In this document: piece after piece, positions 1-64,000 of the stretch | Position numbering within the stretch: position 1 is the first letter of the stretch | Layout: each line of letters begins with the position of its first letter | IMG/VR virus record: IMGVR_UViG_3300040801_001025 | Span: 20,499 to 84,498 of that record | Source of the DNA: a virus | Strand: one strand, 5' to 3' | Length of the DNA: 64,000 nucleotides | Notes under the pieces: model-generated | Told to the model about the DNA's origin: nothing | Seen by the model: the letters and a program-made list of their open reading frames with translations, nothing else | The model's database searches: none | Program-made: the position numbers and the translations under genes

Positions 1-869
1 CTGAGATGATCTTCCTACGTTTGGCTTCTATTATTACTGGACACGATGCATCTACATGGAAGGAAAATATTCCTACTATTGCAGCAGATATGAGTCTAAG
101 ACATAGTAATGGTGTTGGCTCGTACATGATTAAACGTTTACCTCAGCAGTCAACTCCGGCCGATGTTCGCTCATATCTTACTTACTATGGTATGGAATAT
201 GGGTATGCCCCTGATATACTGCTTCTAGACTACCTTGATTTGATGAGTCCCAATGGCGGTACTCGCAATATTGGAGTATTTGAGCAGGATAAATTCAAAG
301 CTGAGCAGTGCTCAGAAATTCTAGTAGACTATGATTGCATTGGTGCATCTGCATCACAGCAGAACCGCGAAGGTCTAAGAATGGCTAGTCCCGACCAAGG
401 CGTAATTGCTGGTGGTATCTCCAAGGTCAATACAGTCGACAACTACATTTCGTTGAACATGACGGATGAAATGCGTTTGCAAGGGGAAATGAATGCGTTC
501 TTCCTTAAAACTCGTTCAAGTAGTGGTGTTGGCAAAGCGTCTATGTTACACTTCAACACAAATAACCTCCGCATCAGCGATCATGAAAAAGGTACACAAA
601 CTTCGGTCATGCCTACAGGTCGCAAAGAAGTTCCTGATTCTGTCAAGGAAATCATGGCAGCGGCGGCTGACCCCGATATTAAGGGGCTTCCGGGTGAAGA
701 ACCGTTGGAACCTGAAACTGTCAAACATGATCCATTTACAGGGTTCTATGACGATGAACCGGAAGAAGTACAAGAAGATACTTTCAAAGAAGCAGAGCCA
801 ATTCTACCAGTAGATACTTCACGAGGCGAAGCTTTGCTTAGACTGATGGATGAATTAAAAGGAGATTAA
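1..869 (+). CDS. 41: Replicative DNA helicase, DnaB / T4 gp41 family (5' end outside window)
   Basis: The frame is open to the left edge, so this is the C-terminal part of a longer protein. It unwinds DNA ahead of the replisome as a hexameric RecA-fold ATPase. Visible features are the Walker B strand DILLLDYLDLM, the following SASQQNREG segment (DnaB motif 3) and a later FFLKTRSSSGVG segment resembling the arginine-finger/motif 4 region. The last ~80 residues are an acidic, proline-containing tail with no motif I recognise. The Walker A motif must lie upstream of the window. Family is clear from motif order; assignment to the gp41 branch rests on the T4-like neighbours. Confidence 0.85.
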   Translation, partial: EMIFLRLASIITGHDASTWKENIPTIAADMSLRHSNGVGSYMIKRLPQQSTPADVRSYLTYYGMEYGYAPDILLLDYLDLMSPNGGTRNIGVFEQDKFKAEQCSEILVDYDCIGASASQQNREGLRMASPDQGVIAGGISKVNTVDNYISLNMTDEMRLQGEMNAFFLKTRSSSGVGKASMLHFNTNNLRISDHEKGTQTSVMPTGRKEVPDSVKEIMAAAADPDIKGLPGEEPLEPETVKHDPFTGFYDDEPEEVQEDTFKEAEPILPVDTSRGEALLRLMDELKGD

Positions 870-870
870 C

Positions 871-1167
871 ATGGAATTAGAGTTACTGTTTTCGCCAACA
901 GAAACCGTTACGATTACTATCGATGGTGAGAACTATGTAGTTTCAATTGATGAAGTTCGTAGAGATAACCCCGAGCTATATCAGACAGTTATGTACTATG
1001 ATAATGCTCGCAAAGAAGCAGCACGTCTACAGTACGAAAGCCGAAAGCTTACCGCAGCATTGACTTCCCTTAAAAATCAAGTCATGATGGGAACTAATGC
1101 TTATGTCGTTGAAAAATATAAGCTTTCTAAAGAAGAATCATCTGAACAAGGAGAATCTGATGAGTGA
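871..1167 (+). CDS. Hypothetical protein, 98 aa
   Basis: Starts two bases after the helicase stop with AAGGAG just upstream. The protein has a beta-rich N-terminal third (ELELLFSPTETVTITIDG) and a helical, charged remainder. Its stop overlaps the start of the next gene, so the three genes are probably translated together. I do not recognise a family. Confidence 0.75.
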   Translation: MELELLFSPTETVTITIDGENYVVSIDEVRRDNPELYQTVMYYDNARKEAARLQYESRKLTAALTSLKNQVMMGTNAYVVEKYKLSKEESSEQGESDE

Positions 1168-1450
1168 AGTATTGGATAACATCCTACCGCAACTTGATGA
1201 AACTGAATATCGCGACATCGATGGTAGTGTGATTAGTGATTATTTTGAGGATGATCGTAGGGAATATGCTGAATATGTAGCACAAGCAGTTAGTCGGCTT
1301 TTTAGTTTTCAAGACTGGTATGAACAGACATATTCTAAACGACTCGATGAAGAACAACTTAAACTTTTTCTTGGCGAAGATTGCATGGATTTACTCGACA
1401 CTGTTTATGATGGCGTTGAAACCGTGCTTCAGCAGAACAATCAGGCATAA
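1160..1450 (+). CDS. Hypothetical protein, 96 aa
   Basis: The ATG at 1160 is chosen over the upstream in-frame ATG at 1097 because AAGGAG lies at 1148-1153 and the overlap with the previous gene drops to 8 bases. The product is acidic, with aromatic residues in the middle (YEQTYSKRL, LFLGEDCMDLL). The last codons contain a CATAAATA late-promoter box for the next gene. No family recognised. Confidence 0.75.
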   Translation: MSEVLDNILPQLDETEYRDIDGSVISDYFEDDRREYAEYVAQAVSRLFSFQDWYEQTYSKRLDEEQLKLFLGEDCMDLLDTVYDGVETVLQQNNQA

Positions 1451-1454
1451 ATAG
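1446..1454 (+). promoter_or_regulatory. T4-type late promoter, CATAAATAG
   Basis: The box overlaps the stop codon of the preceding gene and lies 17 bases before the start of the probable small terminase gene. ATAGT at 1451-1455 can pair with ACTAT at 1468-1472, which contains the start codon, placing the ribosome site TGAGG in the loop. Confidence 0.65.
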
Positions 1455-1470
1455 TAATAATGAGGTAACT

Positions 1471-1932
1471 ATGTCTGATAAGAAAGTCATTAAGAAAATT
1501 GAACATCCTCTCGAAGACTTCTTTGAGGTTGAGAAAGGTTCAACTGAAATAGAAGTCTACGAACGCAATACTGAAGTTGCCGAAGTGGAATCATACGATG
1601 AAAAAGATAAAGAAATTGAAGAGCAATTTCAAGAAGTCTATGATGCTGCTATGGATGTTCATGATAATCTGGCTGAAGAGATTCAGACGGTAGAAGGTAA
1701 GTACAAAGCTCGTATTGGCGAAGTAGCTATCCAAAGCTTGAGTGCCGCACTGAACGCGGCCAAAGAGAAAGCCCGCCTCAAAGAGCACAAGGATAAGCTT
1801 GAAGTTAGTCCATCAGGCGACGCTTCTTCGGTTAATCCTAAGAACCAAACCATGGTAATTACTGACCGTAGTGCCTTTCTTGAGCAGCTTCGTAACATGA
1901 AAAAAGAGGGTGATACGAATGAGTCTACTTGA
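1471..1932 (+). CDS. 16: Probable small terminase subunit (T4 gp16-like)
   Basis: 153 aa. In T4 phages gp16 binds concatemeric DNA and regulates the gp17 packaging motor. The layout fits: an acidic N-terminal tail with EIEVYERNTEVAEVES, a long two-helix centre (EQFQEVYDAAMDVHDNLAEEI, then IQSLSAALNAAKEKARLKEH) and a short C-terminal segment NQTMVITDRSAFLEQL resembling the mixed strand/helix end of gp16. Length is close to T4 gp16 (164 aa). It lies two genes before gp17 and has its own late promoter. Sequence similarity is faint, so the call depends on architecture and position; another small helical packaging or scaffold protein is possible. Confidence 0.6.
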   Translation: MSDKKVIKKIEHPLEDFFEVEKGSTEIEVYERNTEVAEVESYDEKDKEIEEQFQEVYDAAMDVHDNLAEEIQTVEGKYKARIGEVAIQSLSAALNAAKEKARLKEHKDKLEVSPSGDASSVNPKNQTMVITDRSAFLEQLRNMKKEGDTNEST

Positions 1933-2983
1933 AGAAATGACAAGCAACGAATACAACTCCGTATTCGATGAAGTAGCAGTTGTAGTGGTGGCTTATTGTT
2001 TAGCATCAGCATTTCTTGTAAAAAATAGGCAGTATCAAATATTGCCATCCCATTTCCTGCAAATGCTTAACTACATGGACCGTGATAGTGTTACTTTCAC
2101 CAACATGGAGACTGCTTCTAATACTTTCGATCTTATTACAGTCAATGTTGATGTTTCTGATGAAGCTCGACGTTTTATTATTGCAAATCTAACAGATCGA
2201 AACGGTCCTCACTTCGCGCTCGTTCGCAACATTCTCAAGTATATCAATGAAGATCGTATTGTCAACGGTCTTGTATCTCAAATAACTAACAATGGTGTTC
2301 AAAATACCATAACAATCGACTCTGATTATATTGGTGGTGCTGGTCAAGGCACCGCTATTATGATCGACAATGAGTTAATCAATCTTAGCACAAGTATTGT
2401 GCCAATGATTAACCGACCAACACCATGCGTTGGCATTGGCCAAAATGATTTGGCTACTGATTATGGTTTTGAAGCTCAGCGTAATTTCATCCGTAGCAAT
2501 TTTGACATTGACATTGGTTCTGATTCTTCGCTATACTATCAGCGTTGCCATAATAATGGCAGTCCTACATGCGATAGCATCGAAGATGCAACACGTTGTT
2601 TGTATGACGACGTATGTAAGCGAATCAATCAAGGCTATGCAGGTGCATTGGATACTTCTCCAATGGACAGTTATAAATCAAACGCACTAGCATGTGCTAT
2701 GCGACAGTGCTACGGTGTAGAGCCAGATTGTGAGACAAACTGCGTTAGAATGAGTAGTCGCACAAGGGGATTCGACAGCTTTAATCCTTCTCACATGTCA
2801 GAAGAGCTTTACGATATGCCGATACAAGCAACATCAGCACCGATGGGCAATCCATCTATTGTGCTATCTAATAAAAACACAGGTCAGCAGTTATTCAAGA
2901 CTCGCTTTAAAAAGGAGTCATACCCAAAGAACCTGACTGGTTATCGATACAAAATGTATTTTGAACCAGCAAGTCGAAAATAA
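1919..2983 (+). CDS. Hypothetical cysteine-rich protein, 354 aa
   Basis: ATG 1919 follows AGAGGG with 8-base spacing and overlaps the end of the gp16-like gene by 14 bases; a GTG at 1910 is less likely. The first ~200 residues are regular alpha/beta. Residues ~205-285 contain many cysteines (CHNNGSPTC, CLYDDVC, CAMRQCYG, CETNC), unusual for a cytoplasmic phage protein and suggesting either a metal site or disulfides. Sited between packaging genes, it may act in head completion, but nothing in the sequence proves this. No family recognised. Confidence 0.7.
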   Translation: MSLLEEMTSNEYNSVFDEVAVVVVAYCLASAFLVKNRQYQILPSHFLQMLNYMDRDSVTFTNMETASNTFDLITVNVDVSDEARRFIIANLTDRNGPHFALVRNILKYINEDRIVNGLVSQITNNGVQNTITIDSDYIGGAGQGTAIMIDNELINLSTSIVPMINRPTPCVGIGQNDLATDYGFEAQRNFIRSNFDIDIGSDSSLYYQRCHNNGSPTCDSIEDATRCLYDDVCKRINQGYAGALDTSPMDSYKSNALACAMRQCYGVEPDCETNCVRMSSRTRGFDSFNPSHMSEELYDMPIQATSAPMGNPSIVLSNKNTGQQLFKTRFKKESYPKNLTGYRYKMYFEPASRK

Positions 2984-3001
2984 AAACAATAAGGGACGCT
3001 T

Positions 3002-4702
3002 ATGCACAATAAAGACAATGAAACATTCATAGCACAATATAGAGCGGCCCTTGCCGCAAAACTTTCCCGTCAAGAGTTTGCGGAATACCTTGGCATTCTA
3101 CCTGAAAGCGTTTTACGCAGACGACTAAGTATCAAAACTTCCACTGGCCTTGACCTCGCATTCCTTCCACATGAAGATAATTATTCCGGTGTTGATCTTG
3201 ATAAGATCACCGTCTTTGAAGAAAAATTCAAAGAACTTATTGAAAAGAATGCTGGTCCTAAGACTATCAAGAATAACGACAGACAAGGTGTGTACGTGTT
3301 CGTAGCTGCACAGAATGCAACGCCGGTACATGAAGGTTTCTGGGCGACTCTTTTACAGTATATTGAATGTCGTCACGGTGAACTCAACGTCATTCCGTAT
3401 CGCTATAAAAACCCTACTTCCATTTACACAGAACACAGCAAAGAACTAGATTACTGGTGGCCGTGTCTTGAACCATATTTACTAGATCATAAGCTAAAGC
3501 TGTGCAAAGGTCTACAAATTCTTGGTCAGATCAAAATGCAGCCAACCGCGACCAATCCGTTGTCTGGATTCGATGGATTTACTGGCGAAGACTCTGCAAT
3601 TCTTGGTCATCCGAAAGTTCAACTTCGTACCGTTGCAACGCCAAGTAAGAGACTTCCAAAAATTCTAGCAACGACAGGTGCATGTACTGTACCGAATTAT
3701 ACTGATTCTAAGGCTGGACACAAGGGTAGGTTCCACCACAATCTCAGCGCATTAGTTGTTGAAGTTGATAATGACAAGTTCCATATTCGTCATATACATG
3801 GCGAGGACGATGGGTCGTTCTATGACCTTGATTACTATTATACGTCTACAGGTCGAACCAAATACGGTCGAACAGCCGGATTGGTTCCGGGTGATATCCA
3901 TGCCGAGTTCTTGGATGAAAAAGTAGATCAGGCAACATTCCGTGGTTCCGATTCTATTATGGAAGTATTGAATCCAGAAGTTCTGGTAATACATGACGGC
4001 GAAGACTTTTATCGTCGTAACCATCATCACAAAAATAATGACATCCTCGCTTACGGTAAGCATCACTATGGGCGCAACAACGTAGAAGAAGGATTACAAA
4101 TTACGGCTGATTTCTTTGATAGGGTTTCACGTCCTGACACATTAACCTTGGCAGTTCGTGCAAATCATGACGAAGCTTTTGATCGTTGGCTACGTGATGC
4201 TGATCCAAAGATTGATCCCGAAAACGCTAAATTCTATTACTATATGAAGTATCATCAGCTTGACAATGTTCAGAGAACTGCAACTGGTTTCAAAACTATC
4301 AATGCTTTTGAATTCTGGGCAAAGAATCCGATGGATCAGCGTGGTATTACATCTGAGACTGTCAAGTTTTTGAAGCGTGATGAAAGCTTTGTGGTTGGTG
4401 GTATCGAGATTGGTTTCCATGGCGACATTGGCAACAACGGTGGCCATGGTAGCTTGAAATCTTACACCAAGATTGGTCCAAAGGTAGTTATCGGCCACGG
4501 CCATTCTCCGGGTATTGAAGATGGTGCATATCAGGTTGGTGTATCAGCTAGATTAGATTTAGAGTATGCCGTAGGACCGTCAGGATGGCTCCATACGCAC
4601 TGTGTAATATACCCTAATGGCTCGCGTACCCTTCTCAATGTAATCAACGGAGAGTGGCGTGCAAGCTTCTATGACAGGGAAGATGAGCTTCTAGCTGCGT
4701 GA
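3002..4702 (+). CDS. Metallophosphoesterase resembling phage T5 A1 (DNA transfer) protein
   Basis: 566 aa, RBS AAGGGAC. The C-terminal half carries calcineurin-like phosphoesterase motifs in order: GDIH (D298, H300), DGED, ANHDEAF (N388, H389, D390), FHGDIGNNGG and GHGH (H499, H501). Residues ~20-45 (LSRQEFAEYLGILPESVLRRRL) look like a helix-turn-helix. Length and the mix of an N-terminal DNA-binding-like segment with an atypical phosphoesterase core recall T5 A1 (556 aa), needed for host DNA breakdown and second-step transfer in T5. That similarity is from memory and was not tested by alignment. Position just before gp17 could instead suggest a nuclease linked to packaging or DNA processing. 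Confidence 0.6.
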   Translation: MHNKDNETFIAQYRAALAAKLSRQEFAEYLGILPESVLRRRLSIKTSTGLDLAFLPHEDNYSGVDLDKITVFEEKFKELIEKNAGPKTIKNNDRQGVYVFVAAQNATPVHEGFWATLLQYIECRHGELNVIPYRYKNPTSIYTEHSKELDYWWPCLEPYLLDHKLKLCKGLQILGQIKMQPTATNPLSGFDGFTGEDSAILGHPKVQLRTVATPSKRLPKILATTGACTVPNYTDSKAGHKGRFHHNLSALVVEVDNDKFHIRHIHGEDDGSFYDLDYYYTSTGRTKYGRTAGLVPGDIHAEFLDEKVDQATFRGSDSIMEVLNPEVLVIHDGEDFYRRNHHHKNNDILAYGKHHYGRNNVEEGLQITADFFDRVSRPDTLTLAVRANHDEAFDRWLRDADPKIDPENAKFYYYMKYHQLDNVQRTATGFKTINAFEFWAKNPMDQRGITSETVKFLKRDESFVVGGIEIGFHGDIGNNGGHGSLKSYTKIGPKVVIGHGHSPGIEDGAYQVGVSARLDLEYAVGPSGWLHTHCVIYPNGSRTLLNVINGEWRASFYDREDELLAA

Positions 4703-4719
4703 CACATTTAAAATAAAGG

Positions 4720-4728
4720 GCTAAATAG
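4720..4728 (+). promoter_or_regulatory. T4-type late promoter, GCTAAATAG
   Basis: Variant late box 19 bases before the gp17 start. Predicted transcription start is about 4734, at the end of the first arm of the hairpin described next. Confidence 0.6.
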
Positions 4729-4753
4729 CCATAGGGAGAAATTTCTATGGCTA
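4726..4753 (+). promoter_or_regulatory. Start-codon hairpin of the large terminase gene
   Basis: TAGCCATAG (4726-4734) is complementary to CTATGGCTA (4745-4753), giving a 9-bp stem that contains the ATG at 4747, with the ribosome site GGAGA in the loop. RNA begun at the local late promoter would lack most of the first arm; read-through RNA would contain it. Confidence 0.6.
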
Positions 4754-6345
4754 GTAACTCTAAAGTAAAGACAGTTAAGAATAATCCGAATCTTAAAAGT
4801 GCGAATCAGGAAATTGAACTGACGTATGAACAGATTCAGGAATATGCGAAGTGTATGGATGACCCGATATACTTCATTAAAAAATATGTGTACATTACGC
4901 ACCCTGTACAGGGTCAGATCAAGTTTGATCTTTACGATTATCAAGAAGAGCTAGTCAAGAATTACCAGAATGAGAGAAACAATATTGTACTCTCGGCTCG
5001 ACAGACTGGTAAGACTGAAACATCCTCGGCCTATATGCTTTGGTTCTTATTATTCCAGAAGAAGAAAACAGTTCTTGTTGTTTCTAAGGATTTGGAGAGT
5101 GCCAAGGAAATTGTTAAGAAGGTTAAGGACGGATACGAACTCCTTCCACTTTGGCTAAAGCCGGGTATCGATCCAGACAACTGGAACAAAGAAGCAATTG
5201 AATTCGACAATGGTTCTCGTCTAGTTGCTAGAACAACTTCTGATGGTTCTGGTCGTGGTTTGGCTATTTCTCTATTGTACTGTGACGAGCTTGCATTCGT
5301 TCGCCCGCATATTCAGGATCAATTCTGGGATGGTGTTTACCCTACATTGTCTACTGGTGGTTCATGTATTATCACTAGTACGCCAAACGGCGATACTAAC
5401 TTGTTTGCTAAGCTTTGGAGGTCTGCTGAACTTAGTACTAAGCTAAAGGCAACAGAAACACCGGGCACCGAAGATTTGATGCCGTTCCATGCGACTCGTA
5501 TTTATTGGGATCAGCCACCGGGCCGCGATGAAGCATTTAAGAAAGAGAAGATTGCTGTTCTTGGAGAGCGTAAGTGGCTTCAGGAATATGAATGCGAATT
5601 CATCAGTAGTGACAATTCGCTATTTGACACTCGTGTTATTCAGGTTGAACAGCGTCGAGTAGAGAATATGAAGCCTGCTTTTGTTATCAACGGTGAGCAG
5701 GAATTCTATAAGCCTATTTCACAGGGCATGACTTACATTGTTGGAGTTGACCCTGCAACTGGAACAGGTGAGGACTATTCTGTAATAGAAGTATTCGAAT
5801 TCCCATCGCTAATTCAAGTAATGGAATATAGGGCTAACACTGTAAGTGAACATGTGTTATACTCGTATCTCAAGAAAGTACTTGGCTTCTTAGAACAATA
5901 TGCAGAAGAGATTTATTTCAGTGTAGAGAATAACGGTGTTGGTCGTGCTATGTGTGCATTGTATATGCAGGACGAGCGGCCACCTCAATTCTCTCATTTC
6001 ATGTGTGAACGTGGTAAAAATAAGCTAGGTTATACAACTACGAATGCCACTAAGCGTGAAGCTGCCATAAGATTCAAGAACTTTTTTGAACGTCGCGAAA
6101 TGACAATTCTATCACCTATTCTATTCAAAGAAATGAAAAGCTATATTAGGAAAGGTGATGGATTTGAAGCGCAAACTGGTGCAACTGATGATTGCATATC
6201 CGCAGTATTCATCATAATGCGAATGCTAGACGACATTGCGATGTACAACCCCCGTGCTTATGACAAGCTTTATAAGTTTGGAGAACAGTCTCGTGGTGAC
6301 GAATGGTATACCAATGATGACTTTATTCCGGGTGGAATGCTATAA
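4747..6345 (+). CDS. 17: Large terminase subunit, T4 gp17-like
   Basis: 532 aa. The packaging ATPase and headful nuclease that pumps DNA into proheads. Walker A is SARQTGKT (residues 83-90), Walker B LLYCDELAF with D180-E181, and the STPNGD coupling segment follows. The C-terminal RNase H-like nuclease has the GVDPATGTGEDYS motif (D335), ENNGVGRA and the closing ATDDCISA aspartates. Length and order match T4-like gp17. Transcribed from its own late promoter with a start-codon hairpin. Confidence 0.95.
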   Translation: MASNSKVKTVKNNPNLKSANQEIELTYEQIQEYAKCMDDPIYFIKKYVYITHPVQGQIKFDLYDYQEELVKNYQNERNNIVLSARQTGKTETSSAYMLWFLLFQKKKTVLVVSKDLESAKEIVKKVKDGYELLPLWLKPGIDPDNWNKEAIEFDNGSRLVARTTSDGSGRGLAISLLYCDELAFVRPHIQDQFWDGVYPTLSTGGSCIITSTPNGDTNLFAKLWRSAELSTKLKATETPGTEDLMPFHATRIYWDQPPGRDEAFKKEKIAVLGERKWLQEYECEFISSDNSLFDTRVIQVEQRRVENMKPAFVINGEQEFYKPISQGMTYIVGVDPATGTGEDYSVIEVFEFPSLIQVMEYRANTVSEHVLYSYLKKVLGFLEQYAEEIYFSVENNGVGRAMCALYMQDERPPQFSHFMCERGKNKLGYTTTNATKREAAIRFKNFFERREMTILSPILFKEMKSYIRKGDGFEAQTGATDDCISAVFIIMRMLDDIAMYNPRAYDKLYKFGEQSRGDEWYTNDDFIPGGML

Positions 6346-6349
6346 ATAC
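6341..6349 (+). promoter_or_regulatory. T4-type late promoter, TATAAATAC
   Basis: Perfect box overlapping the gp17 stop codon. Only four bases separate it from the ATG at 6354, so either the next gene is read from a near-leaderless RNA or its true start is further downstream. Confidence 0.7.
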
Positions 6350-6353
6350 AAGT

Positions 6354-6887
6354 ATGACTAAATCAGTGTTGTTACCAGCGCGTATTTTACTAGAAACTTC
6401 TTATAATACGCTATATACTAATACTACTCAGAACTTTAAGACGCCTCGCGATCAAAGTTCTGAGCGTGTTCAGGTGTTGAATAAAAGATTCATGCCTGCT
6501 CCTAGAAATCAAATTCTCGGAGTATTGGCAACAACACGAACGGACATTGAGAGATACAACACCAAGATGTATTTTCTCGGTGTTAATTATCTGGAACTAG
6601 AAGAGGATACTGATGGGTATTCTTTTACTGCTCCGGGTGGTCAAGACTACACAATTGAGCGTATCAACGAGAATTCGAATGATGTGCGAGTAGCGTGTAC
6701 TTGTCTTGACTTTTACTATCGCTTTGCTCCTTGGAACTATAGCGATGGCAGTTTGCACGGTAATCCACCGCCGCCTTATGTTAAGACGACGGATAGAGAA
6801 CCATATAATCCAGATAAAATTCCGGGTTTGTGCAAGCATATGATTTCGCTGGCTAGTGAATTACGTGCCGATGGCATGTTTGAGTAA
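6354..6887 (+). CDS. Hypothetical protein with SWIM-like CxC...CxH motif
   Basis: 177 aa as drawn. No ribosome site precedes ATG 6354, and the late promoter lies within a few bases, so a later start such as the ATG at residue 47 is possible. The C-terminal half contains VRVACTCLDF followed ~55 residues later by GLCKHM, the C-x-C...C-x-H spacing of SWIM zinc modules that bind nucleic acid or protein. Between the pairs lies a proline-rich NPPPPYVK stretch. Function unknown; the late promoter suggests a morphogenesis-stage role. Confidence 0.7.
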   Translation: MTKSVLLPARILLETSYNTLYTNTTQNFKTPRDQSSERVQVLNKRFMPAPRNQILGVLATTRTDIERYNTKMYFLGVNYLELEEDTDGYSFTAPGGQDYTIERINENSNDVRVACTCLDFYYRFAPWNYSDGSLHGNPPPPYVKTTDREPYNPDKIPGLCKHMISLASELRADGMFE

Positions 6888-6895
6888 ATAGCCGG

Positions 6896-6923
6896 TTGTA
6901 AATTATACCGAGTGTTGCATAAT
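6896..6923 (+). promoter_or_regulatory. Candidate sigma-70 promoter for gene 32
   Basis: TTGTAA, 16-base spacer, CATAAT. It would give an A-rich leader of about 85 bases before the gp32 start. In T4 a pseudoknot plus A/U-rich leader lets gp32 repress its own translation; here I see the A-rich part but no clear pseudoknot. Confidence 0.4.
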
Positions 6924-7016
6924 AAGCCTCACTTGGACGCAAGACTAAGATGTAATAAGAAATGCAGAAATGCAAGAAAAGCTAAGACTATAATAAGAAA
7001 ATAGGAGAATTATAAG

Positions 7017-7973
7017 ATGGCTAGAGCAAGTTTGAAAGACCTTAAGGCGAAGTTGAAGAAAGAAAAAGAAGCTACTAAGAAAACCAGTGGTGGTGGCTTT
7101 TGGTATCCTCTCTGGGACTTGCCGCACGAAGGTAAAACCTCCATCCGTATCCTCGAAGACCCGAACGAAGATAACGATCTGTACTACTACTTGCAGTATC
7201 TTGAGCATAATATCGAGATTGACGGCAAGTGGGAACGCATCCCGTGTCCTAAGACGTGGGGCCAACATAACGAATGCCCAATCTGCGAATTGTCTGCTAA
7301 GATGTATGCAGCCAAGAAGCCAGAAATCGGCAAGTACTACTACCGCAATCTCTACACCATTGTCCGTGGTTTGATCACCAAAGACGGTCTAGTGTACGAA
7401 GATGAAAGCGATGATGCAACTGGTACGGTTCGTCCGTTCAAGTTCTCCTATCAGCTTTCTCAGAAGCTCAAGAATGATGCAGACCAATTCATTGAAGAAA
7501 GTGATGAAGACGATGCTCCGTTCTATGATCTAGATGCAGGTATTGATTTCGTTATCAAGAAGATCGTTACTTCTGATGGTAAGAAAGAGTTTCCGAAGTA
7601 CGACATTGGTAGTGGATTCGCATTGAAGCCGAAGAAGATTCCTGATGCATTGCAGAAGAAAATTGGTGAACTCGAACCACTCGCTGCATTGCTGCCGCCT
7701 CAGCCAACCTATGATGAAGTTCATGCAAAGCTTGAAGCTCATCAGAACGTTGTTGGTAGTGATGAAGATGATGACGATGACGTAGCCTCTGATGAAGACA
7801 TTGAGGCAATGATCAACCGTCAGCGTAATACTGTCGATGACGATGACGACGATAATGAAGTCGAGTCGTTGACTGAAGATGATGACGACGTTGATGTATC
7901 CGCACTGTTGGATGACGACGACGATGATGACGATGGTCTAGATGCACTAGCTAAGTTAGCAGCAGAAGACTGA
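7017..7973 (+). CDS. 32: Single-stranded DNA-binding protein, T4 gp32-like
   Basis: 318 aa. Coats ssDNA during replication, recombination and repair and recruits partner proteins by its acidic tail. N-terminal basic segment (LKAKLKKEKEATKK) matches the cooperativity domain; the zinc ligands C77, H84, C87 and C90 lie in the core; the last ~70 residues are dominated by aspartate runs, typical of gp32. Start ATG follows AGGAG. A strong terminator follows the stop. The aspartate codons (GAT/GAC) create long serine- or glutamate-free open frames on the other strand which are not genes. Confidence 0.95.
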   Translation: MARASLKDLKAKLKKEKEATKKTSGGGFWYPLWDLPHEGKTSIRILEDPNEDNDLYYYLQYLEHNIEIDGKWERIPCPKTWGQHNECPICELSAKMYAAKKPEIGKYYYRNLYTIVRGLITKDGLVYEDESDDATGTVRPFKFSYQLSQKLKNDADQFIEESDEDDAPFYDLDAGIDFVIKKIVTSDGKKEFPKYDIGSGFALKPKKIPDALQKKIGELEPLAALLPPQPTYDEVHAKLEAHQNVVGSDEDDDDDVASDEDIEAMINRQRNTVDDDDDDNEVESLTEDDDDVDVSALLDDDDDDDDGLDALAKLAAED

Positions 7974-7980
7974 TCACTTC

Positions 7981-8008
7981 GGGGGAGGGCAACCTCCCCC
8001 ATCTTTTC
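7981..8008 (+). terminator. Rho-independent terminator after gene 32
   Basis: GGGGGAGG, loop GCAA, CCTCCCCC, then ATCTTTTCTTT. It isolates gene 32 from uvsX, in keeping with separate high expression of gp32. Confidence 0.85.
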
Positions 8009-8022
8009 TTTGAGGAACAAAT

Positions 8023-9180
8023 ATGTCATTTATGAAGAAGTATCTCAAGACTCTTGAGAAGAACGATGATGTTGTCATCGGTCTAAAACCCCCTTCGTAT
8101 TATCTTGATACGGGGAACTACGCTCTCAATATGCTCATGTCAGGCAGAATTGAGGGTGGATCAGCACAGGGTCGTGTAATCGGTCTAGCTGGTCACTCTA
8201 GCTCTGGTAAGAGCTTAGTCGCGGGCAGCTTTGCTGCTCAAGTTGTTCGAGACGGTGGTATGGCACTTGTTATTGACTCTGAAGGTTCGCTTGATGAAAA
8301 TTTCATGGCAAACCTCGGGGTTGACGTTGAAAGTGAGAATTACGAGCGTGTCGGTGTAACAACTATTCCTACTGCTGCACAGGTTGTCAACGGATTTGTT
8401 AAGATGTACCGTGAGAACAGTATAGATCAACGAGCGTTGATTGTGGTTGATTCTCTTGATAACCCGATGACTGAAAGTGAAGAAGAAGCACTAAACAGCA
8501 AGTTAACCCTTGGCGGTGACCAAGGTCAACATGCTAAACAACTAAAGCGTATGGGCAGACCGTGGGGTAACTCTATTACGAATTTGCCAATCACTATTGT
8601 CTGTACAAAGCAGGTTTACAAAAACCAAGACCCAGTTACTTATAAAGGCCAACCTTGGATCGTAACTGACGCTATGCAATATATCTGTTCGCAGATTATT
8701 TTGTTCGAGAAGTTGAACTTTAAGGACAAATCAACCAATCAGCATATGGGCTTCACCTTGAAAGCTAGTAGCTTCAAGAACCGTATTGCTCGTGAGAAGA
8801 ACAATGTAAAAATTGAGATTCCTTACGATCATGGTATTGAACCTTATAGTGGTCTACTTGATCTTGCACAGTCATTTGATGTTGTGCAAAAGAATGGTGG
8901 ATGGTATACTATGGGTGATAAGAAGTTCCAAGAGAAAGCGGCTCGTAACGATAAAGAACTCATGCAGAGTATCATTGAAGCAATTGCAGTTGCAAACGAA
9001 GAAGTTGATCCTGAGACTGGACGACCGAAGGTTCGTAAATTGGACGTTGATATGGACGGCATGGTAACTGAATTAGATAACCCGACTGAAGTAAAAAAGA
9101 CTCGCAAGCAGAAACTAATCGAAGCGCGTGAGCATAAAGTTGGATTGGATGACGAAGATGACGAAGACCTTACTGGATAA
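8023..9180 (+). CDS. uvsX: UvsX, RecA-like recombinase
   Basis: 385 aa. Forms filaments on ssDNA for strand exchange, recombination-dependent replication and repair. Walker A is GHSSSGKS (57-64), Walker B ALIVVDSLD, and the DNA-binding loop region around GGDQGQHAKQLKRMGRP follows, as in T4 UvsX. The C-terminus is charged and acidic. RBS GAGGAA. Adjacent gp32 and, three genes on, UvsW are its known partners. Confidence 0.95.
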   Translation: MSFMKKYLKTLEKNDDVVIGLKPPSYYLDTGNYALNMLMSGRIEGGSAQGRVIGLAGHSSSGKSLVAGSFAAQVVRDGGMALVIDSEGSLDENFMANLGVDVESENYERVGVTTIPTAAQVVNGFVKMYRENSIDQRALIVVDSLDNPMTESEEEALNSKLTLGGDQGQHAKQLKRMGRPWGNSITNLPITIVCTKQVYKNQDPVTYKGQPWIVTDAMQYICSQIILFEKLNFKDKSTNQHMGFTLKASSFKNRIAREKNNVKIEIPYDHGIEPYSGLLDLAQSFDVVQKNGGWYTMGDKKFQEKAARNDKELMQSIIEAIAVANEEVDPETGRPKVRKLDVDMDGMVTELDNPTEVKKTRKQKLIEAREHKVGLDDEDDEDLTG

Positions 9181-9757
9181 GCTTAACACACTGGACCGAA
9201 TTCATAATAAGATTATTTCTCAGTATGCTGAGAAGATGAATCGAGTATTTCAGATTGTTTATGAAATCGATACAGAGGTTGAGTGGAGTAATGTATATAA
9301 ATGTTACCCTACCAGTAACTTTGGCTTCATCAAAGGTGTTTGCCGTGTCAATAAAGGTGACACGATGAAAAACCCAATGGGTGAAACCGTTATCTTAGAC
9401 AGCCCTATGGTACTTACCGTAGGGTTTGTCCTTCCACTTGGCCATGTTGATAAGCTAACCCCATATGAAATTGCTGAGTATATTCAGCGAATGAAAATGC
9501 TGGAGAAAGTGTGTGATCTTGAAGAGTTTACTGATCTTCTTCGTAGCGAAGACTTTGATATTGATGATATTGAACCGCTACTTCCCGTTGGTATCGTTCG
9601 CGAACCACCTGATGAAGAAGATGATGATGACATTGAAGAATTGGCGAGACCTGTTGAAGTAGATGGTTTTGACACATCTTCACTTACCGATGAGCAACTT
9701 AGAAGTCTAATAACAAACACAGTAGTAGGGACAAATGGCGCAAAACAAAAGCAATGA
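9149..9757 (+). CDS. Hypothetical acidic protein, 202 aa
   Basis: Overlaps the end of uvsX. ATG 9149 or 9158 is likelier than the upstream GTG at 9128; there is no strong ribosome site, so translation is probably coupled to uvsX. A beta-rich centre (VEWSNVYKCYPTSNFGFIKG) is followed by an acidic linker DEEDDDDIEE and a basic tip. No family recognised; sits inside a recombination operon. Confidence 0.7.
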   Translation: MTKMTKTLLDKLNTLDRIHNKIISQYAEKMNRVFQIVYEIDTEVEWSNVYKCYPTSNFGFIKGVCRVNKGDTMKNPMGETVILDSPMVLTVGFVLPLGHVDKLTPYEIAEYIQRMKMLEKVCDLEEFTDLLRSEDFDIDDIEPLLPVGIVREPPDEEDDDDIEELARPVEVDGFDTSSLTDEQLRSLITNTVVGTNGAKQKQ

Positions 9758-10247
9758 TGAAATACTAGATATTCTCAAACGCCAGCGTCTCAAGACATTC
9801 TACGACTTAAAAGAAGATACCTCAAACTTAAAGGACATTCTTGAACCATATCAAGACATGCTTCCTATTGCCCGAAAGCTAGTATCAGTTCGTGGTAAAT
9901 ACGTCGAAGAAGTTTTGACAACGCACGGATCAGAATATCAGTTCTTTGATGAATGCAGATGGAGCATCAAGATGCTCTTGGATTATTTCACTGAACTGCT
10001 AAAGCATGAACGTGGCTTAGAATATCAGAAGATTCTAAACTCCAGTGCGAAAGTGATTAATGACAGTGCAATCAAATCTCTGATTGACGCAAAGCCTAAC
10101 ATCTTACAGCGTACTCATCAACTCTTGATGATTCGCGATCTATACCAAAGATATAATGGCATTCTTGAGAGCTATCAACAAAGAGCATACCAACTTAACA
10201 ATTACACGAGGCATACCGAATACGGTACACTTAGAACAATCTTATGA
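9735..10247 (+). CDS. Hypothetical helical protein, 170 aa
   Basis: Almost entirely predicted helix, with heptad-like leucine and isoleucine spacing. Start is supported by AGGGAC; it overlaps both neighbours, with an ATGA junction to uvsW. Its fixed place between uvsX and uvsW suggests a recombination or replication accessory, but I see no motif. Confidence 0.75.
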   Translation: MAQNKSNDEILDILKRQRLKTFYDLKEDTSNLKDILEPYQDMLPIARKLVSVRGKYVEEVLTTHGSEYQFFDECRWSIKMLLDYFTELLKHERGLEYQKILNSSAKVINDSAIKSLIDAKPNILQRTHQLLMIRDLYQRYNGILESYQQRAYQLNNYTRHTEYGTLRTIL

Positions 10248-11725
10248 GCGCACGAATTACTATACTTGACGAAGTTAATGTTTCAGTTACTGGACTAGAG
10301 CCAAGAGACATTAATTTCTTGTATGACAAATTTAGCATCTATGCTAAAGGTTTTCGCCACCAAGTAAAATTTAAACTTGGTCGATGGGATGGCAAGATAC
10401 AACACTTTTCTAAGCAAGGTAAGACTTACGTCAAGCTTTTGCCAGAAATCATCAAGTATTTGCGTGCCAGAGAATACAGTATCAAGCTTGTCGATAACCG
10501 TCAACAGCGTGATCTGAGCATTCCGCCTATTGACGAGAACTACTTGATTGATCGTGGATACGAAGACATCAAGTTGGGTGCTCATCAAGTTCGTGGCATC
10601 AATGCGCTTACAAAAGCTGGTGGTGAAATATTTGAGGGCGGTACTGGTGCAGGCAAAACACTTATGACTGCCGTGTTAGCTCAGCTTTATGAAGAACATC
10701 ATAACTTCAGAACAATTGTCATTGTACCCACGAAAGACTTGATCACGCAGACTCGTAATGAAATGGTTGAGTTTGGTGTTGATGCGGGTTTGTATGGTGC
10801 CGAAAAAGACTTAGATCATACTCATATCGTGAGTACTTGGCAAACTCTACAGAAGAATCCCGCATTCATGGGTCAGTTCCAAGCTGTAATAGTTGATGAG
10901 TGCCATGGGGTCACGGGCGACGTACTTCGCAGCATATTAAATGATGCTGGTGCAAAGTGCGCTGTTCGTATAGGTTTGACTGGCACCTTACCAGAAGAAG
11001 AAATTGATCAGATGGCTGTTCGTATTACACTTGGTAATGTAATCGAAAAAGTCGAAGCATCAGAATTGATTGCATGTGGTTGGCTTGCTGAGTTGAAACT
11101 TTATAGCTATGAGCTTGTCGAAGACCTACGTCAAGAGTTTGCTGAGTTCATTGAGAAGAATCCGAAGTATGCCAATATTACATATAAGCAATACAAGAGT
11201 GGTAAACATTCGTTCCCTGATTACACCGCAGAGAAAAAGTATCTTCAAAAGAAAGAAGAGCGTTTAGATTTCTTGTCGAAGTTGATAGCAACTACAGGAA
11301 AGCAGAACACTTTGATTCTTGTGCCTAATGTTGAATTTGGTAGAAAGCTTGCACGTTCTATTGAAGGCGCAACATTCTTTTCGGGCAAAGACACTAGCAA
11401 AATAAGACAGCAATTGTACTCGTCTTTTAATGAAGAAAATGGTATAATAGCTATTACAACCTATGCGCTTGCCTCCACTGGTCTTAATATCAAGAGAATT
11501 TTCAATCTATTCTTGATTGATGCTGGCAAAAGTTATGTTCAGGTTATTCAGAGCATTGGACGTGGATTGCGCCGTGCTCCTGACAAAGACAAGGTGTGGG
11601 TTTACGATGTGTATAGTGATACTCGTTTCTCGAAAACTCATGGTGGCAAGCGTAAGACACATTACAAGAAAAAGAATTATAAGTTCACTCATAAGAAAGT
11701 GGACTACATAAACTTACTTATATAA
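10244..11725 (+). CDS. uvsW: UvsW, superfamily 2 DNA/RNA helicase
   Basis: 493 aa. Unwinds branched DNA and R-loops, driving the switch from origin to recombination-dependent replication. N-terminal UvsW domain (FRHQVKFKLGRWDGKIQ), Walker A EGGTGAGKT (131-139), DECH at 218-221, LTGTLP motif III, and C-terminal motifs TTYALASTGLNIKR and QSIGRGLRR. Ends in a very basic tail. Length matches T4 UvsW. Confidence 0.95.
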   Translation: MSARITILDEVNVSVTGLEPRDINFLYDKFSIYAKGFRHQVKFKLGRWDGKIQHFSKQGKTYVKLLPEIIKYLRAREYSIKLVDNRQQRDLSIPPIDENYLIDRGYEDIKLGAHQVRGINALTKAGGEIFEGGTGAGKTLMTAVLAQLYEEHHNFRTIVIVPTKDLITQTRNEMVEFGVDAGLYGAEKDLDHTHIVSTWQTLQKNPAFMGQFQAVIVDECHGVTGDVLRSILNDAGAKCAVRIGLTGTLPEEEIDQMAVRITLGNVIEKVEASELIACGWLAELKLYSYELVEDLRQEFAEFIEKNPKYANITYKQYKSGKHSFPDYTAEKKYLQKKEERLDFLSKLIATTGKQNTLILVPNVEFGRKLARSIEGATFFSGKDTSKIRQQLYSSFNEENGIIAITTYALASTGLNIKRIFNLFLIDAGKSYVQVIQSIGRGLRRAPDKDKVWVYDVYSDTRFSKTHGGKRKTHYKKKNYKFTHKKVDYINLLI

Positions 11726-11734
11726 GGACCACTA

Positions 11735-12226
11735 ATGATAATTTCTGATGAAACCTCATACCCAGTATTGATTGATAGTGTCGACACGCCAACAATTAAT
11801 GATTACTTCTGGGTACTAGAGTTATCTTATCTTGATTTCATGTTAAACAAACTTAAAATGTTCGAAGAACATACCACACCAACTCTAGAAATTCTAGTAG
11901 ATGATTATTGGATGGAGATTCCTACTAACTGGAATATTCTCGTTTACTCAGAAGAGACTGCACAGCTTGATGTAGCGGAGATATCTGATCTAACTAGAGC
12001 ACGGTTTACCGCAGTATTGTACAAACATAAGACTGGTAGAATTGTACCAGCACCTGTTAAAGTAATTGATTATCATCATGAAGCTCAAGTTAAATTTCCT
12101 AGCCTAAATAAACATACAATGTTATGTCACCATGCAGGTCCAGATTCTTGGGTCTGTGTGGCACCGACTGATAACTATAATAAGTATCTCAAGAATAAGC
12201 TCGTTGGCGACTTGATGACTGATTAA
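11735..12226 (+). CDS. Hypothetical protein, 163 aa
   Basis: RBS AAGGA before ATG 11735. Mixed alpha/beta with a striking C-terminal segment FPSLNKHTMLCHHAGPDSWVCV rich in His and Cys, which could form an active or metal site. Phage genomes of this type often place a similar small protein near replication genes, but I cannot name a function. Confidence 0.75.
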   Translation: MIISDETSYPVLIDSVDTPTINDYFWVLELSYLDFMLNKLKMFEEHTTPTLEILVDDYWMEIPTNWNILVYSEETAQLDVAEISDLTRARFTAVLYKHKTGRIVPAPVKVIDYHHEAQVKFPSLNKHTMLCHHAGPDSWVCVAPTDNYNKYLKNKLVGDLMTD

Positions 12227-12237
12227 CGGAGAAATAA

Positions 12238-12735
12238 ATGGCTAGAAAGAAAAAGGCTGAACCCGTAAGCATAGATGAATTGAAATCTTATGTGAAAGGT
12301 GCGATTGAGTTGAATGATGATGGCTGGCATCCTGATGCAAAGCAATGGAACAAGATTGTTGATATGATCATGAATGTCAAGGAGCCTGAACCGGCTCCTG
12401 CGGCACCAGCACCACACTATGGGCCACCAGCACAGCAAGGGACAGCTATGCAACCTGCTGGTAATTTGGGAGGTATGCCGCCGCAACCTCAGCCGGGTCA
12501 GGGGCTACCCACCGGAATGGGAGGAGCAGTGCCTAAGAATCCATATGAAATGGATGATCCAAATGTAGACCGTCCCGCTCCAATGAAGTTGCCAAGTGAT
12601 GGTGCTCCTGTTCCAAAGTTTCTTAGAACAGGTGTTGAACAACGCGATGAAAATGGTAACATATCATCTGGTATCACAGTAAAAACTCCAAATATTGATA
12701 CATCGCAAAAACAGTATAAATCAGGATATGAATAA
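12238..12735 (+). CDS. Hypothetical proline-rich protein, 165 aa
   Basis: Basic N-terminus MARKKKAE, a ~45-residue helical start, then a long Pro/Gly/Gln linker (PAPAAPAPHYGPPAQQ) and a polar tail. RBS CGGAGA. Looks like a flexible linker protein; no family recognised. Overlaps the start of the DnaE-like fragment. Confidence 0.7.
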   Translation: MARKKKAEPVSIDELKSYVKGAIELNDDGWHPDAKQWNKIVDMIMNVKEPEPAPAAPAPHYGPPAQQGTAMQPAGNLGGMPPQPQPGQGLPTGMGGAVPKNPYEMDDPNVDRPAPMKLPSDGAPVPKFLRTGVEQRDENGNISSGITVKTPNIDTSQKQYKSGYE

Positions 12736-13270
12736 ACTCAACGGACGAACACTATATCCCGATGGGGATTCTATTGTCAGTAAAGAGTATTTGTATGAAC
12801 ACGTACTCGATGGTGGCAGTGTAGCAGATGTTTGTTTAGATGAAGAAGATTATAACTCTGAAGAAATTAAAACCTATAATAGAAAATATCCATTAGACAG
12901 AGCACGTATCAAGACTTCGGTAAAGCCATTGTCCACAGAATGGAACATACCAGAAGAATATAAAAATCTGAATATAAAACAACATGTTATGAAATGTTTG
13001 GAACGGGAATTGAAGGAACGCCCACTATCCACTGAGAAGATTAAGAAGCGTATCTATCGAACTAAGATGGAACTTCGTATCTGGAAAGAACGTGGTCTAG
13101 ATGATTTGCTCAGAACGCTCGTATACATAGTAAGTACCTTTGAAGAGAATGATATAGTTTGGGGGACAGGCAGGGGAAGCTCCTGTGCTAGCTATGTCTT
13201 GTACTTAATTGGTATACATCAAGTAGATAGTGTACGGTACGGGCTGGATGTGGGCGAGTTCTTCCGCTAA
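12728..13270 (+). CDS. DnaE-like (DNA polymerase III alpha) fragment, 180 aa
   Basis: Start ATG 12728 overlaps the previous gene by 8 bases. The last third reads WGTGRGSSCASYVLYLIGI, then HQVDSVRYGLDVGEFF, which fits the palm-entry motif of bacterial C-family polymerases (G-x-GRGS-x4-Y-x-L-x-I-x3-D, then Y-x-L-x4-F). In DnaE the catalytic PDFDxDF aspartates come right after this point; here the frame stops at once. So it is a truncated or repurposed piece without catalytic residues. The N-terminal 100 residues do not resemble a PHP domain by eye. Role unknown. Confidence 0.6.
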   Translation: MNKLNGRTLYPDGDSIVSKEYLYEHVLDGGSVADVCLDEEDYNSEEIKTYNRKYPLDRARIKTSVKPLSTEWNIPEEYKNLNIKQHVMKCLERELKERPLSTEKIKKRIYRTKMELRIWKERGLDDLLRTLVYIVSTFEENDIVWGTGRGSSCASYVLYLIGIHQVDSVRYGLDVGEFFR

Positions 13271-13278
13271 AGGTTCTG

Positions 13279-13287
13279 TATAAATAC
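13279..13287 (+). promoter_or_regulatory. T4-type late promoter, TATAAATAC
   Basis: Perfect box 30 bases upstream of the next ATG, with GAGAGGAA as ribosome site. Confidence 0.75.
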
Positions 13288-13316
13288 TCCTACTGTACCT
13301 AAACGAGAGGAACCAT

Positions 13317-13709
13317 ATGTCTAGAGTAAGAAGCATAAAAGGTGAAATCGTAGACTTCGATTTCATGCGTACTAAGAAAAAAATGGAAGACCGTTCTAAA
13401 TCCAAAGAAGTTGAAATGCGTGAGAACTATGTGGATATCAAACGTCGTCGTCGTAATCCTTATAGAAATGTTGCTGAACTTGTAGAAGAGCAGCGAAAGA
13501 ATGAAGATGATGTACGTTCTCGATTAAGAGCACAAAAAGCTCAGAAGGAAGCGGATGGTGAAGGTATTGAAAGTACACCAGAACCTACTACTACAGCCAC
13601 ACCTACCGCAACTAGTCGTCGCACTTCAAAAACTGTGGTTAAGCGTAAGCAACCTACGCCAACCAGCACACCGGATGAAGACGATACACTTGAAGAAGAT
13701 GAAGATTAA
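13317..13709 (+). CDS. Hypothetical basic protein with Thr/Pro tail, 130 aa
   Basis: The first 60 residues are highly charged and basic (KRRRRNPYRN), followed by a helical segment, a Thr/Pro/Ala linker (STPEPTTTATPTATS) and an acidic tip. Transcribed from a late promoter and joined closely to the co-chaperonin gene. No family recognised; composition suggests an interaction or virion-linked protein. Confidence 0.7.
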   Translation: MSRVRSIKGEIVDFDFMRTKKKMEDRSKSKEVEMRENYVDIKRRRRNPYRNVAELVEEQRKNEDDVRSRLRAQKAQKEADGEGIESTPEPTTTATPTATSRRTSKTVVKRKQPTPTSTPDEDDTLEEDED

Positions 13710-13718
13710 GGATAATAT

Positions 13719-14063
13719 ATGTCAGAACAAGAACTACAGGCCATCGATGATCACATTCTATTTGAATTCGTAGAAGATGTGGGAGGCGGTGGCTTCTTGC
13801 AGAAAAGTGGAAGCGGTGTAGTCATCGCAGAAGGGCACGAGAAACAACTTGATACTTGTAGATGGATTAGAGCATTATCCATTGGCCCTGATGTAAATGA
13901 GGAATTCAAGGTAGGAGACGTTCTCCTAATTGAAAATCTTCAATGGACAACTATGTTCATGGTCAAAGATAAAGGTCAAAAGTATTGGCAGACTAAGGCT
14001 GAGCATGTTCTAGCTACTATTGACCCTGATAACCCACCGGAAGAAATCAAGAACTTCCTATGA
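13719..14063 (+). CDS. 31: GroES-like co-chaperonin, T4 gp31-type
   Basis: 114 aa. Caps GroEL so that the phage capsid protein can fold. The pattern fits GroES/gp31: an N-terminal strand (DHILFEFVED), a flexible mobile-loop region (VGGGGFLQKSGSGVVIAEGH), the ALSIGPDVNEEFKVGDVLLIE core that closely parallels the SVGPDVPEGF segment of T4 gp31, and a closing HVLATID strand. Length equals T4 gp31 (111 aa). A chance GroES-like fold is unlikely given the T4-like setting. Confidence 0.7.
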   Translation: MSEQELQAIDDHILFEFVEDVGGGGFLQKSGSGVVIAEGHEKQLDTCRWIRALSIGPDVNEEFKVGDVLLIENLQWTTMFMVKDKGQKYWQTKAEHVLATIDPDNPPEEIKNFL

Positions 14064-14071
14064 TCTGATAC

Positions 14072-14100
14072 TTGATATATGGGGAGTTCTGGAGTATAAT
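14072..14100 (+). promoter_or_regulatory. Strong sigma-70 promoter for gene 44
   Basis: TTGATA, exact 17-base spacer, TATAAT. Predicted start about 14107, giving a leader of about 16 bases that carries AAGGA. The -10 sits in GAGTATAATGCTC, also found at 53895-53907. Confidence 0.75.
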
Positions 14101-14124
14101 GCTCCTAAAAAGGACTCCCCATAT
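14077..14124 (+). repeat. 11-bp inverted repeat spanning the gene 44 promoter and start codon
   Basis: ATATGGGGAGT (14077-14087) and ACTCCCCATAT (14114-14124) are perfectly complementary; the second arm runs into the ATG at 14123. The first arm lies in the promoter spacer, so only read-through RNA can form the hairpin. A protein operator on DNA is an alternative reading. Confidence 0.75.
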
Positions 14125-15049
14125 GCTACAAAAATTATGGGTCGAGAAGTATCGGCCTACTTCCTTAGATGAATACATCTTTCAAAATAGCAGTCACGAT
14201 GAGGCATTTCGTCAGTACATCAAAGACGGTACAATTCCTAATTTATTACTAGCTGGCCATCCCGGCACAGGTAAAACGGCACTTGCAAATATACTCAAGC
14301 ATGAGTTAGATATTGCAGATGCTGATTTCAAAGTCATGAATGCGTCTGACGATAACTCAGTAGAAACAGTTCGTAGAGAAATCAAAGCATTTATTCGTAC
14401 ACTTCCATTAGGTGATTTTAAAGTCGTCTTCTTAGACGAGGCTGATTACCTTACGCCAAACGCTCAAGCTGCACTTCGCGGTATCATGGAAGAAAATAGC
14501 GATAGTGTTAGATTCATTCTAACATGTAATGCTCCGCAAAAACTGCACAAAGCTATCAAGTCTCGTTGTCAGGAATATGCATTTGAGAGTCTGGACAAGA
14601 AGACTATGATGCGTGCTGCTGCTAAAATTCTAGTGGCTGAAAAAATTAAAGCTAAAGGTACTAAAATTCTAGCAGAATATGTAGACTTGGCATATCCTGA
14701 TATGCGCAAACTGATACAGATGCTTGAGCAGGGCTCTCGTACTGGCGAACTTCTTCCTCCCGAAGAACCTACTGATTCTCTTATGACAATGGTCGAAATT
14801 GCCGATGTACTTGAGAATGATGGATGGTTAGAAGCAAGGAACAGACTGGCCGGTAAGCTCAATGAAGATGACTTTGTGCCAGCTTATCGATTCCTTTACG
14901 AACATCTGCATGAGCTTGGTAAATTCGAAGACCCTGACAAATGGGTAGAAGGCCAGCTTATTATCACAAACTATTTAAGAGACGACGCGATAATTGCTGA
15001 TCGTGAAATGAATTTTTCAGCATGCCTATTAAGATTGGAGAAAGTATAA
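14123..15049 (+). CDS. 44: Sliding-clamp loader large subunit, T4 gp44-like
   Basis: 308 aa AAA+ ATPase that opens and loads the gp45 clamp together with gp62. Walker A GHPGTGKT (45-52), Walker B VVFLDEAD (D105, E106), sensor 1 TCNAP and the SRC arginine-finger motif are all present. Start ATG 14123 is the one preceded by AAGGA and giving the family N-terminus WVEKYRP. gp62 follows one gene later; gp45 and polymerase are not in this window. Confidence 0.95.
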   Translation: MLQKLWVEKYRPTSLDEYIFQNSSHDEAFRQYIKDGTIPNLLLAGHPGTGKTALANILKHELDIADADFKVMNASDDNSVETVRREIKAFIRTLPLGDFKVVFLDEADYLTPNAQAALRGIMEENSDSVRFILTCNAPQKLHKAIKSRCQEYAFESLDKKTMMRAAAKILVAEKIKAKGTKILAEYVDLAYPDMRKLIQMLEQGSRTGELLPPEEPTDSLMTMVEIADVLENDGWLEARNRLAGKLNEDDFVPAYRFLYEHLHELGKFEDPDKWVEGQLIITNYLRDDAIIADREMNFSACLLRLEKV

Positions 15050-15050
15050 A

Positions 15051-15374
15051 ATGCGTTCATTCATAACTGAAGAACAAAAGAAAACAATAAAGCAGGAAGA
15101 AGAGCTAGATGCGGTTGCTTCATTTCCTGATAAGAATCAGAAACTAGCGTGGAAGCGTAAGCGGAAACGCATTGTAGAGTTGATTGGTAGAATTGAACCA
15201 TACGAAGAACAGATTCGAGATTTGATTCTGAAGAAGCAGCCAATCATGGATCAGATTGATGAGGTACGTGCAGCTATGGTGAAGGACTGTATTCATCCTC
15301 GCGAAGAGCTTGTTCATAAGGGCACACACATTGAATGTAAATTCTGTCAGAGGAAACTAAAACCAGTTGGCTGA
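15051..15374 (+). CDS. Hypothetical coiled-coil protein with C-terminal zinc-like site
   Basis: 107 aa. Long charged helix for residues 1-75, then DCIHPREELVHKGTHIECKFCQRKL with Cys/His spacing that could bind zinc. Inserted between the two clamp-loader genes and overlapping gp62 by 8 bases. No family recognised. Confidence 0.7.
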   Translation: MRSFITEEQKKTIKQEEELDAVASFPDKNQKLAWKRKRKRIVELIGRIEPYEEQIRDLILKKQPIMDQIDEVRAAMVKDCIHPREELVHKGTHIECKFCQRKLKPVG

Positions 15375-15819
15375 GCGATTAGACATACATGAAGTATTGC
15401 GAAAAGTGGATGCGTTTGATCGTGATTACTTTCGCAATCTTAGCGATGAAGAACAGAAAGGTCTATCACCTTACATCATGATGCGATGGCTAGGAGGTTG
15501 TAAATCACCTCTTCAGATTCAGCTTGTGAACAAATTCATGAACAGTGCAGTGTTTGAGCTTGGGGATCATCCCAAGCTCCTGTATAATCTTGCGTTGTGC
15601 TCTACTGATCGTCGTCCTAAGAAGTACAGCTTTATAAAGACTGCAAAGGATAAGAGTCTGGGCAAAGTTGCTGAGGTCGTGAAACGATATTACAAGTGCA
15701 GCGGTAGAGTTGCAGTTCAATACTTGGAAGTATTGGACGATGCTGATATTTTACAAATGGCCGAAGAGCTTGGCATGCAAGATGATGAAATAAAGAAACT
15801 TAAACTGGAGTTGAAGTGA
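15367..15819 (+). CDS. 62: Clamp loader small subunit, T4 gp62-like
   Basis: 150 aa, shorter than T4 gp62 (187). Binds the gp44 tetramer as the fifth loader subunit. Resembles gp62 in the order: an ILGG-like helix (YIMMRWLGGCKS), an asparagine-rich helix pair, RPKKYSFIKTAK, then VVKRYYKCSGRVAVQYLEVLDD and a helical Lys-rich end. Start is the TTG at 15367, since no in-frame ATG precedes the conserved part and AGAGGAA lies upstream. Confidence 0.75.
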   Translation: MAERLDIHEVLRKVDAFDRDYFRNLSDEEQKGLSPYIMMRWLGGCKSPLQIQLVNKFMNSAVFELGDHPKLLYNLALCSTDRRPKKYSFIKTAKDKSLGKVAEVVKRYYKCSGRVAVQYLEVLDDADILQMAEELGMQDDEIKKLKLELK

Positions 15820-16493
15820 AAAATTATTTCGAATGCAAATACTGCTTTAAGAAGTACACCAGTGAAAAGCTATTCAACAAGCATGAATGTAAAGAAATGC
15901 GAATTGAAAAGCTAATGCGTAGTAATACTGGCATGGCGGCATATGAGATTCATTGCGAGTGGAGACGTGCAAGAGGTATGGCACCGCTATCTAAAGAACG
16001 TTTTAGCGAATCCCGAGCATTGACTTCCATGGTCAAGTTTGTAAAATTCTCCAAGCGTGTTGCTCTACCTGCGCGTTCAAAGTTTATCAAATACATGTCT
16101 GAGCTTGGCATTCATGCTAAGGACTGGTGTAACAATAAAGTCTATGAGCATTACATCTCTAAGTTTGATGAATTAGTAACGCCAGAAGAACAAGCTGATG
16201 TGACGTTAGAAACGATTAATCAACTTGCGAAAATCTATCGGTGTGAAACAGGTGATGTGTTAGCTCACATGCTACCAGACACTGCGATAAAGCTCATGCA
16301 AGCTCGTAAATTCTCACCATGGGTGATGCTACTATCTACTAAGTTTCACAGCTTCATGATGTATGGAATGTCACCGGAGCAACGTGCCCTACTTGAAGTC
16401 TACGTTGATCCTAAGATTTGGAATGACAGACTTAAAGAGAATCCTGAGTTCACAAACCGAATGAAAAAGATTGTAAAATCTTTAGGGCTTTAA
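15816..16493 (+). CDS. Hypothetical protein with N-terminal C2H2-type zinc finger
   Basis: 225 aa from a GTG start overlapping the gp62 stop (GTGA). Residues 6-25 ([20 protein letters not shown] plus C) give C-x2-C...H-x-C, a short zinc finger. The remainder is helical and basic with several aromatic patches. It ends the clamp-loader operon and overlaps a convergent fibre gene by four bases. A replication accessory is plausible from position only. Confidence 0.7.
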
Positions 16494-17419
16494 TATCTGA
16501 CAGCTATAAATCTATATGACCATTGACCAGTAGTTACAGCCACACCTTGGTTATTGCTACCACCGCCATTTTTTGGACATATGTAAGGGCCTTGCGTGAT
16601 AGAATATGTCGTATTTGTCCATTTAAAATAAAGATTAGTAGCATTGCAATATATGACAAATCTGTTTTGGTTAACAGGAATACCGCCACCAACGTTCACC
16701 TGTAAAGTTTCAACTGCACCACCGCCGACTGGAATTCTCTCACCAACTACATAACCGTTATTTGCGGATGTGCATTCTAAATATACCATATAAATGTCTG
16801 GAACGCCACCAAGACCGTGTGATTCAGTAATGGTAGCTGTGGTAAGTGATCGTAAGCCTGACCTAAACACTGTTCCGGCAACGTCACCCGCTGGTCCCTG
16901 CGGACCTTGTGGACCTGTTGGACCGGCTGGGCCTGTTGGACCGGCTGGACCGGCTGGACCTGTAGCACCTGTCGCACCTGTTGGACCGGCTGGACCGACT
17001 GGTCCCGGTGGACCCGGTGTCAATGAAATAGTATCAACTTCATCTTTTAATTCTTGAATAGCATCTTGTACATTATTTGAACCTATGCTATTATACGGTG
17101 TGAAACTAACATCATTTGCATTAATTGTACTACCTAATGTCGCCCATGTTGAACCATTGAAAACATAAAGCTGCTCATCGGTTTGGTTCCACCATGTTTG
17201 ACCTTCAAGTGGATTATTGATTACGCTAGAAGGCGGTGTACCCGGAGTTGGACCTTCAGGTGATGAAAAGTTTGCAGCAAGTTGTACAAGGTTTTGCTGT
17301 CGAGCAGCACCATAATCAAGACGGCGTTTACCAGTGAAGGTCACACCATGATTGAATACAACCTCTGTGTCTAAAACTGAAAAACTACTCCCATCGGGAA
17401 GATTAATAGTATAGGCCAT
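16490..17419 (-). CDS. Collagen-like virion (tail-fibre) protein
   Basis: 309 aa. Start [10 protein letters not shown] at 17419 with GGAG upstream is preferred to a 23-residue extension. Residues ~1-135 form a phage fibre-type head with a [22 protein letters not shown] segment; ~137-185 are Gly-X-Y triplets ([16 protein letters not shown]); the C-terminal 120 residues are a beta-rich tip ending [10 protein letters not shown]. Collagen-like stalks trimerise in phage fibres. A late promoter lies just upstream on the same strand. Confidence 0.85.
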
Positions 17420-17439
17420 TATATAACTCCGCTTTACTA

Positions 17440-17447
17440 TATTTATA
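17440..17447 (-). promoter_or_regulatory. T4-type late promoter, TATAAATA (minus strand)
   Basis: Perfect box 21 bases before the collagen-like fibre start. It lies in the 44-base gap shared with the divergent gene at 17464, for which I see no separate box. Confidence 0.75.
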
Positions 17448-17463
17448 AAGGGGTCCATAACAC

Positions 17464-18051
17464 ATGGATATTGACATAGATATCGCACCTGAAGTTGATG
17501 TAGAGGAATTATTCCCTAATGTCATTCGCAGTTCGCGAATTGAGAATGACGAACTCAAGAAACACAATGTCGGGTATCATTTTCAAAACATAGCGGTTGA
17601 TCCTATAACTGGTTTTGCTGCAATTCCAGCAAAACCAGATAAACCTGTCGATCAGCTTAAAGAACATGGATATATTAAAATTGATATGATTACTGTAAAT
17701 CTACTTAAGCATTTTAAATCTAAAGAAGAAATGCGAGAATTGCAAGAAAAGGAGCCTGATTGGTCACTACTTGAAGATGAAGAAGTTGTTTCTAAACTTT
17801 TTCACTTAGCAAAGCATTTTGATGTTATTTCTAGAGTTAAACCAAGGTCCATTGTGGCACTTGCTGATGTATTTGCTTTGATTCGTCCGAACAAACTTAA
17901 AATGTTAGATAAATACCTTAGTAACCCGGAGCAGTATCGGGAAGAGCTTTTTACTAAACGCGATCCATCTGATATGAGACGCGCACACGCTCTTCCTTAC
18001 GCTCTGCTTATTGTGCTACAATTACATTTGATAAAAGAAGGTAGAATATGA
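17464..18051 (+). CDS. Hypothetical protein, 195 aa
   Basis: Starts with an alternating [18 protein letters not shown] acidic segment, followed by a mostly helical body. RBS AAGGGG. Its stop overlaps the next gene by ATGA. No family recognised. It shares the odd Met/Asp-rich opening theme with its downstream neighbour. Confidence 0.75.
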
Positions 18052-18536
18052 AATTAAGTGACATTAAACCCATAAGGCCAATTCTAGAACAAGGTCCAAT
18101 GGATATGGATATGGATATGGATGATATGGGTATGGATGATATGGGTATGGACGATGGTCCACAGCCACAGCAAGGCTCTGCTGATACTGCCGCAGATGAA
18201 GAAATTGGTCCGTTCGTGGGTGAGTTGAATGCAACTCAGCTTGGAATTGTTCTGAGTATGAAATTGGCCGGTTCTCCAGAACTTGCACATGCCGAGCTTT
18301 CAGATACTCGTAACGTAGTATCCGGCCGTAACTTCTTAGAAGATAACGGATACATTGAAATTAATGATGACGTTGATCCGCCAACTGCTGAACTTACAGA
18401 TAAAGCAGAAGATGTTATTAACAAGAACGCATTAACTGGCGGTGACGGCCCAGACGGTGCCGGTCTCAGTGATAAAGGCAAAAAACTATTGAAACGTTAT
18501 AATGAAATGAAAGAAAGTTGGAAGACTGTCGAATAA
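18048..18536 (+). CDS. Hypothetical protein with Met-Asp repeats, 162 aa
   Basis: Residues 18-36 are a low-complexity PMDMDMDMDDMGMDDMGMDD tract, then a Gln-rich linker. Residues ~55-140 look like a compact helical or winged-helix-type domain (LNATQLGIVLSMKLAGSPELAHAEL). Ends directly against the convergent gene at 18537. Unknown function; the Met-Asp tract comes from an ATGGAT hexamer repeat that could vary in length. Confidence 0.7.
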   Translation: MKLSDIKPIRPILEQGPMDMDMDMDDMGMDDMGMDDGPQPQQGSADTAADEEIGPFVGELNATQLGIVLSMKLAGSPELAHAELSDTRNVVSGRNFLEDNGYIEINDDVDPPTAELTDKAEDVINKNALTGGDGPDGAGLSDKGKKLLKRYNEMKESWKTVE

Positions 18537-18977
18537 TTACAGTGTGCCAGAAGTGAGGGGTTTGTAAACAATCTCAATACCCTCTGGTACTTCCTTTCTC
18601 TTACGCTTTCTGACCTTGTTAGGACCATTCATGTTGAACTGTGGCAGTGGGCCAATTACTCTAGTTACATAGTCAATAGGAAAGGCCCTGAATATAGAAG
18701 ATGCTTCTTCTACTAAGTTTCTCTTAGAAAATTCTACAGAAATAGGATAGCGATCCCCATTCGAATCGTACCATTCATAAGCAATACGAATCAAATCCTC
18801 TTCGCTGAAGTTTTCTGGTCCACATAAGTCTATAACATAGCTGTAGATATATTTCTTGCTAATGTTATCAATGATATTCAAAAAGCTTTCATCGTTAAAT
18901 CGGATTAATGTAATGAATTCATACCCATCGTAATCTTCGGGATGTGGTTCTACAACTAATGGAAATTTTTTATTCAT
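18537..18977 (-). CDS. Hypothetical protein, 146 aa
   Basis: Start ATG at 18977 has AAGGAATT upstream and a late box a further 20 bases back. Alpha/beta protein with a basic KVRKRKRKEVPEG segment near the end. Lies in the late, minus-strand fibre cluster but shows no fibre features. No family recognised. Confidence 0.75.
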   Translation of the reverse strand: MNKKFPLVVEPHPEDYDGYEFITLIRFNDESFLNIIDNISKKYIYSYVIDLCGPENFSEEDLIRIAYEWYDSNGDRYPISVEFSKRNLVEEASSIFRAFPIDYVTRVIGPLPQFNMNGPNKVRKRKRKEVPEGIEIVYKPLTSGTL

Positions 18978-18997
18978 GGCAATTCCTTGTATCTTTA

Positions 18998-19005
18998 TAT
19001 TTATG
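18998..19005 (-). promoter_or_regulatory. T4-type late promoter, CATAAATA (minus strand)
   Basis: Box about 20 bases upstream of the 18977 start on the same strand. Confidence 0.65.
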
Positions 19006-19041
19006 AACAAGATACGATGATGTTAAGATGGCTATATTAAC

Positions 19042-19356
19042 TTATATGGTTTCTATAACACCGCACGAGTCGCCTTGCTTGTAAACCACAAAGTTAATAT
19101 ATCCAGCTTGAGCAGATGTTAAAATAATTCTAAACTGATTAGAATTATCAATAATGATTTGATCTGGAAGTATCTGCTCATCATTAACAAATACTTGCAA
19201 TCCAATATTCGTAGAATCATTGTTATGCTTTACTACCCATTCTGTAGATGGCGTATCTTGAAAGAAAGTATACGGACACAAAGTGAACGCGTCACTTAGC
19301 ATCAAATAGAATTCGCCCGTATCTTTACTTCTGTGTATTTGTCTTAATGTACTCAT
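19042..19356 (-). CDS. Small virion-like protein sharing the N-terminal module of the Thr/Pro fibre
   Basis: 104 aa. Its pattern W-V-V-K-H-N...VFVNDEQILPDQIIIDNSNQF...GYINFVVY matches the first ~100 residues of the large neighbouring fibre ([11 protein letters not shown]...[19 protein letters not shown]...GIVHFFFY). The two are adjacent, separated by 15 bases, so this is probably a duplicated or stand-alone copy of a fibre-attachment module. Confidence 0.75.
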   Translation of the reverse strand: MSTLRQIHRSKDTGEFYLMLSDAFTLCPYTFFQDTPSTEWVVKHNNDSTNIGLQVFVNDEQILPDQIIIDNSNQFRIILTSAQAGYINFVVYKQGDSCGVIETI

Positions 19357-19371
19357 TTTATTATATTCCCG

Positions 19372-22300
19372 TTATGATGTACTTTGTGCCGCTACAGAGT
19401 TCAATACGTTTCCGCTCGAAGCGATGTCACCAACATCAGTACTTGTTGTGAATGGCGCAGCAAATGGGAATCTATCAATTCTATTAGATAACGTGTCGCC
19501 AGCGTGATAACCATCACTTGCTGATCGCAATGCCCTACCTAGACGTTTTGGTACAGCTAGATCGCCTACATCGGTGGCCGTAACAAAAGGTGTTGAGAAT
19601 GGGAACCTATCGACTTGTGCAGTCCCTGCGCCACCGGGGAAATTAAGATCACCTGCAACAAAGTAACCATCACTATCAGATTGTGTTCCACCAGTTCTCC
19701 AGCGTTCTGTAATTAGATCACCAACGTCAGTTGATGTTACAAAAGGTGAGGACAATGGGAAGCTCTCAATAGTATTAAGCAAAATAGGTGCAGGGTTATT
19801 CGGGTTTCTACCACCCGAAACATAGCCATCTGTATCAGATTCGTGTCCAGAGCCATTAACGCTGGCTTGTGTCATATCACCAATGGCGCTTGAAGTTGTA
19901 AACGGAGCACTGAATGGGAATGAACGAATACTACTTCTGACAGCCGGACTTAATGTTGGTTCAAATCCACCAATTGTAAATCCTTGAGAACTTGATAGAT
20001 CACTCACGCCTGAAGCATTAGCAATAGGAGCTATCAAATCGCCTACATCGGTAGCCGTTACAAATGGTGATGATGCTGGTATTCTATCAACAGACGCATA
20101 GATAATTGGAACACCACTATCGAAGCCGCCTGCTACAAATAAATCAGTACTTCCACTATGACCTGTGGCAACTGATCGATTAGAATTCAAACTACCTATG
20201 TCTGTAGCTATGGTAAAAGGTGATGATAGTGGGAACGATCTAACGTCATTGTACACAATACTCGGTGAACTACTGTAACCACCTGAAATATATCCATCAT
20301 TATAACTTAATGCCCCTGCTGATGGCGTTGGTGTAACTGTAGGTGTCGGTGTGGCAGTCGGAGTTAATGTAGGTGTAACTGTCACAGTTGGTGTCGGTGT
20401 TGGCGTTGGCGCAAATCCCGTGCCATCTTCTAAGCCAGAAGAACCTCGTGCGATACCACCTCCGATATCACCTACATCAGTGCTATTTGTAAATGGCGAA
20501 CTGAATGGGAATCTTGTAATAGAGAATAAGGTTACGGGTGCTAATCCACCACCGATGAATCCATCTGTGTTGCTTGAGTGACCAGAGGCTTGATATCTGC
20601 CAGTAGGTCCAATATCTCCAACATCTGTTGCCGTTACAAATGGAGCCGAGAATGGGAATCGATCAACCGTTCTAACTGAGCCCGGTGCTGTACCTCCAGC
20701 CCTATATCCGTCAGTGTCAGAATTATGTCCCGTACTCAAGTTGATAGTTTCAGTTAGATTACCAACATCTGTGGCTGTAGTAAAGCTTGTAGTAAACGGA
20801 TAGCGTTCAATCGTATTTACAAACGGTGTGACAGGTGTTCTACCGCCCATAGTATAACCATGGGTGTCTGATTGTGTTCCAGCAAAACGATTTGTAGCTA
20901 CATTCAAATCACCTATATCAGTTGCAGTTATAAATGGTGCTGCAAACGGATATTCTTGAATTACGTTGGTAACGCCCCCGGCGCTATCACCGCCAGCAAC
21001 GTAACCACTGTTACCATCACTTGAAGCACTCAAGTTGAACAGTCCGGTTGTTAAGTTTCCAACGTCGGTTGTGGTTGTAAATGGCGACGTGAAAGGGAAA
21101 CTCTCAACACTATCACTTCTTCCAAATGGACCCGTGCCAGTAGCGCCACCCATCACATATCCATCAGAACCTGAAGCTGCACCTTCGCCTACAAAAATTG
21201 CCACTTGTAGACTTCCAATATTAGTCGCATTTGTAAATGGTGAACTGAACGGGAATGATCGTATTTCAGAAGTTGATACATTAGCTGGAGTAGTGTAACC
21301 ACCTGCTGTATAACCTGTAAACAATCCTTCTAGCTCTGATAACGGTGTTGGAGATGGTGTAGGAGTAATCGTTACCGATACTGTAACGGTTGGCGTCACT
21401 GTAGGCGTTGGCGATACTGGCACTCCTGAAGATGATGGCGTAACTGTTGGTGTCAACGTTGCGGTCAACGTTGGTGTCAACGTTGGTGTCAACGTAGTAG
21501 TCGGAGTTACACTAGCAGTATTAGTTGGCGTCACAGTTGGCGTCACAGTTGGCGTAATCGAAGCTGTTGGTGTTACACTAGCAGTTACGGTAGGTGTATT
21601 AGTTGGCGTTGCTGTTAGTGTCGGCGTCACAGTTGGCGTAATTGAAGCTGTTGGCGTTACACTAGCAGTATTAGTTGGTGTAATCGTTGGCGTTGCTGTT
21701 AGTGTCGGCGTAATCGAAGCTGTCGGAGTTGGTGTCACGGATGCACCCGGCGTACCTGCTGGTGTTCCAGTAGGTGTCAATGTTGGCGTAGTGCTTTGAG
21801 TAACAGTAACTGTTGGAGTCACTGTCGCTGATGGTGTTACGGTAGCAGTTACTGTAGGTGTAACAGTATTTGCTGGTGTTACACTTGGTGTAGTAGTTGG
21901 CGTGATTGTAACTGTGGCCGTTAGCGTCGGCGTAATCGAAGCTGTCGGAGTTGGTGTCACGGATACGCCCGGTGTACCTGCTGGTGTTCCAGTAGGCGTT
22001 AATGTTGGTGTCACTGTAGCCGTTGGTGTTACACTAGCAGTATTAGTTGGTGTAATCGTTGGCGTTACAGTCGCACTCGCGGTTATTGTAGGCGATAATG
22101 TTGGTGTCGGAGTAACGGTAGCCGTATTAGTTGGTGTAAGAATTACTGTTGCTGTTGGAGTTGCTGTAACAGTTAATGTTGGTGTCAGCGTTGGTGTCAA
22201 CGAAATCGTTGGCGTAGCTGATGGCGTAATAGTTACCGTGGCGCTCATTGTTGGCGTCAACGTTGGTGTTAGTGAAATAGTCGGCGTCACAGTTGGCGTC

Positions 22301-23742
22301 ACAGTAGCTGTTGCTGTGTTTGTTGGTGTAAGTGTTGGAGTCAACGAAATAGTTGGAGTCACCGAAGGTGTTACCGAAGGTGTCAATGAAATCGTTGGTG
22401 TCAACGTTGGTGTAACTCGCGGGGTAAATGATGGCGTCACCGTAACCGCAGGTGTTTGTGTTGGCGTAACACTTGGTGTAGTAGTTGGCGTCACCGTATT
22501 TGTTGGTGTTAGACTAATTGTCGGCGTGTTAGTTGGCGTCAACGAAACTGTTGGTGTAACAGATGGTGTTACAGTATTTGACGGTGTAATAACTGGTGTA
22601 AACGATGGCGTCACTGTCACTGGCGGTGTTACAGTTGGTGTTACAGTTGGTGTCACGCTCGTCGTAGGCGTCACGCTCGTTGTTGGATTCGGCGTAAATG
22701 CCGGTGTCTGAGTAACCGAAGGTGTTACCGTTGGTGTAATTGTTGGCGTATTTGTAGCAGACGGTGTTACCGTTGGCGTAATAGTATTCGTAGGCGTCAC
22801 CGATGGCGTTACCGTTGGCGTAATAGTATTCGTTGGTGTCGGTGTCGGCGTTGACGACAAAGTAATGAATGGTGTAAACGGTGGCGTATTCGTTGGCGTC
22901 AATGTTGGTGTTAACGAAATTGTTGCTGTTAATGTTGGTGTCAACGAAATAGTTGGTGTCAGCGTTGGAGTCAACGAAATAGTTGGCGTCAATGTCGGTG
23001 TTAACGAAATTGTTGGTGTCAACGTTGGCGTAACTGTTGGTGTTACAGTAGCAGTGACTGTGCTAGTTGGTGTTACAGTAGCAGTGACTGTGCTAGTCGG
23101 TGTTACAGTAGCTGTTGGAGTAATACTTGGCGTTGGAGATACGGTTACAGATGGCGTAACCGTAGCAGTCACTGTGGCTGTTGGCGTCAACGTCGGCGTA
23201 ACCGTAGGAGTAGCAGTACTTGTTGGCGTCAATGTCGGCGTAACCGTAGGTGTGTTTGTCGCTGTCTGTGTCGGCGCAGGAGTTTGTGTTGGTGTAACGG
23301 TAGCTGTAGGTGTTACAGCCGCTGTAGCAGTTGCGGTAGGCGTTACAGCCGCCGTTTGCGACGGTGTTTGTGATGGCGTCTGAGACGGAGTAACAGTAAC
23401 AGTTGGTGTAACCGTAGCAACCGGAGTTGGTGTAGGTGTAGGGAAGAACGTATCCACACCATAGAAAAAGAAATGCACGATGCCAGTTGTCGGTTCTGAG
23501 AATTCAAACAGGACTGTATTACCATCGACAATACGGAATTTATCAGGAGTTACTTCTTGATTATTTATATAAACTTTTGCAATAACGCCACGAGTGTTCT
23601 GACCGTGATCGATGGTCCAAACACTTTGAGCAGTTTCAATAGAAACAACAAAGGCAAGAAGCCCTTCAGCCACTTCAGTATTCCTGATGACATATTTACC
23701 TGTCGCCAAGTCCAGATAAAGTGGCACAATTCTACTTGTCAT
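19372..23742 (-). CDS. Giant Thr/Pro-stalk fibre with two six-repeat propeller-like domains
   Basis: 1456 aa. Residues 1-105 form a small beta module shared with the adjacent gene. Residues ~110-790 are almost pure TPT-x-TPT repeats, a likely extended stalk. Residues ~800-1110 hold six ~48-residue repeats of the form GYxxGG...[17 protein letters not shown]; a second Thr/Pro linker (~1112-1145) leads to a second set of six. The GG plus aromatic pattern resembles Kelch-type beta-propeller blades. Together these suggest a host-binding adhesin. RBS GGAG and a late promoter precede it. No known phage receptor protein is recognised; opposite-strand VGV-rich frames are its shadow. Confidence 0.8.
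21340..23440 (-). repeat. 2.1-kb degenerate repeat encoding Thr-Pro units
   Basis: About 700 codons of ACN-CCN-ACN with one or two variable residues between (V, A, I, L, N, S). Longer near-identical blocks recur, for example around 21720-21780 and 21930-21990. Such tracts recombine readily, so length may vary between relatives. A second short tract lies at 20320-20412. Confidence 0.85.
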
Positions 23743-23764
23743 TTACAAACTCCACGGTTAATCA

Positions 23765-23772
23765 TATTTATG
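23765..23772 (-). promoter_or_regulatory. T4-type late promoter, CATAAATA (minus strand)
   Basis: Drives the giant fibre gene leftward, 22 bases before its start. It is back-to-back with the rightward box at 23784. Confidence 0.7.
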
Positions 23773-23783
23773 CTAGCTACCCC

Positions 23784-23792
23784 TATAAATAC
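23784..23792 (+). promoter_or_regulatory. T4-type late promoter, TATAAATAC
   Basis: Perfect box 21 bases before the start at 23813, with GGAGAGG as ribosome site. Confidence 0.8.
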
Positions 23793-23812
23793 AATACACG
23801 GAGAGGTTATAA

Positions 23813-24616
23813 ATGAGAGACCGCAGAAGAAAATATATTCCTAATCCATTTTTTGATGATCAAAAAGATTTGATTAGTGATGTTGACGAACTTTTAGCTG
23901 ACTATGGTATGGATGATATCGTTCGTGGTAGAGGTCCGCGTCAAGGTTTAGATAAGATGGCACGTTCCATGACTGGTAGTCGTGATGGTGTAATAGGTAG
24001 CCAGTTCCGTCGTGTACTTCGACCAGATAGAACTGAATTACCTTCTGTTGGCCAATTCACCGACGATGATTATGAGCCGAGAAATGCTCGTGGTTCATTA
24101 GTTTATAAAGACCCTGACTATTATAGAAACGAATATAATAGTTTTGACGATTTAGAAGACTTTGATATTGATGCTGAGTTCATTTATAATCTAGAGAATC
24201 CTGAAGAAGATGAGCTTGAAGGCCGTAAATTCGATTTCGATGACGATATGGACGATGAAGAGTTGGATTTCGGTGACGATAATGATACACTAGATGACTC
24301 TGACGAAGAGGACATGAATGAAGAAGAATCGTCCGATGAGGAAGAAGACCTTGGTCCAAAATACGAGGGTGTTGTCCGAGCGGTCAAGGGTGCGTACTTG
24401 GTATCACGCAAAGAACAAGCAGATGAAACCTTCACTGAAGTCTGGATTTACAACGTAGGTAAAGACTTCGACTGTGAATCTAATGTTCGCAAAGCTATTT
24501 TGGCTGGAACTGACATTGATCCTACTAAGAATGTATCGGAAGACAAGTCTCAGGAAGCAGTTCTTAAAACTGTTGGTAACGTTCAATTCCTTACAATTAC
24601 AGGGTTGCAGAGCTAA
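23813..24616 (+). CDS. Acidic late protein, 267 aa, unknown
   Basis: N-terminal basic segment MRDRRRKYIPNPFF, a middle rich in Tyr/Arg, residues ~105-180 dominated by Asp/Glu runs, and a C-terminal alpha/beta domain (YEGVVRAVKGAYLVSRK...VQFLTITG). The acidic block resembles scaffold or internal head proteins, but I cannot name it. Expressed from a perfect late promoter. Confidence 0.7.
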   Translation: MRDRRRKYIPNPFFDDQKDLISDVDELLADYGMDDIVRGRGPRQGLDKMARSMTGSRDGVIGSQFRRVLRPDRTELPSVGQFTDDDYEPRNARGSLVYKDPDYYRNEYNSFDDLEDFDIDAEFIYNLENPEEDELEGRKFDFDDDMDDEELDFGDDNDTLDDSDEEDMNEEESSDEEEDLGPKYEGVVRAVKGAYLVSRKEQADETFTEVWIYNVGKDFDCESNVRKAILAGTDIDPTKNVSEDKSQEAVLKTVGNVQFLTITGLQS

Positions 24617-24656
24617 GATAATATATGGTACAATCCACTGATTAGGAGAGTACCAT
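24605..24656 (+). promoter_or_regulatory. Sigma-70-like promoter with inverted repeat over the next start codon
   Basis: TTGCAG, 18 bases, TACAAT (24629-24634). ATGGTAC (24625-24631) pairs with GTACCAT (24650-24656), which includes the ATG at 24655. The layout repeats that of gene 44: the upstream arm overlaps the -10, so only read-through RNA would form the hairpin. Confidence 0.5.
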
Positions 24657-25068
24657 GGATGACAAAAAAGTCGTTTTTGACGGCATCAAAGAAAACCCCA
24701 ATCAATCTGAACACCAAAAAGAGCTAGAACACTACGTGGCACTATTCCGTGTGGCAGTTCGTGCTCAAATGGCCCTCGCCAAAGAATACATGGCGTATCG
24801 CAGTAATGTACTTGAAGCCAAAACGGCACCCAAGAAAGAACTTTACGAGAAGAAGTGTGCTAAAGTCAAGGCTGAGTTTGATGAAGTCAGTGAAAAAGCA
24901 ATGGCATTGGCTGATCTACTTGCGTCGAAAGGTATCGATGTGGACTCCATTGTCGATAAAATGATTACAGAGCATGCCCAAGATCAAGAACAATCTGCAA
25001 AGGACGAAGAATTGGTTGGTGAAATCGCTGAAGTACAAGTAGATGAAATTCCGAAGGATACTGAATGA
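24655..25068 (+). CDS. Hypothetical coiled-coil protein, 137 aa
   Basis: Start with TTAGGAGAG. One long charged helix (residues ~18-95) with heptad-like hydrophobics, then an acidic tail. Junction to the kinase gene is ATGA. No family recognised. Confidence 0.75.
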   Translation: MDDKKVVFDGIKENPNQSEHQKELEHYVALFRVAVRAQMALAKEYMAYRSNVLEAKTAPKKELYEKKCAKVKAEFDEVSEKAMALADLLASKGIDVDSIVDKMITEHAQDQEQSAKDEELVGEIAEVQVDEIPKDTE

Positions 25069-25649
25069 AATTAGTTGGAATATCTGGTGCCCAAGGACAG
25101 GGCAAAAGCACTACTATAAATGAACTAGCAAAGCAAGAAGGCTTTATTAGAAGTGAAGTGCAAACTGCCAGAAGTATTTTAACAGGATGGCAGTTGACAC
25201 TAAACGAAGTTAACAAATATCCACCGTTGAAAGTCAGGTTTCAAGAGGAATTGCTTAGACGCCATGAACAAGCAATCACACTTAATCCTGTGACCAAAAC
25301 ACTAGAGCATGGAATTGTTCTTATAGAACGAACATTTGCGGATATTTTTGTATATGCAATGGTTTCACTAGGAGCATATAACGACTATAGTGATTGGCTA
25401 GAAGATTACTACAGACGTTGTGCTAAAGCACAAGAAGAACATTTTGAGCATGTTTTTTATCTGACTGGTCGGCAAAACTATACACCGGAAGAAGATGGCG
25501 TTCGCTCAACAAACAAATTCTTTGCATCTATGGTTGATCACCAGATTGCATATCATAGTATTAAGATGGGTAATTGCCACTATGTCGATACACCAGATTT
25601 AAATGAAAGAGTTCAAAGGATTATAGACGTATGTACAAACCTAAAGTAA
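25065..25649 (+). CDS. P-loop NTPase / putative nucleoside-type kinase
   Basis: 194 aa. Opens with KLVGISGAQGQGKSTTI, a Walker A of the small-molecule kinase type, then EVQTARS and ERTFADIFVYA, which fit the Walker B and acceptor region of NadR/thymidylate-type (AAA_28-like) kinases. Substrate cannot be read from the sequence; nicotinamide riboside or a deoxynucleotide are candidates, the former attractive because NMN genes occur at 33-37 kb. Overlaps the exonuclease gene. Confidence 0.65.
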   Translation: MKLVGISGAQGQGKSTTINELAKQEGFIRSEVQTARSILTGWQLTLNEVNKYPPLKVRFQEELLRRHEQAITLNPVTKTLEHGIVLIERTFADIFVYAMVSLGAYNDYSDWLEDYYRRCAKAQEEHFEHVFYLTGRQNYTPEEDGVRSTNKFFASMVDHQIAYHSIKMGNCHYVDTPDLNERVQRIIDVCTNLK

Positions 25650-26245
25650 TATTTTGTGCTGACTGTGAAACAAGTGGTCTCAATTGGGGCTATGAAGAAG
25701 CTTGTAGTAATATCAAAGTTTGTCAGGATTATCAGTCCGTTCAATGGGGATTTGTAGCAGTTGATGCTACAACCTTAGAAACACTTGGTGAGAAAAAGAT
25801 CAACATCAAATGGAACGGTGTTGCCAAGTGGACACAAGGTGCTGAGAAGATTCATGGTCTTAGTAAAGAATGGCTAGAAGAAAATGGTGTAACTGAAGAA
25901 GAGGCCATTGTTGAAATGGTAGAATTCTGGTCGGAATACGTAGACTTATCGAATCCTATTTTCTTCATGGGTCACCATTGGCGCTCATTTGATCATTTCT
26001 TCTTGGAAGATTTGTTTATCAGACACGAAGTAGAGGGTGTGAAGTTTAGTCATAAAGTGCTAGACACATACTCATTGGCCATGGGAACTCTTGGACTGTC
26101 GAGTTCCGATGATATTTTCAAAGCGGTTGGGCTAAATAATAGAACAACCCATGATGCTTTGGAAGATGCACAAATGACAGTCGAAGCATTTAAAAGGATA
26201 CGCAGAATATGGAAAAAGCTATTACAGAACTATCAAGAAAAGTAG
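25631..26245 (+). CDS. DnaQ-like 3'-5' exonuclease (DEDDh family)
   Basis: 204 aa. Exo I FCADCETSGL supplies D and E, an Exo II region lies around FFMGHHWRSFDHFF with its Asp, and HDALEDAQMT is the Exo III DEDDh signature with H and D. Acts on single-stranded DNA or RNA ends, for example in proofreading, repair or RNA turnover. No polymerase is fused. Confidence 0.85.
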   Translation: MYKPKVIFCADCETSGLNWGYEEACSNIKVCQDYQSVQWGFVAVDATTLETLGEKKINIKWNGVAKWTQGAEKIHGLSKEWLEENGVTEEEAIVEMVEFWSEYVDLSNPIFFMGHHWRSFDHFFLEDLFIRHEVEGVKFSHKVLDTYSLAMGTLGLSSSDDIFKAVGLNNRTTHDALEDAQMTVEAFKRIRRIWKKLLQNYQEK

Positions 26246-26385
26246 ATAGATTGATCCACAGAGTTGATTCTCTTGAAAAAGAGAATGCTTCTCTCAAGAG
26301 AATGATAGCTAACAATAAGCATCGTATGAACAAAACTACAAAGCGTTTGCGTTCCGCACGTACACGTCTGGATAATATGGCATAA
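26209..26385 (+). CDS. Small basic coiled-coil protein, 58 aa
   Basis: Runs from ATG 26209 inside the exonuclease end to TAA 26385, which overlaps the next ATG (TAATG). Reads MEKAITELSRKVDRLIHRVD, then SLEKENASLKRMIANNKH: a leucine-zipper-like heptad helix followed by a Lys/Arg-rich tail. RBS-like AAGGATA lies upstream. Spacing and codon use support a real gene; function unknown. Confidence 0.65.
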   Translation: MEKAITELSRKVDRLIHRVDSLEKENASLKRMIANNKHRMNKTTKRLRSARTRLDNMA

Positions 26386-26777
26386 TGTTAGCTGTTCTTG
26401 GATTATTAGGTAGGAGCCCCGCATTTACCGGGGTTCTTATTATGGCGCTAGTTGGAGCCCTTGCATGGGGAGGTATCCAAACTTGGCGTATTGGTACTTT
26501 GGAAAATGAAGTACGAGAAGCTGAAAATAAACAAGAACGTGCTGAACAGCAAACACAAGCATGTCGCGACCAAATGTCAGTTCAAAATGAGAGAATTCAA
26601 GACTTATCTGATGACAGAAAGTTTCGTGACGGGATGATCGATATGCTTAGAGAAAACATCGATACAGAACGTGAAAGAACTCAACGTACAATCACATCTT
26701 TGATAGATGCCCCAGTTCCAGAAAATTGTGAGGCTGCAATTCAATTCTTACGTGATGGCTTAGGAGACTTCAAATGA
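26385..26777 (+). CDS. Inner-membrane spanin (Rz-like, i-spanin)
   Basis: 130 aa. An N-terminal membrane segment (FTGVLIMALVGALAWGGIQTW) is followed by a long periplasmic coiled coil (LENEVREAENKQERAEQQTQ), with the soluble end outside. This is the Rz topology, which joins with the outer-membrane lipoprotein next to it to fuse the two membranes in lysis. The overlap with the o-spanin gene is the usual arrangement. No holin or endolysin lies beside it here. Confidence 0.85.
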   Translation: MLAVLGLLGRSPAFTGVLIMALVGALAWGGIQTWRIGTLENEVREAENKQERAEQQTQACRDQMSVQNERIQDLSDDRKFRDGMIDMLRENIDTERERTQRTITSLIDAPVPENCEAAIQFLRDGLGDFK

Positions 26778-27310
26778 GAGTACTAGTTATCCTAATTGCC
26801 GTATTGATGCTATCTGGCTGTGATTGGCTTACTAAACCATCTCCCGAGATTGTTTATCAAGAGAAATATGTTCCAGTATCGAATGTACCTAAGCCTCCAG
26901 AAATTAATTGCCCTCGTCCGTTATTAGAGACCACGCCGACAAATGCATCGGAAGGTGAAATAGCGAAAGCTTACCGTATTTCAGCATTACAGTATAGAGA
27001 TTGTTTGTTGCTATATAGAAAGGTAACAGACGTATATGATAGATTAGCAGAGGAAGATAATGCTCGCATTGAAAGGTTTAACGATAATCAAACGCAAAGT
27101 CCGACTGGACCTTTCTCCGCAGGCTCGCCACGGTCTAACCCATCAACTACAGATGGCACTTCCTTTGACGAAGAAGCATTGCGGAGAGAACTTGGTATTG
27201 ATCCAAGTTCAACCGGACCAGTGTCTACCCCAAGAACCGCTAGCGATCCATTCGCCAGTGTGCGGGAAGATATAAACGAAGTAGCAGAGAAAGACTATGA
27301 AATTAACTGA
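26774..27310 (+). CDS. Outer-membrane spanin lipoprotein (Rz1-like, o-spanin)
   Basis: 178 aa. Signal peptide MRVLVILIAVLMLSGC ends in the lipobox LSGC, so Cys16 should be lipidated. The mature part is proline-rich (YVPVSNVPKPPEINCPRP) with a short helix and a Ser/Thr/Pro tail, longer than lambda Rz1. It pairs with the preceding i-spanin; both imply a Gram-negative host. Confidence 0.85.
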   Translation: MRVLVILIAVLMLSGCDWLTKPSPEIVYQEKYVPVSNVPKPPEINCPRPLLETTPTNASEGEIAKAYRISALQYRDCLLLYRKVTDVYDRLAEEDNARIERFNDNQTQSPTGPFSAGSPRSNPSTTDGTSFDEEALRRELGIDPSSTGPVSTPRTASDPFASVREDINEVAEKDYEIN

Positions 27311-27644
27311 TGTGTTAACAGAGAATGCCAAGAAGGATGAGCACAAGCCAGTTTTTAAAGAGACTGATCCTGAAGCTCCATTCCCCAATGATACTATAAA
27401 GGCTCTCGAAAGAGAAATCAACAAGAAAGCGAAGGATTTAGAACGCGATTGGGATTGTGCCATCAGTGTCGTAGACTCATGTTTTAAAGATTTAAAAGTC
27501 CCAAAACCCTCTCCCTTAGTAACTAAAAGATGGGAACAATATGAAGATTTAATTGCTGATGCAGTTAAACAACTTTACGATGCTCGTGGATTAGCTGGTT
27601 CATGGCGTCAAAGTGGAAACATCTTTAAACAATTCAATAAATAA
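27297..27644 (+). CDS. Hypothetical protein, 115 aa
   Basis: Overlaps the spanin end by 14 bases, RBS AGAGAAAG. Helical and charged with a conserved-looking WDCAISVVDSCF centre. No family recognised. Possibly virion-linked, since its opening MKLTDVLTENA resembles short N-terminal segments of other late genes here. Confidence 0.7.
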   Translation: MKLTDVLTENAKKDEHKPVFKETDPEAPFPNDTIKALEREINKKAKDLERDWDCAISVVDSCFKDLKVPKPSPLVTKRWEQYEDLIADAVKQLYDARGLAGSWRQSGNIFKQFNK

Positions 27645-27664
27645 GGGAAAGAGGGATATTTCTC

Positions 27665-29443
27665 ATGAACAAAAGTCTTTACAGAATGCGCGTTTTGACA
27701 GGACAGGCTCAAGATAGCAGCCTTGTCAATGATCTTTACGAAAACTATGGCATCGATGAGGTCGAAGGCCACGGTAACATTACTGACAAAGAAGGTCCAT
27801 TCCTTATGCCGAATGGCCGCACAGTATACTACAGCTTGACCGAGAAGAAATTCTACGATCCAGTTGTTAAACAACCACTGAATGAATCCGAAGCGCGCGA
27901 TCTATATAGCTCTGATCGCTATGACGCTGGTGTCATTCTACATGCCTATAAAGATGGAGAAGAAACTCCAATCCGACTAGAATCCGCTGAAGCAATTCCG
28001 CAAATGGCAGACACCATGCTTGCTAACGGTTTCTCACAGTTTTCTGTGAGCATGGACGATGTAATTCGTGCTCCATATGCCCCAGATAGAGAAACTGTTG
28101 AAGAGGCATGCTGGAAGGGTTACACGCAGAAAGGATATAAGAAGAAAGGCGGTAAGCGTGTTCCTAATTGCGTAAAGGAAGGCAAGCTAACTGCTGGCGA
28201 AGCCAACAAGCTTGATAAACTCAAGAAAGAGTACGAAGATGGCTCCATGTACAAGAACATGATTCAGCAGTATGGTGAAGAAGAAGGCAAACAGGTTTTC
28301 TATGCCACACTAACCAACATGGCTAAAGAAGCAGTTGAAGACGTAGCTGTTCTTGAAAGCAAGAATCATCCTGATGGTGATATGGCTATGCGTCAAGTTC
28401 AAACGATGCAGAAGAATGTAAAGCGTCTTATGTCCATGCTTTCTGACAGTGCGGACTATCCAGCATGGTGGCAGTCTAAGTTAACGAAGGCTGAAGATTA
28501 CCTTGATGTTGTAACAGATTATCTTGCAAGTGAACCAGTCACAGAAGGTGCAGTTGTCCCAACAGAAGTTGCTAAAAAATATAAAGACATTATTCCGAAT
28601 GGTGCTTTGAAAAATCTTGGTATGGCTGAAATTGAAGAATTCTATCGCACGATGGCTGATGGAAATATTACAGATGAAGCTGGTGTTAGAGAATTAGTTT
28701 CAAAGTTAGAACAACAGCAGAAAGGTGCAATGAAAGGTGCTGAAGCTGTATCTAGGGGTCGTATGTCTGAATCTGCTCAGCTTGATGAAGCAGCCAAGTA
28801 TGCTAAAAAGGCAAGTAAGTCCGGTAAAGAAGTAGGTAGCGACACACCTGATTCCAAGCGTGATCGAAAGAAAGCTGAAAAAGATGAGGCTGATAAAAAA
28901 GCTCCAAATGAAAGCCCATTTGTAAAAGGCGATAAAGTCAAGCATGGAAGCAAAGAAAAAGTTGTGGTTGTACCAAATGGTCCAGCTAACCTAGTAGGTG
29001 TAGCTGACTCCATGGATGGTAAAGTCTCTATGGTAAAAATTGGTTCATTGACTCGTTTGGATGAAGCCGTAGATGCAACTGTTTTTGGTAACACTGGATT
29101 CTACCACGCTGTTGATGATGCTGAACAGAAGGGTGAGCGTACTGGTAAAGATTACCTTGGTACATCTGTTAAGACGCCTCGTGAAGTTATCGAAGCTATT
29201 GACAAGCGTATCAAAGAAGTACAAGAGTCTATTGACCGCTATGACCGTAAAGGGTACAATGAGAAGAGTATCAAGGTCAATGTCATTGAGGCTCTAGAGC
29301 AGATCAAGAAGAACCTTCAGCAAGGTGACTTGGAAGGTATCAAAGAAGCTCAGATTTACTTTGGCACATTGATGAGCCCAATCTGGGATTTCTTCCCGGC
29401 TCAGCTTGTTAACTACATTGCAAAAGGTCCAAGCTCTGAGTAA
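27665..29443 (+). CDS. Virion-like multi-segment protein, 592 aa
   Basis: RBS AGGGAAAGAGGG. N-terminal ~130 residues are alpha/beta; residues ~147-172 hold CWKGYTQKGYKKKGGKRVPN, then CV, a Trp-Gly-Tyr/Lys-rich motif seen repeatedly in proteins of large marine and freshwater myoviruses. Long helices follow, then a Lys-rich stretch (KKASKSGKEVGSDTPDSKRD), a small beta domain (VKGDKVKHGSKEKVVVV) and a helical end (EVIEAIDKRIKEVQESIDR). The modular, linker-rich layout suggests a virion-packaged or structural protein; function unknown. Followed by a strong terminator. Confidence 0.65.
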   Translation: MNKSLYRMRVLTGQAQDSSLVNDLYENYGIDEVEGHGNITDKEGPFLMPNGRTVYYSLTEKKFYDPVVKQPLNESEARDLYSSDRYDAGVILHAYKDGEETPIRLESAEAIPQMADTMLANGFSQFSVSMDDVIRAPYAPDRETVEEACWKGYTQKGYKKKGGKRVPNCVKEGKLTAGEANKLDKLKKEYEDGSMYKNMIQQYGEEEGKQVFYATLTNMAKEAVEDVAVLESKNHPDGDMAMRQVQTMQKNVKRLMSMLSDSADYPAWWQSKLTKAEDYLDVVTDYLASEPVTEGAVVPTEVAKKYKDIIPNGALKNLGMAEIEEFYRTMADGNITDEAGVRELVSKLEQQQKGAMKGAEAVSRGRMSESAQLDEAAKYAKKASKSGKEVGSDTPDSKRDRKKAEKDEADKKAPNESPFVKGDKVKHGSKEKVVVVPNGPANLVGVADSMDGKVSMVKIGSLTRLDEAVDATVFGNTGFYHAVDDAEQKGERTGKDYLGTSVKTPREVIEAIDKRIKEVQESIDRYDRKGYNEKSIKVNVIEALEQIKKNLQQGDLEGIKEAQIYFGTLMSPIWDFFPAQLVNYIAKGPSSE

Positions 29444-29471
29444 TCTCCTGACTCCACGATAGTGAGTGTTG

Positions 29472-29498
29472 AAAAAGGGAGCTTTATGCTCCCTTTTT
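29472..29498 (+). terminator. Rho-independent terminator, 11-bp stem
   Basis: AAAAAGGGAGC, loop TTTAT, GCTCCCTTTTT. Symmetric A and T runs make it able to act on either strand. Confidence 0.9.
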
Positions 29499-29507
29499 GT
29501 TTGCCTT

Positions 29508-29516
29508 GATAAATAC
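29508..29516 (+). promoter_or_regulatory. T4-type late promoter, GATAAATAC
   Basis: Lies ten bases after the terminator. ATG 29519 is too close to be used with a leader, which favours the start at 29537 for the ferredoxin gene. Confidence 0.65.
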
Positions 29517-29536
29517 AAATGAGAATGATTATTACT

Positions 29537-29776
29537 ATGGAAGACGATATGTACATTTGTTTATGTTCTGATCTTCGTCAGAGTCAGATTGAAGAAGCTA
29601 TACAGGAAGGTGCTAGGACACTTGAAGAAGTGCAGGAGTCTACGACGGCGTGTACGGGTTGCGAGTCATGCCGTGAGGAAATTGAAGATATGCTTAATCG
29701 TCTTTCTTTTTCTTCGCTGAATGAATCACTTCACGAATCTTCTTGCGACGATTTCGTTGCTCATTTGTCTTCCTGA
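29537..29776 (+). CDS. Bfd-like [2Fe-2S] ferredoxin
   Basis: 79 aa from ATG 29537; ATG 29519 (85 aa) and ATG 29549 are alternatives. Residues 5-55 match the BFD-like [2Fe-2S] fold: MYICLCSDL with C-x-C, then QIEEAIQEGARTLEEVQEST, then ACTGCESC with the second Cys pair. Bacterioferritin-associated ferredoxin reduces stored iron in bacteria; a phage role is unknown. The last 28 codons overlap the convergent gene at 29694 for 83 bases, and their composition (SFSSLNESLHESSCDDF) looks like antisense of that gene, so the C-terminus may be accidental read-on. Confidence 0.75.
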   Translation: MEDDMYICLCSDLRQSQIEEAIQEGARTLEEVQESTTACTGCESCREEIEDMLNRLSFSSLNESLHESSCDDFVAHLSS

Positions 29777-30440
29777 TTTCAGCAACACTTTCAAAGAATG
29801 AGCCTGTAGTGATTGGTTCAGTAGGCTCTGGCGTGGCTGTAGCTGTTGTTTGAATCTTATGAGTTGGTGTAGCAGTTTTACTTAGACCAGCTAGAATTTC
29901 ACGAACTTGCTTACTCTTATCGCTAGATACGCTACTTTCATTCAATGCCTTCTTAGCTTCTTTTAACGTAGTAGTTGGTGTTACTTCCGGCGTTGGTGTA
30001 GGCTTAGTTGCAGTAACCTTCTTGGTTACTTTCGGCGTAGCTTCCGGTGTGGCAGTAGGTTCCGGCGTAGCGGTTGTTTTCTTCGCGGTTTTATTAGTTA
30101 GGCGTTGTGCAAGTGAAGTCTTTGTAGGAACATCCGTATCCTTCTTCATCTTAACATCAAATGCTTTCTTATCTAGTAAATTAAAAGAGCCACGGTCTGC
30201 TTCAAATCTAGCATTACCGTAATACACACAAAGCTTATAGTCAAGTGTTTTGTTTACAAGATGTGATACTGCGTCAGTAATTGTAAAGATGAACTTGGTA
30301 TCATTTACATTCTTAGCAGGGAAAGCATATCTAACATCATTTTGAAGTACGCAAAACTCAACATCTGTTTCATGCATAGGAATGCCAGTGGACGTAATTT
30401 CCACTTCATAGGGCACGCCCACAGCAACGATTAAACTCAT
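29694..30440 (-). CDS. Virion-like protein with Thr/Pro linkers
   Basis: 248 aa. Start at 30440 (GGAAG upstream) overlaps the preceding stop. Residues 1-100 are beta-rich (IVAVGVPYEVEITSTGIP, KLCVYYGNARFEAD) like a small jelly-roll. The rest is Lys/Thr/Pro linker (TATPEPTATPEATPK) and a basic C-terminal helix. Thr/Pro linkers recall the giant fibre. Last gene of the minus-strand set 31437-29694; its end overlaps the ferredoxin gene. Confidence 0.7.
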   Translation of the reverse strand: MSLIVAVGVPYEVEITSTGIPMHETDVEFCVLQNDVRYAFPAKNVNDTKFIFTITDAVSHLVNKTLDYKLCVYYGNARFEADRGSFNLLDKKAFDVKMKKDTDVPTKTSLAQRLTNKTAKKTTATPEPTATPEATPKVTKKVTATKPTPTPEVTPTTTLKEAKKALNESSVSSDKSKQVREILAGLSKTATPTHKIQTTATATPEPTEPITTGSFFESVAEIRKTNEQRNRRKKIREVIHSAKKKKDD

Positions 30441-30883
30441 TTCTTCCATTTGACTTTAAACTTTTCTCGTAATTGATCGTACTTCACGACAAAGCCATCT
30501 TTGATATCATTATACTTGACCATGAAGTTTTCGTTAAAGGTATTTATCCTCCCTATCCTGTTTACCACAATGTTTGCCCAACTTCTCTTCATAATAAAAT
30601 TCAATATCTTAGGTTTGTCCATGAATGGCCAACGTACCGTAATTGTAACTTCTACATTATCAGGATTGGGTCTCTCGTAATCAGGTCTATCGTGTACAGG
30701 GGGTGGACCTACTGGAATCATGCCACCGCCACCACCAGTTCCACCGGGTCTCACGTCGTCAACTTCTACTTCGATTTGATGATAGAAAAATCCGACAATA
30801 ATTCGTTTACCATCTCCTGCCATACCTTTCAGTATAACATTTCCAGCACATCCAAAGCATGGTCCAGAACAATTCGTCGCCAT
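30437..30883 (-). CDS. Hypothetical virion-like protein, 148 aa
   Basis: Start MATNCSGPCFGC at 30883, sharing TAATG with the previous stop. Four cysteines in the first 12 residues, a Gly-rich linker (RPGGTGGGGGMIPVGPPP) and a basic beta-rich C-terminal half with repeated YND/YDQ...VKY units (ENFMVKYNDIKDGFVVKYDQ). No family recognised; operonic with structural genes. Confidence 0.7.
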   Translation of the reverse strand: MATNCSGPCFGCAGNVILKGMAGDGKRIIVGFFYHQIEVEVDDVRPGGTGGGGGMIPVGPPPVHDRPDYERPNPDNVEVTITVRWPFMDKPKILNFIMKRSWANIVVNRIGRINTFNENFMVKYNDIKDGFVVKYDQLREKFKVKWKK

Positions 30884-31437
30884 TACTGTGGCTCTCTCTC
30901 GTAGATACACGTAGATGATGGATTACCATTTTCATCTTTAAGATTAAACACTTGAAGAACTGTAGTGCCATCATCATCATAGATTGTAAGAGTATTAGCA
31001 GATGGATCAACGCGAGTTCTATTTGATTCGTATTTAAGAAGGATATCAAGAACACTAAGAGCAGCGGTTACATCAATTCTAAGTGCTGTTGTATCAGTTG
31101 CAATATCATTTACTTTGTCGCCAAAGGTATTCAACGTTGTATATTCGGCAGAGTCTGCATTCCAAACTTCGCTTGCAGAATTTCTATTACTTGCTTTTTG
31201 ATAGCGTTCAAAGATAGGTAATGAAGCTCCACCATCAGAACGGAATAAATATTCGCTAGAAGGATCATAGGTTGTGAATTCATATTTGTAAAAACCATCA
31301 CCGACTTCAGTCATTGGAGCGTCAGTGACTACTAGCGTACTGGAAAGACCAGTCACTTCCCAAATACGGATCGTCGGTGACAGTCCTGTAGCTGGTGAAC
31401 CACTATTGGTGAAGAACGACGCAATAAGTTTACTCAT
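30883..31437 (-). CDS. Virion structural-like protein, 184 aa
   Basis: Opens MSKLIASFFTNSGSPATGLSP and has a beta-sandwich-like N-terminal half (TIRIWEVTGLSSTLVVTD...GFYKYEFTTYDPSSEYLF), a helical centre and a C-terminal LTIYDDDGTTVLQVFNLKDENG beta hairpin, a pattern seen in phage baseplate and neck-fibre proteins. A variant late promoter lies upstream on the same strand. Confidence 0.7.
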   Translation of the reverse strand: MSKLIASFFTNSGSPATGLSPTIRIWEVTGLSSTLVVTDAPMTEVGDGFYKYEFTTYDPSSEYLFRSDGGASLPIFERYQKASNRNSASEVWNADSAEYTTLNTFGDKVNDIATDTTALRIDVTAALSVLDILLKYESNRTRVDPSANTLTIYDDDGTTVLQVFNLKDENGNPSSTCIYEREPQ

Positions 31438-31452
31438 AATGATCCCGTATGT

Positions 31453-31477
31453 CTAAATATTCGATATAGGTATTTAG
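31453..31477. promoter_or_regulatory. Facing pair of late-type boxes (CTAAATA on each strand)
   Basis: CTAAATAT (plus, 31453-31460) and the reverse complement of TATTTAG (minus, 31471-31477) form an inverted repeat. Each would drive the gene beyond the other box, so the two initial transcripts would overlap. Confidence 0.5.
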
Positions 31478-31511
31478 AGATAAAGCCCAATCATGTACTA
31501 GAGGATTTTTA

Positions 31512-31880
31512 ATGGATGGCATAATCCTGACAACTGGAGTAGGAGGCGGCGGTAGCAGTTCTTCTACTGTTACTCAAGCTACAATTCTTCCTAGCGATAT
31601 CGAATCTCTTGATATTTACGAAGCAGACCCTTGTCCATCCATAAAATGGCTAGTTTCTATTCATGATACAGTGACAAACGATACCACCTCATTTGAAATA
31701 CATGCTGTTCATGACTTCAATGGGACCGTCTGTTTTAATGAAGCATCCATTATATTAACTAATGCACAGCTAAATTATGATGTGACTGCTACGGCTGGTC
31801 CCGGCTCTAATGAAATTCTATTGGCTGTTGAAAATCTAGGATTAAATACTATAAATGTTTGTGCAACTAGAATTGTTTAA
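31512..31880 (+). CDS. Small fibre-tip module protein, 122 aa
   Basis: Gly-rich opening TTGVGGGGSSSS, then SIKWLVSIHDTVTNDTTSFEIHAVHDF, matching the C-terminal 110 residues of the next gene (TVKWFVTVFDEADTDQKESVEIYATHD). Probably a stand-alone copy of a beta-structured fibre module. RBS AGAGGA. Confidence 0.75.
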   Translation: MDGIILTTGVGGGGSSSSTVTQATILPSDIESLDIYEADPCPSIKWLVSIHDTVTNDTTSFEIHAVHDFNGTVCFNEASIILTNAQLNYDVTATAGPGSNEILLAVENLGLNTINVCATRIV

Positions 31881-31895
31881 GAAATTTGTGAGCAA

Positions 31896-31904
31896 CATAA
31901 ATAA
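31896..31904 (+). promoter_or_regulatory. T4-type late promoter, CATAAATAA
   Basis: Box 37 bases before the start at 31941, whose ribosome site is AAAGGAG. Confidence 0.65.
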
Positions 31905-31940
31905 AGGTAAGCCTTTCAAAAAAGTATAAAGGAGATTGAC

Positions 31941-33188
31941 ATGGCATTAGATTTATATAGAGCAGCCGTAGGCTTCTCAATTGATGAAGAAGATGGTACT
32001 AGAGCAGCTAGTGTCCTTTCAGGTTCCGGGGCACCGGGCGGTGACACAAGTTTCCAAGATGATGCACCAATTGGTTCTATCTATTTAAGAACTGATGCAA
32101 GCTCAAGTATTTCTGCTGTCTATCAGAAAATTGCTGATACAAATGCAACTTCCGACTGGGTTCAATCTGCTTCTAAGGATTACGTACAGAGCGTAGTTAA
32201 TGGTATGTCATGGCGTGAGCCAGTACTCGTCCTAGACGAAACTACATACGCTGATATCACAGCAGCAGAAACCGCAGCAAACGTTGCTGACACGGTAGAC
32301 GGTGTTACGATTGCGGCTAATGATCGTATTCTTTTCACTGACTTGACAACAGGTAACGAAAACGTGTACATTGTGTCTGGTTCATCCGGCAACTGGACAT
32401 TTACTGAAGACCCAGACAATGCCGCAACAGATGGCGATGCGTTGCTTGTACAAGATGGTACATATGCAGAATCTCAGTGGGTTTATGATGGTACACAGTG
32501 GACACAGATTGCATCTACTACAAACAACGCTGAACTTGCATTCATCCGCGCATTTATCGGTAAAGATGCAGCCGGTTCTGAAACACCAACTTACTCTTCC
32601 GCAGTAGTTGTTACTCAGAACGGTACGCTAGAAGCTGCAATTGGCGAGCTTGATGCTGCAATTGGTGACCGTCTGTACACAAACGATAACGTTCTAACTG
32701 ATGGCCAAACAATCACGGCATCGCTTGATGCGATTGATACTGCAATCGGTAACCGTACTTACACAGAACAGAACTTTGTTACTAATGGCGAAACGCTAAC
32801 AGCGTCTATCGATGCTCTTGATATTGCTGTTGCAGATGCTGCACCAAAGACCGCAGTTGCTACAGGTGTTACAACCGCAACAACTGTTGACACAGTTCTT
32901 GTTGATGAAGTACAAACTGTTAAATGGTTTGTTACAGTATTTGATGAAGCTGATACCGATCAGAAAGAGTCTGTTGAAATCTATGCAACTCATGATGGTA
33001 CAGCAACTTCTGATGCAACATTTGCTGACTACAATATCAGTTCCAAGCTTCGCTTGAATGGCAACATCGCGGGTCTCGATTTCGATATTGTATTATCTGG
33101 TACTGGTGCTGCACAGACTATGGGTCTACAGATCACTTCTACTGACACAGTAACAGTGAACTCAACACGTATCGATGTTGAAATCTAA
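31941..33188 (+). CDS. Tail-fibre-like structural protein, 415 aa
   Basis: N-terminal module (DDAPIGSIYLRTDASSSISAVYQK...TSDWVQ) is shared with the gene at 57985. The middle contains SWREPVLVLDETTYADITAAE, typical of fibre repeats, and three TLEAAIGELDAAIGDR / TASLDAIDTAIGNR helical repeats that look like a trimeric coiled stalk. The C-terminal module matches the preceding gene. A terminator follows. Confidence 0.8.
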   Translation: MALDLYRAAVGFSIDEEDGTRAASVLSGSGAPGGDTSFQDDAPIGSIYLRTDASSSISAVYQKIADTNATSDWVQSASKDYVQSVVNGMSWREPVLVLDETTYADITAAETAANVADTVDGVTIAANDRILFTDLTTGNENVYIVSGSSGNWTFTEDPDNAATDGDALLVQDGTYAESQWVYDGTQWTQIASTTNNAELAFIRAFIGKDAAGSETPTYSSAVVVTQNGTLEAAIGELDAAIGDRLYTNDNVLTDGQTITASLDAIDTAIGNRTYTEQNFVTNGETLTASIDALDIAVADAAPKTAVATGVTTATTVDTVLVDEVQTVKWFVTVFDEADTDQKESVEIYATHDGTATSDATFADYNISSKLRLNGNIAGLDFDIVLSGTGAAQTMGLQITSTDTVTVNSTRIDVEI

Positions 33189-33217
33189 GATCAGCTAGGT
33201 TAAACTAGCATTCTGAG

Positions 33218-33239
33218 AAGGGGCCAACTGGCCCCTTTT
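33218..33239 (+). terminator. Rho-independent terminator
   Basis: AAGGGGCC, loop AACT, GGCCCCTT followed by TTC. A weaker GCTAG/CTAGC hairpin precedes it. Confidence 0.85.
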
Positions 33240-33251
33240 CTGTTTCAGGGG

Positions 33252-33280
33252 TTGACAACTCCTATAAATACACGTAAGAT
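33252..33280 (+). promoter_or_regulatory. Sigma-70 promoter with a late box nested in its spacer
   Basis: TTGACA (33252-33257), 17 bases, TAAGAT (33275-33280). TATAAATAC lies at 33263-33271 inside the spacer, so the NMN adenylyltransferase gene may be read both early and late. Confidence 0.6.
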
Positions 33281-33368
33281 ACACATAAAGCTGATGAGCG
33301 GAGTGCTCGACATACAGCTAGTGTTCGACTACAATCAGAACTATCCGAAGCACATAGGAGATATGGCA

Positions 33369-34457
33369 ATGGATCAAGCATACGATTTTATCGTCTACAT
33401 TGGGCGATTCCAACCGTTTCACGACGGTCACCTCGAAACTCTCAAACTTGCCGCAGAAACTGGTAAAGAAGTTATTGTTGTCATTGGCTCTGCTAATTCT
33501 GCACCGACTCCTAAGAATCCGTGGACGGCTATTCAGCGCCAAGAAATGATTGTTGAAGCAGCATTCGCTGCTGGTTTTGATGTTTCCAAACTCTCTTTCA
33601 TTCATGTTGAAGACCGTCGATACAAAGAATCCAAGTGGATTAGCTATGTACAAGGCACTGTTATGGACATTGTGCGTGCCAAGACTCGCAAACCTAATCC
33701 GTCTATTGCGTTAATCGGGCACGAGAAAGATTCATCTAGTTATTACCTTCGTCAGAATTTCCCTACGTGGAAATTTGTAGAGACAGGTCCGTATGTCAAA
33801 GAGAAAGGTGTTGGCAAAGTGGTTAGCTCTACAAAAATTCGTGAGCTTATGTTTGAGAACCACTTGGGTTATACCGAGAGTAATCTTCCGCCTGCTGTTT
33901 ACGAATGGCTGGACAAGTATACGCTGTCTGATGATTTTACTCGTCTGCAAGATGAATACCACTACATTCTTCAAGAAGAAAAGATTTATGAAGCTCTTCC
34001 GTATGGGATTACTTTTCAGACTGTAGATAGCGTTGTAGCACAGTCTGGTCATGTTCTTCTCGTCCAGCGTGGTAATCCATTGGGTTACGGGCTATGGGCG
34101 CTACCGGGTGTTCACCTTGCGCCGAATGAAACTTTGGAGCAGGCATCCATGCGTGCCGTGCTAACTGAAACAAATCTTGACGTGCCGCCAAAGGCTTTCA
34201 AAGGCTCTCTGGTGAGTAAAAAAGAATTTGATCACCCTAACCGCTCTTTGCGTGCAAGATTGACTACAGATCGAAATAGGACGCTTACGACGGCGTTCTA
34301 CTACAAACTTGACTCTTCTCATCCACTTCCGGTAAAGGGCCTTAAAGCTGGTGAGGGAATCTTGAAGGCATGGTGGTTCCCGTTCTCTGAAGTGTGGAGA
34401 ATGCGTGACCAACTCTTTGAGGACCATGCTGATATCCTTGACTACTTCATCGGATAA
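33369..34457 (+). CDS. nadM: Bifunctional NMN adenylyltransferase (NadM type) / Nudix hydrolase
   Basis: 362 aa from ATG 33369, chosen because TAGGAG sits 8 bases before it; ATG 33363 is too close. N-terminal half is the nucleotidyltransferase: YIGRFQPFHDGHL (HxGH-type site) and SSTKIREL. C-terminal half is Nudix-like, GLWALPGVHLAPNETLEQAS, with a degenerate Nudix box (RAVLTET replaces REUxEE), so hydrolase activity is uncertain. It joins ATP and NMN to make NAD+, using NMN from the NAMPT two genes on. Together they match the two enzymes of the phage NAD+ rebuilding route that counters NAD-depleting defences. Confidence 0.9.
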   Translation: MDQAYDFIVYIGRFQPFHDGHLETLKLAAETGKEVIVVIGSANSAPTPKNPWTAIQRQEMIVEAAFAAGFDVSKLSFIHVEDRRYKESKWISYVQGTVMDIVRAKTRKPNPSIALIGHEKDSSSYYLRQNFPTWKFVETGPYVKEKGVGKVVSSTKIRELMFENHLGYTESNLPPAVYEWLDKYTLSDDFTRLQDEYHYILQEEKIYEALPYGITFQTVDSVVAQSGHVLLVQRGNPLGYGLWALPGVHLAPNETLEQASMRAVLTETNLDVPPKAFKGSLVSKKEFDHPNRSLRARLTTDRNRTLTTAFYYKLDSSHPLPVKGLKAGEGILKAWWFPFSEVWRMRDQLFEDHADILDYFIG

Positions 34458-34474
34458 ATTTTAATGCAGATACT

Positions 34475-34483
34475 TATAAATAG
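34475..34483 (+). promoter_or_regulatory. T4-type late promoter, TATAAATAG
   Basis: Drives the HNH gene. ATAGCA (34480-34485) pairs with TGCTAT (34500-34505) at the start codon, with GAAGGAG in the loop. Confidence 0.75.
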
Positions 34484-34503
34484 CAGTAGAAGGAGCTATT
34501 GCT

Positions 34504-35241
34504 ATGAATTATCACAAAGTATACGGAAATATTGTACAAAAAGCAATTGACGAAGATCGAAAATGGCGTAAAGGAACTTACTATGAGCGCCATCACATAT
34601 TACCAAAGAGTTTGGGAGGAACTGATAAACAGACAAACATAGTTTTACTTACGGCACGAGAGCATTATATTTGCCATCTGTTGCTAGTAAAAATGTATGA
34701 AGCATATGAAGAATCTCATATAAAGATGCTTAGAGCGTTGAATATGATGAAGGTGAAACACGATAAACATGAACGTGATTTTAAATTTTCTTCTAAGCTT
34801 TATGAGAGTATGAAAGCTAGATTATACGGTGAAAATGGTTTATTGGTAGGTGAAAACAATCCTAACTACGGTGTCAAACAAAGTAAGGAAACACGAAAGA
34901 AAAAATCAGATGCTGCTAAGCGTCGATGCGCTGATCCAAAAGAACGAGAGCGTTTGAGGCAAATGGCACTGAACAGGACACCAGAACATGCAGAGAAAAT
35001 TAGACAAGGTAATTTAGGACTTAAACGATCAGATGAAACTAAAAAGAAATTAAGAAAATCTTTGAATGAGTGGTACTCCAAGGGGAACAAACCAGCAAAT
35101 TCAAAGAAAGTAATGGCAGATGGTGTGGTATATGATACGTTGCACGACGCGGGAAACGAATTAGACTTGACACCTTCTGGGGTGTTGTATAGAATACGTT
35201 CAAGTAGTAAGAAATTCAAAGATTATTATTACTTGGATTGA
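34504..35241 (+). CDS. Free-standing HNH homing endonuclease
   Basis: 245 aa. The HNH core is RHHILPKSLGG...NIVLLTAREHYICH (residues ~22-60). Two NUMOD3-type DNA-binding repeats (GENNPNYGVKQSKETRKK; GLKRSDETKKKLRKS) and a C-terminal helix-turn-helix module of IENR1 type (VYDTLHDAGNELDLTPSGVLYRI) follow. Such genes copy themselves into unoccupied sites. It lies between the two NAD genes, with its own late promoter, and is more AT-rich than they are. Confidence 0.9.
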   Translation: MNYHKVYGNIVQKAIDEDRKWRKGTYYERHHILPKSLGGTDKQTNIVLLTAREHYICHLLLVKMYEAYEESHIKMLRALNMMKVKHDKHERDFKFSSKLYESMKARLYGENGLLVGENNPNYGVKQSKETRKKKSDAAKRRCADPKERERLRQMALNRTPEHAEKIRQGNLGLKRSDETKKKLRKSLNEWYSKGNKPANSKKVMADGVVYDTLHDAGNELDLTPSGVLYRIRSSSKKFKDYYYLD

Positions 35242-35259
35242 GGGCGGAATCCCTATAAT
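35233..35259 (+). promoter_or_regulatory. Weak candidate sigma-70 promoter for nadV
   Basis: TTGGAT, 15-base spacer, TATAAT (35254-35259). The -10 is perfect but the spacing is short. Confidence 0.35.
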
Positions 35260-35286
35260 CTAAACTTGCACATAGGAGATATGGCA

Positions 35287-36738
35287 ATGAATAATGAAAT
35301 TAAAATTACTGATAATGTTATCTTGAACTGTGACACGTATAAAGTTTCACACTGGATGTTCATGGAAGAAGGCACGACCTTTTCTCAATCCTACGTCGAA
35401 CCCCGCGTGGGTGCCAAATACGACGAGATTGTATTCTTCGGTCTCCAAGGCATTCTCATGGATGAATTCATGAAGCCGGTCACCATGGAAATGGTTGATC
35501 AGGCAGAGGAATTCCTTGCCAAACACCTTGGTTCTACTGAAGCGTTTAACCGACGCGGCTGGGAAATCATTGTAAACGAATACGGTGGCTACCTCCCGAT
35601 TCGCATTCGTGCTGTGAAAGAAGGCACCGTGCTTCCGGTTGGTAATGCCGTCATCATCGTAGAATCTACGGACCCTCGTTTCAATACGGTGTGGTGCTCG
35701 TCCTACGTTGAAACGAAAATCATGCGTTCGTGGTATGGCTCGACCGTTGCAACGCACTCTCGCGAGATTACGAAGGCTATCCGTGAGGCTCTGAATCGCA
35801 CTGGCACCCCTGATCTTGCTAGCATGAAGCTGGTGGATTTTGGTAGCCGTGGTGTGAGCACGAAGCAGGAATCTATGGTCGGTGGCGCTGCTCACCTCGT
35901 GACTGGCACCAGCACCGATAACCTTCTTGGTATTGGATACGTCGAGGACGTTTACGGTTCCGAGAATGGTATGGCTGGTTTCTCTATTCCTGCAACGGAA
36001 CACAGCATCACGACTTCTTGGGGTGAACTTCGAGAGTTTGAATTCTTCAAGAACATTGTTACGAACATTCTGCCGAAAACCGGCATTGCATCTGTAGTTT
36101 GCGATACCTACAATCTCATGGCTGCAATCGAAATGTTCGGTGAACTTCGCGAAGACATTGAAAAAAATGGTGTCATTGTTATTCGCCCTGATTCTGGTGA
36201 TCCTGTTGAAATGACGGAAGCTGTGGTCCAGAAGCTTGACTCGCTTTTCGGCAGCACGGTCAATGATAAAGGCTTCAAGGTTTTGAACGATTGTGTACGT
36301 ATCATTCAGGGCGACGGTATTGATCTGGAAATGACCAAGGCTATTCTTGATAACTTTGAGCGTCTTGGCTACAGTGCAGATAATATCACCTTTGGTAGCG
36401 GTGGCGGCTTGCTTCGTAAGGTAACTCGTGATACTATGCGCTTCGCAATGAAAGCTTGCCATGTCATTGTCGACGGTGAAGCTCGTGACATTCGTAAAGT
36501 TCCATTGACTGATCCGAGTAAAGCGTCGAAAGCTGGTCGTTTGACGCTGGTGCAAGACACTGTGACTGGCAAGTACAGAACTGTCAATCAGCACGATACT
36601 ATTCGCGCTACCGAGGTTGACGCAATGGATACTGTCTTTGAGAATGGAAGACTACTCCGTATGCAAACTTTTGATGACATTCGTGAACGCGCTGCTATCA
36701 AGGACTGTCCCCGGCGACTTGATAATGTAGCAGCCTAA
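35287..36738 (+). CDS. nadV: Nicotinamide phosphoribosyltransferase (NAMPT)
   Basis: 483 aa from ATG 35287. Makes NMN from nicotinamide and PRPP. Family features include the TDNVILNCDTYKVSHW opening, LVDFGSRGVSTKQES, the GTSTDNLLG segment, SIPATEHSIT, VIRPDSGDPVE (phosphate and ribose binding) and the FGSGGGLLRKVTRDTMRFAMKA region. Full length for the family. Its 22-base leader is identical to that of the NMN adenylyltransferase gene. A long antisense open frame over it is a shadow. Stronger codon bias (more GC) than neighbours suggests high expression or separate origin. Confidence 0.95.
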   Translation: MNNEIKITDNVILNCDTYKVSHWMFMEEGTTFSQSYVEPRVGAKYDEIVFFGLQGILMDEFMKPVTMEMVDQAEEFLAKHLGSTEAFNRRGWEIIVNEYGGYLPIRIRAVKEGTVLPVGNAVIIVESTDPRFNTVWCSSYVETKIMRSWYGSTVATHSREITKAIREALNRTGTPDLASMKLVDFGSRGVSTKQESMVGGAAHLVTGTSTDNLLGIGYVEDVYGSENGMAGFSIPATEHSITTSWGELREFEFFKNIVTNILPKTGIASVVCDTYNLMAAIEMFGELREDIEKNGVIVIRPDSGDPVEMTEAVVQKLDSLFGSTVNDKGFKVLNDCVRIIQGDGIDLEMTKAILDNFERLGYSADNITFGSGGGLLRKVTRDTMRFAMKACHVIVDGEARDIRKVPLTDPSKASKAGRLTLVQDTVTGKYRTVNQHDTIRATEVDAMDTVFENGRLLRMQTFDDIRERAAIKDCPRRLDNVAA

Positions 36739-36768
36739 TGTGCTAAAATTGATCCATTAATGGGTCGT

Positions 36769-36815
36769 AAAGGGGGTTAGTGACTCATTTATGAGACACT
36801 GCCCCCTTCTTTTTG
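36769..36815 (+). terminator. Long rho-independent terminator after nadV
   Basis: AAGGGGG...CCCCCTT outer stem, AGTG/CACT and CTCAT/ATGAG inner stems with a TT loop, then TTCTTTTT. Its T-run also forms part of the leader of the next gene. Confidence 0.85.
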
Positions 36816-36825
36816 GAGACTTAAA

Positions 36826-37083
36826 ATGAACCTCAAAGCAAAGACTATTACTGAAATTGAACTTGGTGTAGAAGATATCTATGAACTGATTCGTGTTGGA
36901 CTGGAAGCAAATTTTCCAAATATGAAAGGGCAGTTTGCGGACATTCGGTTTGAATATGGTACGCATCCCGATGATCTTGAGCAGGATTGCCTGAACCCCC
37001 GTACTATCTTGACTGGTGCTAAGGTCAAGCATGAAGTTGTGCAGAAACCCGAACCGCAAGTTCTTCTTCGTGGGAGTACTTAA
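36826..37083 (+). CDS. Small protein of a three-gene family, 85 aa
   Basis: RBS TTGGAG. The opening KAKTITEIELGVEDIYELIRVGLE parallels the next two genes (KKKVVVYTEEDIYQMIIAH; RTVTVTSEEVEYVISYDELA): a strand with alternating hydrophobics, an acidic turn, then a helix. Probably tandem paralogues. Function unknown. Confidence 0.7.
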   Translation: MNLKAKTITEIELGVEDIYELIRVGLEANFPNMKGQFADIRFEYGTHPDDLEQDCLNPRTILTGAKVKHEVVQKPEPQVLLRGST

Positions 37084-37286
37084 TGATGAGCCTTAAAATT
37101 CAGAAGAAAAAAGTAGTAGTCTACACTGAAGAAGACATTTACCAGATGATTATTGCGCATACCAAGAAGCATGTAGATAGCAGTCTTGGTTGCTATGTTG
37201 AAGGCATTAATGCAAGCTGGTTCACTGATCAGGATGGAACCAAGAAACTTATGGTCAGTTGGCCCGATGGGGGAAGAGAACGATGA
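37083..37286 (+). CDS. Small protein of a three-gene family, 67 aa
   Basis: Starts on the preceding stop (TAATG). Contains the shared VYTEEDIYQMIIAH unit and a C-terminal beta hairpin (INASWFTDQDGTKKLMVSW). Ends with an ATGA overlap to the next member. Function unknown. Confidence 0.7.
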   Translation: MMSLKIQKKKVVVYTEEDIYQMIIAHTKKHVDSSLGCYVEGINASWFTDQDGTKKLMVSWPDGGRER

Positions 37287-37480
37287 ATAAAACAAAAAGA
37301 ACTGTAACCGTAACGTCTGAAGAGGTTGAATACGTTATATCTTATGATGAGCTTGCTCAGATTCTTCGTAGAGAACTTAACGAAACTGGTCGTGTAAGTT
37401 GCGGAGGTTATCAATCACCTACTATTAGGGGTGTAATTTTTAAAGTAAGTAGAGAGATAGAAAGTGCAAGTTCTGTCTAG
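37283..37480 (+). CDS. Small protein of a three-gene family, 65 aa
   Basis: Start MNKTKRTVTV at 37283 with GGAAGAG upstream, not the 8-residue extension. Shares the TVTSEEVEYVISYDELAQIL unit, then GVIFKVSREIES. Last of three overlapping small genes. Function unknown. Confidence 0.7.
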   Translation: MNKTKRTVTVTSEEVEYVISYDELAQILRRELNETGRVSCGGYQSPTIRGVIFKVSREIESASSV

Positions 37481-37496
37481 GAAAATACTTTAGATT

Positions 37497-37964
37497 ATGA
37501 AAATAATTAATGATTCAAAATGGCAGGACCGATTCATTAAGCTGGCGAGAATGGTGGCTAGTTGGTCTAAGGATAGATCAACTCAAGTCGGTGCTGTTAT
37601 TGTTACAGGTGATGGACACCCTCGCTCTTTTGGGTTCAACGGAATGCCACAAGGCGTAAATGATGATATTGATGAGCGGCATGAGCGTCCAGAAAAGTAT
37701 TTTTGGTTTGAACATGCTGAAAGGAATGCGATATACTTGGCAGATGGTGATCTAAAAGATTGCGTTATGTTTGTAACACATATGCCGTGTGCTGATTGTG
37801 CTCGTGCCATTATTCAAACAGGAATTGCGCACGTTGTGGTTGACGCGCAGGGGAAATTGAGTCATGGTACTCAACTATCAGATTCATGTACGGCAGCGCG
37901 AGAAATGTTTTTTGAGACTGGCGTTTATTTGATTGAAAGATATGTAAGGGATGATGCAAAATGA
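37497..37964 (+). CDS. cd: Deoxycytidylate (dCMP) deaminase
   Basis: 155 aa. Converts dCMP to dUMP for dTMP synthesis. Zinc site HAERNAI and PCADCARAI are both present, with the proton-shuttling Glu in HAE. N-terminal ARMVASWSKDRSTQVGAVIV is typical. The ribosome site is weak. Operonic with a P-loop kinase by ATGA overlap. Confidence 0.95.
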   Translation: MKIINDSKWQDRFIKLARMVASWSKDRSTQVGAVIVTGDGHPRSFGFNGMPQGVNDDIDERHERPEKYFWFEHAERNAIYLADGDLKDCVMFVTHMPCADCARAIIQTGIAHVVVDAQGKLSHGTQLSDSCTAAREMFFETGVYLIERYVRDDAK

Positions 37965-38476
37965 ACATTAAGCTGCACACTGAGCGTCCGAATCTTATCG
38001 TGTTGGTTGGAGTACCGGCATCCGGTAAGTCTACTTGGCGTGATAATTTTATCGCTAAGATGGAAACGGCTGTAGACGATGACTTTGTAATTATCTCGTC
38101 CGACGATGAGATTGAGGCATTGTGTGAAGCTGAAGGAATCACGTATACTGAGGGCTTCTCGAAGTTTGTAGGTAAGGCTACGGCAATCGTGAAGCAAAAG
38201 GTTCGCGACGCAGTAAATAATGGTAGGAACATCATTTGGGATCAGACTAATGTCAATGTGAAGAAGCGTAAGACCATCTTTCGTGACACTGGACAGAATT
38301 ACTACCGTATTGCGGTTGCATTCGAACTGGATGATGATGCAGAATTGAAGCGTAGGCTACAACACCGTGAGGAAACTACGGGCAAAAGCATTCCGCCACA
38401 TGTTATCGACAGCATGCTGAAAAGCTATGTGCGACCGACGACGCAGGAGGGATTTGACAAAGTACATTTGGCATAG
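37961..38476 (+). CDS. P-loop kinase resembling polynucleotide kinase domain
   Basis: 171 aa. Walker A GVPASGKSTW, then IISSDDEI and WDQTNVNVKKRK, and a lid helix AELKRRLQHREETTGKSIP. This order matches the kinase domain of T4 Pnk and related AAA_33 proteins that phosphorylate 5'-OH ends. The Pnk phosphatase domain is absent; a separate HAD protein is encoded at 39818. Substrate could also be a nucleotide. Confidence 0.75.
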   Translation: MNIKLHTERPNLIVLVGVPASGKSTWRDNFIAKMETAVDDDFVIISSDDEIEALCEAEGITYTEGFSKFVGKATAIVKQKVRDAVNNGRNIIWDQTNVNVKKRKTIFRDTGQNYYRIAVAFELDDDAELKRRLQHREETTGKSIPPHVIDSMLKSYVRPTTQEGFDKVHLA

Positions 38477-38487
38477 GAGCTAGGACA

Positions 38488-39117
38488 ATGATGGAGCAAG
38501 AAATTATCGTCGGTCAACCGACGTTGCCGCAGATACTGGCGTTGAACAAGGGTGGCGAACCGCTACACTGGATCAACTTCAAGGAGTGTCTGTTCTACGA
38601 AGCAAAGGGTAAGATTGCATGGACCGATGGTCGTATCAAGATTGCATTGCGTGGTGGAACGAACGCCAAGACTGGTGAACGTACAATCGTAGAGATTGAT
38701 ACCATTGTGGCTGTCGACAGCAACATTTCTCCGACTAAGTATCGTCAGGATACTCCGTCGTTGACTAACGCGGCATTGTTCTCTCGTGATATGAACATAT
38801 GCGCTTACTGTGGAGAACGTTTCTCAGATAAGCATTTGACTCGTGATCACGTAGTTCCAACGTCGAAAGGTGGTCCTAACAACTGGATGAACGTGGTGGC
38901 ATCTTGCCGTCAATGTAATCAGAAGAAGGACGACCGTACACCGGAGCAGGCTCATATGCCACTGCGCTATGTACCTTACATTCCGTCGTTTAACGAGGCT
39001 TTGATTCTAAAGAATCACCGAATCCTTGGTTGCCAGATGGAATGGTTGCTAGGTGGTGTATCAAAGGATAGTCGTATCCGACAAGCTTACGAGAATGGCA
39101 CCTATCCGGTGCAATAG
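38488..39117 (+). CDS. HNH endonuclease
   Basis: 209 aa. HNH core ICAYCGERFSDKHLTRDHVV, then PTSKGG, NNWMNVVASCRQCN and KK, with the two CxxC zinc pairs. The N-terminal ~95 residues are a beta-rich domain (LHWINFKECLFYEAKGKIAW). No intron-type DNA-binding repeats, so this is unlike the homing enzyme at 34504 and nearer to chromosomal HNH nucleases of unknown target. Start may be 38488 or the adjacent ATG 38491. Confidence 0.85.
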   Translation: MMEQEIIVGQPTLPQILALNKGGEPLHWINFKECLFYEAKGKIAWTDGRIKIALRGGTNAKTGERTIVEIDTIVAVDSNISPTKYRQDTPSLTNAALFSRDMNICAYCGERFSDKHLTRDHVVPTSKGGPNNWMNVVASCRQCNQKKDDRTPEQAHMPLRYVPYIPSFNEALILKNHRILGCQMEWLLGGVSKDSRIRQAYENGTYPVQ

Positions 39118-39129
39118 CTCTAAGCTATC

Positions 39130-39174
39130 TTGAAGTTCGATAAAAGGGTGTGCTATAATGGCGCACCCTTTTTT
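39130..39174 (+). promoter_or_regulatory. Promoter within a terminator-like hairpin
   Basis: TTGAAG (39130-39135), 18 bases, TATAAT (39154-39159). The -10 lies in the loop of a 12-bp hairpin (39142-39153 with 39161-39172) followed by T's. It can end transcription from upstream and start the MazG-like gene. Confidence 0.6.
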
Positions 39175-39194
39175 CGTTATGGAGACAGAAAAAT

Positions 39195-39815
39195 ATGGAT
39201 AGAAAAGATTTTCAATTACTTGCAGTACGCACAGAGTCTGTCAAGGATGTTTTAACTCTCAGAGCAGTTGATAGAGAGATATTCTTTACCTCTCTTCAAA
39301 TTCTAGATTTTATTGTGGAGATTTTGGATCGGTATAAGAAACACATCTTTTACGGACGTGAATTGCCATATGTTGATGATATGAGTTCATTAGCTACTTC
39401 TACTACTCGTCTGAGTAATGAATTAGGCTATCTTATTGCGGCAGCATCGCGTTCTAGCGAAACAGAGACTGAAGAACTTGTAATCAATCCGAGAGTATTT
39501 CATGCTTTGCTTGGAACTATTACAGAACATGGTGAGCTTGCTGCTGCACTTCTCAAGGGATTGCAGCGTGAAGAAGGTCTTGATTACATCAACGTCCTCG
39601 AAGAACTTGGTGATTCTGACTGGTACAAGGCTTTGTTCTACGAAGCAACTGGTGTAGACTGGGAAACTGTACAAGCAGCTATCATCAAAAAGCTAGAGAT
39701 TCGCTTCGAAGATGTAATCTTTGGCGAAGATGGTGCAAATGATCGTGATCTTGAAGCTGAACGTGCGGAGCTAGAGAGACTGCTACAGTCTCAACTTGAC
39801 CTATTTGAAGGATAA
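39195..39815 (+). CDS. MazG-like nucleoside triphosphate pyrophosphohydrolase
   Basis: 206 aa. The core TEHGELAAALLKGLQREEGL, then DYINVLEELGDSDWY, gives the E-x2-E...E-x2-D metal site of all-alpha NTP-PPases, typical of phage MazG-like proteins. An N-terminal ~90-residue helical extension precedes it. May remove non-canonical dNTPs or alter the alarmone pool. RBS GGAGAC. Confidence 0.85.
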   Translation: MDRKDFQLLAVRTESVKDVLTLRAVDREIFFTSLQILDFIVEILDRYKKHIFYGRELPYVDDMSSLATSTTRLSNELGYLIAAASRSSETETEELVINPRVFHALLGTITEHGELAAALLKGLQREEGLDYINVLEELGDSDWYKALFYEATGVDWETVQAAIIKKLEIRFEDVIFGEDGANDRDLEAERAELERLLQSQLDLFEG

Positions 39816-39817
39816 GT

Positions 39818-40393
39818 ATGAGTAACGTTGCTGTTTTTGATCTGGATGATACACTTCTGAATCTTAAAGAAGAGCTAATGGAAATCGTTAGCTTGGAATT
39901 AGGAAAAAAAGTTGACCATTGGTGTCTCTGGAATGGCCACCATGACTTTCATCAGCGAGCAGGTATTGACGGTGACCAACTGAAAGAGATTTGTCAGAAG
40001 CATAAAGTCTTCAGAACAGTCAGACCTCATCTATTTGCCCCGTATCTGCTCCGTGACTTGCGTCTAAGGGGTTTTAAGGTTGTCATCGTAACAGCACGAG
40101 AAGGATTCGTACCAAACGCTAGAGCGGAAACTGAGGTGTATCTGGGCCTACATGATCTTGAGTATGATGAACTTGTAATCACGGGTCATGGTCAAAACAA
40201 GATGGATTATCTAGAGCACCACGATCACATTGCTGTTGCAGTAGATGATCAAGTTGGAAATTGTGAAGATTTTCATGAAAGTGGCAAAGTTGATCATACA
40301 TTGTTGGTTGCGCTACCGGGTAACAAAAATTGTACATTGTTCCCTCGTATACATAATCTGTATCAGGTGTACAACCATCTGAATTTGGAATAG
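39818..40393 (+). CDS. HAD-superfamily phosphatase
   Basis: 191 aa. Motif I VFDLDDTLL, motif II IVTARE, and motif IV AVDDQVGN are present, with a small helical cap. Could be a 5'-nucleotidase or the 3'-phosphatase partner of the kinase at 37961. Follows the MazG-like gene by two bases, RBS AAGGA. Confidence 0.85.
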   Translation: MSNVAVFDLDDTLLNLKEELMEIVSLELGKKVDHWCLWNGHHDFHQRAGIDGDQLKEICQKHKVFRTVRPHLFAPYLLRDLRLRGFKVVIVTAREGFVPNARAETEVYLGLHDLEYDELVITGHGQNKMDYLEHHDHIAVAVDDQVGNCEDFHESGKVDHTLLVALPGNKNCTLFPRIHNLYQVYNHLNLE

Positions 40394-40403
40394 GAGAAGT
40401 GAT

Positions 40404-40682
40404 ATGCGCTCTATTAATCGTGAAAGACTTCAAACGCTACGAGGTGCAACCCTCATTGCGGATATGAGAAGTCCAGAATATTTTCGCGGTGGCAGTTTGC
40501 CTGAAGCAAAGAATTTGCCATTACGAAACTTGCTAAATGAGCTTCACCGAACTGACAAGAAGTCTAACATTGTAATTGTTGGTAATTCTGTTGATGAAAG
40601 TGACATGCAAATGGCATGCACATATGCTGAGCAGCTTGGTTTTACCAAGATTTACAAGTCTGAAATCACAAAACTGTTGTAA
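40404..40682 (+). CDS. Rhodanese-like protein lacking the catalytic cysteine
   Basis: 92 aa. LIADMRSPEYFRGGSLPEAKN and LPLRNLLNEL match the rhodanese start, and AEQLGFTKIYKSEI the end. The active-site loop position reads VIVGNSVDESDMQMA, with no cysteine, so sulfur transfer is unlikely. Inactive rhodanese domains usually bind protein partners. RBS AGGAG. Confidence 0.7.
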   Translation: MRSINRERLQTLRGATLIADMRSPEYFRGGSLPEAKNLPLRNLLNELHRTDKKSNIVIVGNSVDESDMQMACTYAEQLGFTKIYKSEITKLL

Positions 40683-40683
40683 G

Positions 40684-40710
40684 AGAAAGCCCCCGTAGGG
40701 GCTTTTTCTT
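40684..40710. terminator. Bidirectional terminator between convergent genes
   Basis: AGAAAGCCCC, loop CGTA, GGGGCTTTTTCT. A- and T-runs on both sides allow use by both strands. Confidence 0.9.
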
Positions 40711-41489
40711 TAAACGGCTTCTTCTAGAGCGCAAATCCAAGATTTTACAAACTCGCTTCTAAGAATGTCGGCCTTAGTGAAGACAACTTCGTCAAGGTCA
40801 GGCATTCTACTAGCGACTTTCAAGAACTTTTGCATTCCAGATTGATCGTTATGTGATTTATATAGGTCGGTTTGAATTTGGTCACCGATCAGAATGATGC
40901 TAGAATCCACACCCACACGGGTCATAACAGTATTGACTTCATGGAAGGTTAGATTCTGAAGCTCATCTACTAGGATAACAGCATCATCCCAGTTCAAACC
41001 ACGCAGATGCGAGGTAGGCATAAATTCAATGATACCGGCAGCTTTCATATCGTCATATGCATTGTAATTTCCCACTAAGAAACTAACTATGTCTCGATAT
41101 GGAGCTTCGTAGGGAGCAAGTTTTTCATCAACTGTGCCGGGTAAGTGACCAATTTCGCGACTGGCGACGGCGCTTCGCACGATTATGATTCTTTTTTGAG
41201 GTGCATCTTTGGACAATACATCAGTTAGGGCTAGATACATTCCTGCTAATGTTTTACCAGTTCCTGCGGAGCCATTAGCTATGATGTTATTTCCTGAGAA
41301 GTAAGATTCAAACATTTGACGTTGTGGTTCGTTAAGAGGTTTGATAGCGCGTAAATCATGGATCGTCCATGACTTTTTCTTTCGGTCTTCTGCCATTGCA
41401 ATTCCATTTTTATATAATGCTTCTGTTAGCACTTCGATCTGTTCTTTTTTAGCACATTGTGCTTTCTTTCTGCTGCGTCTGTTAGACAT
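40710..41489 (-). CDS. phoH: PhoH-like ATPase
   Basis: 259 aa. Walker A ANGSAGTGKT, then RSAVASREIGHLPGTVDEK, AVILVDELQNL (Walker B) and GDQIQTD, all classic PhoH. The N-terminal basic tail MSNRRSRKKAQCAKK may bind nucleic acid. PhoH is common in marine and environmental phages, with an RNA-helicase-like fold. Transcribed leftward from the 41.5 kb intergenic region. Confidence 0.95.
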   Translation of the reverse strand: MSNRRSRKKAQCAKKEQIEVLTEALYKNGIAMAEDRKKKSWTIHDLRAIKPLNEPQRQMFESYFSGNNIIANGSAGTGKTLAGMYLALTDVLSKDAPQKRIIIVRSAVASREIGHLPGTVDEKLAPYEAPYRDIVSFLVGNYNAYDDMKAAGIIEFMPTSHLRGLNWDDAVILVDELQNLTFHEVNTVMTRVGVDSSIILIGDQIQTDLYKSHNDQSGMQKFLKVASRMPDLDEVVFTKADILRSEFVKSWICALEEAV

Positions 41490-41559
41490 TGTGTGTCCCC
41501 CTACATGGTTAGTGTTTTTGCAGTCTCATACTTGATTTGTTACTGTCTATCACCTCCCA

Positions 41560-41589
41560 TGTATAACGGACTAATTTTAAAATAGTCAA
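41560..41589 (-). promoter_or_regulatory. Candidate sigma-70 promoter for phoH
   Basis: On the minus strand, TTGACT (41589-41584), 18 bases, TATACA (41565-41560), about 65 bases before the phoH start. A perfect late box TATAAATAC also lies on this strand at 41724-41716. Confidence 0.45.
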
Positions 41590-41614
41590 GCTGGAGAACT
41601 AGGCTAATCTAACG

Positions 41615-41643
41615 TTGACAATTATCATAGTCGATAGTAGAAT
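41615..41643 (+). promoter_or_regulatory. Strong sigma-70 promoter
   Basis: TTGACA, exact 17 bases, TAGAAT. Predicted start near 41650, leaving a leader of ~93 bases before the gene at 41744. The leader also holds a late-like AATAAATAT at 41687-41695. Apart from these promoters I see no gene in 41490-41743. Confidence 0.7.
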
Positions 41644-41743
41644 CGCCGCTGTGTCTCGTCCTTGCCTGACGTGCAAATCGTACTGGAATAAATATCTCAC
41701 AGACGATGTACAATTGTATTTATAAGTTTTCTGGGAAGATTTT

Positions 41744-42034
41744 ATGGAAGATGACCAAACCCTTGATATGTCAAAGCGTTACTATTATGACGGCAGTGAA
41801 TATTATCTCACTGGGCGAGTGGCTGAAAGGATTGTAAAACAGGAGCCTAGACGCTCTCGTAGACGCCGAAAAGATGAAGATGATGTAGTGAATGAACATG
41901 TTGAGGTAATGGTCGAGATAGCTCCTGTGGGCGCTATGAAACTACCCGGTGCAACGGAAGGCAACCTATGGGTAAAAACTACAGATTTGTTTACGATTCA
42001 TGACAGAATCAATGATGATTTAGAAGAAGGCTAA
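41744..42034 (+). CDS. Hypothetical protein, 96 aa
   Basis: Contains an Arg-rich EPRRSRRRRKDED segment between an aromatic N-terminus (RYYYDGSEYYLTG) and a beta-rich end (EVMVEIAPVGAMKLPG). RBS GGGAAG. First gene behind the strong promoter at 41615, so probably expressed early. Function unknown. Confidence 0.7.
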   Translation: MEDDQTLDMSKRYYYDGSEYYLTGRVAERIVKQEPRRSRRRRKDEDDVVNEHVEVMVEIAPVGAMKLPGATEGNLWVKTTDLFTIHDRINDDLEEG

Positions 42035-42038
42035 ATAC
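42031..42038 (+). promoter_or_regulatory. Variant late promoter, CTAAATAC
   Basis: Overlaps the preceding stop codon and lies 20 bases before the GTG start at 42058. Confidence 0.5.
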
Positions 42039-42057
42039 TAAAAAAGGGACATGTCTA

Positions 42058-42558
42058 GTGAAATTAATTGAAGTTGCATTGCTTGAGAAAGAAACACAGA
42101 AACCGGGAACGTTTGTAGGAGCACGACCATCCAAAGAATCAATGAATATGATTCAGGATCAAATTAAAAAGCTTGATGTTCCTAACCCCATCGACAAAGG
42201 CAAGATGCACATCACTGTCATTTACTCTCGCAAACACTTACCAGATTTTAAAGCACGGGGTAAACTAGATAAACCTATTATCGCAAAACCGGATAAACTT
42301 CACATATTCCCTGCACGAGACAGTAAGAATGCTCTCGTTCTAAAAATCAAATGTCCAGAGCTAACAAAACGTCATGAAGAAATCATGGACGAACATGAAG
42401 CAACCTATGACTTTGACGAATACCGTCCGCATGTGACACTATCCTATGATGCGGGTGATTATGACCTATCCAAGTATAATGCTGATGACTTTAGTGATAT
42501 TGAAATCACTGAAGAGTATGATACTCCACTTAAAACTGATTGGCTAGTTAAAAAATGA
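42058..42558 (+). CDS. 2H phosphoesterase, candidate Acb1-like anti-CBASS enzyme
   Basis: 166 aa from a GTG start with AAAGGGA upstream. Two HxT motifs, H51-I-T53 in KMHITVIYS and H125-V-T127 in YRPHVTLSY, define the 2H fold. T4 Acb1 (gene 57B, 152 aa) has the same layout and cuts the cyclic nucleotides that activate CBASS. Spacing between motifs here (74) is close to that of Acb1 (69). Other 2H enzymes, such as RNA ligase-like or tRNA phosphodiesterases, share these motifs, so substrate is unproven. Overlaps the next gene by ATGA. Confidence 0.7.
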   Translation: MKLIEVALLEKETQKPGTFVGARPSKESMNMIQDQIKKLDVPNPIDKGKMHITVIYSRKHLPDFKARGKLDKPIIAKPDKLHIFPARDSKNALVLKIKCPELTKRHEEIMDEHEATYDFDEYRPHVTLSYDAGDYDLSKYNADDFSDIEITEEYDTPLKTDWLVKK

Positions 42559-43367
42559 AAAACTTCTCGACTATTTTTATATCTGATACTCACCTTGGTA
42601 GTCGTGGTGCATCCGCAGATGAACTCTTAGAATTCTTAAAAGAAATTGAGCATACAGACTTTGATCGTCTAGTTCTCAATGGTGATATTATCGATGGGTG
42701 GCGGCTATCTTCCAAATGGTATTTCCCTCAAGAACACTTAAATGTTATTAGAAAAATTCTTTCACTTGCTAAATCCGGCAAAGAAATTATCTATGTTGCA
42801 GGCAATCATGACGAATTCTTGAGAAAGTTCCATGCTTTTGATTTAAGTATGGGAAATGTAAAAATTGTAAACAAATACGAACATACCAGCATAAATGGTG
42901 ATAAATACCTAGTAGTCCACGGCGATGGTTTTGATCAAGTTATGAAGTATCACAAGTGGGTTGCGAAGATTGGTGATATCGGCTACAATCTTCTACTTGA
43001 ATTGAACAGTACAGTTAATCGCATTCGTAAATGGCTTAGAAAGCCATATTGGTCTCTCTCAAAGGCGATCAAAGGGAAAGTGAAGGAAGCGGCTAACTAC
43101 ATATTTGCGTTCGAGGAAACGGCTGTCAAAGCAGCACATGGCCGATACAAAGGTGTTATCTGTGGCCACATCCACGAGCCCGCATTGCGTTTTTATGATG
43201 TGAAGCTTGGGGAAGAAGTTGTCTGGTATATGAACTCTGGAGATTGGGTTGAATCGTGTTCTTGGTTAGCTGAAACAAAAGATGGTCACTTTGAAACGTG
43301 GCTGTGGAATGACGCAAATCCACTGAATATTAATTCTACCGAAAACCCATCATTTAGAGGCGAATAA
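42555..43367 (+). CDS. Calcineurin-like phosphoesterase, LpxH-like
   Basis: 270 aa. SDTHLG, LNGDIIDGW, AGNHDEF, VVHGDGFD and GHIHEP are the five metal-binding motifs in the order found in UDP-2,3-diacylglucosamine pyrophosphatases and relatives. A helical insertion (YNLLLELNSTVNRIRKWLRK) is basic and amphipathic, as in membrane-associated members. Might act on lipid A precursors, but a nucleotide substrate is also possible. Confidence 0.75.
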   Translation: MKNFSTIFISDTHLGSRGASADELLEFLKEIEHTDFDRLVLNGDIIDGWRLSSKWYFPQEHLNVIRKILSLAKSGKEIIYVAGNHDEFLRKFHAFDLSMGNVKIVNKYEHTSINGDKYLVVHGDGFDQVMKYHKWVAKIGDIGYNLLLELNSTVNRIRKWLRKPYWSLSKAIKGKVKEAANYIFAFEETAVKAAHGRYKGVICGHIHEPALRFYDVKLGEEVVWYMNSGDWVESCSWLAETKDGHFETWLWNDANPLNINSTENPSFRGE

Positions 43368-43537
43368 TGTTAAGAAAATTTATTAAAGACTTAGATAACA
43401 CAAGACGTGAAATTCGAATGCTGGAGACAGAGAAAAGTTTGTCAACAGACGAGAATGAGCAAGTCCGAATTCAAAAAAGAATTGACGACCTCCAACATAA
43501 GGTTGATCATCGGGCAAAAAGAAACTATGGAATCTAA
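43367..43537 (+). CDS. Small charged coiled-coil protein, 56 aa
   Basis: ATG overlaps the previous TAA; TAA at 43535-43537. Reads MLRKFIKDLDNTRREIRML and later QVRIQKRIDDLQHKVDHRAK, a continuous charged helix. Coupled overlap and codon use support it. Function unknown. Confidence 0.6.
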   Translation: MLRKFIKDLDNTRREIRMLETEKSLSTDENEQVRIQKRIDDLQHKVDHRAKRNYGI

Positions 43538-43540
43538 TTT

Positions 43541-43819
43541 ATGTCTGATCCTAGACCAAGAATGAACTACCCCGGAACTCATGGAACTACCTACGATGAT
43601 TGGTCAAAAGACCTCATTCGTCATCATGGAAACCGCACTTCATACCAGCGTGATGGTGATACAATTCAAGCTTACGTAGACGATACACCAGTTGGCGCTT
43701 TCAACTTTAAAAATTCTACAGGCTTCGTCATAAAGTCAAATGAAGTTGGTTCACTAAACGACTTCGAGCCACTAGAAAATTTTCAGGAAATCATGCTTGA
43801 CGATGTAGTACGTCACTGA
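43541..43819 (+). CDS. Hypothetical protein, 92 aa
   Basis: Polar, with an N-terminal RPRMNYPGTHGTTYDDW segment and a beta-rich middle (DTIQAYVDDTPVGAFNF). Starts three bases after the previous stop with only a weak GGA ribosome site. No family recognised. Confidence 0.65.
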   Translation: MSDPRPRMNYPGTHGTTYDDWSKDLIRHHGNRTSYQRDGDTIQAYVDDTPVGAFNFKNSTGFVIKSNEVGSLNDFEPLENFQEIMLDDVVRH

Positions 43820-43848
43820 TAGACTTCCTTCTAAATGGAGGAAGACAC

Positions 43849-44310
43849 ATGAAAGGCATGAACTACCAGACGTATAGCAAAACTACGCCTGTTGATATTA
43901 TCAATGCTAAAAATACATATGAGGCCAAGCCTACTCGTTTGGATGTTGCGAATGGTCAAAACATGACCAATGAGCATGGCCCGCGTGTGTCTAAATTTTT
44001 GTCAGAAAATCCTAAACCTGTAGAGCCGAAGGAGCCTCGTGTGGGATATGGCTATCATGATCGGGTGTATCAGGAATATCTTCATGAACTCGTTAGATGG
44101 CGAGTTGACTTTGAACAATGGAAGCAAGATCGAATTCGTGCAGAAAAGCTTGACGTGATAGACGAGCTTCGTGCTATGATGGAAACTCATGCTGAACTTC
44201 AAGATGAGCATATTGATCTGTTAAAGAAATACAACAAGCTTCAAGAAGTTTATACGGCAGCACTTGATAGAATTGTACAAATGGAGAATGAGTATGGAAT
44301 TCGTACTTGA
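43849..44310 (+). CDS. Hypothetical coiled-coil protein, 153 aa
   Basis: RBS GGAGGAAG. The first 60 residues are polar and extended; residues ~65-150 form a long coiled coil (ELVRWRVDFEQWKQDRIRAE, LLKKYNKLQEVYTAALDRIV). The end overlaps the next start by 17 bases. No family recognised. Confidence 0.7.
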   Translation: MKGMNYQTYSKTTPVDIINAKNTYEAKPTRLDVANGQNMTNEHGPRVSKFLSENPKPVEPKEPRVGYGYHDRVYQEYLHELVRWRVDFEQWKQDRIRAEKLDVIDELRAMMETHAELQDEHIDLLKKYNKLQEVYTAALDRIVQMENEYGIRT

Positions 44311-44782
44311 TATCGATAAATGGAAGAGTGGAAGCGATTACGGACCCGAGCCTGTAGGTGAAGGGAGTACCCAACTGTGCAATGACGCTGGCTATATGTG
44401 CTGCCTTGGACAGTTTGCAAAGCAGTGCGGATACACTGAGGAAGAACTCCAACAATTCGGTGATCCTGAAGATTTGCTCGAAGCCTTGAATGACGAGTTC
44501 AACAGCATCGAAGGGCTCGATGATGATAAGTGCAATGTCAAGCCTAAAGAGGGTTATGAGGATTTCGTAACTATCAATGTTACTAATACCTATGACCATT
44601 ATAAAAATACACCACTTGCAATAGCATTGATCGAAGCAAACGACAGTAAAGATTTGGGCATTCGTGAGCGTGCTGCAAGAATTCGCGAGATTCTGGAAGA
44701 TGCTGGACACTCTCTCAAAGTTATCAATGAAGAACGAATGGATGAAGTTGTTGAAGCAAATAGATCGATGGAGCATGGCTGA
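44294..44782 (+). CDS. Tandem paralogue A of an unknown family, 162 aa
   Basis: ATG 44294 is chosen from GGAG spacing and because its product begins MEFVLDI like the next gene. Shared blocks are GEGSTQLCN, GYMCCLGQFAKQCGY and a C-terminal AGHSLKVINE. The CCLG motif with four nearby cysteines may be a metal or active site. Function unknown. Confidence 0.75.
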   Translation: MEFVLDIDKWKSGSDYGPEPVGEGSTQLCNDAGYMCCLGQFAKQCGYTEEELQQFGDPEDLLEALNDEFNSIEGLDDDKCNVKPKEGYEDFVTINVTNTYDHYKNTPLAIALIEANDSKDLGIRERAARIREILEDAGHSLKVINEERMDEVVEANRSMEHG

Positions 44783-45276
44783 TGGAATTCGTACTTGATA
44801 TTGCAAAATGGCGCAGCGGCGGTTGGGCTATCGAAGATGAGCGAATGGGTGAGGGTGATACTCAGCTTTGTAATTCAGAAGGCTACATGTGCTGCCTTGG
44901 ACAATTTGCAAAGCAATGCGGTTATGAAGGTGGAGCTTTCATGGTAGCGGGTGATCCTTGCGAATTGATTACATTTGAACTTGAAGACATTTATCCAGAA
45001 TTTGATTGGCAAGACGGTTCCCTAAATGCGGAAATGGTTGTTCCTCTAATTCGTAAGGGTTATGAGCCATTTATTGAGATTGAAAACAGTTCTGATGAGG
45101 GATTTGACTATCACAATTCAGAGCTAGCCAAAGAGCTAATTGAAGTAAATGATGACACCGGCAAATCGCCTGCTGAACGTGTTGAGGGAATCCGTAAGCT
45201 TCTTGAAGAAGCTGGACACACGCTAAAAGTCGTAAATGAACATTTGTTGGAGGTAGTAGAACTTGAGTCAATTTAA
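44782..45276 (+). CDS. Tandem paralogue B of an unknown family, 164 aa
   Basis: Begins on the previous TGA (TGATG). Repeats MEFVLDI-KW-SGG, GEGDTQLCN, GYMCCLGQFAKQCGY, EVNDDTGKSPAERVEGI and AGHTLKVVNE. Differences are concentrated in the middle, suggesting specialised copies. Function unknown. Confidence 0.75.
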   Translation: MEFVLDIAKWRSGGWAIEDERMGEGDTQLCNSEGYMCCLGQFAKQCGYEGGAFMVAGDPCELITFELEDIYPEFDWQDGSLNAEMVVPLIRKGYEPFIEIENSSDEGFDYHNSELAKELIEVNDDTGKSPAERVEGIRKLLEEAGHTLKVVNEHLLEVVELESI

Positions 45277-45565
45277 AGAAAAAGCTGATGCACTAGGTGT
45301 TCCACTGATCCCGGTTAAAGATAATTGGGGAAAGAAGCCTGTTCCCTACGATAATCCTATTATTGCAGTATGCGGTAAATGTGGTATCGAACTCCGGCAG
45401 ATTATGCACTTTGCATGTGGTCATAGTGATTGCCCTGCTGGTCTTGGCCCTGTACCATTGAAAGCATATGGTGATCTTGTCATGCAATATCAGACAAAAG
45501 ATACTGCTGAAATGTATGATGCCATGGATGTCTTTACTTCTGAAGGATGGGATGGTATTAAATGA
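45263..45565 (+). CDS. Hypothetical zinc-ribbon-like protein, 100 aa
   Basis: TTG start at 45263 is supported by GGAGG nine bases upstream. CGKCGIEL followed by MHFACGHSDC gives paired Cys/His sites for zinc. Overlaps both neighbours; the stop shares ATGA with the reductase gene. Function unknown. Confidence 0.7.
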   Translation: MSQFKEKADALGVPLIPVKDNWGKKPVPYDNPIIAVCGKCGIELRQIMHFACGHSDCPAGLGPVPLKAYGDLVMQYQTKDTAEMYDAMDVFTSEGWDGIK

Positions 45566-46089
45566 AACTTTCAATGATTCTAGCGTGTGATTCTGAGCTT
45601 GGAATTGGTAAGAATAACGCCTTGCCATGGAACTATCCCGAAGACTTGAAGTTCTTCAAGGAAACTACAGCGGGTGCAACTTGTGTCATGGGTCGGTTGA
45701 CTTATGAAAGCATGGTTAAACATATCAAACCTGCTGATGGTGCGCCGCTCCTTAAAGGACGCAAGTGTGTGGTGGTCAGTAGTAACATTTACTTTAGAAA
45801 TAAAGCTTCTGAACGACCGGGTACGATTGCAATTAGTGAGCTAGCAGAGCTTGACACACTAGAAGATATAGGAGATAATGTCTTCATTATCGGAGGTGCC
45901 AAGCTTTACGAAGAAGGTATCAAGATGGCAAAGTACGTTTACATCACAGATATTCCCGGTACTTACGGATGTGATGTAGCATTAAGTGATAGGTTTGTAA
46001 GTATTCTGACTATGAAATTTGAGAATGATTGGCAACAAGTTGTTCCGAGTGGTCTAATGTTTACTAGATTTAAAAGAAATACGAGATAG
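45562..46089 (+). CDS. frd: Dihydrofolate reductase
   Basis: 175 aa. Regenerates tetrahydrofolate for thymidylate synthesis. MILACDSELGIGKNNALPWNYPEDLKFFK (catalytic acid region), CVMGRLTYESM, VVVSSN and VFIIGGAKLYEEG are the ordered DHFR motifs. Works with the dCMP deaminase encoded at 37.5 kb. Last protein gene before the RNA island. Confidence 0.95.
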   Translation: MKLSMILACDSELGIGKNNALPWNYPEDLKFFKETTAGATCVMGRLTYESMVKHIKPADGAPLLKGRKCVVVSSNIYFRNKASERPGTIAISELAELDTLEDIGDNVFIIGGAKLYEEGIKMAKYVYITDIPGTYGCDVALSDRFVSILTMKFENDWQQVVPSGLMFTRFKRNTR

Positions 46090-46091
46090 TA

Positions 46092-46227
46092 TCAAGAGGG
46101 ATAATATTACGAGTGGTTACTGCGGAGCCGGTTTACGCTAGCGTTGAACCAGTAACCTGAGTGTGGGAAATTAGAGCAAAGAGTGACACACCTCAAGCGA
46201 ATGACTCTAATACTCGTACCCTTTTGA
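46092..46227 (+). ncRNA. Candidate structured RNA with pseudoknot, class not recognised
   Basis: Nested and contiguous helices read by eye: 46092-46100 with 46219-46227 (9 bp, one G-U); 46108-46114 with 46212-46218 (7 bp, stacked on the first); hairpin 46115-46122 with 46150-46157 (8 bp); hairpin 46158-46165 with 46187-46195 (8 bp, one bulge); and a pseudoknot 46170-46176 with 46205-46211 (7 bp), whose second strand abuts the outer stem. Helices meet without gaps, unlike chance pairing. It contains no convincing reading frame. The 3' end overlaps the tmRNA promoter, so it is probably a separate RNA; being a leader or part of the tmRNA precursor is possible. Confidence 0.55.
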
Positions 46228-46234
46228 TAAATAG
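46226..46234 (+). promoter_or_regulatory. Late-type promoter for the tmRNA acceptor piece, GATAAATAG
   Basis: ATAAATAGCAGTA here is the same 13 bases as at the HNH gene promoter (34476-34488). Predicted start is near 46239. Confidence 0.6.
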
Positions 46235-46301
46235 CAGTATATGGTTGTATGATCTTTTCTGGAGAAATTTCGACACGCGGGTTCGAATCCCGCCACCTCC
46301 A

Positions 46302-46437
46302 CTAAGCACTAGCGATAGCTAGATGCTACCTCCCAGTAACCATTGGGGGAGGGCTACCAGAATGCCAAAGAGTTACATGGGTGTTAGACGTGTCTCCTGT
46401 GTAAACGACATTCTGGATAGTCTGGACACGTCTCTAT
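46302..46437 (+). other. Intervening segment of the permuted tmRNA precursor
   Basis: Should be cut out in maturation. It folds densely: hairpin 46306-46326 (GCACTAGC/GCTAGATGC), hairpin 46329-46352 (CCTCCC/GGGAGG), and an H-type pseudoknot of 46357-46364 with 46409-46416 (8 bp) and 46386-46394 with 46425-46433 (9 bp). The pseudoknot ends four bases before the mature 5' end of the coding piece. Confidence 0.6.
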
Positions 46438-46519
46438 GGGGGTGACTTGGAATCGACCGGGATTAAGCAAGGACGAGTGACAACCCGATATGTAAATCGT
46501 TAAAACACTTAAACTAAAT

Positions 46520-46564
46520 GCAAATGATGCATTCTATGATGAGGAAATTGCGCTAGCAGCGTGA
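46520..46564 (+). CDS. tmRNA proteolysis-tag reading frame
   Basis: Codons from GCA at 46520 give ANDAFYDEEIALAA, then TGA at 46562. The AND start and ALAA end are the hallmarks of ssrA tags; ALAA-type ends are read by ClpX and ClpA. There is no ATG or ribosome site, as expected, because translation resumes on the tmRNA. The first alanine may come from the charged tRNA-like part, adding one residue. Confidence 0.88.
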   Translation, partial: ANDAFYDEEIALAA

Positions 46565-46602
46565 TCCCTCGGAGGGTGACGCCTTCTTACCAAATAGTCA
46601 GA

Positions 46603-46626
46603 CAAAGGCACCTTCGGGTGCCTTTG
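46603..46626 (+). terminator. Rho-independent terminator after the tmRNA
   Basis: CAAAGGCACC, TTCG tetraloop, GGTGCCTTTG, then TTATAATT. Confidence 0.9.
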
Positions 46627-46632
46627 TTATAA

Positions 46633-46663
46633 TTGACACTCTAGTTTGTCTATGCATAAATAC
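46633..46663 (+). promoter_or_regulatory. clpP promoter region: TTGACA plus late box CATAAATAC
   Basis: A perfect -35 TTGACA (46633-46638) lies 17 bases before ATAAAT, and the same bases form the late box 46655-46663. In the RNA, ATCAC/GTGAT (46668-46672, 46678-46682) and CATAAA/TTTATG (46655-46660, 46684-46689) can fold with AAGGA in the loop and the start codon in the stem. Confidence 0.6.
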
Positions 46664-46686
46664 AACTATCACAAGGAGTGATTTTT

Positions 46687-47364
46687 ATGCGAAACGATAG
46701 CGCAGTTGAAACACAAGAATTGCTGTTAGGTCAAAGTCTATTTGAAAAGCCTATCAAACACTATAAACAAATCATACCCGTAACAATTCATCATATCTAC
46801 ATCAATGGTGAAATTGAAGAAGAAGCAGATCGTTACATTGACATGCTAAATGAAATTAAGTTAGCAGAAGCACATGATCATGTCTTTATCTACTTAAATA
46901 CTCCCGGTGGAAGCCTTTCTACTACAATTCAAATCATGTCAGCCATTAAGCAATCTCAAGCCACGGTTACTACGGTAATTGAAGGCGATGTGGCATCTGC
47001 TGGAACATTTATCTTCCTATGTGGCGACGATTACATTGTACACGACAACTGTTCCTTCATGGTCCATAACTACAGTCATGGACCTTATGGTAAAGGGCAC
47101 GAGGTTGCACAAAGAGTTAAATTTACTGAGCAGCATTATCGCCAGTTGATCATCGATATTTATAAAGACTTTTTGACTGATGAAGAAATTGAAGATGTCC
47201 TCAAAGGCATGGATGTGTGGTTAAACTCTGAACAGGTTCGTGAACGTATTGAGACGAAAGTCGCTCGCGAAGAAGAAGCCATTCAAGAAGCCTTATCACA
47301 AGCTGCCGAAGCTGCTACACCAAAAAAGCCCAGAGGTCGAAAAAAGTCTAGCGACACAGAATAG
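46687..47364 (+). CDS. clpP: ClpP-like serine protease
   Basis: 225 aa from ATG 46687; the GTG at 46678 overlaps the ribosome site AAGGAG. Catalytic triad S104 (GDVASAGT), H127 (FMVHNYSHG) and D176 (MDVWLNSEQ) is intact, with the NTPGGS oxyanion-region motif. ClpP forms a barrel that needs an unfoldase such as host ClpX or ClpA, which also select ssrA-tagged proteins. The C-terminal ~30 residues are an Ala/Lys-rich tail (ATPKKPRGRKKSS) not typical of bacterial ClpP. It follows the phage tmRNA directly. Confidence 0.93.
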   Translation: MRNDSAVETQELLLGQSLFEKPIKHYKQIIPVTIHHIYINGEIEEEADRYIDMLNEIKLAEAHDHVFIYLNTPGGSLSTTIQIMSAIKQSQATVTTVIEGDVASAGTFIFLCGDDYIVHDNCSFMVHNYSHGPYGKGHEVAQRVKFTEQHYRQLIIDIYKDFLTDEEIEDVLKGMDVWLNSEQVRERIETKVAREEEAIQEALSQAAEAATPKKPRGRKKSSDTE

Positions 47365-47383
47365 AGTATGATATCATGGATGT

Positions 47384-48427
47384 ATGGAATACTCTAGCAT
47401 TGAAGAACTCGTAAGGTCCAATGTCGTCTTCTCAGGAAGCGTTTCAGCTAGTGGATGGGAACGCTTGTATTGTGAAGTATGCGGCGATGGAGCCCGTACA
47501 AAAGGCCCACGAGGGGCGTTTCTCTTTGAGGGGGACGCCTGCTTCTACAATTGCTTTAACTGTGGCATAGAAGGCAATTTTGACCCCAATCGTGAGGTTC
47601 CCTGTTCAAAGCACATGTGGGAAATTCTCACATCTTTTGGTATTCAACCCCGCGAATTCAATAAACTGGCCGAAGATGCTAAGAAAGCAAATGGTATTAA
47701 GGTTGTTAAGCGTCAGCCTTTAATACTTCCTAAGATCGACCCTATTCCTGATTACATGAAACTTCTTCGTGAGTTTCCAAAGGACAGTTTGATTGCTGAC
47801 GAAGCACGACGGTTTCTGTGGACAAAATACAAGATGACTGAAGACGATTACCCGTTCTATCTGTCTACGGGTAAATCTAAAGAAGATCACTATATTGCCA
47901 AAGCACTACGTCCTAGAATTATTATACCTGCAATGTATCATGGTGATATGCTGTACTGGCAAGCTAGAATATTTGTAGGCGAGAGCAAGTCTAAATACAT
48001 CAGTGCTAGTGTTAAGAATGCCACCAGTGTGGTATTCGGTATGGATAACTTAACACGCCATAGGCATCGTCCTTTGTACATTACAGAAGGGTTCTTTGAC
48101 TCTTGGCATGTTGGTGGTGTCGCTACAATGACCAATAGAATGAAAAAAGGTCGTATCGATACAATCAACCGCAGTGCTCGTGATAAAGTGATTTTACCTG
48201 ATCAAAACGATGATGGTATGAATCTGGCAGATCAAGGAATAGAACTTGGTTGGGGCGTATCTTTGCCGAAAATCTATCCAGAAACAGACATTTGTGGCGC
48301 TATCAATCGCTTCGGAAAACTTTATGTGATGAAATCTATCATCGATAATACTTATCATGGTGATAGAGCCAAAATATCATTAAAAATCTTCAAAAACGAA
48401 TATGGGCTGACATCCTCACATAAATAG
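47384..48427 (+). CDS. 61: DNA primase, T4 gp61-like
   Basis: 347 aa. Makes RNA primers with the gp41 helicase. N-terminal zinc finger YCEVCGDG...FYNCFNCG (C-x2-C...C-x2-C), then the RNA polymerase basic region, TOPRIM LYITEGFFDSWHVGGVATMT and the acidic VILPDQNDDG. Length matches T4 gp61 (342 aa). Confidence 0.93.
   Translation: MEYSSIEELVRSNVVFSGSVSASGWERLYCEVCGDGARTKGPRGAFLFEGDACFYNCFNCGIEGNFDPNREVPCSKHMWEILTSFGIQPREFNKLAEDAKKANGIKVVKRQPLILPKIDPIPDYMKLLREFPKDSLIADEARRFLWTKYKMTEDDYPFYLSTGKSKEDHYIAKALRPRIIIPAMYHGDMLYWQARIFVGESKSKYISASVKNATSVVFGMDNLTRHRHRPLYITEGFFDSWHVGGVATMTNRMKKGRIDTINRSARDKVILPDQNDDGMNLADQGIELGWGVSLPKIYPETDICGAINRFGKLYVMKSIIDNTYHGDRAKISLKIFKNEYGLTSSHK
48419..48427 (+). 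promoter_or_regulatory. T4-type late promoter, CATAAATAG
   Basis: Overlaps the primase stop; 42 bases before the next start. Confidence 0.65.
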
Positions 48428-48469
48428 CATAAGAAACCACTGTTTAGTAACACTTGGTGAGGATTAGTA

Positions 48470-48658
48470 ATGTCAGAAAAAAGCGACAACACTGCAACAA
48501 ACATTTCTACGGAAAAGCGTAAGCGACAGAAGATCAGAGAAGTGAATAATACTATCTTGCGTCTTCAATTAGAAGCTGAGTTAATGAGAAAAAGCGATCA
48601 CTGTGATTGCAAAAAATCATATGTAGAAGAGTTTTTGCAAGGGTTGAAAATTGACTGA
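48470..48658 (+). CDS. Small hypothetical protein, 62 aa
   Basis: RBS TGAGGA. Charged helix with KRKRQKIREVNNTILRLQLE and a C-terminal HCDCKKS. Overlaps the next gene by 8 bases. Function unknown. Confidence 0.65.
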   Translation: MSEKSDNTATNISTEKRKRQKIREVNNTILRLQLEAELMRKSDHCDCKKSYVEEFLQGLKID

Positions 48659-48842
48659 TAGAACAATATTCGCAAAAAACATTATATCACAACTTCGTCG
48701 TGCAGATGAAGTCAGTTCCCTCGTCAATAAATATGGTGTGATTCTGAACGATGACGGTTCAGTATTTGATCAAAAAACAAAAAGATCATTTCACAACTTA
48801 TTAGAATGGTCAAGGGACGTAAAGCATGAAGTACGACAATGA
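48651..48842 (+). CDS. Small hypothetical protein, 63 aa
   Basis: TTG start at 48651, coupled to the preceding gene; GGG lies upstream but spacing is poor. Helical with a GVILNDDGSVFDQKTKRSF centre. Function unknown. Confidence 0.6.
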   Translation: MTDRTIFAKNIISQLRRADEVSSLVNKYGVILNDDGSVFDQKTKRSFHNLLEWSRDVKHEVRQ

Positions 48843-49047
48843 TTTTCTAGCAACATTGTATGGTAATAATGATTTAGAATCATTTTTAGCCCTAGTCGAA
48901 CCTGAAAAGATTGTCGACCTTCGAACTAGAGCTATTATTTTCACTCTTAAAGAATCAATGCAATCACTCAAACTTCAATTTTCTTCCCTTCAACTTAACG
49001 AAATAGCAACTCCTGTACAAAAATCAAAGGCACCCCAAGAGACATAA
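48826..49047 (+). CDS. Small hypothetical protein, 73 aa
   Basis: RBS AGGGAC. Helical and amphipathic (DLESFLALVEPEKIVDLRTR; TLKESMQSLKLQFSSLQL). The stop overlaps the next late promoter. Three such overlapping small genes form one late operon with unknown role. Confidence 0.65.
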   Translation: MKYDNDFLATLYGNNDLESFLALVEPEKIVDLRTRAIIFTLKESMQSLKLQFSSLQLNEIATPVQKSKAPQET

Positions 49048-49051
49048 ATAC
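49043..49051 (+). promoter_or_regulatory. T4-type late promoter, CATAAATAC, with leader hairpin
   Basis: CCTCTA (49051-49056) pairs with TAGAGG (49061-49066) right after the box. The second arm holds the AGAGG ribosome site; the first lies at the expected start of transcription. Confidence 0.65.
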
Positions 49052-49075
49052 CTCTATAGGTAGAGGCGTATCTTA

Positions 49076-50644
49076 ATGGCAGATAATAATGGGTTGTCAT
49101 CCCCGATTGAAGCTTACATCAAATATTTTAGAGATGTAAAGCCATATCACACCAAAATTCTAGAAACTCTTCGACAATTCAACTTTGTTGACTTGTTGAA
49201 TGTTACTATGGGAGAAGATACACTTCATGATTATACCATAGCTAATCGTCCTCTGTGTGACATTGTTCAACTTGGTACAGAATTTGATGAAGGTTTCATT
49301 TTCTCAGACGCCCAATTCATTGTGTCAACTAATACGACTACAAATTCTCTTACTTTAAGTGGCGACCAGACTAGTGCCTTTGCTGCTGACGATATAGTAG
49401 CTTTGTTTGGTGGCACAGGATTAGCTCCTAATGTTTCAATAATTGATACTGTATCATACAGTGCTGGAACAGACCTTACCACAATAAATTTTGTTAATGA
49501 TCTGGAAGATGGTCGAGACGATCAGTATACTCAAATTGGAAAAGAATTCTGCAACTTGATTGTTCCAATTTCGGGAGCATATGGTGAAATATTTGATGAT
49601 TCTGATTTAGTTACTGAAGCTTCGTATGTCAGTGACAACGGCAGCAATGAAATTGTTGTCTCCGGCAATGTTACCTACGATCAACGCTTTCAGATCATAA
49701 GTATTCCTAATAGCACAAATGTTGTAATTGAAGGTGATCAATCAGCTTTGTTTGGTGATAGTACATCGCCTCCCGAGTTTAGCGTGTTTAGAGTAATTCC
49801 ACGAAAAACTTATGAAATTGTATCATGTACTGCCAACACATTTGTAGTTGAAGGTAATCAAGTTTCTGACGTACTACGAACGCGTGAACTTGAAGTTCTT
49901 GGTACAGGTGTAAATGATGGTAGATACGGTGCGACCACTGCTGTTTATGACCCGGCTACGAATGAAACAACTATTACCATCAATGCTACACAGACAATTA
50001 ACACTGCCTATTGTGGTGGCATTTTAAGTGTTGAAAACTCTGCAAGAAACAGAGGTTTTTACAATGTAACAAATGCAACTTTTGATGGTATCAACACAAT
50101 TATTACAGTTGATGCTGCCACACCGTTTGAGTTGACTGATACTACAGAAGCTGATCGTCATGGTACAATTGTCATTAGAACAGGCATGACACCTCGTAGG
50201 ATTATTCGAACTGAAGTTAACAGAACTAGAATTGACACAGTATACACCAATCCTAACACGTTTACCGACCCATTTCCACCAAATAATCTTGAAGGCGATG
50301 AATACGCTGCTGATGCGAACACTGGCATCGATCCAAACAACATTCCGAATGATTTAAATCCGGCCGATGCCGATGACTTCTTAGATGCTTCTAATGTAGT
50401 TGATTTAATTACAATAACTGAAGATGTTGACTATGTAATATTACGATCTAATTACGACCCAGATACCGATCAAACAACATTGGAAATTGTTGGAGAAATT
50501 GGTGGAACGATTACTGGTTCTGTTGTACAAATGTTTGGTCATCTGTCTAGCGGCTATGACTCTCCTGATATTCAAGACCCAGATGAGAATCATCTATCTG
50601 TTATTATGACAGACAAATTAGAAGTGACGCAAATTAGACTATAA
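49076..50644 (+). CDS. Large virion structural / tail protein, 522 aa
   Basis: Opens SSPIEAYIKYFRDVKPYHTKI and is otherwise beta-rich with repeated NTTTNSLTLSGD-, NEIVVSGNVTYDQR- and NTFVVEGNQVSD-type units of ~60 residues, fitting a fibre or baseplate protein. Acidic C-terminal third. Late promoter upstream. Its last 11 bases overlap the convergent gene. I cannot name the T4 counterpart. Confidence 0.75.
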   Translation: MADNNGLSSPIEAYIKYFRDVKPYHTKILETLRQFNFVDLLNVTMGEDTLHDYTIANRPLCDIVQLGTEFDEGFIFSDAQFIVSTNTTTNSLTLSGDQTSAFAADDIVALFGGTGLAPNVSIIDTVSYSAGTDLTTINFVNDLEDGRDDQYTQIGKEFCNLIVPISGAYGEIFDDSDLVTEASYVSDNGSNEIVVSGNVTYDQRFQIISIPNSTNVVIEGDQSALFGDSTSPPEFSVFRVIPRKTYEIVSCTANTFVVEGNQVSDVLRTRELEVLGTGVNDGRYGATTAVYDPATNETTITINATQTINTAYCGGILSVENSARNRGFYNVTNATFDGINTIITVDAATPFELTDTTEADRHGTIVIRTGMTPRRIIRTEVNRTRIDTVYTNPNTFTDPFPPNNLEGDEYAADANTGIDPNNIPNDLNPADADDFLDASNVVDLITITEDVDYVILRSNYDPDTDQTTLEIVGEIGGTITGSVVQMFGHLSSGYDSPDIQDPDENHLSVIMTDKLEVTQIRL

Positions 50645-51236
50645 TAAAGGAAGGAACCTCGCGCTTCTTCCATGCAAACATATCACGCTTTGCACCATTA
50701 TAGTAAGCATGATATGAGGCAATAGAATCACCTTCAACTTTATATTGCTCTTCCATGGCAGGCGTGGGCTCTGTTCTATACAGACCACGAGTAATGTTAT
50801 TTGGACATGCAGCAAGGTAAGGAATGAGTGCCGCAGTCTTGTGCTTCTTACCGTATCGATACGTATACTCGCTCAACAATGCACATAGAAGATCAAGCAG
50901 CCACAAATAATTAGTTGCGCTTTCTCTTACCCAAATTGCAGATGGGTGATTGGGATGAGTATGGCGATACAGATATCGTTCTTTCATAATATCCGTATGG
51001 TGAAGAGTCAAATCAATGCGAACTTTTTGTTTACCGTATTCAAGATGGCTGAACTGTTTGTTTGCATGATAGATAGCTTTGACTGGAGTATATGGAACTT
51101 CTACAGGCACCCCGTCCAGAATTCTATGAGCCGTGGATAAAAGCTGTGCGTATTCAAGTATCATTTTTACTACGTGTTTGTCCACATGCCACTGTGCGCA
51201 AATCGTAGGATCGGGGTCCAAATAAAATATATTCAT
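50634..51236 (-). CDS. Phage hypothetical protein, 200 aa
   Basis: Opens MNIFYLDPDPTICAQWHVDK, then HVVKMILEYAQLLSTAHR; His, Trp and Asp rich with many aromatic helices. I recall proteins with the WHVDKHVVKM opening in several large phages, always without known function. RBS AAGGA. First of three adjacent minus-strand genes to end. Confidence 0.75.
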   Translation of the reverse strand: MNIFYLDPDPTICAQWHVDKHVVKMILEYAQLLSTAHRILDGVPVEVPYTPVKAIYHANKQFSHLEYGKQKVRIDLTLHHTDIMKERYLYRHTHPNHPSAIWVRESATNYLWLLDLLCALLSEYTYRYGKKHKTAALIPYLAACPNNITRGLYRTEPTPAMEEQYKVEGDSIASYHAYYNGAKRDMFAWKKREVPSFIIV

Positions 51237-51237
51237 A

Positions 51238-51537
51238 TTAATCCTTGGTTTCGTATTCTTCCACTATTACGTGGCAACCATACCCTTTTAAATCGTTAGG
51301 AACCCATAGATCAGGGCTTCTACATACATAACTCCTAACTACATCATGAGGTTCCCAACCATATTCTGTATCAAGGTCACCAGTAAGAACCCAAAAGGCA
51401 TACCAATCATGAAGACTTTGACGACAGATCATTTTTACATGATCTGCCGCCGCTTTGCGTGCATTGTACTGGTTCAGATAGAGCCCGACAAGCTCAAAAT
51501 GATCATAGTCAGACTCATAAACCATGTAGATTTTCAT
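51238..51537 (-). CDS. Hypothetical protein, 99 aa
   Basis: Aromatic-rich (KIYMVYESDYDHFELVGLY, WYAFWVLTGDLDTEYGW). Overlaps the upstream nucleotidase stop by four bases. Resembles small regulators that read as 'activity while tracking' by layout only; no family recognised. Confidence 0.65.
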   Translation of the reverse strand: MKIYMVYESDYDHFELVGLYLNQYNARKAAADHVKMICRQSLHDWYAFWVLTGDLDTEYGWEPHDVVRSYVCRSPDLWVPNDLKGYGCHVIVEEYETKD

Positions 51538-52040
51538 GCCGCGTCAATCTCCTGCATCAAGTTGGTCAACTCATCAATCGTCTTCTTTGCACTCTTGTGA
51601 AGCACACCGATTCCGTTAGCATTGATCCATGGGCTGATGGACTTGGTACGATCATCGATTAGGATAGCCTTCTCGTGAGCGTACTCAGCCTTGTTACTGG
51701 ACGACTGCACGCAGATGCACTCAACGTCCCAACCGTATTTTTCACCAACCCATGCCTTCTTCTGACCGGCTGCGTCTCGTGGCGTAGTACCCGTTGCCGT
51801 AAGGATTCTTACAGTTTCAAAGTGTCTCGTCACGAATTCCCACAGCCTATCGGCATCCGGCATCTTGGGCAAGCTGTAAAACCAACCCTTGACTTCACGG
51901 TCATATCGTTCGATAGCCGACCATACTTTACCTTGCTTATGAGTCTTCATGGACATGCCAAAACGATCTTTCGTTGCTTGGTCAAAATCAGCCAAAACCC
52001 CATCAAGGTCTACATATACTTCATATTCTTCCACTTTCAT
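51534..52040 (-). CDS. HAD-type 5'(3')-deoxyribonucleotidase-like
   Basis: 168 aa. VYVDLDGVLADFD (motif I, two Asp), ILTATGTTP (motif II), and AILIDDRTKS (motif IV), with the short cap typical of bacterial and phage 5'(3')-nucleotidases. RBS AGGAGAAG. May balance dNMP pools. Confidence 0.85.
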   Translation of the reverse strand: MKVEEYEVYVDLDGVLADFDQATKDRFGMSMKTHKQGKVWSAIERYDREVKGWFYSLPKMPDADRLWEFVTRHFETVRILTATGTTPRDAAGQKKAWVGEKYGWDVECICVQSSSNKAEYAHEKAILIDDRTKSISPWINANGIGVLHKSAKKTIDELTNLMQEIDAA

Positions 52041-52050
52041 TTTCTTCTCC

Positions 52051-52059
52051 TATAAATAT
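52051..52059 (+). promoter_or_regulatory. T4-type late promoter, TATAAATAT
   Basis: Box 18 bases before the GTG start at 52077; AAGGGG is the ribosome site. Confidence 0.7.
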
Positions 52060-52076
52060 TCAAAAGGGGTAGACTC

Positions 52077-52364
52077 GTGTACAAACCAAACAATCCAACC
52101 GATTTCTTTATCAATATTGTCGCCAACAGGCCAGCACTTCCGTCAATGTCCGATTCGGAAGTAGAACGTCTAGTGTCTGTGCTAGAAGGTCTTCAGGTGT
52201 ACTTGGATGAGCGAAAGAGCCCGACACCATGTGAAAAGAAATTAGGCTTTAACGGTCGAAGTTTGCTTCGTGAGTACCGTTATCTCACCGACCCAACCCT
52301 GCGCCAAGATGACTTGGATTACGACGGTGAGAGTGTCTATGAATATTTAGTAGAGAACTACTAA
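52077..52364 (+). CDS. Hypothetical protein, 95 aa
   Basis: GTG start with AAGGGG nine bases upstream. Helical N-terminal half (DSEVERLVSVLEGLQVYLDE) and an acidic, Tyr-rich end. Its stop overlaps the convergent ATPase gene by four bases. No family recognised. Confidence 0.65.
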   Translation: MYKPNNPTDFFINIVANRPALPSMSDSEVERLVSVLEGLQVYLDERKSPTPCEKKLGFNGRSLLREYRYLTDPTLRQDDLDYDGESVYEYLVENY

Positions 52365-53818
52365 CTAGTCAATTCTTTTACACGATTGATAACGTCAAAC
52401 CACTTATCAGTTTTTCCAAGACGCTCAAAGTACTTGTTAACTTCCCAGCAGTGATCAAAGATTTCATCCCAATCATCACTCACATGCTTTGCCATCGCTC
52501 GTCGGATATTCTTCAACGTCGGAGCTAGAAGTTGAGGTTGCCATGAAGTCTTCACTTTAAAGGCCATTTCATCCGTTGTCAAGATCAATTCGCAAGCAAT
52601 TGAAAGAGCTTTCACATACTGACCGGCTGCGCAGTCGTAATTGAATTCATTAGACATTGGCAACATAGCAAAGTATTTCTGCTTGTTGGCATCTTTACCA
52701 ATCTCAGTCGTAAAAACTGCATCGTAAGCCTCAGTCAGTTTGATTTCAAACTCAGCAGGGCCAACAATATCAAGTTGCCGCTCCGACGCACAGCGAATAA
52801 TGTCTGTCATAATCGGCTGCGGCACATTTCCGCCAGCACGAATACTTGTGGCAATTTGCTGAACGATATCAGCATCGCCATGCTGCATGATGCGCCTACG
52901 AACTGCTTCATCCTTGCCACTGATTGCTTGTGACACATATTCACGAGGAATGTACGGCAGAAAGACTGATACATATCCTTCGCTCGCAAACACAGTGTCT
53001 TTAACATTGGTCACAAAGTTAATGTTGCTGAATCGTTTACGAATCTTGTCCGGGTTATTGGACTTGTACAAATTCTCCAACACTTCAGCATACGATCCAA
53101 CACGTACCATTTGTCGGAGTCGTTCTAGTGGAAACTTGTCGCCATCGAGATAATAACGAAGATCGAGACTGGGTTTCAGATAGCCCTTCAGTGCATACTC
53201 TAGACGACGTGGAGAACACATTCTTTTCAGATCATCGCTAAGCGAGCGCCACCATTCACATGCACCTGCTGCTTCTTCTGGTCCGAAAAGCTTTGCAAAG
53301 TATTCTTCATTCACATCATACGGAAGTGCAATCTGAATATGAAAACGGTCTTCAACCGCCTTGTCCATATCATCAACGTGATAAGACATTGCAGAGTCTT
53401 CTTCATTGGGATTGATTGCCACCCACACGACTTTCAGATTCGGAAACTTCATACCGTTAATGCTTTGAAACTGAATCAGTTCCATAACAGCATTGGTGAC
53501 CTTGGGCTTTGCACGGTTGAACTCGTCAATGAAGATAGCTTGAATCTGGCTTTGCTCCGAGAACTCTTTCTTGCGCAGAAACCCAAGATAGCGTTCGCCA
53601 TCTTCTTCAATAGCGTCAGGGATACCAACGAAGTCAACCCACGGGTCCATCGTTGCACCGGAAAGATAGGCATATTCCCACCCAAGCTCTTCAAAAGCTT
53701 TAAGGGTCATGCTGGTTTTACCCACTCCGTGCCATGCTTCTAGAAGCACGTTCTGCTCAGCCTCGGCAAAAGTTTTGAGCAGTTCGACGGTGACGGGTTC
53801 ACTGATTCTAACGGCCAT
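52361..53818 (-). CDS. MoxR-type AAA+ ATPase
   Basis: 485 aa. Start MAVRISEPV at 53818 has GGAGGAAT upstream. Walker A LEAWHGVGKT, Walker B AIFIDEFNRA, sensor VVWVAINPNEED and an arginine-finger-like EDRF segment match MoxR/CobS-type chaperone ATPases. The C-terminal ~250 residues are helical and unlike standard MoxR lids. It is divergent from a VWA-metallopeptidase gene, the usual partner type, so the two probably act as a remodelling pair. Confidence 0.85.
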   Translation of the reverse strand: MAVRISEPVTVELLKTFAEAEQNVLLEAWHGVGKTSMTLKAFEELGWEYAYLSGATMDPWVDFVGIPDAIEEDGERYLGFLRKKEFSEQSQIQAIFIDEFNRAKPKVTNAVMELIQFQSINGMKFPNLKVVWVAINPNEEDSAMSYHVDDMDKAVEDRFHIQIALPYDVNEEYFAKLFGPEEAAGACEWWRSLSDDLKRMCSPRRLEYALKGYLKPSLDLRYYLDGDKFPLERLRQMVRVGSYAEVLENLYKSNNPDKIRKRFSNINFVTNVKDTVFASEGYVSVFLPYIPREYVSQAISGKDEAVRRRIMQHGDADIVQQIATSIRAGGNVPQPIMTDIIRCASERQLDIVGPAEFEIKLTEAYDAVFTTEIGKDANKQKYFAMLPMSNEFNYDCAAGQYVKALSIACELILTTDEMAFKVKTSWQPQLLAPTLKNIRRAMAKHVSDDWDEIFDHCWEVNKYFERLGKTDKWFDVINRVKELTS

Positions 53819-53840
53819 GAGATTCCTCCAATTTCTTCGT

Positions 53841-53869
53841 ATCCTACGTGGCTTATGATTGGGTGTCAA
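53841..53869 (-). promoter_or_regulatory. Sigma-70 promoter for the MoxR-type gene
   Basis: Minus strand TTGACA (53869-53864), 17 bases, TAGGAT (53846-53841). Confidence 0.7.
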
Positions 53870-53875
53870 TAGGTA

Positions 53876-53903
53876 TTGCACATGCTGAGAAAGTGAGTAT
53901 AAT
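53876..53903 (+). promoter_or_regulatory. Sigma-70 promoter for the VWA-metallopeptidase gene
   Basis: TTGCAC, 16 bases, TATAAT within GAGTATAATGCTC, the same -10 context as gene 44. Its -35 is six bases from that of the divergent promoter, so the pair is probably controlled together. Confidence 0.6.
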
Positions 53904-53910
53904 GCTCGCC

Positions 53911-55260
53911 ATGGAAAACATGACTGACATCGAACGCCGGATCATTGCTCGTCGCCTTGAGGGGCATCATGCTATCTTTGAGCGTATCTGGCAACTCTCA
54001 CGCATTCGCTTTTCTAAGAAGCTGAAGACGGCAGGCGTCTACTTCAACAAGAAAGGCGAGTGCGTCGATTTTATCATCAATCCAGATTTCTGGGCAAGCT
54101 TGGATGATGTAACTAAAGACTTCGTGTTCTGTCACGAATGTCTTCATATCTCCCTCAATCACGGGCATCGATCCCTCGGAGGTGAACGCAAGCTCCACAA
54201 GATTAGAAATATTGCACAGGACTTGGTAATTAACCATGGTCTTGTAAACTATTATGGTTTTTCCAGATCAAAGATTGATCCTGATAATCGTTATTGCTGG
54301 ATTGATAAGTTCTTTTTGCCGCATGACAAAGTGCATGACGAAGAATGCTTTGAGTTTTATTTCAATCGTCTGCGTCAAATGGCACAAGATAATCCTGATC
54401 AGTTTCAGAACGGCTCTGATAATTCTGAAACTGTTGACGACCATGAAAGTTCACCTGAAGACCTTGATCTTGATCCTGACGAATATAGCGATGACTTCGA
54501 TGATGTAATCGACTATCTCAACGACAAAATGTCGGATGAAGAGAAGTACGATATGAAAGATTTCATCGAAGAGAATCAAGAGCCGGATCAATACTTTGAT
54601 GATAACACTGGTTCTAGTTCTACGAAAACGACTGATCACAAAGCAGGTAATCAAGCAGGTAAGGGCTGGACGTTTGCTCAACCTCTACCTTATAAAGAAC
54701 CTGTCAAGTTTGAAAAGATAGTGACTAGTTGGGCCAAGAAAACAATCAAAGAGAAAGAAATAGATTACGATCAGTTCGTGTTTCGTAACAGGCGCTATGC
54801 TCGCGTTTTGCGTGATCGAAAGCTCCCAACTGAACACGAAATGGAAGTATTGAATCGTGACAATGACAGGACGGTAGCATGGTTCTTTCAAGACACGTCC
54901 CACTCTTGTAAAGGTTGGCGTGATCGATTCTTCAATATTGCAGAGCGTATGCCGAAAGATATCTTCGACATGCGACTGTTTTGCTTTGACCATGAGATTC
55001 ACGACACCACACTAGAAAGCCGTGAGCTAAAAGGCTTTGGTGGTACTAGTTTCACTATCATCGAGGGCCGTATTCAGAGGGCTCTAAAAGATAGGGAAAT
55101 CCCCAAGTACCCCGATGCTGTATTTGTGATTACAGACGGTATAGGCAACGATGTGCATCCTGCGAAGCCGGATAATTGGCATGTGATGCTTACACCCGGT
55201 GGGAGAAAGTCAAACTTCAAGGGAGTTACCAATTTCTATGACTTGAAGGACTATATCTAA
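53911..55260 (+). CDS. VWA-like protein with putative metallopeptidase domain
   Basis: 449 aa from ATG 53911, which lies at or just after the predicted transcription start; the GTG at 53848 would lie upstream of the promoter. HECLH (75-79) with ISLNHG is the zinc-peptidase motif of DUF2201-type proteins. An acidic linker (~185-240) and a Ser/Thr/Gln linker follow, then a C-terminal VWA-like fold (VAWFFQDTSHSCKGWRDRFF, MRLFCFDHEI, AVFVITDG). The first VWA Asp-x-Ser site is DTS. This family pairs with MoxR ATPases in bacteria. Target unknown. Confidence 0.8.
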   Translation: MENMTDIERRIIARRLEGHHAIFERIWQLSRIRFSKKLKTAGVYFNKKGECVDFIINPDFWASLDDVTKDFVFCHECLHISLNHGHRSLGGERKLHKIRNIAQDLVINHGLVNYYGFSRSKIDPDNRYCWIDKFFLPHDKVHDEECFEFYFNRLRQMAQDNPDQFQNGSDNSETVDDHESSPEDLDLDPDEYSDDFDDVIDYLNDKMSDEEKYDMKDFIEENQEPDQYFDDNTGSSSTKTTDHKAGNQAGKGWTFAQPLPYKEPVKFEKIVTSWAKKTIKEKEIDYDQFVFRNRRYARVLRDRKLPTEHEMEVLNRDNDRTVAWFFQDTSHSCKGWRDRFFNIAERMPKDIFDMRLFCFDHEIHDTTLESRELKGFGGTSFTIIEGRIQRALKDREIPKYPDAVFVITDGIGNDVHPAKPDNWHVMLTPGGRKSNFKGVTNFYDLKDYI

Positions 55261-55263
55261 AAT

Positions 55264-55310
55264 CAATTCTCCTTGCTAATGGCCATAAATATAGTTAGCA
55301 AGGAGAATTG
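55264..55310 (+). repeat. 16-bp perfect inverted repeat around a late promoter
   Basis: CAATTCTCCTTGCTAA (55264-55279) and TTAGCAAGGAGAATTG (55295-55310). The late box is in the 15-base loop and the second arm contains the AAGGAG ribosome site of the next gene. Confidence 0.9.
55284..55292 (+). promoter_or_regulatory. T4-type late promoter, CATAAATAT
   Basis: Transcription should begin near 55297, inside the second arm, giving an RNA with an exposed ribosome site. Confidence 0.75.
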
Positions 55311-55312
55311 CC

Positions 55313-56212
55313 ATGTCTTTTCTTAGAACAATTATTGAAGAGGGCGAAAAGAAGAAAGGTAAGAAGCGTAAAGTTCCTTACCGCTTTGGTGTTCCTGCCA
55401 AATATTTAGCTGGTCTGAGTGACGAAGAAGCCAAGAAGCGTGCCGCCGCGATCAAGAAGCGTGGCGACAAGTACGAAAAAGGCAAGAAGAAAATCAAAGA
55501 TGATGATCTTCCGGGTGATCAGCCAGATACTAAAGATTCTCCTAGTACAAAACGATACCATGAAAAGTATGGTAAACCAGAATCTAAAAAGAAAAAGTCC
55601 AAAAAGGAGAATCACGAAATGACTGGTAGTATTCTAAATGAAGTAGTGCAAGAGCTTCTACTTGAAGAAGACAAGAAGAAATTCATTGCCAAGGTTGCAA
55701 AGGATACAGGTATTTCTTCCTCTATTCTAAGCCAAGTATATTCGCGTGGTATGGCGGCTGCAAGATCATCCGGTAATCGTCCGGGTGCAAACCCTGTATC
55801 ATGGGCAAAGGCTCGTGTATATTCTTTCGTAGAAAACGATAAGAAACATGATAAAGACTTACATCGTAAACGAAGTGATTCCAAAAAGCCAAAGTGGGCC
55901 GGTGACGGTGAAAAGAAAAAAGAAGAGTCTAAATCTAAAAAGAAAAAGACTAACGAGAGCTACATGTTTAAAGACAGAGCCTATGCAAAAGCTAGTCGTA
56001 GTCTCGGAGACATTCAAGATTCAGTAGACACAAAGATTGATTCAGATGAAATGCAAGAAATTGCTCGTAGAATCGCGCCTATTTATGCAAACTCTATGGG
56101 TAATAAAAGACTTGTAATGAACGCTATGAGTCAATATGACGTTCCCGAGAATATGCAATACCAACTTTTTGTATTCATCAAGCGAAATTTGGACGAATTG
56201 CTGGGCGATTGA
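55313..56212 (+). CDS. Basic late protein with DUF5824- and DUF5872-like domains
   Basis: 299 aa, Lys-rich. Residues ~20-50 (VPYRFGVPAKYLAGLSDEEA) match the short DUF5824-type motif, and ~125-170 (VAKDTGISSSILSQVYSRGM, NRPGANPVSWAKARVYSF) the DUF5872-type motif; both are found in large phage and giant-virus proteins. The family names are from memory. A C-terminal helical domain ends the protein. High charge suggests DNA or virion packaging. Confidence 0.7.
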   Translation: MSFLRTIIEEGEKKKGKKRKVPYRFGVPAKYLAGLSDEEAKKRAAAIKKRGDKYEKGKKKIKDDDLPGDQPDTKDSPSTKRYHEKYGKPESKKKKSKKENHEMTGSILNEVVQELLLEEDKKKFIAKVAKDTGISSSILSQVYSRGMAAARSSGNRPGANPVSWAKARVYSFVENDKKHDKDLHRKRSDSKKPKWAGDGEKKKEESKSKKKKTNESYMFKDRAYAKASRSLGDIQDSVDTKIDSDEMQEIARRIAPIYANSMGNKRLVMNAMSQYDVPENMQYQLFVFIKRNLDELLGD

Positions 56213-56215
56213 TTA

Positions 56216-56716
56216 ATGAAATTATTTGAAGTAAAGGGATCATACGATTATGATAAATTACATCGTTTGGACCCTGACAATCCAAATAACCCGTATAAAG
56301 TATGGGATACTAAGGAACAAAAATGGGTAGGTCTTGCTAGTCTTAGTAAAAAAAATATGCAAAAGAGAGCCGCCCGTTTAGATAATGAACACTCTTCACC
56401 GGGAAGATTTGTGGTGAAGAAAGTTTATAGCAACAATTTGCATAAGGCTGTAAAGGAGGGCTATACTTTGTTAGAGAAATATGGTCCAGAGATGCTACAG
56501 TTCCTTGCTAAAGCAGCTATCATTTATGCAGAATTTACTGATATCTTTGGTGAAGACGACGGTATAAAGAAAACTTGCGACGAATTATCGTTAAAGTATT
56601 CAACTGATCTTGAAAAGCATGATTTAACTGCGGATGAAGCAGTTGAATTGGCTCAAGGAATGCTGCGAGTTAATTCAGAAGATGATATCAGAGCATATCT
56701 AAAGAAGGGGCCATAA
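56216..56716 (+). CDS. Hypothetical protein, 166 aa
   Basis: Weak ribosome site; start three bases after the previous stop. N-terminal DPDNPNNPYKVWDTKEQKW and a helical C-terminal half (EMLQFLAKAAIIYAEFTDIF; DLTADEAVELAQGM). Ends at a bidirectional terminator. No family recognised. Confidence 0.7.
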   Translation: MKLFEVKGSYDYDKLHRLDPDNPNNPYKVWDTKEQKWVGLASLSKKNMQKRAARLDNEHSSPGRFVVKKVYSNNLHKAVKEGYTLLEKYGPEMLQFLAKAAIIYAEFTDIFGEDDGIKKTCDELSLKYSTDLEKHDLTADEAVELAQGMLRVNSEDDIRAYLKKGP

Positions 56717-56727
56717 GGCCCCTTTTT
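56705..56727. terminator. Bidirectional terminator
   Basis: AAGGGGCC, loop ATAA, GGCCCCTTTTT, between convergent genes and overlapping the end of the upstream gene. Confidence 0.85.
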
Positions 56728-57097
56728 ATCGTTCGAAGAATCTCGGAATCACTTCGATTTGAATTGCATCCTTACGCCTTACGGCTTCATGGATGATTTT
56801 ATTACTATGTACCGGCTTAGCACCACGTCTACGATCAATAGACCAAGTGATGTGGTATTTGCTACCATCAGGACGATCTTCATTAAAATCAATGGCGCAT
56901 AGTAGCGCCTGTACTTTTAGATCATCACTAACTGCTTCGCCAATCACATGTACAACTTTTGGCTGCGCCGGAGCGTCGCCATGATTTACACCAAATTCTT
57001 CAGTGATGTGATGTGCAATCACATTCCTAAAAAGCGGTGGATAGATACGGTATAGCTTAGCACGGCTTTCTTCCGTTAGCTCGTATCCTGTGTACAT
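56726..57097 (-). CDS. Putative second 2H-type phosphoesterase, 123 aa
   Basis: Two HxT motifs: H30-I-T32 in VIAHHITEEFG and H82-I-T84 in KYHITWSID, separated by a small alpha/beta core, as in 2H phosphoesterases. The opening MYTGYELTEESRAKLYRIYPP, and the closing SNKIIHEA, give a compact single domain. Cyclic nucleotide or RNA-end substrates are possible. It is not obviously a duplicate of the protein at 42058. RBS GGAGAA. Confidence 0.6.
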   Translation of the reverse strand: MYTGYELTEESRAKLYRIYPPLFRNVIAHHITEEFGVNHGDAPAQPKVVHVIGEAVSDDLKVQALLCAIDFNEDRPDGSKYHITWSIDRRRGAKPVHSNKIIHEAVRRKDAIQIEVIPRFFER

Positions 57098-57099
57098 GA

Positions 57100-57264
57100 T
57101 TATTCTCCTGAAATGATGATGCGAACCTGTTCCATGTGATCTGCAATGTCAGCTAGGTCGTCGTTAGACTTCATGTTTACATCGTGATTTTCCACGATTT
57201 CATCATAGTTGTCAAGCAAATCTTCAAGATCAGAGTAAAACTGAGATAGTTCTAGTTCATTCAT
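57100..57264 (-). CDS. Small acidic protein, 54 aa
   Basis: ATG 57264, TAA at 57102-57100. Reads MNELELSQFYSDLEDLLDNY, then DEIVENHDVNMKSNDDLADI, ending in VRIIISGE. It lies two bases upstream of the start of the 2H-type gene, between two other minus-strand genes. Ribosome site is weak. Function unknown. Confidence 0.55.
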   Translation of the reverse strand: MNELELSQFYSDLEDLLDNYDEIVENHDVNMKSNDDLADIADHMEQVRIIISGE

Positions 57265-57270
57265 ATTCCG

Positions 57271-57444
57271 TTATCCAAATAGTACTTGTTGTCCGCCCTC
57301 GGTAATCGGAACAATTTTTGCCCGTGCCTGCTTGTCTGGTGTAAGCGAAGCTACAAAGTTTTCCGCGAGGTGTCTTGACTGTGCATCAGTCAATTTTTGT
57401 CCGTCAAGCTCTACACGATACTTGACTGTGTTGTTATCAGTCAT
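57271..57444 (-). CDS. Small protein, 57 aa
   Basis: ATG 57444 with GGAGTTG upstream; TAA at 57273-57271. Reads MTDNNTVKYRVELDGQKLTD, then AQSRHLAENFVASL and ends GGQQVLFG, a beta-hairpin plus helix. A late box precedes it, making it the first gene of a small late operon with 57264 and 57097. Function unknown. Confidence 0.65.
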   Translation of the reverse strand: MTDNNTVKYRVELDGQKLTDAQSRHLAENFVASLTPDKQARAKIVPITEGGQQVLFG

Positions 57445-57477
57445 AATTTCAACTCCTTTATTTAGGTAAGTTGAAAC

Positions 57478-57485
57478 TATTTATG
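57478..57485 (-). promoter_or_regulatory. T4-type late promoter, CATAAATA (minus strand)
   Basis: Starts 34 bases before the 57444 ATG. A second variant, CTAAATAA, lies at 57464-57457 on the same strand. Confidence 0.6.
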
Positions 57486-57486
57486 C

Positions 57487-57933
57487 TTAAATATCACAGA
57501 TGTATACGTTTGGTATTCCAAAATGCTTTTCAAATTTTTCAACCATGGGTTTAACTTCGGTTTCCCAGTCCAAGCCACCAAGGCCGCAACCAATCTTAGG
57601 CAAGTATACCTCACGGCGCATAGCGTTTGCATCATCGAAGACTCGGCGCAAAGCTCGATACACGGCACTAGGACTAGCGTAACGACGGCCATCTCTGCCA
57701 TAATACTCCTGAGTCCAGCAGTTGTATACCCTCAAATCATTACTAACGTTGATACCTTGGGCCGCACCAAGCAAATCTCTGGAGGGTTTGACCGTCATAT
57801 ATGCTTCATATACTTCTGGCCATTTCTCGCGAATTGCTTTTGCAACTCCGCTACGCATTACACCTTGACAGTTCACACCATGTGCAATAATTCCATGGGT
57901 AACTGTCGTAATATCTTTTTTTATCTCTTTCAT
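57487..57933 (-). CDS. Macro-domain protein (ADP-ribose binding)
   Basis: 148 aa from ATG 57933 with GAGGG upstream; a 16-residue extension is less likely. AHGVNCQGVMRSGVAKAIREKW is the macro-domain signature with the catalytic-type Asn, and PKIGCGLGGLDWETEV is the second loop (G-C-G-L-G-G). Such domains remove or bind ADP-ribose. In a phage it could undo host ADP-ribosylation defences or process ADP-ribose made when NAD is cleaved, which would fit the NAD genes at 33-37 kb. Confidence 0.9.
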   Translation of the reverse strand: MKEIKKDITTVTHGIIAHGVNCQGVMRSGVAKAIREKWPEVYEAYMTVKPSRDLLGAAQGINVSNDLRVYNCWTQEYYGRDGRRYASPSAVYRALRRVFDDANAMRREVYLPKIGCGLGGLDWETEVKPMVEKFEKHFGIPNVYICDI

Positions 57934-57947
57934 CGTAAGCCCTCTTC

Positions 57948-57956
57948 TATAAATAC
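57948..57956 (+). promoter_or_regulatory. T4-type late promoter, TATAAATAC
   Basis: Perfect box starting the fibre operon that runs to the window end. Confidence 0.8.
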
Positions 57957-57984
57957 TACCACAAGTCCATGATAGGAACAACTC

Positions 57985-58512
57985 GTGCCACTAAATAGAC
58001 CCTTTACTAGACAAACTGATAATGGTGAAGCTATTGTTTTCAATGAGGAAACAGGCATTCTCACAGGCACAGATGATCCAAGTTCAACTGATATATCTTT
58101 AGGAACCGCAATCCCCGTGTCCACTCTGTATATTAGGACCGGCACAACCGAAATATATCAGAAATTTGATACCGGAGCAACAGACTGGAGACTTATTTAT
58201 TCGGCTAGTCTGAATGCTTTCGTAAGGACGGCAGTATCTGCAAACTATACTATTCTCGTAACAGATAGCTTTATTGGTGTAGATACATCAACAACAGCTA
58301 TAACTCTAACACTTCCTCTAGGGTCGACAGTTCCTCTTGGTAAAATAATAACTGTCAAGGATGAATCGTCAAACGCAAAGCGCCGCCCTGTTACAATAAA
58401 TACGTCTGGAAGCGATACAATTGAAGGTGGTGTCGAAACTTCTGTAAAAATAAGAATTGATGATTTCTCTGTTGATATTCAATGGACGGGAAACGAATGG
58501 AGTATAGTATAA
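57985..58512 (+). CDS. Tail-fibre-like structural protein, 175 aa
   Basis: GTG start, RBS TAGGAA. The N-terminal module (SSTDISLGTAIPVSTLYIRT, TEIYQKFDTGATDWRLI) matches the start of the protein at 31941. The C-terminal ~95 residues (TLPLGSTVPLGKIITVKDESSN...NTSGSDTIEGG) form a beta-helix-like tip motif also seen in the gene at 59721. Confidence 0.8.
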   Translation: MPLNRPFTRQTDNGEAIVFNEETGILTGTDDPSSTDISLGTAIPVSTLYIRTGTTEIYQKFDTGATDWRLIYSASLNAFVRTAVSANYTILVTDSFIGVDTSTTAITLTLPLGSTVPLGKIITVKDESSNAKRRPVTINTSGSDTIEGGVETSVKIRIDDFSVDIQWTGNEWSIV

Positions 58513-58513
58513 A

Positions 58514-59719
58514 ATGAGTAAGTTACTTAATGACGACGTTACAATAGTTCCTGATCCAGACGCACCATCTAATGATGCATTTGGTCGCTTACGAACATCA
58601 AATCCTGAAACTCTATTTTCTGATAAAGGATATGTTGATAATTCTCTATTTTGGGCTACGCAAACTGCAAATGGCGGTGCAATTGATACTACAAACTCAT
58701 TATCTAGTGCCGAGATAAATCTAAATGTAACAACAGCTAGTGGCTCATCCGCTATTAGACAAACACGACAACGTTTACCATATCAACCATCGAAATCTCA
58801 TGTAATATTATGTTCCTTTGTATTTGAGCCAAAAGCAAATGTAAGGTCTCGTGTTGGATATTTTGATGAAGATAACGGAGTATTCTTAGAGGCAAATGGC
58901 ACAGCCATAAATTGGGTTAGACGTGCGGGTAATACTGGTACACCAGTCGATACCACCGTTTCTCAATCTAATTGGAATATTGATCCTCTTGACGGAACTG
59001 GACAAAGTGGGGTTAATCTAGACTTCACAAAAGCACAACTTATAATCATAGACCTTGAGTGGTTCGGTGTAGGTGTTATTCGAGCCGGTTTCGTATACAA
59101 TGGTAATATACTTTATGCTCACCGATTTGAGACAGGTAACATTCTAACAGGTACATATAACGCATCTGCTACATTGCCTATAAGATATGAAATTACAAAT
59201 ACAGGTGCAACGGCATCTGCAACTACTCTAATATCCATTTGTCAATCAGTTGTGTCCGAAGGTGGATTCGGTGAAAGAGGTGCTGTTATAGCTACCGATA
59301 ATGGTACAACAGTTGTAGATGAAAATAATAATGATACTTATTATCCAATAATTTCAATTAGAATTAAACCTACCGTAAAATACTCACAGATTGATTTATC
59401 TGAATTCACAGTGATTTCAACAGAAAACCGCGCGGTAAGTGCTAGAATAATAATAAATGGTACTCTTACTGGACCAAGTTGGACTGATTACTCTCCAATA
59501 GCACAACGAGATTTATCCGCAACTGCTATTAGCGGCGGAACGGTTCTTGCTAGTGCATACACTGCTGAAAAGAATAGTTCAAACATAAATACAGTTGCAA
59601 ATGCTATAGCTTTAGGCTTTGATGTAGCAGGTACTCCCGATACATTAACATTAGCGGTAGCTGGTATTGGTGGTTCGGCTAAAGTTCTTGGTGAACTTTC
59701 ATGGATTGAGAGATATTAA
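58514..59719 (+). CDS. Virion structural protein, 401 aa
   Basis: Opens DPDAPSNDAFGRLRTSNPETLF, a phrase typical of large phage structural proteins, followed by long beta-rich domains (RSRVGYFDEDNGVFLEANGT; IIIDLEWFGVGVIRAGFVYNG) resembling a jelly-roll. RBS GGAG. Likely a fibre or baseplate component; name not recognised. Confidence 0.8.
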   Translation: MSKLLNDDVTIVPDPDAPSNDAFGRLRTSNPETLFSDKGYVDNSLFWATQTANGGAIDTTNSLSSAEINLNVTTASGSSAIRQTRQRLPYQPSKSHVILCSFVFEPKANVRSRVGYFDEDNGVFLEANGTAINWVRRAGNTGTPVDTTVSQSNWNIDPLDGTGQSGVNLDFTKAQLIIIDLEWFGVGVIRAGFVYNGNILYAHRFETGNILTGTYNASATLPIRYEITNTGATASATTLISICQSVVSEGGFGERGAVIATDNGTTVVDENNNDTYYPIISIRIKPTVKYSQIDLSEFTVISTENRAVSARIIINGTLTGPSWTDYSPIAQRDLSATAISGGTVLASAYTAEKNSSNINTVANAIALGFDVAGTPDTLTLAVAGIGGSAKVLGELSWIERY

Positions 59720-59720
59720 T

Positions 59721-60164
59721 ATGGCTATTGAACAAATAATAACAGTTGGGTTATCTGCTGCACGGGACAGAGATAATTCTTTACCAAATGACCTAACGCC
59801 TCCAACGATTCCGCTACCATCTGGAGTGGGATGGAGACTTGTAACAGTTAGCCAAACTGATGAAACTATCTATTATTTCTGGGAAAGAGGAACCGGATTC
59901 TCTACTGAGACCGCAAACTTCACTGTTACTGACCCCGATGAAACTTTCTTAGTAGATGCAAGTGCTGGTCAAGTCACCGCAACACTACCAGCAACACCAA
60001 GAGACGGTGATACTATCACAATCAAGAAAATCGATGCGAGTGGAAACAACGTAGTAATTAATGGCAATGGAAACAATATTGACGGCCAAGCAACGCAAAC
60101 AATTACAAGTCAGTATGATGCGTTCACTTTGGGCTTTGATACGGGGCAGTGGTTTATAATATGA
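59721..60164 (+). CDS. Small tail-fibre-like protein, 147 aa
   Basis: Start [10 protein letters not shown] at 59721, two bases after the previous stop. C-terminal half [43 protein letters not shown] is the beta tip motif shared with 57985. The stop overlaps the next start (ATGA). Confidence 0.8.
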
Positions 60165-63118
60165 GTTATATTCGTAACAAAGTATCGTTAAACGGCACTA
60201 TAATAAGCGAAGATGCCCGTGCTCTAAATTTTGAGGGTTCTAGTATTATCGTAGTCGATGAAGGTGATGGTAGAGCTACCATTACAATTTCAGGTAATTC
60301 TATTGTAAACCAAAGTGCGTTTGATGCATACCTTACAACAACAGGTATCAACATTAACGCGGGATACACGGATATTCCATTAAACGTTCAGCGTATAATT
60401 GATACCACAGCATTTACGCATACAACTCCAGACGCTACCGTGACCATTGCTGAAGCGGGTAGGTATTTAGTTATCGGTCGAGTGACAACGGATGCTGTAT
60501 CAGGTGGTAATCGTTCCGAGTCACAAGCTCGTCTTGTCTTGAATGATGGTGGTGGATTCGTACAAGTTCCGGGTACGGTTTCAACCATTTACAATCGTAA
60601 CTCTAGTCAAGGTAAAGGAACCGCAACATTTCAGGCAATTTTAGATTTATCCGTAGGTGATCAACTTAAACTTCAAGCCCAACGTGAATCGGGTGGTAAT
60701 AACATTGACCTGAGTCCAGAAGGTACTGCTTTAACTATCATATCGACTGAAGGTACACAAGGACCACAAGGACCACAAGGACCACAAGGACCACAGGGGC
60801 TACAAGGTCCACAAGGACCACAGGGGCCGCAAGGAGACCCCGGTCCTCAAGGGCCGCAAGGAGACCCCGGCCCTCAAGGACCAGCCGGTCCACAGGGGCC
60901 ACAAGGTCCACAGGGGCCACAAGGATTACCGGGTGCTGATGGTGATAACACTATTGACATTGAAGAAAATGATAGTCTTGTTGCCGGAAGTGTTGGAACT
61001 GTTAATTTTGAAGGTGATGTTACTTTAACAAATGACGGTGGCGGAAAAGTTACTGTTAACGTTGATGGTGGTTCTGATTTAGAACTTCAAGAAAATGATG
61101 TTGCAGTAGTCACACAGGCAACTGCACTGAATTTTGAAGGTAACGCTAATGTTACGGATGATGGCGCTGGTAAAGGCACCGTTACAATTTTGGGTATTGA
61201 TGTTGAAGAAGATGATTTATCTGTTGCAACGAATAATACTACATTGAATTTCGAAGGTGGCGTAAATGTTACTGACAATGGTGGTGGAAAAATCACTATT
61301 GAAGTTACAGGTGATGCATTAGATTTACAGCAGGATGATGTATCTGTTGTAAACCCACTGTCAGCATTGAATTTCGAAGGCAATGTCAGTGTAACAGATG
61401 AAGGCTCCGGTAAGGGCACTGTAAACATTCCGGGTATTTCTGGTGTAATTGTACAAGAAGAAGGTTCAACTGTTACCACAAATCAAACCACTTTAAATTT
61501 TGTTGGCGATGTTACTGTAATTGATAGTGGTAGTGGCGTAACTACGATTGAAATAGAAGTCCCATCTGACATTGCAATAGTGCAAGCACGACGTTCGGGG
61601 ACACTCGTATTACCGACAACGTTCACTGATCTAGATTTTGATATAACTGATATCGAAACTGAACCAACTGTAATAGAGCATTTAGCACCAACAACTCAAG
61701 ACAGAATAGAAATAAAAGAAAATGGTTTTTACCAAATTTACTATAACCTTGTTGTTGACGATGAAGTTGAGGCTAGAGTTAGATTAAACGATGTAAGTGT
61801 GTTACCCGGCTCGACAAAAGAAGCCGGTGATATTGCAGATGCTAATGATGTTATTGTTCAAAACACATGTTTGACATATGCTCAGCTTACTGCTGGTGAT
61901 TTCTTAACAGTCCAAGTTCAAGCACGAACTACAGCAGAAGTTCTATTTGTCGATTCTCTGTTCTCTGTCAAGAAAATAGACGGTATTCAAGGTCCAACAG
62001 GTGCGCAAGGGCCATCAGGACCAGCAGGACCATCAGGACCAGCAGGACCATCAGGACCACAAGGAGACCCCGGACCACAGGGACCGGCTGGTGCAGATGG
62101 TGCAAATGGCGCACAAGGAGACACTGGCTTTGGCGTGTATGCTTTCGCTCGAACAAATCCAGCGGGCACTATACTGAGGGGCAATGGTCTTACAGTTGCA
62201 AAAGGTGGAACAGGTGTCTATAACTACACCCTGACTCAACCGTTTGCAGATGCCAACTATACAATAGTTGGTCAACCAATAGGCAGCGTCACAGACACCA
62301 ACGTTCAAGTATCTAATATCACAGCTAGCAGTTTCACCATCACAATAGGTCAAGGTGACAACGGCACAGCGGCTGATACGCCAACAGACTTAAACCATGC
62401 AGTCACTATTTTTGGTGTAGACGGTCCAACAGGTTCCGGTAGCGCGTATCAATCATGGCTAAATGCTGGTAATGTCGGTACGGAGCAAGACTTTATTGAT
62501 GATATTAGTGCAAACCTTGATGTTGAAGAAAATGATATCGCTGTATCAACTGCGGTAAGTGTTTTAAACTTTGAAGGTGAATTAACAGTAACTGACGAAG
62601 GTAGTGGAAAGGTTACAGTAAATGTGCCAAGAACATTACCACAATACTTCTTCAATGCTCAAGACCTACGAAACACAATTAATGCTGAGTGGCCTGTTAG
62701 TAACTTTGCACCACTATCTGTTGACACGAACAATGGTTCACTTCTTGTTCGCAGATTTGATGATACTACAGAAGAAGGTGTAGGGTTTACAGTTCCAGTT
62801 CCTGCCGATGCTATAATATTCCGATTGAAGATCAAAGGTAGAGCCGAAACTGCTCCGGGTTCAGCACAGGCTGTTGTCCCTCGATTATATTTCCGAGACT
62901 TACCCGATAATGGTGCTATTGGGGGATTCGGCAATATCGATTTACCACCGTTTATAATTCCAGCCAACGAGCTAATTCAGTACTACGAGGTTAATCTTCT
63001 ACTTACTACATTGACAGGTACGTTGCTACAATTAGAATTGACTCGAAACGTAGCCAGTGGTTCAGACACTCTGACTGGTGACTGGACTGTTCTTCAAGTT
63101 GAAGTGGAGTTCTTCTAA
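60161..63118 (+). CDS. Large fibre with collagen-like tracts and seven LNFEG modules
   Basis: 985 aa. Seven ~35-residue units of the form EENDxxVxxxxxxLNFEGxxxVTDxGxGKVTVNV occur, one at the N-terminus, five at about 265-470 and one near residue 790. Two Gly-X-Y tracts ([20 protein letters not shown] from ~198; [20 protein letters not shown] from ~610) are probable trimeric stalks. Between them lie C1q/TNF-like beta regions ([38 protein letters not shown]) and a C-terminal jelly-roll-like end. A large adhesin or tail fibre. Confidence 0.88.
60754..60945 (+). repeat. Collagen-like Gly-Pro-Gln repeat tract
   Basis: About 64 codons, mostly GGACCACAA units, several identical in a row. A second tract (GGACCATCA / GGACCAGCA units) lies at 61987-62114. 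Confidence 0.9.
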
Positions 63119-63834
63119 TGGCTGCTAACTTTCTAGGAACAGGTGGTACACTACAACGTCTTAGTGTTTCTAATTTAAATGGTCTTTCAGCACTTACTTT
63201 TATGGCATTTATTAAGTCTAATATAGTTAGCACTGACAGAGGATGGATCAAGCATGCGCTTCCCGATGGTACTGACAGATTTATAACAGCACGTTATGAC
63301 GTATCTGGATTTTCTGGTGGGGGGACGAATGTTATTAAGGCCGGTATCCAATTGAACGGAAATGTTGAACATAATGCAGAAACCGTGTCAGGACTTCAAA
63401 CAACAGATTGGCAACATGTTTGCGTTCGATGGGAAAGCGGGAGTGATATTCAAATTGTTGTTGATGGTGTAGACCAAACCGATCCCGGTTCTATTTCTGG
63501 TGGTAACACAGGAACAACTTCGGGTACTGATAGAATTTTATTGGGACAAGGTGGTAAAGATGGTGGTAGTCTTTCATGGGACGGAATATTAGATGATTTT
63601 AGATTCTATTCTAGATATCTTTCTATTGACGAAATTTTAACTATTATTAATTCAGATGGCGGTGATGATATCGTAGAAGGTCTCCAATATCGATACATAT
63701 TTGGAGAGGGCGCACCATCTTCACCTATACCTACAACAGTAAACTTAATTAATGATATTTCTGGCAATGGTAATGCGTTGACTAGAAGTGGGGCTGTAGT
63801 AAATTTTTCTGAAGGGATAAGTGTGGTAGGATAA
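63118..63834 (+). CDS. LamG / concanavalin-like lectin fibre protein
   Basis: 238 aa. A single beta-sandwich: FTFMAFIKS-type opening, TTDWQHVCVRWESGSDIQIVVDG, and LSWDGILDDFRFYSRYLSIDEIL, the classic LamG/Con A-like ending. Likely binds surface glycans. TAATG overlaps on both sides couple it to its neighbours. Confidence 0.85.
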   Translation: MAANFLGTGGTLQRLSVSNLNGLSALTFMAFIKSNIVSTDRGWIKHALPDGTDRFITARYDVSGFSGGGTNVIKAGIQLNGNVEHNAETVSGLQTTDWQHVCVRWESGSDIQIVVDGVDQTDPGSISGGNTGTTSGTDRILLGQGGKDGGSLSWDGILDDFRFYSRYLSIDEILTIINSDGGDDIVEGLQYRYIFGEGAPSSPIPTTVNLINDISGNGNALTRSGAVVNFSEGISVVG

Positions 63835-64000
63835 TGGCATCAGTATTTAATAAAACAACTAACCAATACATAGAAAGTGCAAACACTCCTGAATTTGACC
63901 CGGCTGAATGGATTATAAATCCAGATGTTTCAGATTTATTGAACCGCAATGTTCCTGTAAATTTTTGGAAAGCTGTGGAAGTTTCACCGGGAGTATGGGA
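63834..64000 (+). CDS. Fibre-operon protein, 3' end outside window
   Basis: Begins on the previous TAA (TAATG). The 55 visible residues open MASVFNKTTNQYIESANTPE and include PAEWIINPDVSDLL. Too short to classify; context implies another fibre or tail protein. Confidence 0.6.
   Translation, partial: MASVFNKTTNQYIESANTPEFDPAEWIINPDVSDLLNRNVPVNFWKAVEVSPGVW

Follow-up and report, generated by a model that had tools for sequence, protein, structure and literature searches.

The tmRNA and clpP genes that adjoin each other on one strand of the virus record IMGVR_UViG_3300040801_001025 form a real pairing of two known parts, conserved among relatives. The window analyzed here is a stretch of 64,000 nucleotides, positions 20,499-84,498 of that record, which is itself a fragment of 84.5 kb. 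An earlier reading made from the letters of the window (the sequence-only reading) had placed the two genes side by side, and this was confirmed, the tmRNA being called at 46212-46655 immediately ahead of clpP (Table 1). The probability is put at roughly 0.55 that they constitute a conserved module of large T4-related phages resembling XacN1 and RAS14, in which a functional permuted tmRNA and ClpP belong to one pathway. A tmRNA beside clpP has apparently not been described before; no description was found in the open-access literature text, a scope outside which most subscription papers lie.

Table 1. Features of the tmRNA-clpP locus (window coordinates)
Feature	Position	Strand	Basis
T4-type late promoter motif of tmRNA, GATAAATA	46226..46233	+	ATAAATA over-representation, placement before starts
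Acceptor/T-arm half of permuted tmRNA, ends CACCUCC-A	46243..46301	+	RF04321 alignment
Intervening segment, 136 nt, predicted to be excised if the tmRNA is two-piece	46302..46437	+	Position between halves
Tag-coding half, starts GGGGGUG (G3-U70 wobble), 3' limit approximate	46438..46600	+	RF04321, beta_tmRNA, acceptor pairing
Tag reading frame, ANDAFYDEEIALAA + stop	46520..46564	+	ARAGORN
11-bp UUCG hairpin after tmRNA, probable transcript end	46602..46627	+	Sequence and fold
T4-type late promoter motif of clpP, CATAAATA	46655..46662	+	ATAAATA over-representation, placement before starts
clpP, 225 aa, triad S104-H127-D176	46687..47364	+	PF00574, phrog_1827, AlphaFold and PDB match
DNA primase-like gene; clpP neighbour, order clpP-primase in most relatives	47384..48427	+	phrog_47 DNA primase

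ARAGORN classified the tmRNA as permuted, with the tag ANDAFYDEEIALAA followed by a stop codon. The Rfam model RF04321 (tmRNA_permuted) matched it with 98.5 bits (gathering threshold 47, E 6e-18) and the beta_tmRNA model with 90.9 bits. A scan with RF00023 gave only matches below the cut-off, largely tRNA-like, and at the DNA level cultured phages showed no more than a 33-base match to the tmRNA. The identification as a tmRNA made in the sequence-only reading was borne out; the circularly permuted, two-piece form had not been part of it. The acceptor/T-arm half comes first, followed by the intervening segment and then the tag-coding half, with 5/5 pairs formed in the T stem and 7/7 in the acceptor stem. 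The fold z of the region 46437-46640 was -3.9. In the other tmRNAs measured the intervening segment is 13-132 nt long, except for the 582 nt of contig L022.

The acceptor stem was compared among 12 phage tmRNAs, in 11 of which it is paired 7/7 and in one 6/7. Both sides change at pairs 4 (GC/CG/GU), 5 (GC/AU/UA/CG/GU) and 6 (UA/CG/AU), showing covariation. G3-U70 was present in all 12, the window included, although the versions of the acceptor search behind this count required that pair; in the unforced search it was found in 9/9, and it was read directly in L022, L024 and L231. G3-U70 is the pair read by alanyl-tRNA synthetase. After the discriminator, at 46302-46304, the window has CUA instead of the usual encoded CCA, and maturation of this end would call for a CCA-adding enzyme; the four tRNAs found elsewhere in the record have CCA encoded. 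With a covarying acceptor stem, G3-U70 and a tag that ends in LAA, the window tmRNA is very likely functional. In two contigs, L231/L411 and L410, the ClpPs are 99.6% identical, yet the tmRNA acceptor stems differ on both sides (GGGGGCG/CGCCTCC vs. GGGGCCG/CGGCTCC); either the pairs changed together or a cassette was exchanged recently.

The tmRNA of L022 (IMGVR_UViG_3300023049_000222, 7148-7985) was considered as a degenerate copy on account of its 44.5 bits, and this was rejected. Its halves lie 582 nt apart because an open reading frame for an HNH-type endonuclease (7243-7770 region; phrog_3118, phrog_1035) occupies the intervening segment. The stop codon of this frame falls inside the tag-coding half, and the acceptor pairing is intact (7/7, with G3-U70).

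The window tmRNA shares the order of the halves, the acceptor pairing, G3-U70 and a tag with an AND start and an LAA end with the permuted two-piece tmRNAs of RF04321, RF01850 and RF01849. It differs from them, as does the tmRNA of its clade, in being phage-borne, beside clpP and usually behind a T4-type late motif; the endonuclease frame of L022 is a further difference. In 2021, two-piece forms made up 53 of the 133 unique tmRNA structures from phages; they are carried by the methylophage Melnitz and by pelagimyophages, which are likewise T4-like (PMC9004378); elsewhere, 79 phage tmRNA sequences have been recorded (PMC11915505). The tmRNA of Melnitz is unlike that of the window, since it lies upstream of a transcription coactivator gene under a glutamine riboswitch (PMC9004378). 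The authors of that study also suggest that host proteins are tagged so that their amino acids can be recycled; Clp is not mentioned. Huge phages with tmRNA and SmpB (PMC7162821) and jumbo phages with ClpP or ClpS (PMC7824862) are known, and an action on host proteins has been proposed for the jumbo-phage ClpP (PMC7824862). Their list of parts overlaps with that of the present locus, but in the passages covered from these two papers the parts appear separately and not as neighbours.

The tag of the window ends in the small hydrophobic degron LAA and retains the AND..Y/F core. Across the family the tags mostly start with AND or a close variant and mostly end with LAA or MAA, and a Y or F usually stands at or near the sixth codon. 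Features of this kind are what ClpX and SspB read in the tag of E. coli.

The protein encoded by clpP, read from an ATG (an alternative GTG lies at 46678), matched PF00574, peptidase family S14, with 62.5 bits (E 6e-17). Its best PHROG match was phrog_1827, ATP-dependent protease, with 193 bits. The catalytic triad that the sequence-only reading had called intact was confirmed and is invariant in 45/45 family members. The single-chain AlphaFold model (mean pLDDT 90) superimposed on the E. coli ClpP of a solved ClpX-ClpP complex with a Z of 18.2 and an rmsd of 1.9 A over 153 residues. The window ClpP is very likely an active peptidase. A scan of IMG/VR with the single window protein gave no match, so that alignments were needed to find relatives. 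The ClpP-like proteins found in a scan of bacterial genomes were all distant (24-35%) and thus pointed to no donor or host.

The face of ClpP that would meet an unfoldase is altered. In E. coli ClpP, the hydrophobic dock for the IGF/IGL loop of ClpX/ClpA, as seen in structures, involves L48, F82, M92 and L114; the comparison is one of aligned sequences, with the E. coli sequence and the list of pocket positions drawn from established knowledge. The window ClpP has N, Q, E and H at these positions. Among the 45 family members, the residue aligned with M92 is always E or D and the one aligned with L114 is N or H throughout, while H, N, Q or S (Y in three) occupies the L48 position; the pocket positions Y62, I90 and F112 are more often kept. 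In this alignment, the hydrophobic pocket expected of a ClpP served by ClpX or ClpA is absent at the four positions, and the polar and acidic residues make ordinary docking to the host ClpX doubtful. The delivery of tagged products to the phage ClpP by host ClpX or ClpA, as proposed in the sequence-only reading, is weakened by this polar or acidic dock in the 45 members, and it is here that the mechanism departs most from that reading. The tag itself keeps its LAA end and core. Phage ClpPs of PHROG 1827 and PF00574, among them those of ICP1 and AD45, have the fold, the triad and the annotation as ATP-dependent protease in common with the present clade. Unlike them, every member of the clade is acidic at the M92 position, and its clpP adjoins a primase gene and is paired with a tmRNA.

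Partner proteins were sought in the record and in large relatives, among them XacN1 and RAS14, whose genomes are complete. Neither SmpB nor SspB was found in this set, so the host would have to supply SmpB and any unfoldases that are used. No C-terminal domain of the ClpX/ClpA type scored over the cut-off in the same set, upholding the earlier statement that the window holds no unfoldase gene; contig L404 gave a sub-threshold match to PF10431 (19 bits vs. a cut-off of 21.9). An AAA_2 match in G000 (18.4 bits, cut-off 27) was rejected as an unfoldase, as it overlaps the clamp-loader gene of the window at 14072-15049.

A search of gene neighbourhoods had been suggested along with the pairing. 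ClpP relatives were gathered from IMG/VR by protein alignment, blind to the tmRNA, and also by way of the neighbouring primase. The analysis covered the ClpP clade that contains Xanthomonas phage XacN1 and Stenotrophomonas phage RAS14, whose members with enough flank, 42 in number, were assessable. In 36 of them a permuted tmRNA was found in the same orientation as clpP and no more than about 1.1 kb away, upstream in 34 and downstream in 2. The distance, measured partly to stop-to-stop ends of open reading frames, was at most 0.55 kb in about 31 of the 36. The linked contigs reach 340, 350 and 379 kb. The clade is diverse, with a lowest core identity of 31% and only one pair at least 80% identical, and four changes between near and not near suffice on the ClpP tree. 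Retention of the pairing over such divergent relatives suggests that the tmRNA and ClpP probably work together.

Wide separation of the two genes in relatives, a concern raised in the sequence-only reading, was not seen in these 36 members but did occur in XacN1 (clpP at 86.4 kb and tmRNA at 37.2 kb, 49 kb apart) and in L366 (86 kb apart, on opposite strands). RAS14 keeps clpP, and a permuted tmRNA was not found in it; three fragments among the 42 likewise had none. The XacN1 tmRNA grouped at 98 with other phage tmRNAs, in trees of tmRNA and ClpP that rest on short sequences and quick searches, and was thus probably acquired separately. As a control, phage tmRNA loci were collected with a T-arm DNA pattern; clpP lay within 1 kb of 0/76 of these, 34 of which were permuted. 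The ClpPs of phages outside the clade had no adjoining tmRNA, the distance being 3 kb in L063. In another phage outside the clade, L184 (5815-8152), a permuted tmRNA that is kin of the XacN1 tmRNA lies 1.3 kb upstream of a divergent ClpP.

The window contains the word ATAAATA 34 times, where 15.4 +- 4.5 occurrences are expected, and 18 of the 34 fall in the 80 nt that precede a gene start, compared with 12% for words of the same letters. In a T4-like cyanophage, NATAAATA is a late promoter, close to the TATAAATA of T4 (PMC2984593). A late motif precedes the tmRNA in 21/35 scored family contigs, near-duplicates included, mostly 39-50 nt from the T arm and against a background of 0.03 motifs per 100 nt. 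Similar motifs precede clpP in 17/35, counted in the same way. The promoter previously ascribed to clpP is best read as a T4-type late motif, and the tmRNA has one as well. With a motif before each gene, the two seemingly give separate late-type transcripts, and by analogy with T4 their expression would be late. No late sigma factor gene was identified among the proteins scanned. The terminator proposed after the tmRNA is a strong 11-bp UUCG hairpin, but its tail is poor in U and it was rejected by the terminator scan, which under strict settings found none in the window. In many relatives a hairpin with a U-rich tail stands at the matching place after the tmRNA.

The linkage of clpP to the primase is about as tight as its linkage to the tmRNA, so adjacency alone is no proof of a shared pathway and joint inheritance has to be considered. 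The tmRNA, clpP and primase would then be a co-inherited late or replication segment holding two independent takeover genes and no common pathway. This would fit the linkage of the primase to clpP in most members, the separation of tmRNA and clpP in XacN1, and the retention of ClpP, with no tmRNA nearby, in RAS14 and many other phages. It fits less well with L025 and L027, where the tmRNA, kin of the window tmRNA in a set of four grouped at 95, has moved to the other side of clpP, between clpP and the primase, and still adjoins it. Moreover, the tmRNA is still next to clpP in L355 and L357, where no primase was found within the 4 kb flank, and other phage tmRNAs do not lie beside clpP. The switch of sides and the retention apart from the primase point to more than joint inheritance, which as a full explanation is possible but doubtful.

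Two further explanations assign ClpP a role of another kind. That it is a head-maturation protease or a virion protein, unrelated to the tmRNA, is highly improbable: weaker PHROG matches do lead to head maturation proteases, and a single ClpP peptide has been reported from virions of the jumbo phage CBB, which is distantly related (PMC5259590), but the best PHROG match is the ATP-dependent protease family, XacN1 and RsoM2USA each have another protein annotated as prohead protease (PMC8504454), and clpP adjoins the primase and not capsid genes, in a record that is a fragment. Alternatively, the phage ClpP might enter or cap the rings of the host ClpP and alter or block proteolysis there, with the tmRNA meanwhile swamping the host in tagged products. 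The altered docking pocket on a conserved fold and triad would suit such a subunit, as would the lack of an own unfoldase over the cut-off; a pure poison would have no need of the triad kept in 45/45 members, and this explanation, too, is improbable. It is also unlikely, though less so, that the phages have a dedicated late tag-and-degrade pathway apart from host ClpXP, in which the polar-faced ClpP would be served by a non-canonical unfoldase or adaptor, either of the host or an unrecognised phage protein.

A pathway shared by the tmRNA and ClpP is plausible and could operate as follows. Each gene would be transcribed from its own late-type promoter, and the tmRNA transcript would be cut into two pieces by tRNA-processing enzymes of the host. 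The two-piece tmRNA would be charged with alanine by virtue of G3-U70 and then bound by host SmpB. While phage proteins are being made, it may free ribosomes stalled on messages that are broken or lack a stop codon, adding a tag whose degron end is readable by the host and would be recognized by host ClpX/SspB. The phage ClpP would assemble into an active ring peptidase and provide extra capacity for degradation of tagged or other products, docking most likely in a mode other than that of the IGF loop or acting as a peptidase downstream of host unfoldases. The earlier suggestion that tagged products serve amino-acid recycling after breakdown of host mRNA is weakened, since it concerns early infection and late-type motifs precede both genes.

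Phage tmRNAs and phage ClpPs have so far been known separately, their function mostly untried. Linkage over very divergent jumbo phages offers a hypothesis for both, namely late ribosome rescue coupled to protein turnover. The rebuilt face of ClpP toward host ClpX poses a testable question, and the role of the phage tmRNA is open to knock-outs and reporter tags.

Other genes of the window were also noted. An Acb1-like anti-CBASS protein (PF23474, E 3e-36) is encoded at 42058-42558, and homologues occur near the tmRNA-clpP segment in many relatives. In the region 33252-36738, a homing endonuclease gene separates the gene of a nucleotidyltransferase-Nudix protein (PF01467 and PF00293) from that of a NAMPT-like enzyme (PF18127, PF04095); the two enzymes are likely a pair for NAD salvage, a type that has been tied to counter-defence. 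Additionally, a small protein encoded at 13719-14063 is weakly similar to a head morphogenesis family and to the co-chaperonin GroES (phrog_931, phrog_3188).

Follow-up and report, generated by a model that had tools for sequence, protein, structure and literature searches.

The pseudoknots of two-piece tmRNAs are typically confined to the coding piece (PMC3985003). Structured RNA adjoining a permuted phage tmRNA has been described in phage Melnitz, where a glutamine riboswitch (glnA motif) lies at the 3' domain of ssrA, together with a two-piece tmRNA (PMC9004378). In one-piece tmRNAs (RF00023), a block of pseudoknots, PK2-PK4, lies 5' of the P2 strand on the acceptor side. How the 5' end of the acceptor piece is formed in the precursors of two-piece tmRNAs is poorly described. 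Here we analyse a stretch of about 140 bases, called the element, between a dihydrofolate reductase (DHFR) gene and a permuted tmRNA. It is located in a window of 64,000 nucleotides, which belongs to an 84.5-kb IMG/VR contig of a T4-like virus. Like the Melnitz motif, the element is a predicted structured RNA adjoining a permuted phage tmRNA, but the former sits at the 3' domain of ssrA and the element has no match in Rfam. With PK2-PK4 it shares a predicted pseudoknot and the site 5' of the acceptor-side P2 strand, but it has a long closing stem of its own and lies outside the predicted late transcript, and neither RF00023 nor RF01850 matches its fold as a covariance model. The permuted families RF04321 and RF01850 describe its neighbour at 46243-46564. 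The first ~57 positions of RF01850 overlie the 3' end of the element (46187-46240) but are unpaired in the model, and the fold is not described by it.

The locus and its permuted tmRNA

Among named phages, the Xanthomonas jumbo phage XacN1 is closest to the virus (terminase 54%, ClpP 44%), followed for the terminase by the Stenotrophomonas phages CM1 and RAS14. With just eight gaps of at least 70 nt in 64 kb, the genome is compact; the largest of these gaps holds the element and the tmRNA (Table 1). According to ARAGORN and Rfam, this tmRNA is circularly permuted and made of two pieces, the acceptor part being encoded ahead of the coding part, and the pairing strands are present. The element therefore stands ahead of the acceptor piece, whereas before an ordinary tmRNA gene it would stand ahead of the 5' end of the complete molecule. 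The earlier note had rightly placed the RNA upstream of a tmRNA but had missed both the permuted layout and the late promoter described below. It was also right that no gene fits, because DHFR stops before the element and the element contains no open reading frame of at least 30 amino acids. There is no tRNA in the window.

The 3' end of the outer stem P1 of the element is overlapped by a T4-type late promoter motif. The sequence at 46226, GATAAATAGCAGTA, is nearly identical to TATAAATAGCAGTA at 34475, and the late-promoter motif NATAAATA is concentrated in the short gaps before open reading frames, with 12 of the 23 plus-strand copies in about 4 kb of gaps. A late-promoter motif is placed likewise before the tmRNA in the relatives G010 and G013 (L208, L209) and before other permuted tmRNAs of phages. 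With the spacing known from T4, RNA would start at about 46240, at the acceptor piece. Thus, the predicted late tmRNA transcript would not contain the element, which would only be present on transcripts reading through from upstream. A candidate source of these is a sigma-70-like site within DHFR, called like the late promoter by motif match; such sites occur seven times on the plus strand of the window compared to 1.35 times in shuffled sequences. Directly upstream of the element no promoter of its own is evident, and no intrinsic terminator (a GC-rich stem followed by a T run) was found at the element.

Table 1. Features of the DHFR-tmRNA-ClpP locus in window coordinates
Feature	Position	Strand	Remarks
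DHFR gene	45562..46089 (stop codon 46087-46089)	+	ORF; Pfam DHFR_1, E 1.6e-29; directly upstream of the element
Possible sigma-70 promoter within DHFR	45851..45879	+	TTGACA-17-GATAAT, 11/12; candidate source of read-through RNA
P1 5' strand, first part	46090..46100	+	pairs with 46219-46229; 11 bp, one G-U
P1 5' strand, second part	46109..46114	+	pairs with 46212-46217; 6 bp
Hairpin P2	46115..46157	+	46115-46122 pairs with 46150-46157
Pseudoknot stem S1 (predicted)	46158..46165 (5' strand); 46187-46195 (3' strand)	+	8 bp, C46191 bulged
Pseudoknot stem S2 (predicted)	46170..46176 (5' strand); 46205-46211 (3' strand)	+	7 perfect bp; crosses S1
P1 3' strand	46212..46229	+	pairings read off the sequence
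T4-type late promoter GATAAATA	46226..46233	+	motif match; overlaps P1 3' end; next bases GCAGTA as at TATAAATAGCAGTA, 34475
tmRNA acceptor piece (P2 3' strand, T arm, acceptor 3' side)	46243..46302	+	Rfam tmRNA_permuted RF04321, 98.5 bits; ARAGORN permuted tmRNA
Intervening segment between tmRNA pieces	46303..46437	+	structured
tmRNA coding piece, tag ANDAFYDEEIALAA, then terminator-like hairpin	46438..46630	+	ARAGORN, Rfam
ClpP-like protease, downstream neighbour	46690..47364	+	Pfam CLP_protease, E 6.1e-17

Fold of the element and its stability

P1 spans 46090-46229, starts at the first base past the DHFR stop codon and comprises 17 bp in total, its two parts being interrupted by eight and one unpaired bases. 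It encloses the hairpin P2 and the stems S1 and S2, whose crossing is predicted to give a pseudoknot. No unpaired bases are left at the junctions 46114/46115, 46157/46158 and 46211/46212. All pairings claimed in the earlier note are present in the sequence at the bases claimed. Its 16-bp outer stem exists but is slightly longer than claimed, 46092-46227 corresponding to the inner 9 bp of the 11-bp part.

The nested minimum free energy of the element is -41.2 kcal/mol (z -3.1), and one of 200 dinucleotide shuffles was equally stable. For 46089-46230 it is -44.4 kcal/mol (z -3.8), and none of 150 dinucleotide shuffles was as stable, whether a pseudoknot term was included or not. The fold is thus more stable than shuffles; equal stability of shuffled sequences was the outcome that the earlier note had named as speaking against its proposal. 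About 4% of the 142-nt windows of this genome reach a z-score of -3.5 or lower (15 shuffles per window). If S1 is required to follow P2 directly and S2 to precede P1 directly, a geometry that was chosen post hoc, none of 1000 shuffles of the 54 nt at 46158-46211 matches the observed pairing score; with free geometry, H-type pseudoknots of similar stem energy are found in about 6% of the shuffles. S1 and S2 compete in nested folding. Pseudoknot-aware folding favours the pseudoknot, but by only about 1.7 kcal/mol under an assumed penalty of +7 and in a comparison whose script retained just 5 bp of S1. Given the shuffle results, the free-geometry pseudoknots and the share of windows with low z-scores, P1 and P2 are very probably real, and the formation of the pseudoknot is probable. 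In addition, TGGTTACTG of P2 (46114-46122) could alternatively pair with CAGTAACCA in the intervening segment of the tmRNA (46334-46343), and the 9-mer CCAGTAACC is present in both P2 and this segment, for which we estimate a chance of about 7%.

Searches with blastn against phages and plasmids gave short chance matches only, and a loop-based pattern found nothing in viral contigs. A covariance model built from the single sequence, whose reach for diverged homologues is limited, recovered the element itself but nothing in 74 other phage records, in ClpP loci or in the loci of the leaders described below. Run without filters on L226, a 340-kb jumbo relative, it matched merely unrelated short hairpins. 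The search for homologues in related phages, which the earlier note had proposed, was therefore negative with all three methods, and no further copy was found elsewhere in the genome. Because there is no homologue, there is no covariation for the element's own pairs. As for the description as an unrecognised pseudoknotted RNA, the fold is probable and no match was found among 4227 Rfam families, the best chance score being that of a snoRNA (13.1 bits, E 0.33), while the pseudoknot is a prediction. An intrinsic terminator, a tRNA-like structure and the riboswitches of Rfam were likewise looked for and rejected. The THF riboswitch, considered because of the DHFR gene, was also rejected, since its known layout has the pseudoknot partner outside the hairpin-bearing stem and no Rfam match was found. 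A short similarity to L113 (GTGACAC..CAAGCGA) was dropped as chance, there being no permuted tmRNA in sight and the sequence resembling the 3' part of a one-piece tmRNA.

Upstream regions of permuted tmRNAs in relatives and other phages

In seven relatives (L222, L208, L209, L228, L229, L308, and L311) a protein gene lies close to the tmRNA promoter and there is no comparable element; the ClpP of L222 is 63% identical. The gene just upstream of the tmRNA varies between relatives, for example Acb1 in L208 (Pfam), and the site is therefore a slot of gene turnover. In G010, the Acb1 anti-CBASS protein (L213:477-1094, Pfam E 1.2e-33) is encoded directly before the late promoter of the tmRNA, in the slot of the window's DHFR. 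Turnover of accessory genes in this slot could have left the element behind as an insertion scar, a passive intergenic stretch whose fold is not under selection, and it would fit that its z-score is not unique in the genome and that it has no homologue. We consider such an origin unlikely, since the genome is otherwise very compact and long near-perfect stems with flush junctions would probably not persist without selection.

The relation to DHFR can be judged from XacN1, in which the gene after DHFR begins 9 nt downstream and the element is absent. It is therefore no general tail of DHFR genes, which weakens the suggestion of the earlier note that it is a cis-element of the DHFR transcript. 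As an independent small ncRNA, for which the new phage ncRNA of the earlier note would stand, or as a 3'-end stabilising structure of this particular transcript, it would merely adjoin the tmRNA, and its knot might obstruct 3'-to-5' nucleases or be bound by a protein or another RNA. P1 beginning immediately after the stop codon, the late promoter separating the element from the tmRNA, and the gap between stem and acceptor piece would all suit this explanation, as would the promoter of a comparable stretch in L226. The missing promoter directly upstream, the missing U-tract terminator, the XacN1 gene and the lack of copies in the genome or in relatives speak against it, so that we regard it as possible and as second to our best explanation given below. 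The stretch in L226 (1996-2116) is a different structured non-coding sequence upstream of a permuted tmRNA and lies directly behind a sigma-70-like TTGACA-17-TATAGT. A similar outer stem, a hairpin and a flush third stem can be drawn in it, but its nested z-score is only -1.07. Between this stretch and the acceptor piece, there are a late-promoter motif and a short hairpin (ATCCAAA/TTTGGAT). XacN1 encodes a GOLLD RNA about 1 kb downstream of its permuted tmRNA (L206:2840-3253), and the tmRNA is found twice in that record, at 37 kb and 356 kb.

Scanning with one acceptor-sequence pattern gave 73 phage stretches with similar acceptor pieces. If a tRNA precedes the tmRNA, a stem closes the spacer between them, reaching from the CCA of the tRNA to exactly the start of the acceptor piece. 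Among 19 spacers between a tRNA and the tmRNA that exceed 25 nt, 17 have a flush stem of this kind with 12 bp or more, related phages being counted repeatedly, whereas in the same loci not one of 70 spacers between two tRNAs has a flush stem of even 8 bp. Over 20 distinct examples, 98.1% of the cells of the 13 outer pairs are paired, with double changes in ten of these pairs (64 cells); none of 500 shuffles reaches the observed covariation score, and slid controls stay far below it. The leaders are 31-121 nt in size and their interiors vary between a 5-nt loop and domains with several hairpins. Six of them form a subgroup with conserved loops and additional covariation, and H-type pseudoknots are predicted in the interiors of L351 and L373. 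Further loci with such leaders include L321, L324, L344, L371, and L378. Two flush stems have no tRNA upstream, one in the cultured Synechococcus phage BUCT-ZZ01 (L388) and one in a contig of a Burkholderiales MAG (L392), the latter behind a sigma-70-like promoter. In both, the stem reads ACCATA...TATGGT and so takes in the first bases of the acceptor piece. No Rfam family covers the flush stem, the literature, as far as covered, contained no description, and we know of none. Its occurrence before the tmRNA only, and not between tRNAs of the same array, suggests a dedicated leader, which is directly testable.

Possible roles of the element

The element resembles these leaders in being non-coding, in its long closing stem, in its place just before the acceptor piece of a permuted tmRNA and, as to L351 and L373, in its predicted pseudoknotted interior. 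However, their stems end 0 nt from the acceptor piece, while P1 ends at 46229, 12 nt before TGGTTG. The leaders usually start at the CCA of a tRNA, or with an ACCA that pairs with TGGT, while the element follows a DHFR stop codon. The element also has a late promoter between stem and acceptor piece, and there is no similarity in sequence or model. As two of the defining features, the flush end and the CCA start, were not found, we do not call the element a member of this group.

Our best explanation, which we hold tentatively and short of calling it probable, sees the element as a structured leader or boundary that is specific to this lineage and is carried by transcripts reading through into the permuted tmRNA. 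In the early or middle phase, transcription would read through from upstream, for example from the sigma-70-like site within DHFR. In this RNA, P1, P2, and the pseudoknot would fold into a compact block separating the mRNA from the acceptor piece, which would probably help to set the 5' end of the latter, to protect it or to release it. In the late phase, the promoter at 46226-46233 would start the RNA at the acceptor piece and bypass the element. We favour this leader because a leader closed by a stem, though a different one, is found at the corresponding place in other viruses, because the fold is stable with tight junctions in a compact genome, and because L226 has a different structured stretch there while the DHFR of XacN1 comes without the element. 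Against it count the 12 bases between stem and TGGTTG, the protein gene upstream instead of a tRNA, the missing similarity to any flush leader, and the lack of a homologue and hence of covariation. In addition, with the late promoter, the late tmRNA transcript can do without the element, which most close relatives lack. The earlier note offered three options, of which we prefer the added domain of the tmRNA precursor, but this would apply to read-through transcripts only, the late promoter lying in between.

The domain could also be kept on the mature acceptor piece and replace pseudoknots 2-4 of the one-piece tmRNA. The site just 5' of the acceptor P2 strand is the place of PK4 in one-piece tmRNAs, the flush leaders sit exactly there, and two of them, like the element, have a predicted pseudoknot. 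Nevertheless, we regard this as quite improbable, given that the late promoter would yield acceptor pieces without the element, that a 12-nt gap intervenes, that most relatives do without the element, and that two-piece tmRNAs typically carry pseudoknots in the coding piece only (PMC3985003). If the element is a leader on read-through transcripts, it would be an elaborate and independently built version, and it would show how one tmRNA could be used via two promoters in two phases. More generally, phages with two-piece tmRNAs may repeatedly have evolved structured and sometimes pseudoknotted leaders of the acceptor precursor, which would shape the 5' end or replace lost pseudoknots, the element being a divergent, promoter-separated example with its own fold; we consider this generalization conceivable but rather unlikely.

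Two further gaps of the window show features of their own. The second longest gap (41490-41743, 254 nt, non-coding) precedes a PhoH gene on the reverse strand and has a TTGACA-17-TAGAAT site at 41615 and no Rfam match. The short gap at 39118-39194 contains a strong terminator-like hairpin (AAAGGGTGTGC...GCGCACCCTTTTTT) with a z-score of about -6.

Follow-up and report, generated by a model that had tools for sequence, protein, structure and literature searches.

Stalled ribosomes are released by an RNA known as tmRNA, which also marks their incomplete proteins for degradation. A permuted, two-piece form has been reported from the Alphaproteobacteria, Betaproteobacteria and Cyanobacteria (PMC9004378). 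A survey of phage tmRNAs found tmRNA in 402 of 18,146 phage genomes, and 53 of the 133 unique ones were two-piece, mostly from marine or aquatic settings (PMC9004378). In addition, a copy in Menderavirus Yut2 is annotated as SsrA, and two-piece tmRNA in phages is hence already published and not new. Melnitz, a Methylophilales phage, and its relatives carry a permuted tmRNA (ssrA) within a T4-related myophage genome, as does the locus described here, and the Melnitz type is alpha-like, is described as having an early promoter and is linked to a glutamine riboswitch (PMC9004378).

We describe a permuted tmRNA gene at 46239-46625 of a 64,000-nucleotide stretch of DNA (the window), taken from a virus record of 84,498 bases (IMG/VR IMGVR_UViG_3300040801_001025). 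Judging from its sequence, this is probably a functional phage-encoded tmRNA of the beta type that is expressed late and uses the SmpB and alanyl-tRNA synthetase of the host. The window features between 42058 and 48427 that are given below lie on the plus strand.

The permuted tmRNA gene of the window

A first-pass annotation had proposed a permuted two-piece tmRNA at this site and suggested a comparison with covariance models. ARAGORN made a single permuted call (tmRNA*) at 46212-46655 with the tag ANDAFYDEEIALAA, and the Rfam model RF04321 (tmRNA_permuted) matched over its full length at 46243-46564 with 98.5 bits (E 6e-18; gathering cut-off 47 bits). RF01850 (beta_tmRNA) also matched at full length, at 46187-46629, with 90.9 bits (E 4e-26; cut-off 84 bits), whereas the Rfam alpha tmRNA model reached only 29.5 bits, under its cut-off of 50. 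The proposal is thus upheld by all three matches; by these model scores the tmRNA is of the beta type, and an alpha-type origin was rejected. A blastn search of 46090-46680 against 50,697 phage records returned no near relatives. An Rfam search of 46085-46680 (E<=5) gave no match to the glutamine riboswitch that marks a Melnitz-type ssrA, and a riboswitch or ribozyme within or near the gene was rejected, there being no Rfam match. The leader at 46113-46222, which by eye had looked like a pseudoknotted RNA, was likewise rejected (z -0.92, no crossing helix).

Along the gene, the T-arm and acceptor 3' strand come first, followed by a 136-nt intervening sequence and then by the acceptor 5' strand, D-region and tag frame. 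The acceptor (tRNA-like) piece spans 46239-46301 according to ARAGORN and Rfam, its 5' end being approximate, and it includes the T-arm GCGGG-TTCGAAT-CCCGC (46277-46293, from sequence and covariation), the acceptor 3' strand CACCTCC (46294-46300, from pairing and covariation) and the discriminator A46301 (A73). The mRNA piece opens with the acceptor 5' strand GGGGGTG (46438-46444), placed by Rfam, pairing and covariation. All seven acceptor pairs form, and G3 of the 5' strand pairs with U (G3.U70), which is the alanine identity. Next come the D-region, one strand of a helix whose partner is in the acceptor piece, and a CGAU..AUCG hairpin (46445-46499, all from the Rfam alignment), and then the tag frame called by ARAGORN at 46520-46564, with codons at 46520-46561 and the stop TGA at 46562-46564. 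The tag ends in an LAA-type degron, and in the Rfam alignment the resume-codon context TAAATGCAAAYGA matches the beta model. The first-pass account of these parts was accurate in its coordinates, both for the stretch from T-arm to discriminator (46277-46301) and for the acceptor 5' strand and tag, in the seven acceptor pairs with G-U at pair 3, and in the ALAA end of the tag. A hairpin with a UUCG loop, ACAAAGGCACC UUCG GGUGCCUUUGU (46603-46627), falls within the last stem of RF01850 and is likely the 3' end of the gene; a consensus terminator scan called no terminator at this hairpin under its rules. In the Rfam alignment the variable helix of the acceptor half diverges from the consensus, and CTA rather than CCA follows the discriminator, so that CCA must be added.

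We found covariation when ten phage permuted tmRNAs were aligned. All 12 pairs of the acceptor and T stems are standard (100% paired), a percentage that is somewhat favoured because stems were extracted only if almost fully paired and one row was placed manually; the variety of pair types is less affected by this. These stems hold 22 double changes against a shuffled mean of 4.5, a number reached in none of 500 shuffles, and eight of the twelve pairs have changed on both sides. G3.U70 is kept in 10/10 of these RNAs, while pairs 4-6 vary. C-terminal LAA-type tags are retained in most relatives, and the gene has persisted in phages so diverged that their ClpP proteins share only ~37-56% identity. 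One further permuted tmRNA, at L043:1500-1560, has an odd T-arm (GGGAG-AGTCGGAG-CTCCC) without TTCGA and was left unparsed, though it scored 104.9 bits with RF04321.

The intervening sequence

The 136-nt intervening sequence (46302-46437), which is expected to be removed from the RNA, is strongly structured, with a minimum free energy (MFE) of -47.7 kcal/mol and a z score of -2.93 against shuffles. A 9-bp helix between AGACGUGUC (46386-46394) and GACACGUCU (46425-46433) crosses the MFE structure, and none of 400 shuffles contained a helix as long; its 3' strand stops 4 nt short of the acceptor 5' strand. A fold forced to hold this helix is nearly equal in energy (-47.4 against -47.7 kcal/mol), and the helix therefore either forms a pseudoknot on the MFE structure or belongs to a second, competing fold. 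In the relatives that were parsed, the intervening sequence measures between 16 and 189 nt, and in L123 it reaches ~580 nt. The idea that its structure is common to the group was rejected, since the other long ones mostly close by a stem at or near their ends and have no comparable crossing helix.

A new finding is that one relative, L123 (IMGVR_UViG_3300023049_000222), bears an endonuclease gene within the intervening sequence of its tmRNA at 4471-5075 (PHROG endonuclease/HNH, 1e-18). The end of this gene overlaps the acceptor 5' strand, the acceptor half having been placed by eye because ARAGORN makes no call at this site and Rfam puts that half in the wrong position. The presence of such a gene in the cut-out segment shows that the segment tolerates insertions, and tmRNA genes of this kind escape current search tools.

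Two other loci are recorded here as separate observations. In L015 (IMGVR_UViG_3300042309_001896, 3209-3445), the 189-nt intervening sequence holds an open reading frame (ORF) that continues into the mRNA piece and resembles the last 54 residues of PHROG 4098, a T4-group protein family. In a relative without tmRNA, a free-standing endonuclease gene lies near clpP (L125:4082-4687, minus strand), beside the inverted repeat GTGGAGGTAAC / GTTATCTCCAC.

Late-type promoter motif and linkage to clpP

The terminase of this phage is nearest to that of the Xanthomonas jumbo phage XacN1 (57%), followed by the Stenotrophomonas jumbo phages CM1 and RAS14 (53%), and the phage also has UvsX, a terminase of the T4 superfamily and T4-type late promoter motifs. 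The earlier description of a T4-like phage therefore stands in the broad sense of T4-related, on UvsX, terminase and late motifs, but by terminase it is an XacN1/Rak2-like jumbo relative and not a close relative of T4. Elsewhere in the window, genes for a cytidyltransferase/NUDIX-like protein and a nicotinamide phosphoribosyltransferase (33252-34457 and 35266-36738) are likely an NAD-salvage pair.

Ahead of the acceptor piece stands the T4-type late-promoter-like motif GATAAATA (46226-46233), and a second late-type motif, CATAAATA (46655-46662), stands ahead of clpP; both are assigned from the enrichment and placement of ATAAATA. This heptamer occurs 34 times in the window against 15.8 expected, an about twofold excess seen in 0/100 shuffles, and an ORF starts no more than 60 nt downstream of 13 of its 23 plus-strand copies, where chance would give 7%. 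The window thus has TATAAATA-like boxes at gene starts above chance, as in T4-type late promoters, which agrees with the first-pass assignment of a late-type promoter to the acceptor piece. A weak sigma-70-like site overlaps GATAAATA, and such sites are no more numerous than in shuffles. Among relatives, ATAAATA is found 48-66 nt before the T-stem in 5/6 parsed tmRNAs of the ClpP-linked clade, including L058, L057, L104 and L059, and it also precedes the acceptor piece in L123. No ATAAATA stands ahead of the tmRNA in L054, XacN1 or the other parsed phages, the count being 0/9 among parsed phage permuted tmRNAs outside the ClpP-linked clade. A putative T4-type late promoter before a permuted tmRNA, recognized by its motif and common to the window and five relatives, is new.

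The next gene after the tmRNA encodes a ClpP-family serine protease (clpP, 46678-47364; PF00574, 6.4e-17), a type of enzyme that degrades tagged proteins. Its predicted fold is that of ClpP (AlphaFold pLDDT 86; Foldseek to ClpP, E 3e-11), and the triad S107/H130/D179 is invariant among 24 aligned proteins. Upstream of the tmRNA lies a dihydrofolate reductase (DHFR) gene (45562-46089; PF00186, 1.6e-29), and a primase-like gene (47384-48427; PHROG 47, 7e-27) is syntenic with clpP in relatives. Together with an Acb1-like anti-CBASS gene (42058-42558; PF23474, 2.8e-36), these are members of a conserved block with the order DHFR - Acb1 - (ligase) - tmRNA/ClpP - primase.

A scan with a single ClpP protein as query had found no matches, and an alignment-based scan of IMG/VR identified 65 ClpP-family loci, chosen regardless of tmRNA. 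Permuted tmRNA is present in seven of them, representing five lineages (the near-identical L054-L056, and L057, L058, L059 and L104), and ARAGORN found none in the remaining 58. The seven fall in one eight-row ClpP clade with XacN1 and RAS14, a clade with moderate support (89/88) in which L059 forms a long branch. A further locus, L123, was added through a scan for the primase. We therefore report as new that seven related lineages, the window and L123 included, keep tmRNA and a triad-intact ClpP in one gene block, usually adjacent. In the window, L054, L058 and L123, clpP is the gene immediately after the tmRNA, which precedes it at ~0.4 kb in L057 and at 2.7 kb in L104; in L059 it lies on the other side, after clpP, and in XacN1 the two are about 49 kb apart. 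The tmRNA loci outside the ClpP-linked clade had no clpP nearby, though several of these loci are short. Our literature search found no paper connecting phage tmRNA with phage ClpP, and an overview of jumbo phages treats phage ClpP without mention of tmRNA (PMC7824862).

Possible role, origin and comparison with known systems

We infer the following course of expression, processing, CCA addition, alanylation, SmpB-dependent trans-translation and tag-directed proteolysis. Transcription from the late-type promoter just upstream would yield a single precursor, from which tRNA-processing enzymes of the host would excise the intervening sequence, and CCA would then be added. Pairing in the acceptor stem and in the helix below the D-region would keep the acceptor and mRNA pieces joined. 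The acceptor piece would be charged by the host alanyl-tRNA synthetase via G3.U70 and brought to stalled ribosomes by host SmpB, and the tag ANDAFYDEEIALAA would direct the product to ClpXP-type proteolysis. The role of the gene is most likely to keep ribosomes free and to clear broken products late in infection. A working tmRNA is indicated by the full-length Rfam and ARAGORN calls, the covariation with G3.U70, the resume context, the LAA-type tags, the promoter motif in relatives and survival across divergent phages. A search of the phage records, the majority of them incomplete, revealed no SmpB, and the phage tmRNA would thus depend on the host.

A joint tag-and-degrade role with the neighbouring phage ClpP is plausible but unproven. 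In this reading the phage would supply both the tag and the peptidase subunits, coupled through ClpX of the host or a different unfoldase, so that proteins are remodelled or recycled in late infection; we regard this only as a possibility. It is favoured by the confinement of the tmRNA-bearing ClpP loci to one clade (0/58 of the others by ARAGORN), by the intact triad, by late-type motifs on both genes and by L059, where the two genes remained neighbours although their order changed. However, DHFR, Acb1 and primase belong to the same conserved block, and the pairing may simply reflect inheritance of that block as a whole; tmRNA and clpP are separated in L104 and widely so in XacN1, and beyond this clade no clpP was seen near a tmRNA locus. 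In addition, no ClpX zinc domain was found in the phage records searched, most of them incomplete. Still more tentatively, this jumbo-phage clade might carry a self-made tag-and-destroy unit, in which a late permuted tmRNA adds its own degron and the phage ClpP processes the tagged products, the pair being kept through rearrangement and the intervening sequence, because it is excised, giving endonuclease genes a place to insert without harm (L123). The linkage of the tmRNA to ClpP and to late-type promoters in one phage clade provides a concrete test of whether tag and protease are delivered jointly by phages.

It is unlikely that the RNA acts mainly as a decoy that titrates SmpB or competes with host tmRNA. 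There is a precedent in phage DS6A, whose acceptor-only tmRNA inhibits the tmRNA of Escherichia coli (PMC4131195, PMC11915505), and the hosts of some phages with permuted RNA do not belong to the lineages from which this form has been reported. Nevertheless, a full tag frame, stop, LAA-type end and resume-codon context, none of which a decoy needs, are conserved across divergent phages.

The first-pass annotation also saw in the permuted form a sign of capture from, or tuning to, a host with permuted tmRNA, and this was not supported. Beta-type permuted tmRNAs are carried by XacN1 of Xanthomonas and by DLP6 and Menderavirus of Stenotrophomonas; on the published distribution of permuted tmRNA, on which this argument rests, both genera lie outside the reported lineages, yet their phages have the permuted form, and tuning to a permuted host does not follow. 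The occurrence of the form in these phages bears on how it has spread. A recent capture from the present host, kept by chance, is improbable: beta is the best-scoring clade model, but divergent versions in the same gene block of related phages indicate that the gene is old in this phage lineage. Moreover, the unusual D-region GGAATCGACNGG had eight matches among 84,980 species (one genome each), and 0/5 of the loci examined by ARAGORN were permuted tmRNAs; L142, a bacterial contig with the D-region pattern, was rejected as a tmRNA by ARAGORN and Rfam. The permuted model had no match in CM1, RAS14 or records G015, G017 and G018, and the tmRNA is thus dispensable. Finally, a decaying relic or chance match is highly improbable given E-values of 6e-18 and 4e-26, compensatory changes and an intact tag, despite the off-consensus variable helix and the CTA where CCA is expected.

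Among isolated phages, XacN1 (AP018399.1) is the closest. Its permuted tmRNA (123 bits, tag ANANTFDYALAA) is present in both copies of the terminal repeat, at 37231-37530 and 356026-356325, and L038:2840-3253 is recorded with them. The first copy is unannotated in AP018399, and the text of the XacN1 paper does not mention tmRNA. Like that of the window, the XacN1 tmRNA is beta-type, with G3.U70, a structured intervening sequence and a tag ending in ALAA; unlike it, the XacN1 gene lies among tRNA genes in the terminal repeats, near GOLLD RNA and not beside clpP. This GOLLD RNA (RF02032, 227 bits) is ~1 kb downstream of the first tmRNA copy. The tmRNAs of Menderavirus (Moby and Yut2) and DLP6 are also beta-type, but lie between tRNA genes in the former and near them in the latter, in both cases with neither clpP nearby nor ATAAATA. 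The betaproteobacterial permuted tmRNA (RF01850) agrees with the window in piece order, acceptor stem and resume-codon context, whereas the window gene has a longer intervening sequence, a divergent D-region GGAATCGACC and a phage late-type motif in place of TATAAT. Compared with the Melnitz type, the tmRNA of the window differs in its beta-type character, its late-type promoter motif, the lack of a riboswitch match and its position next to clpP.
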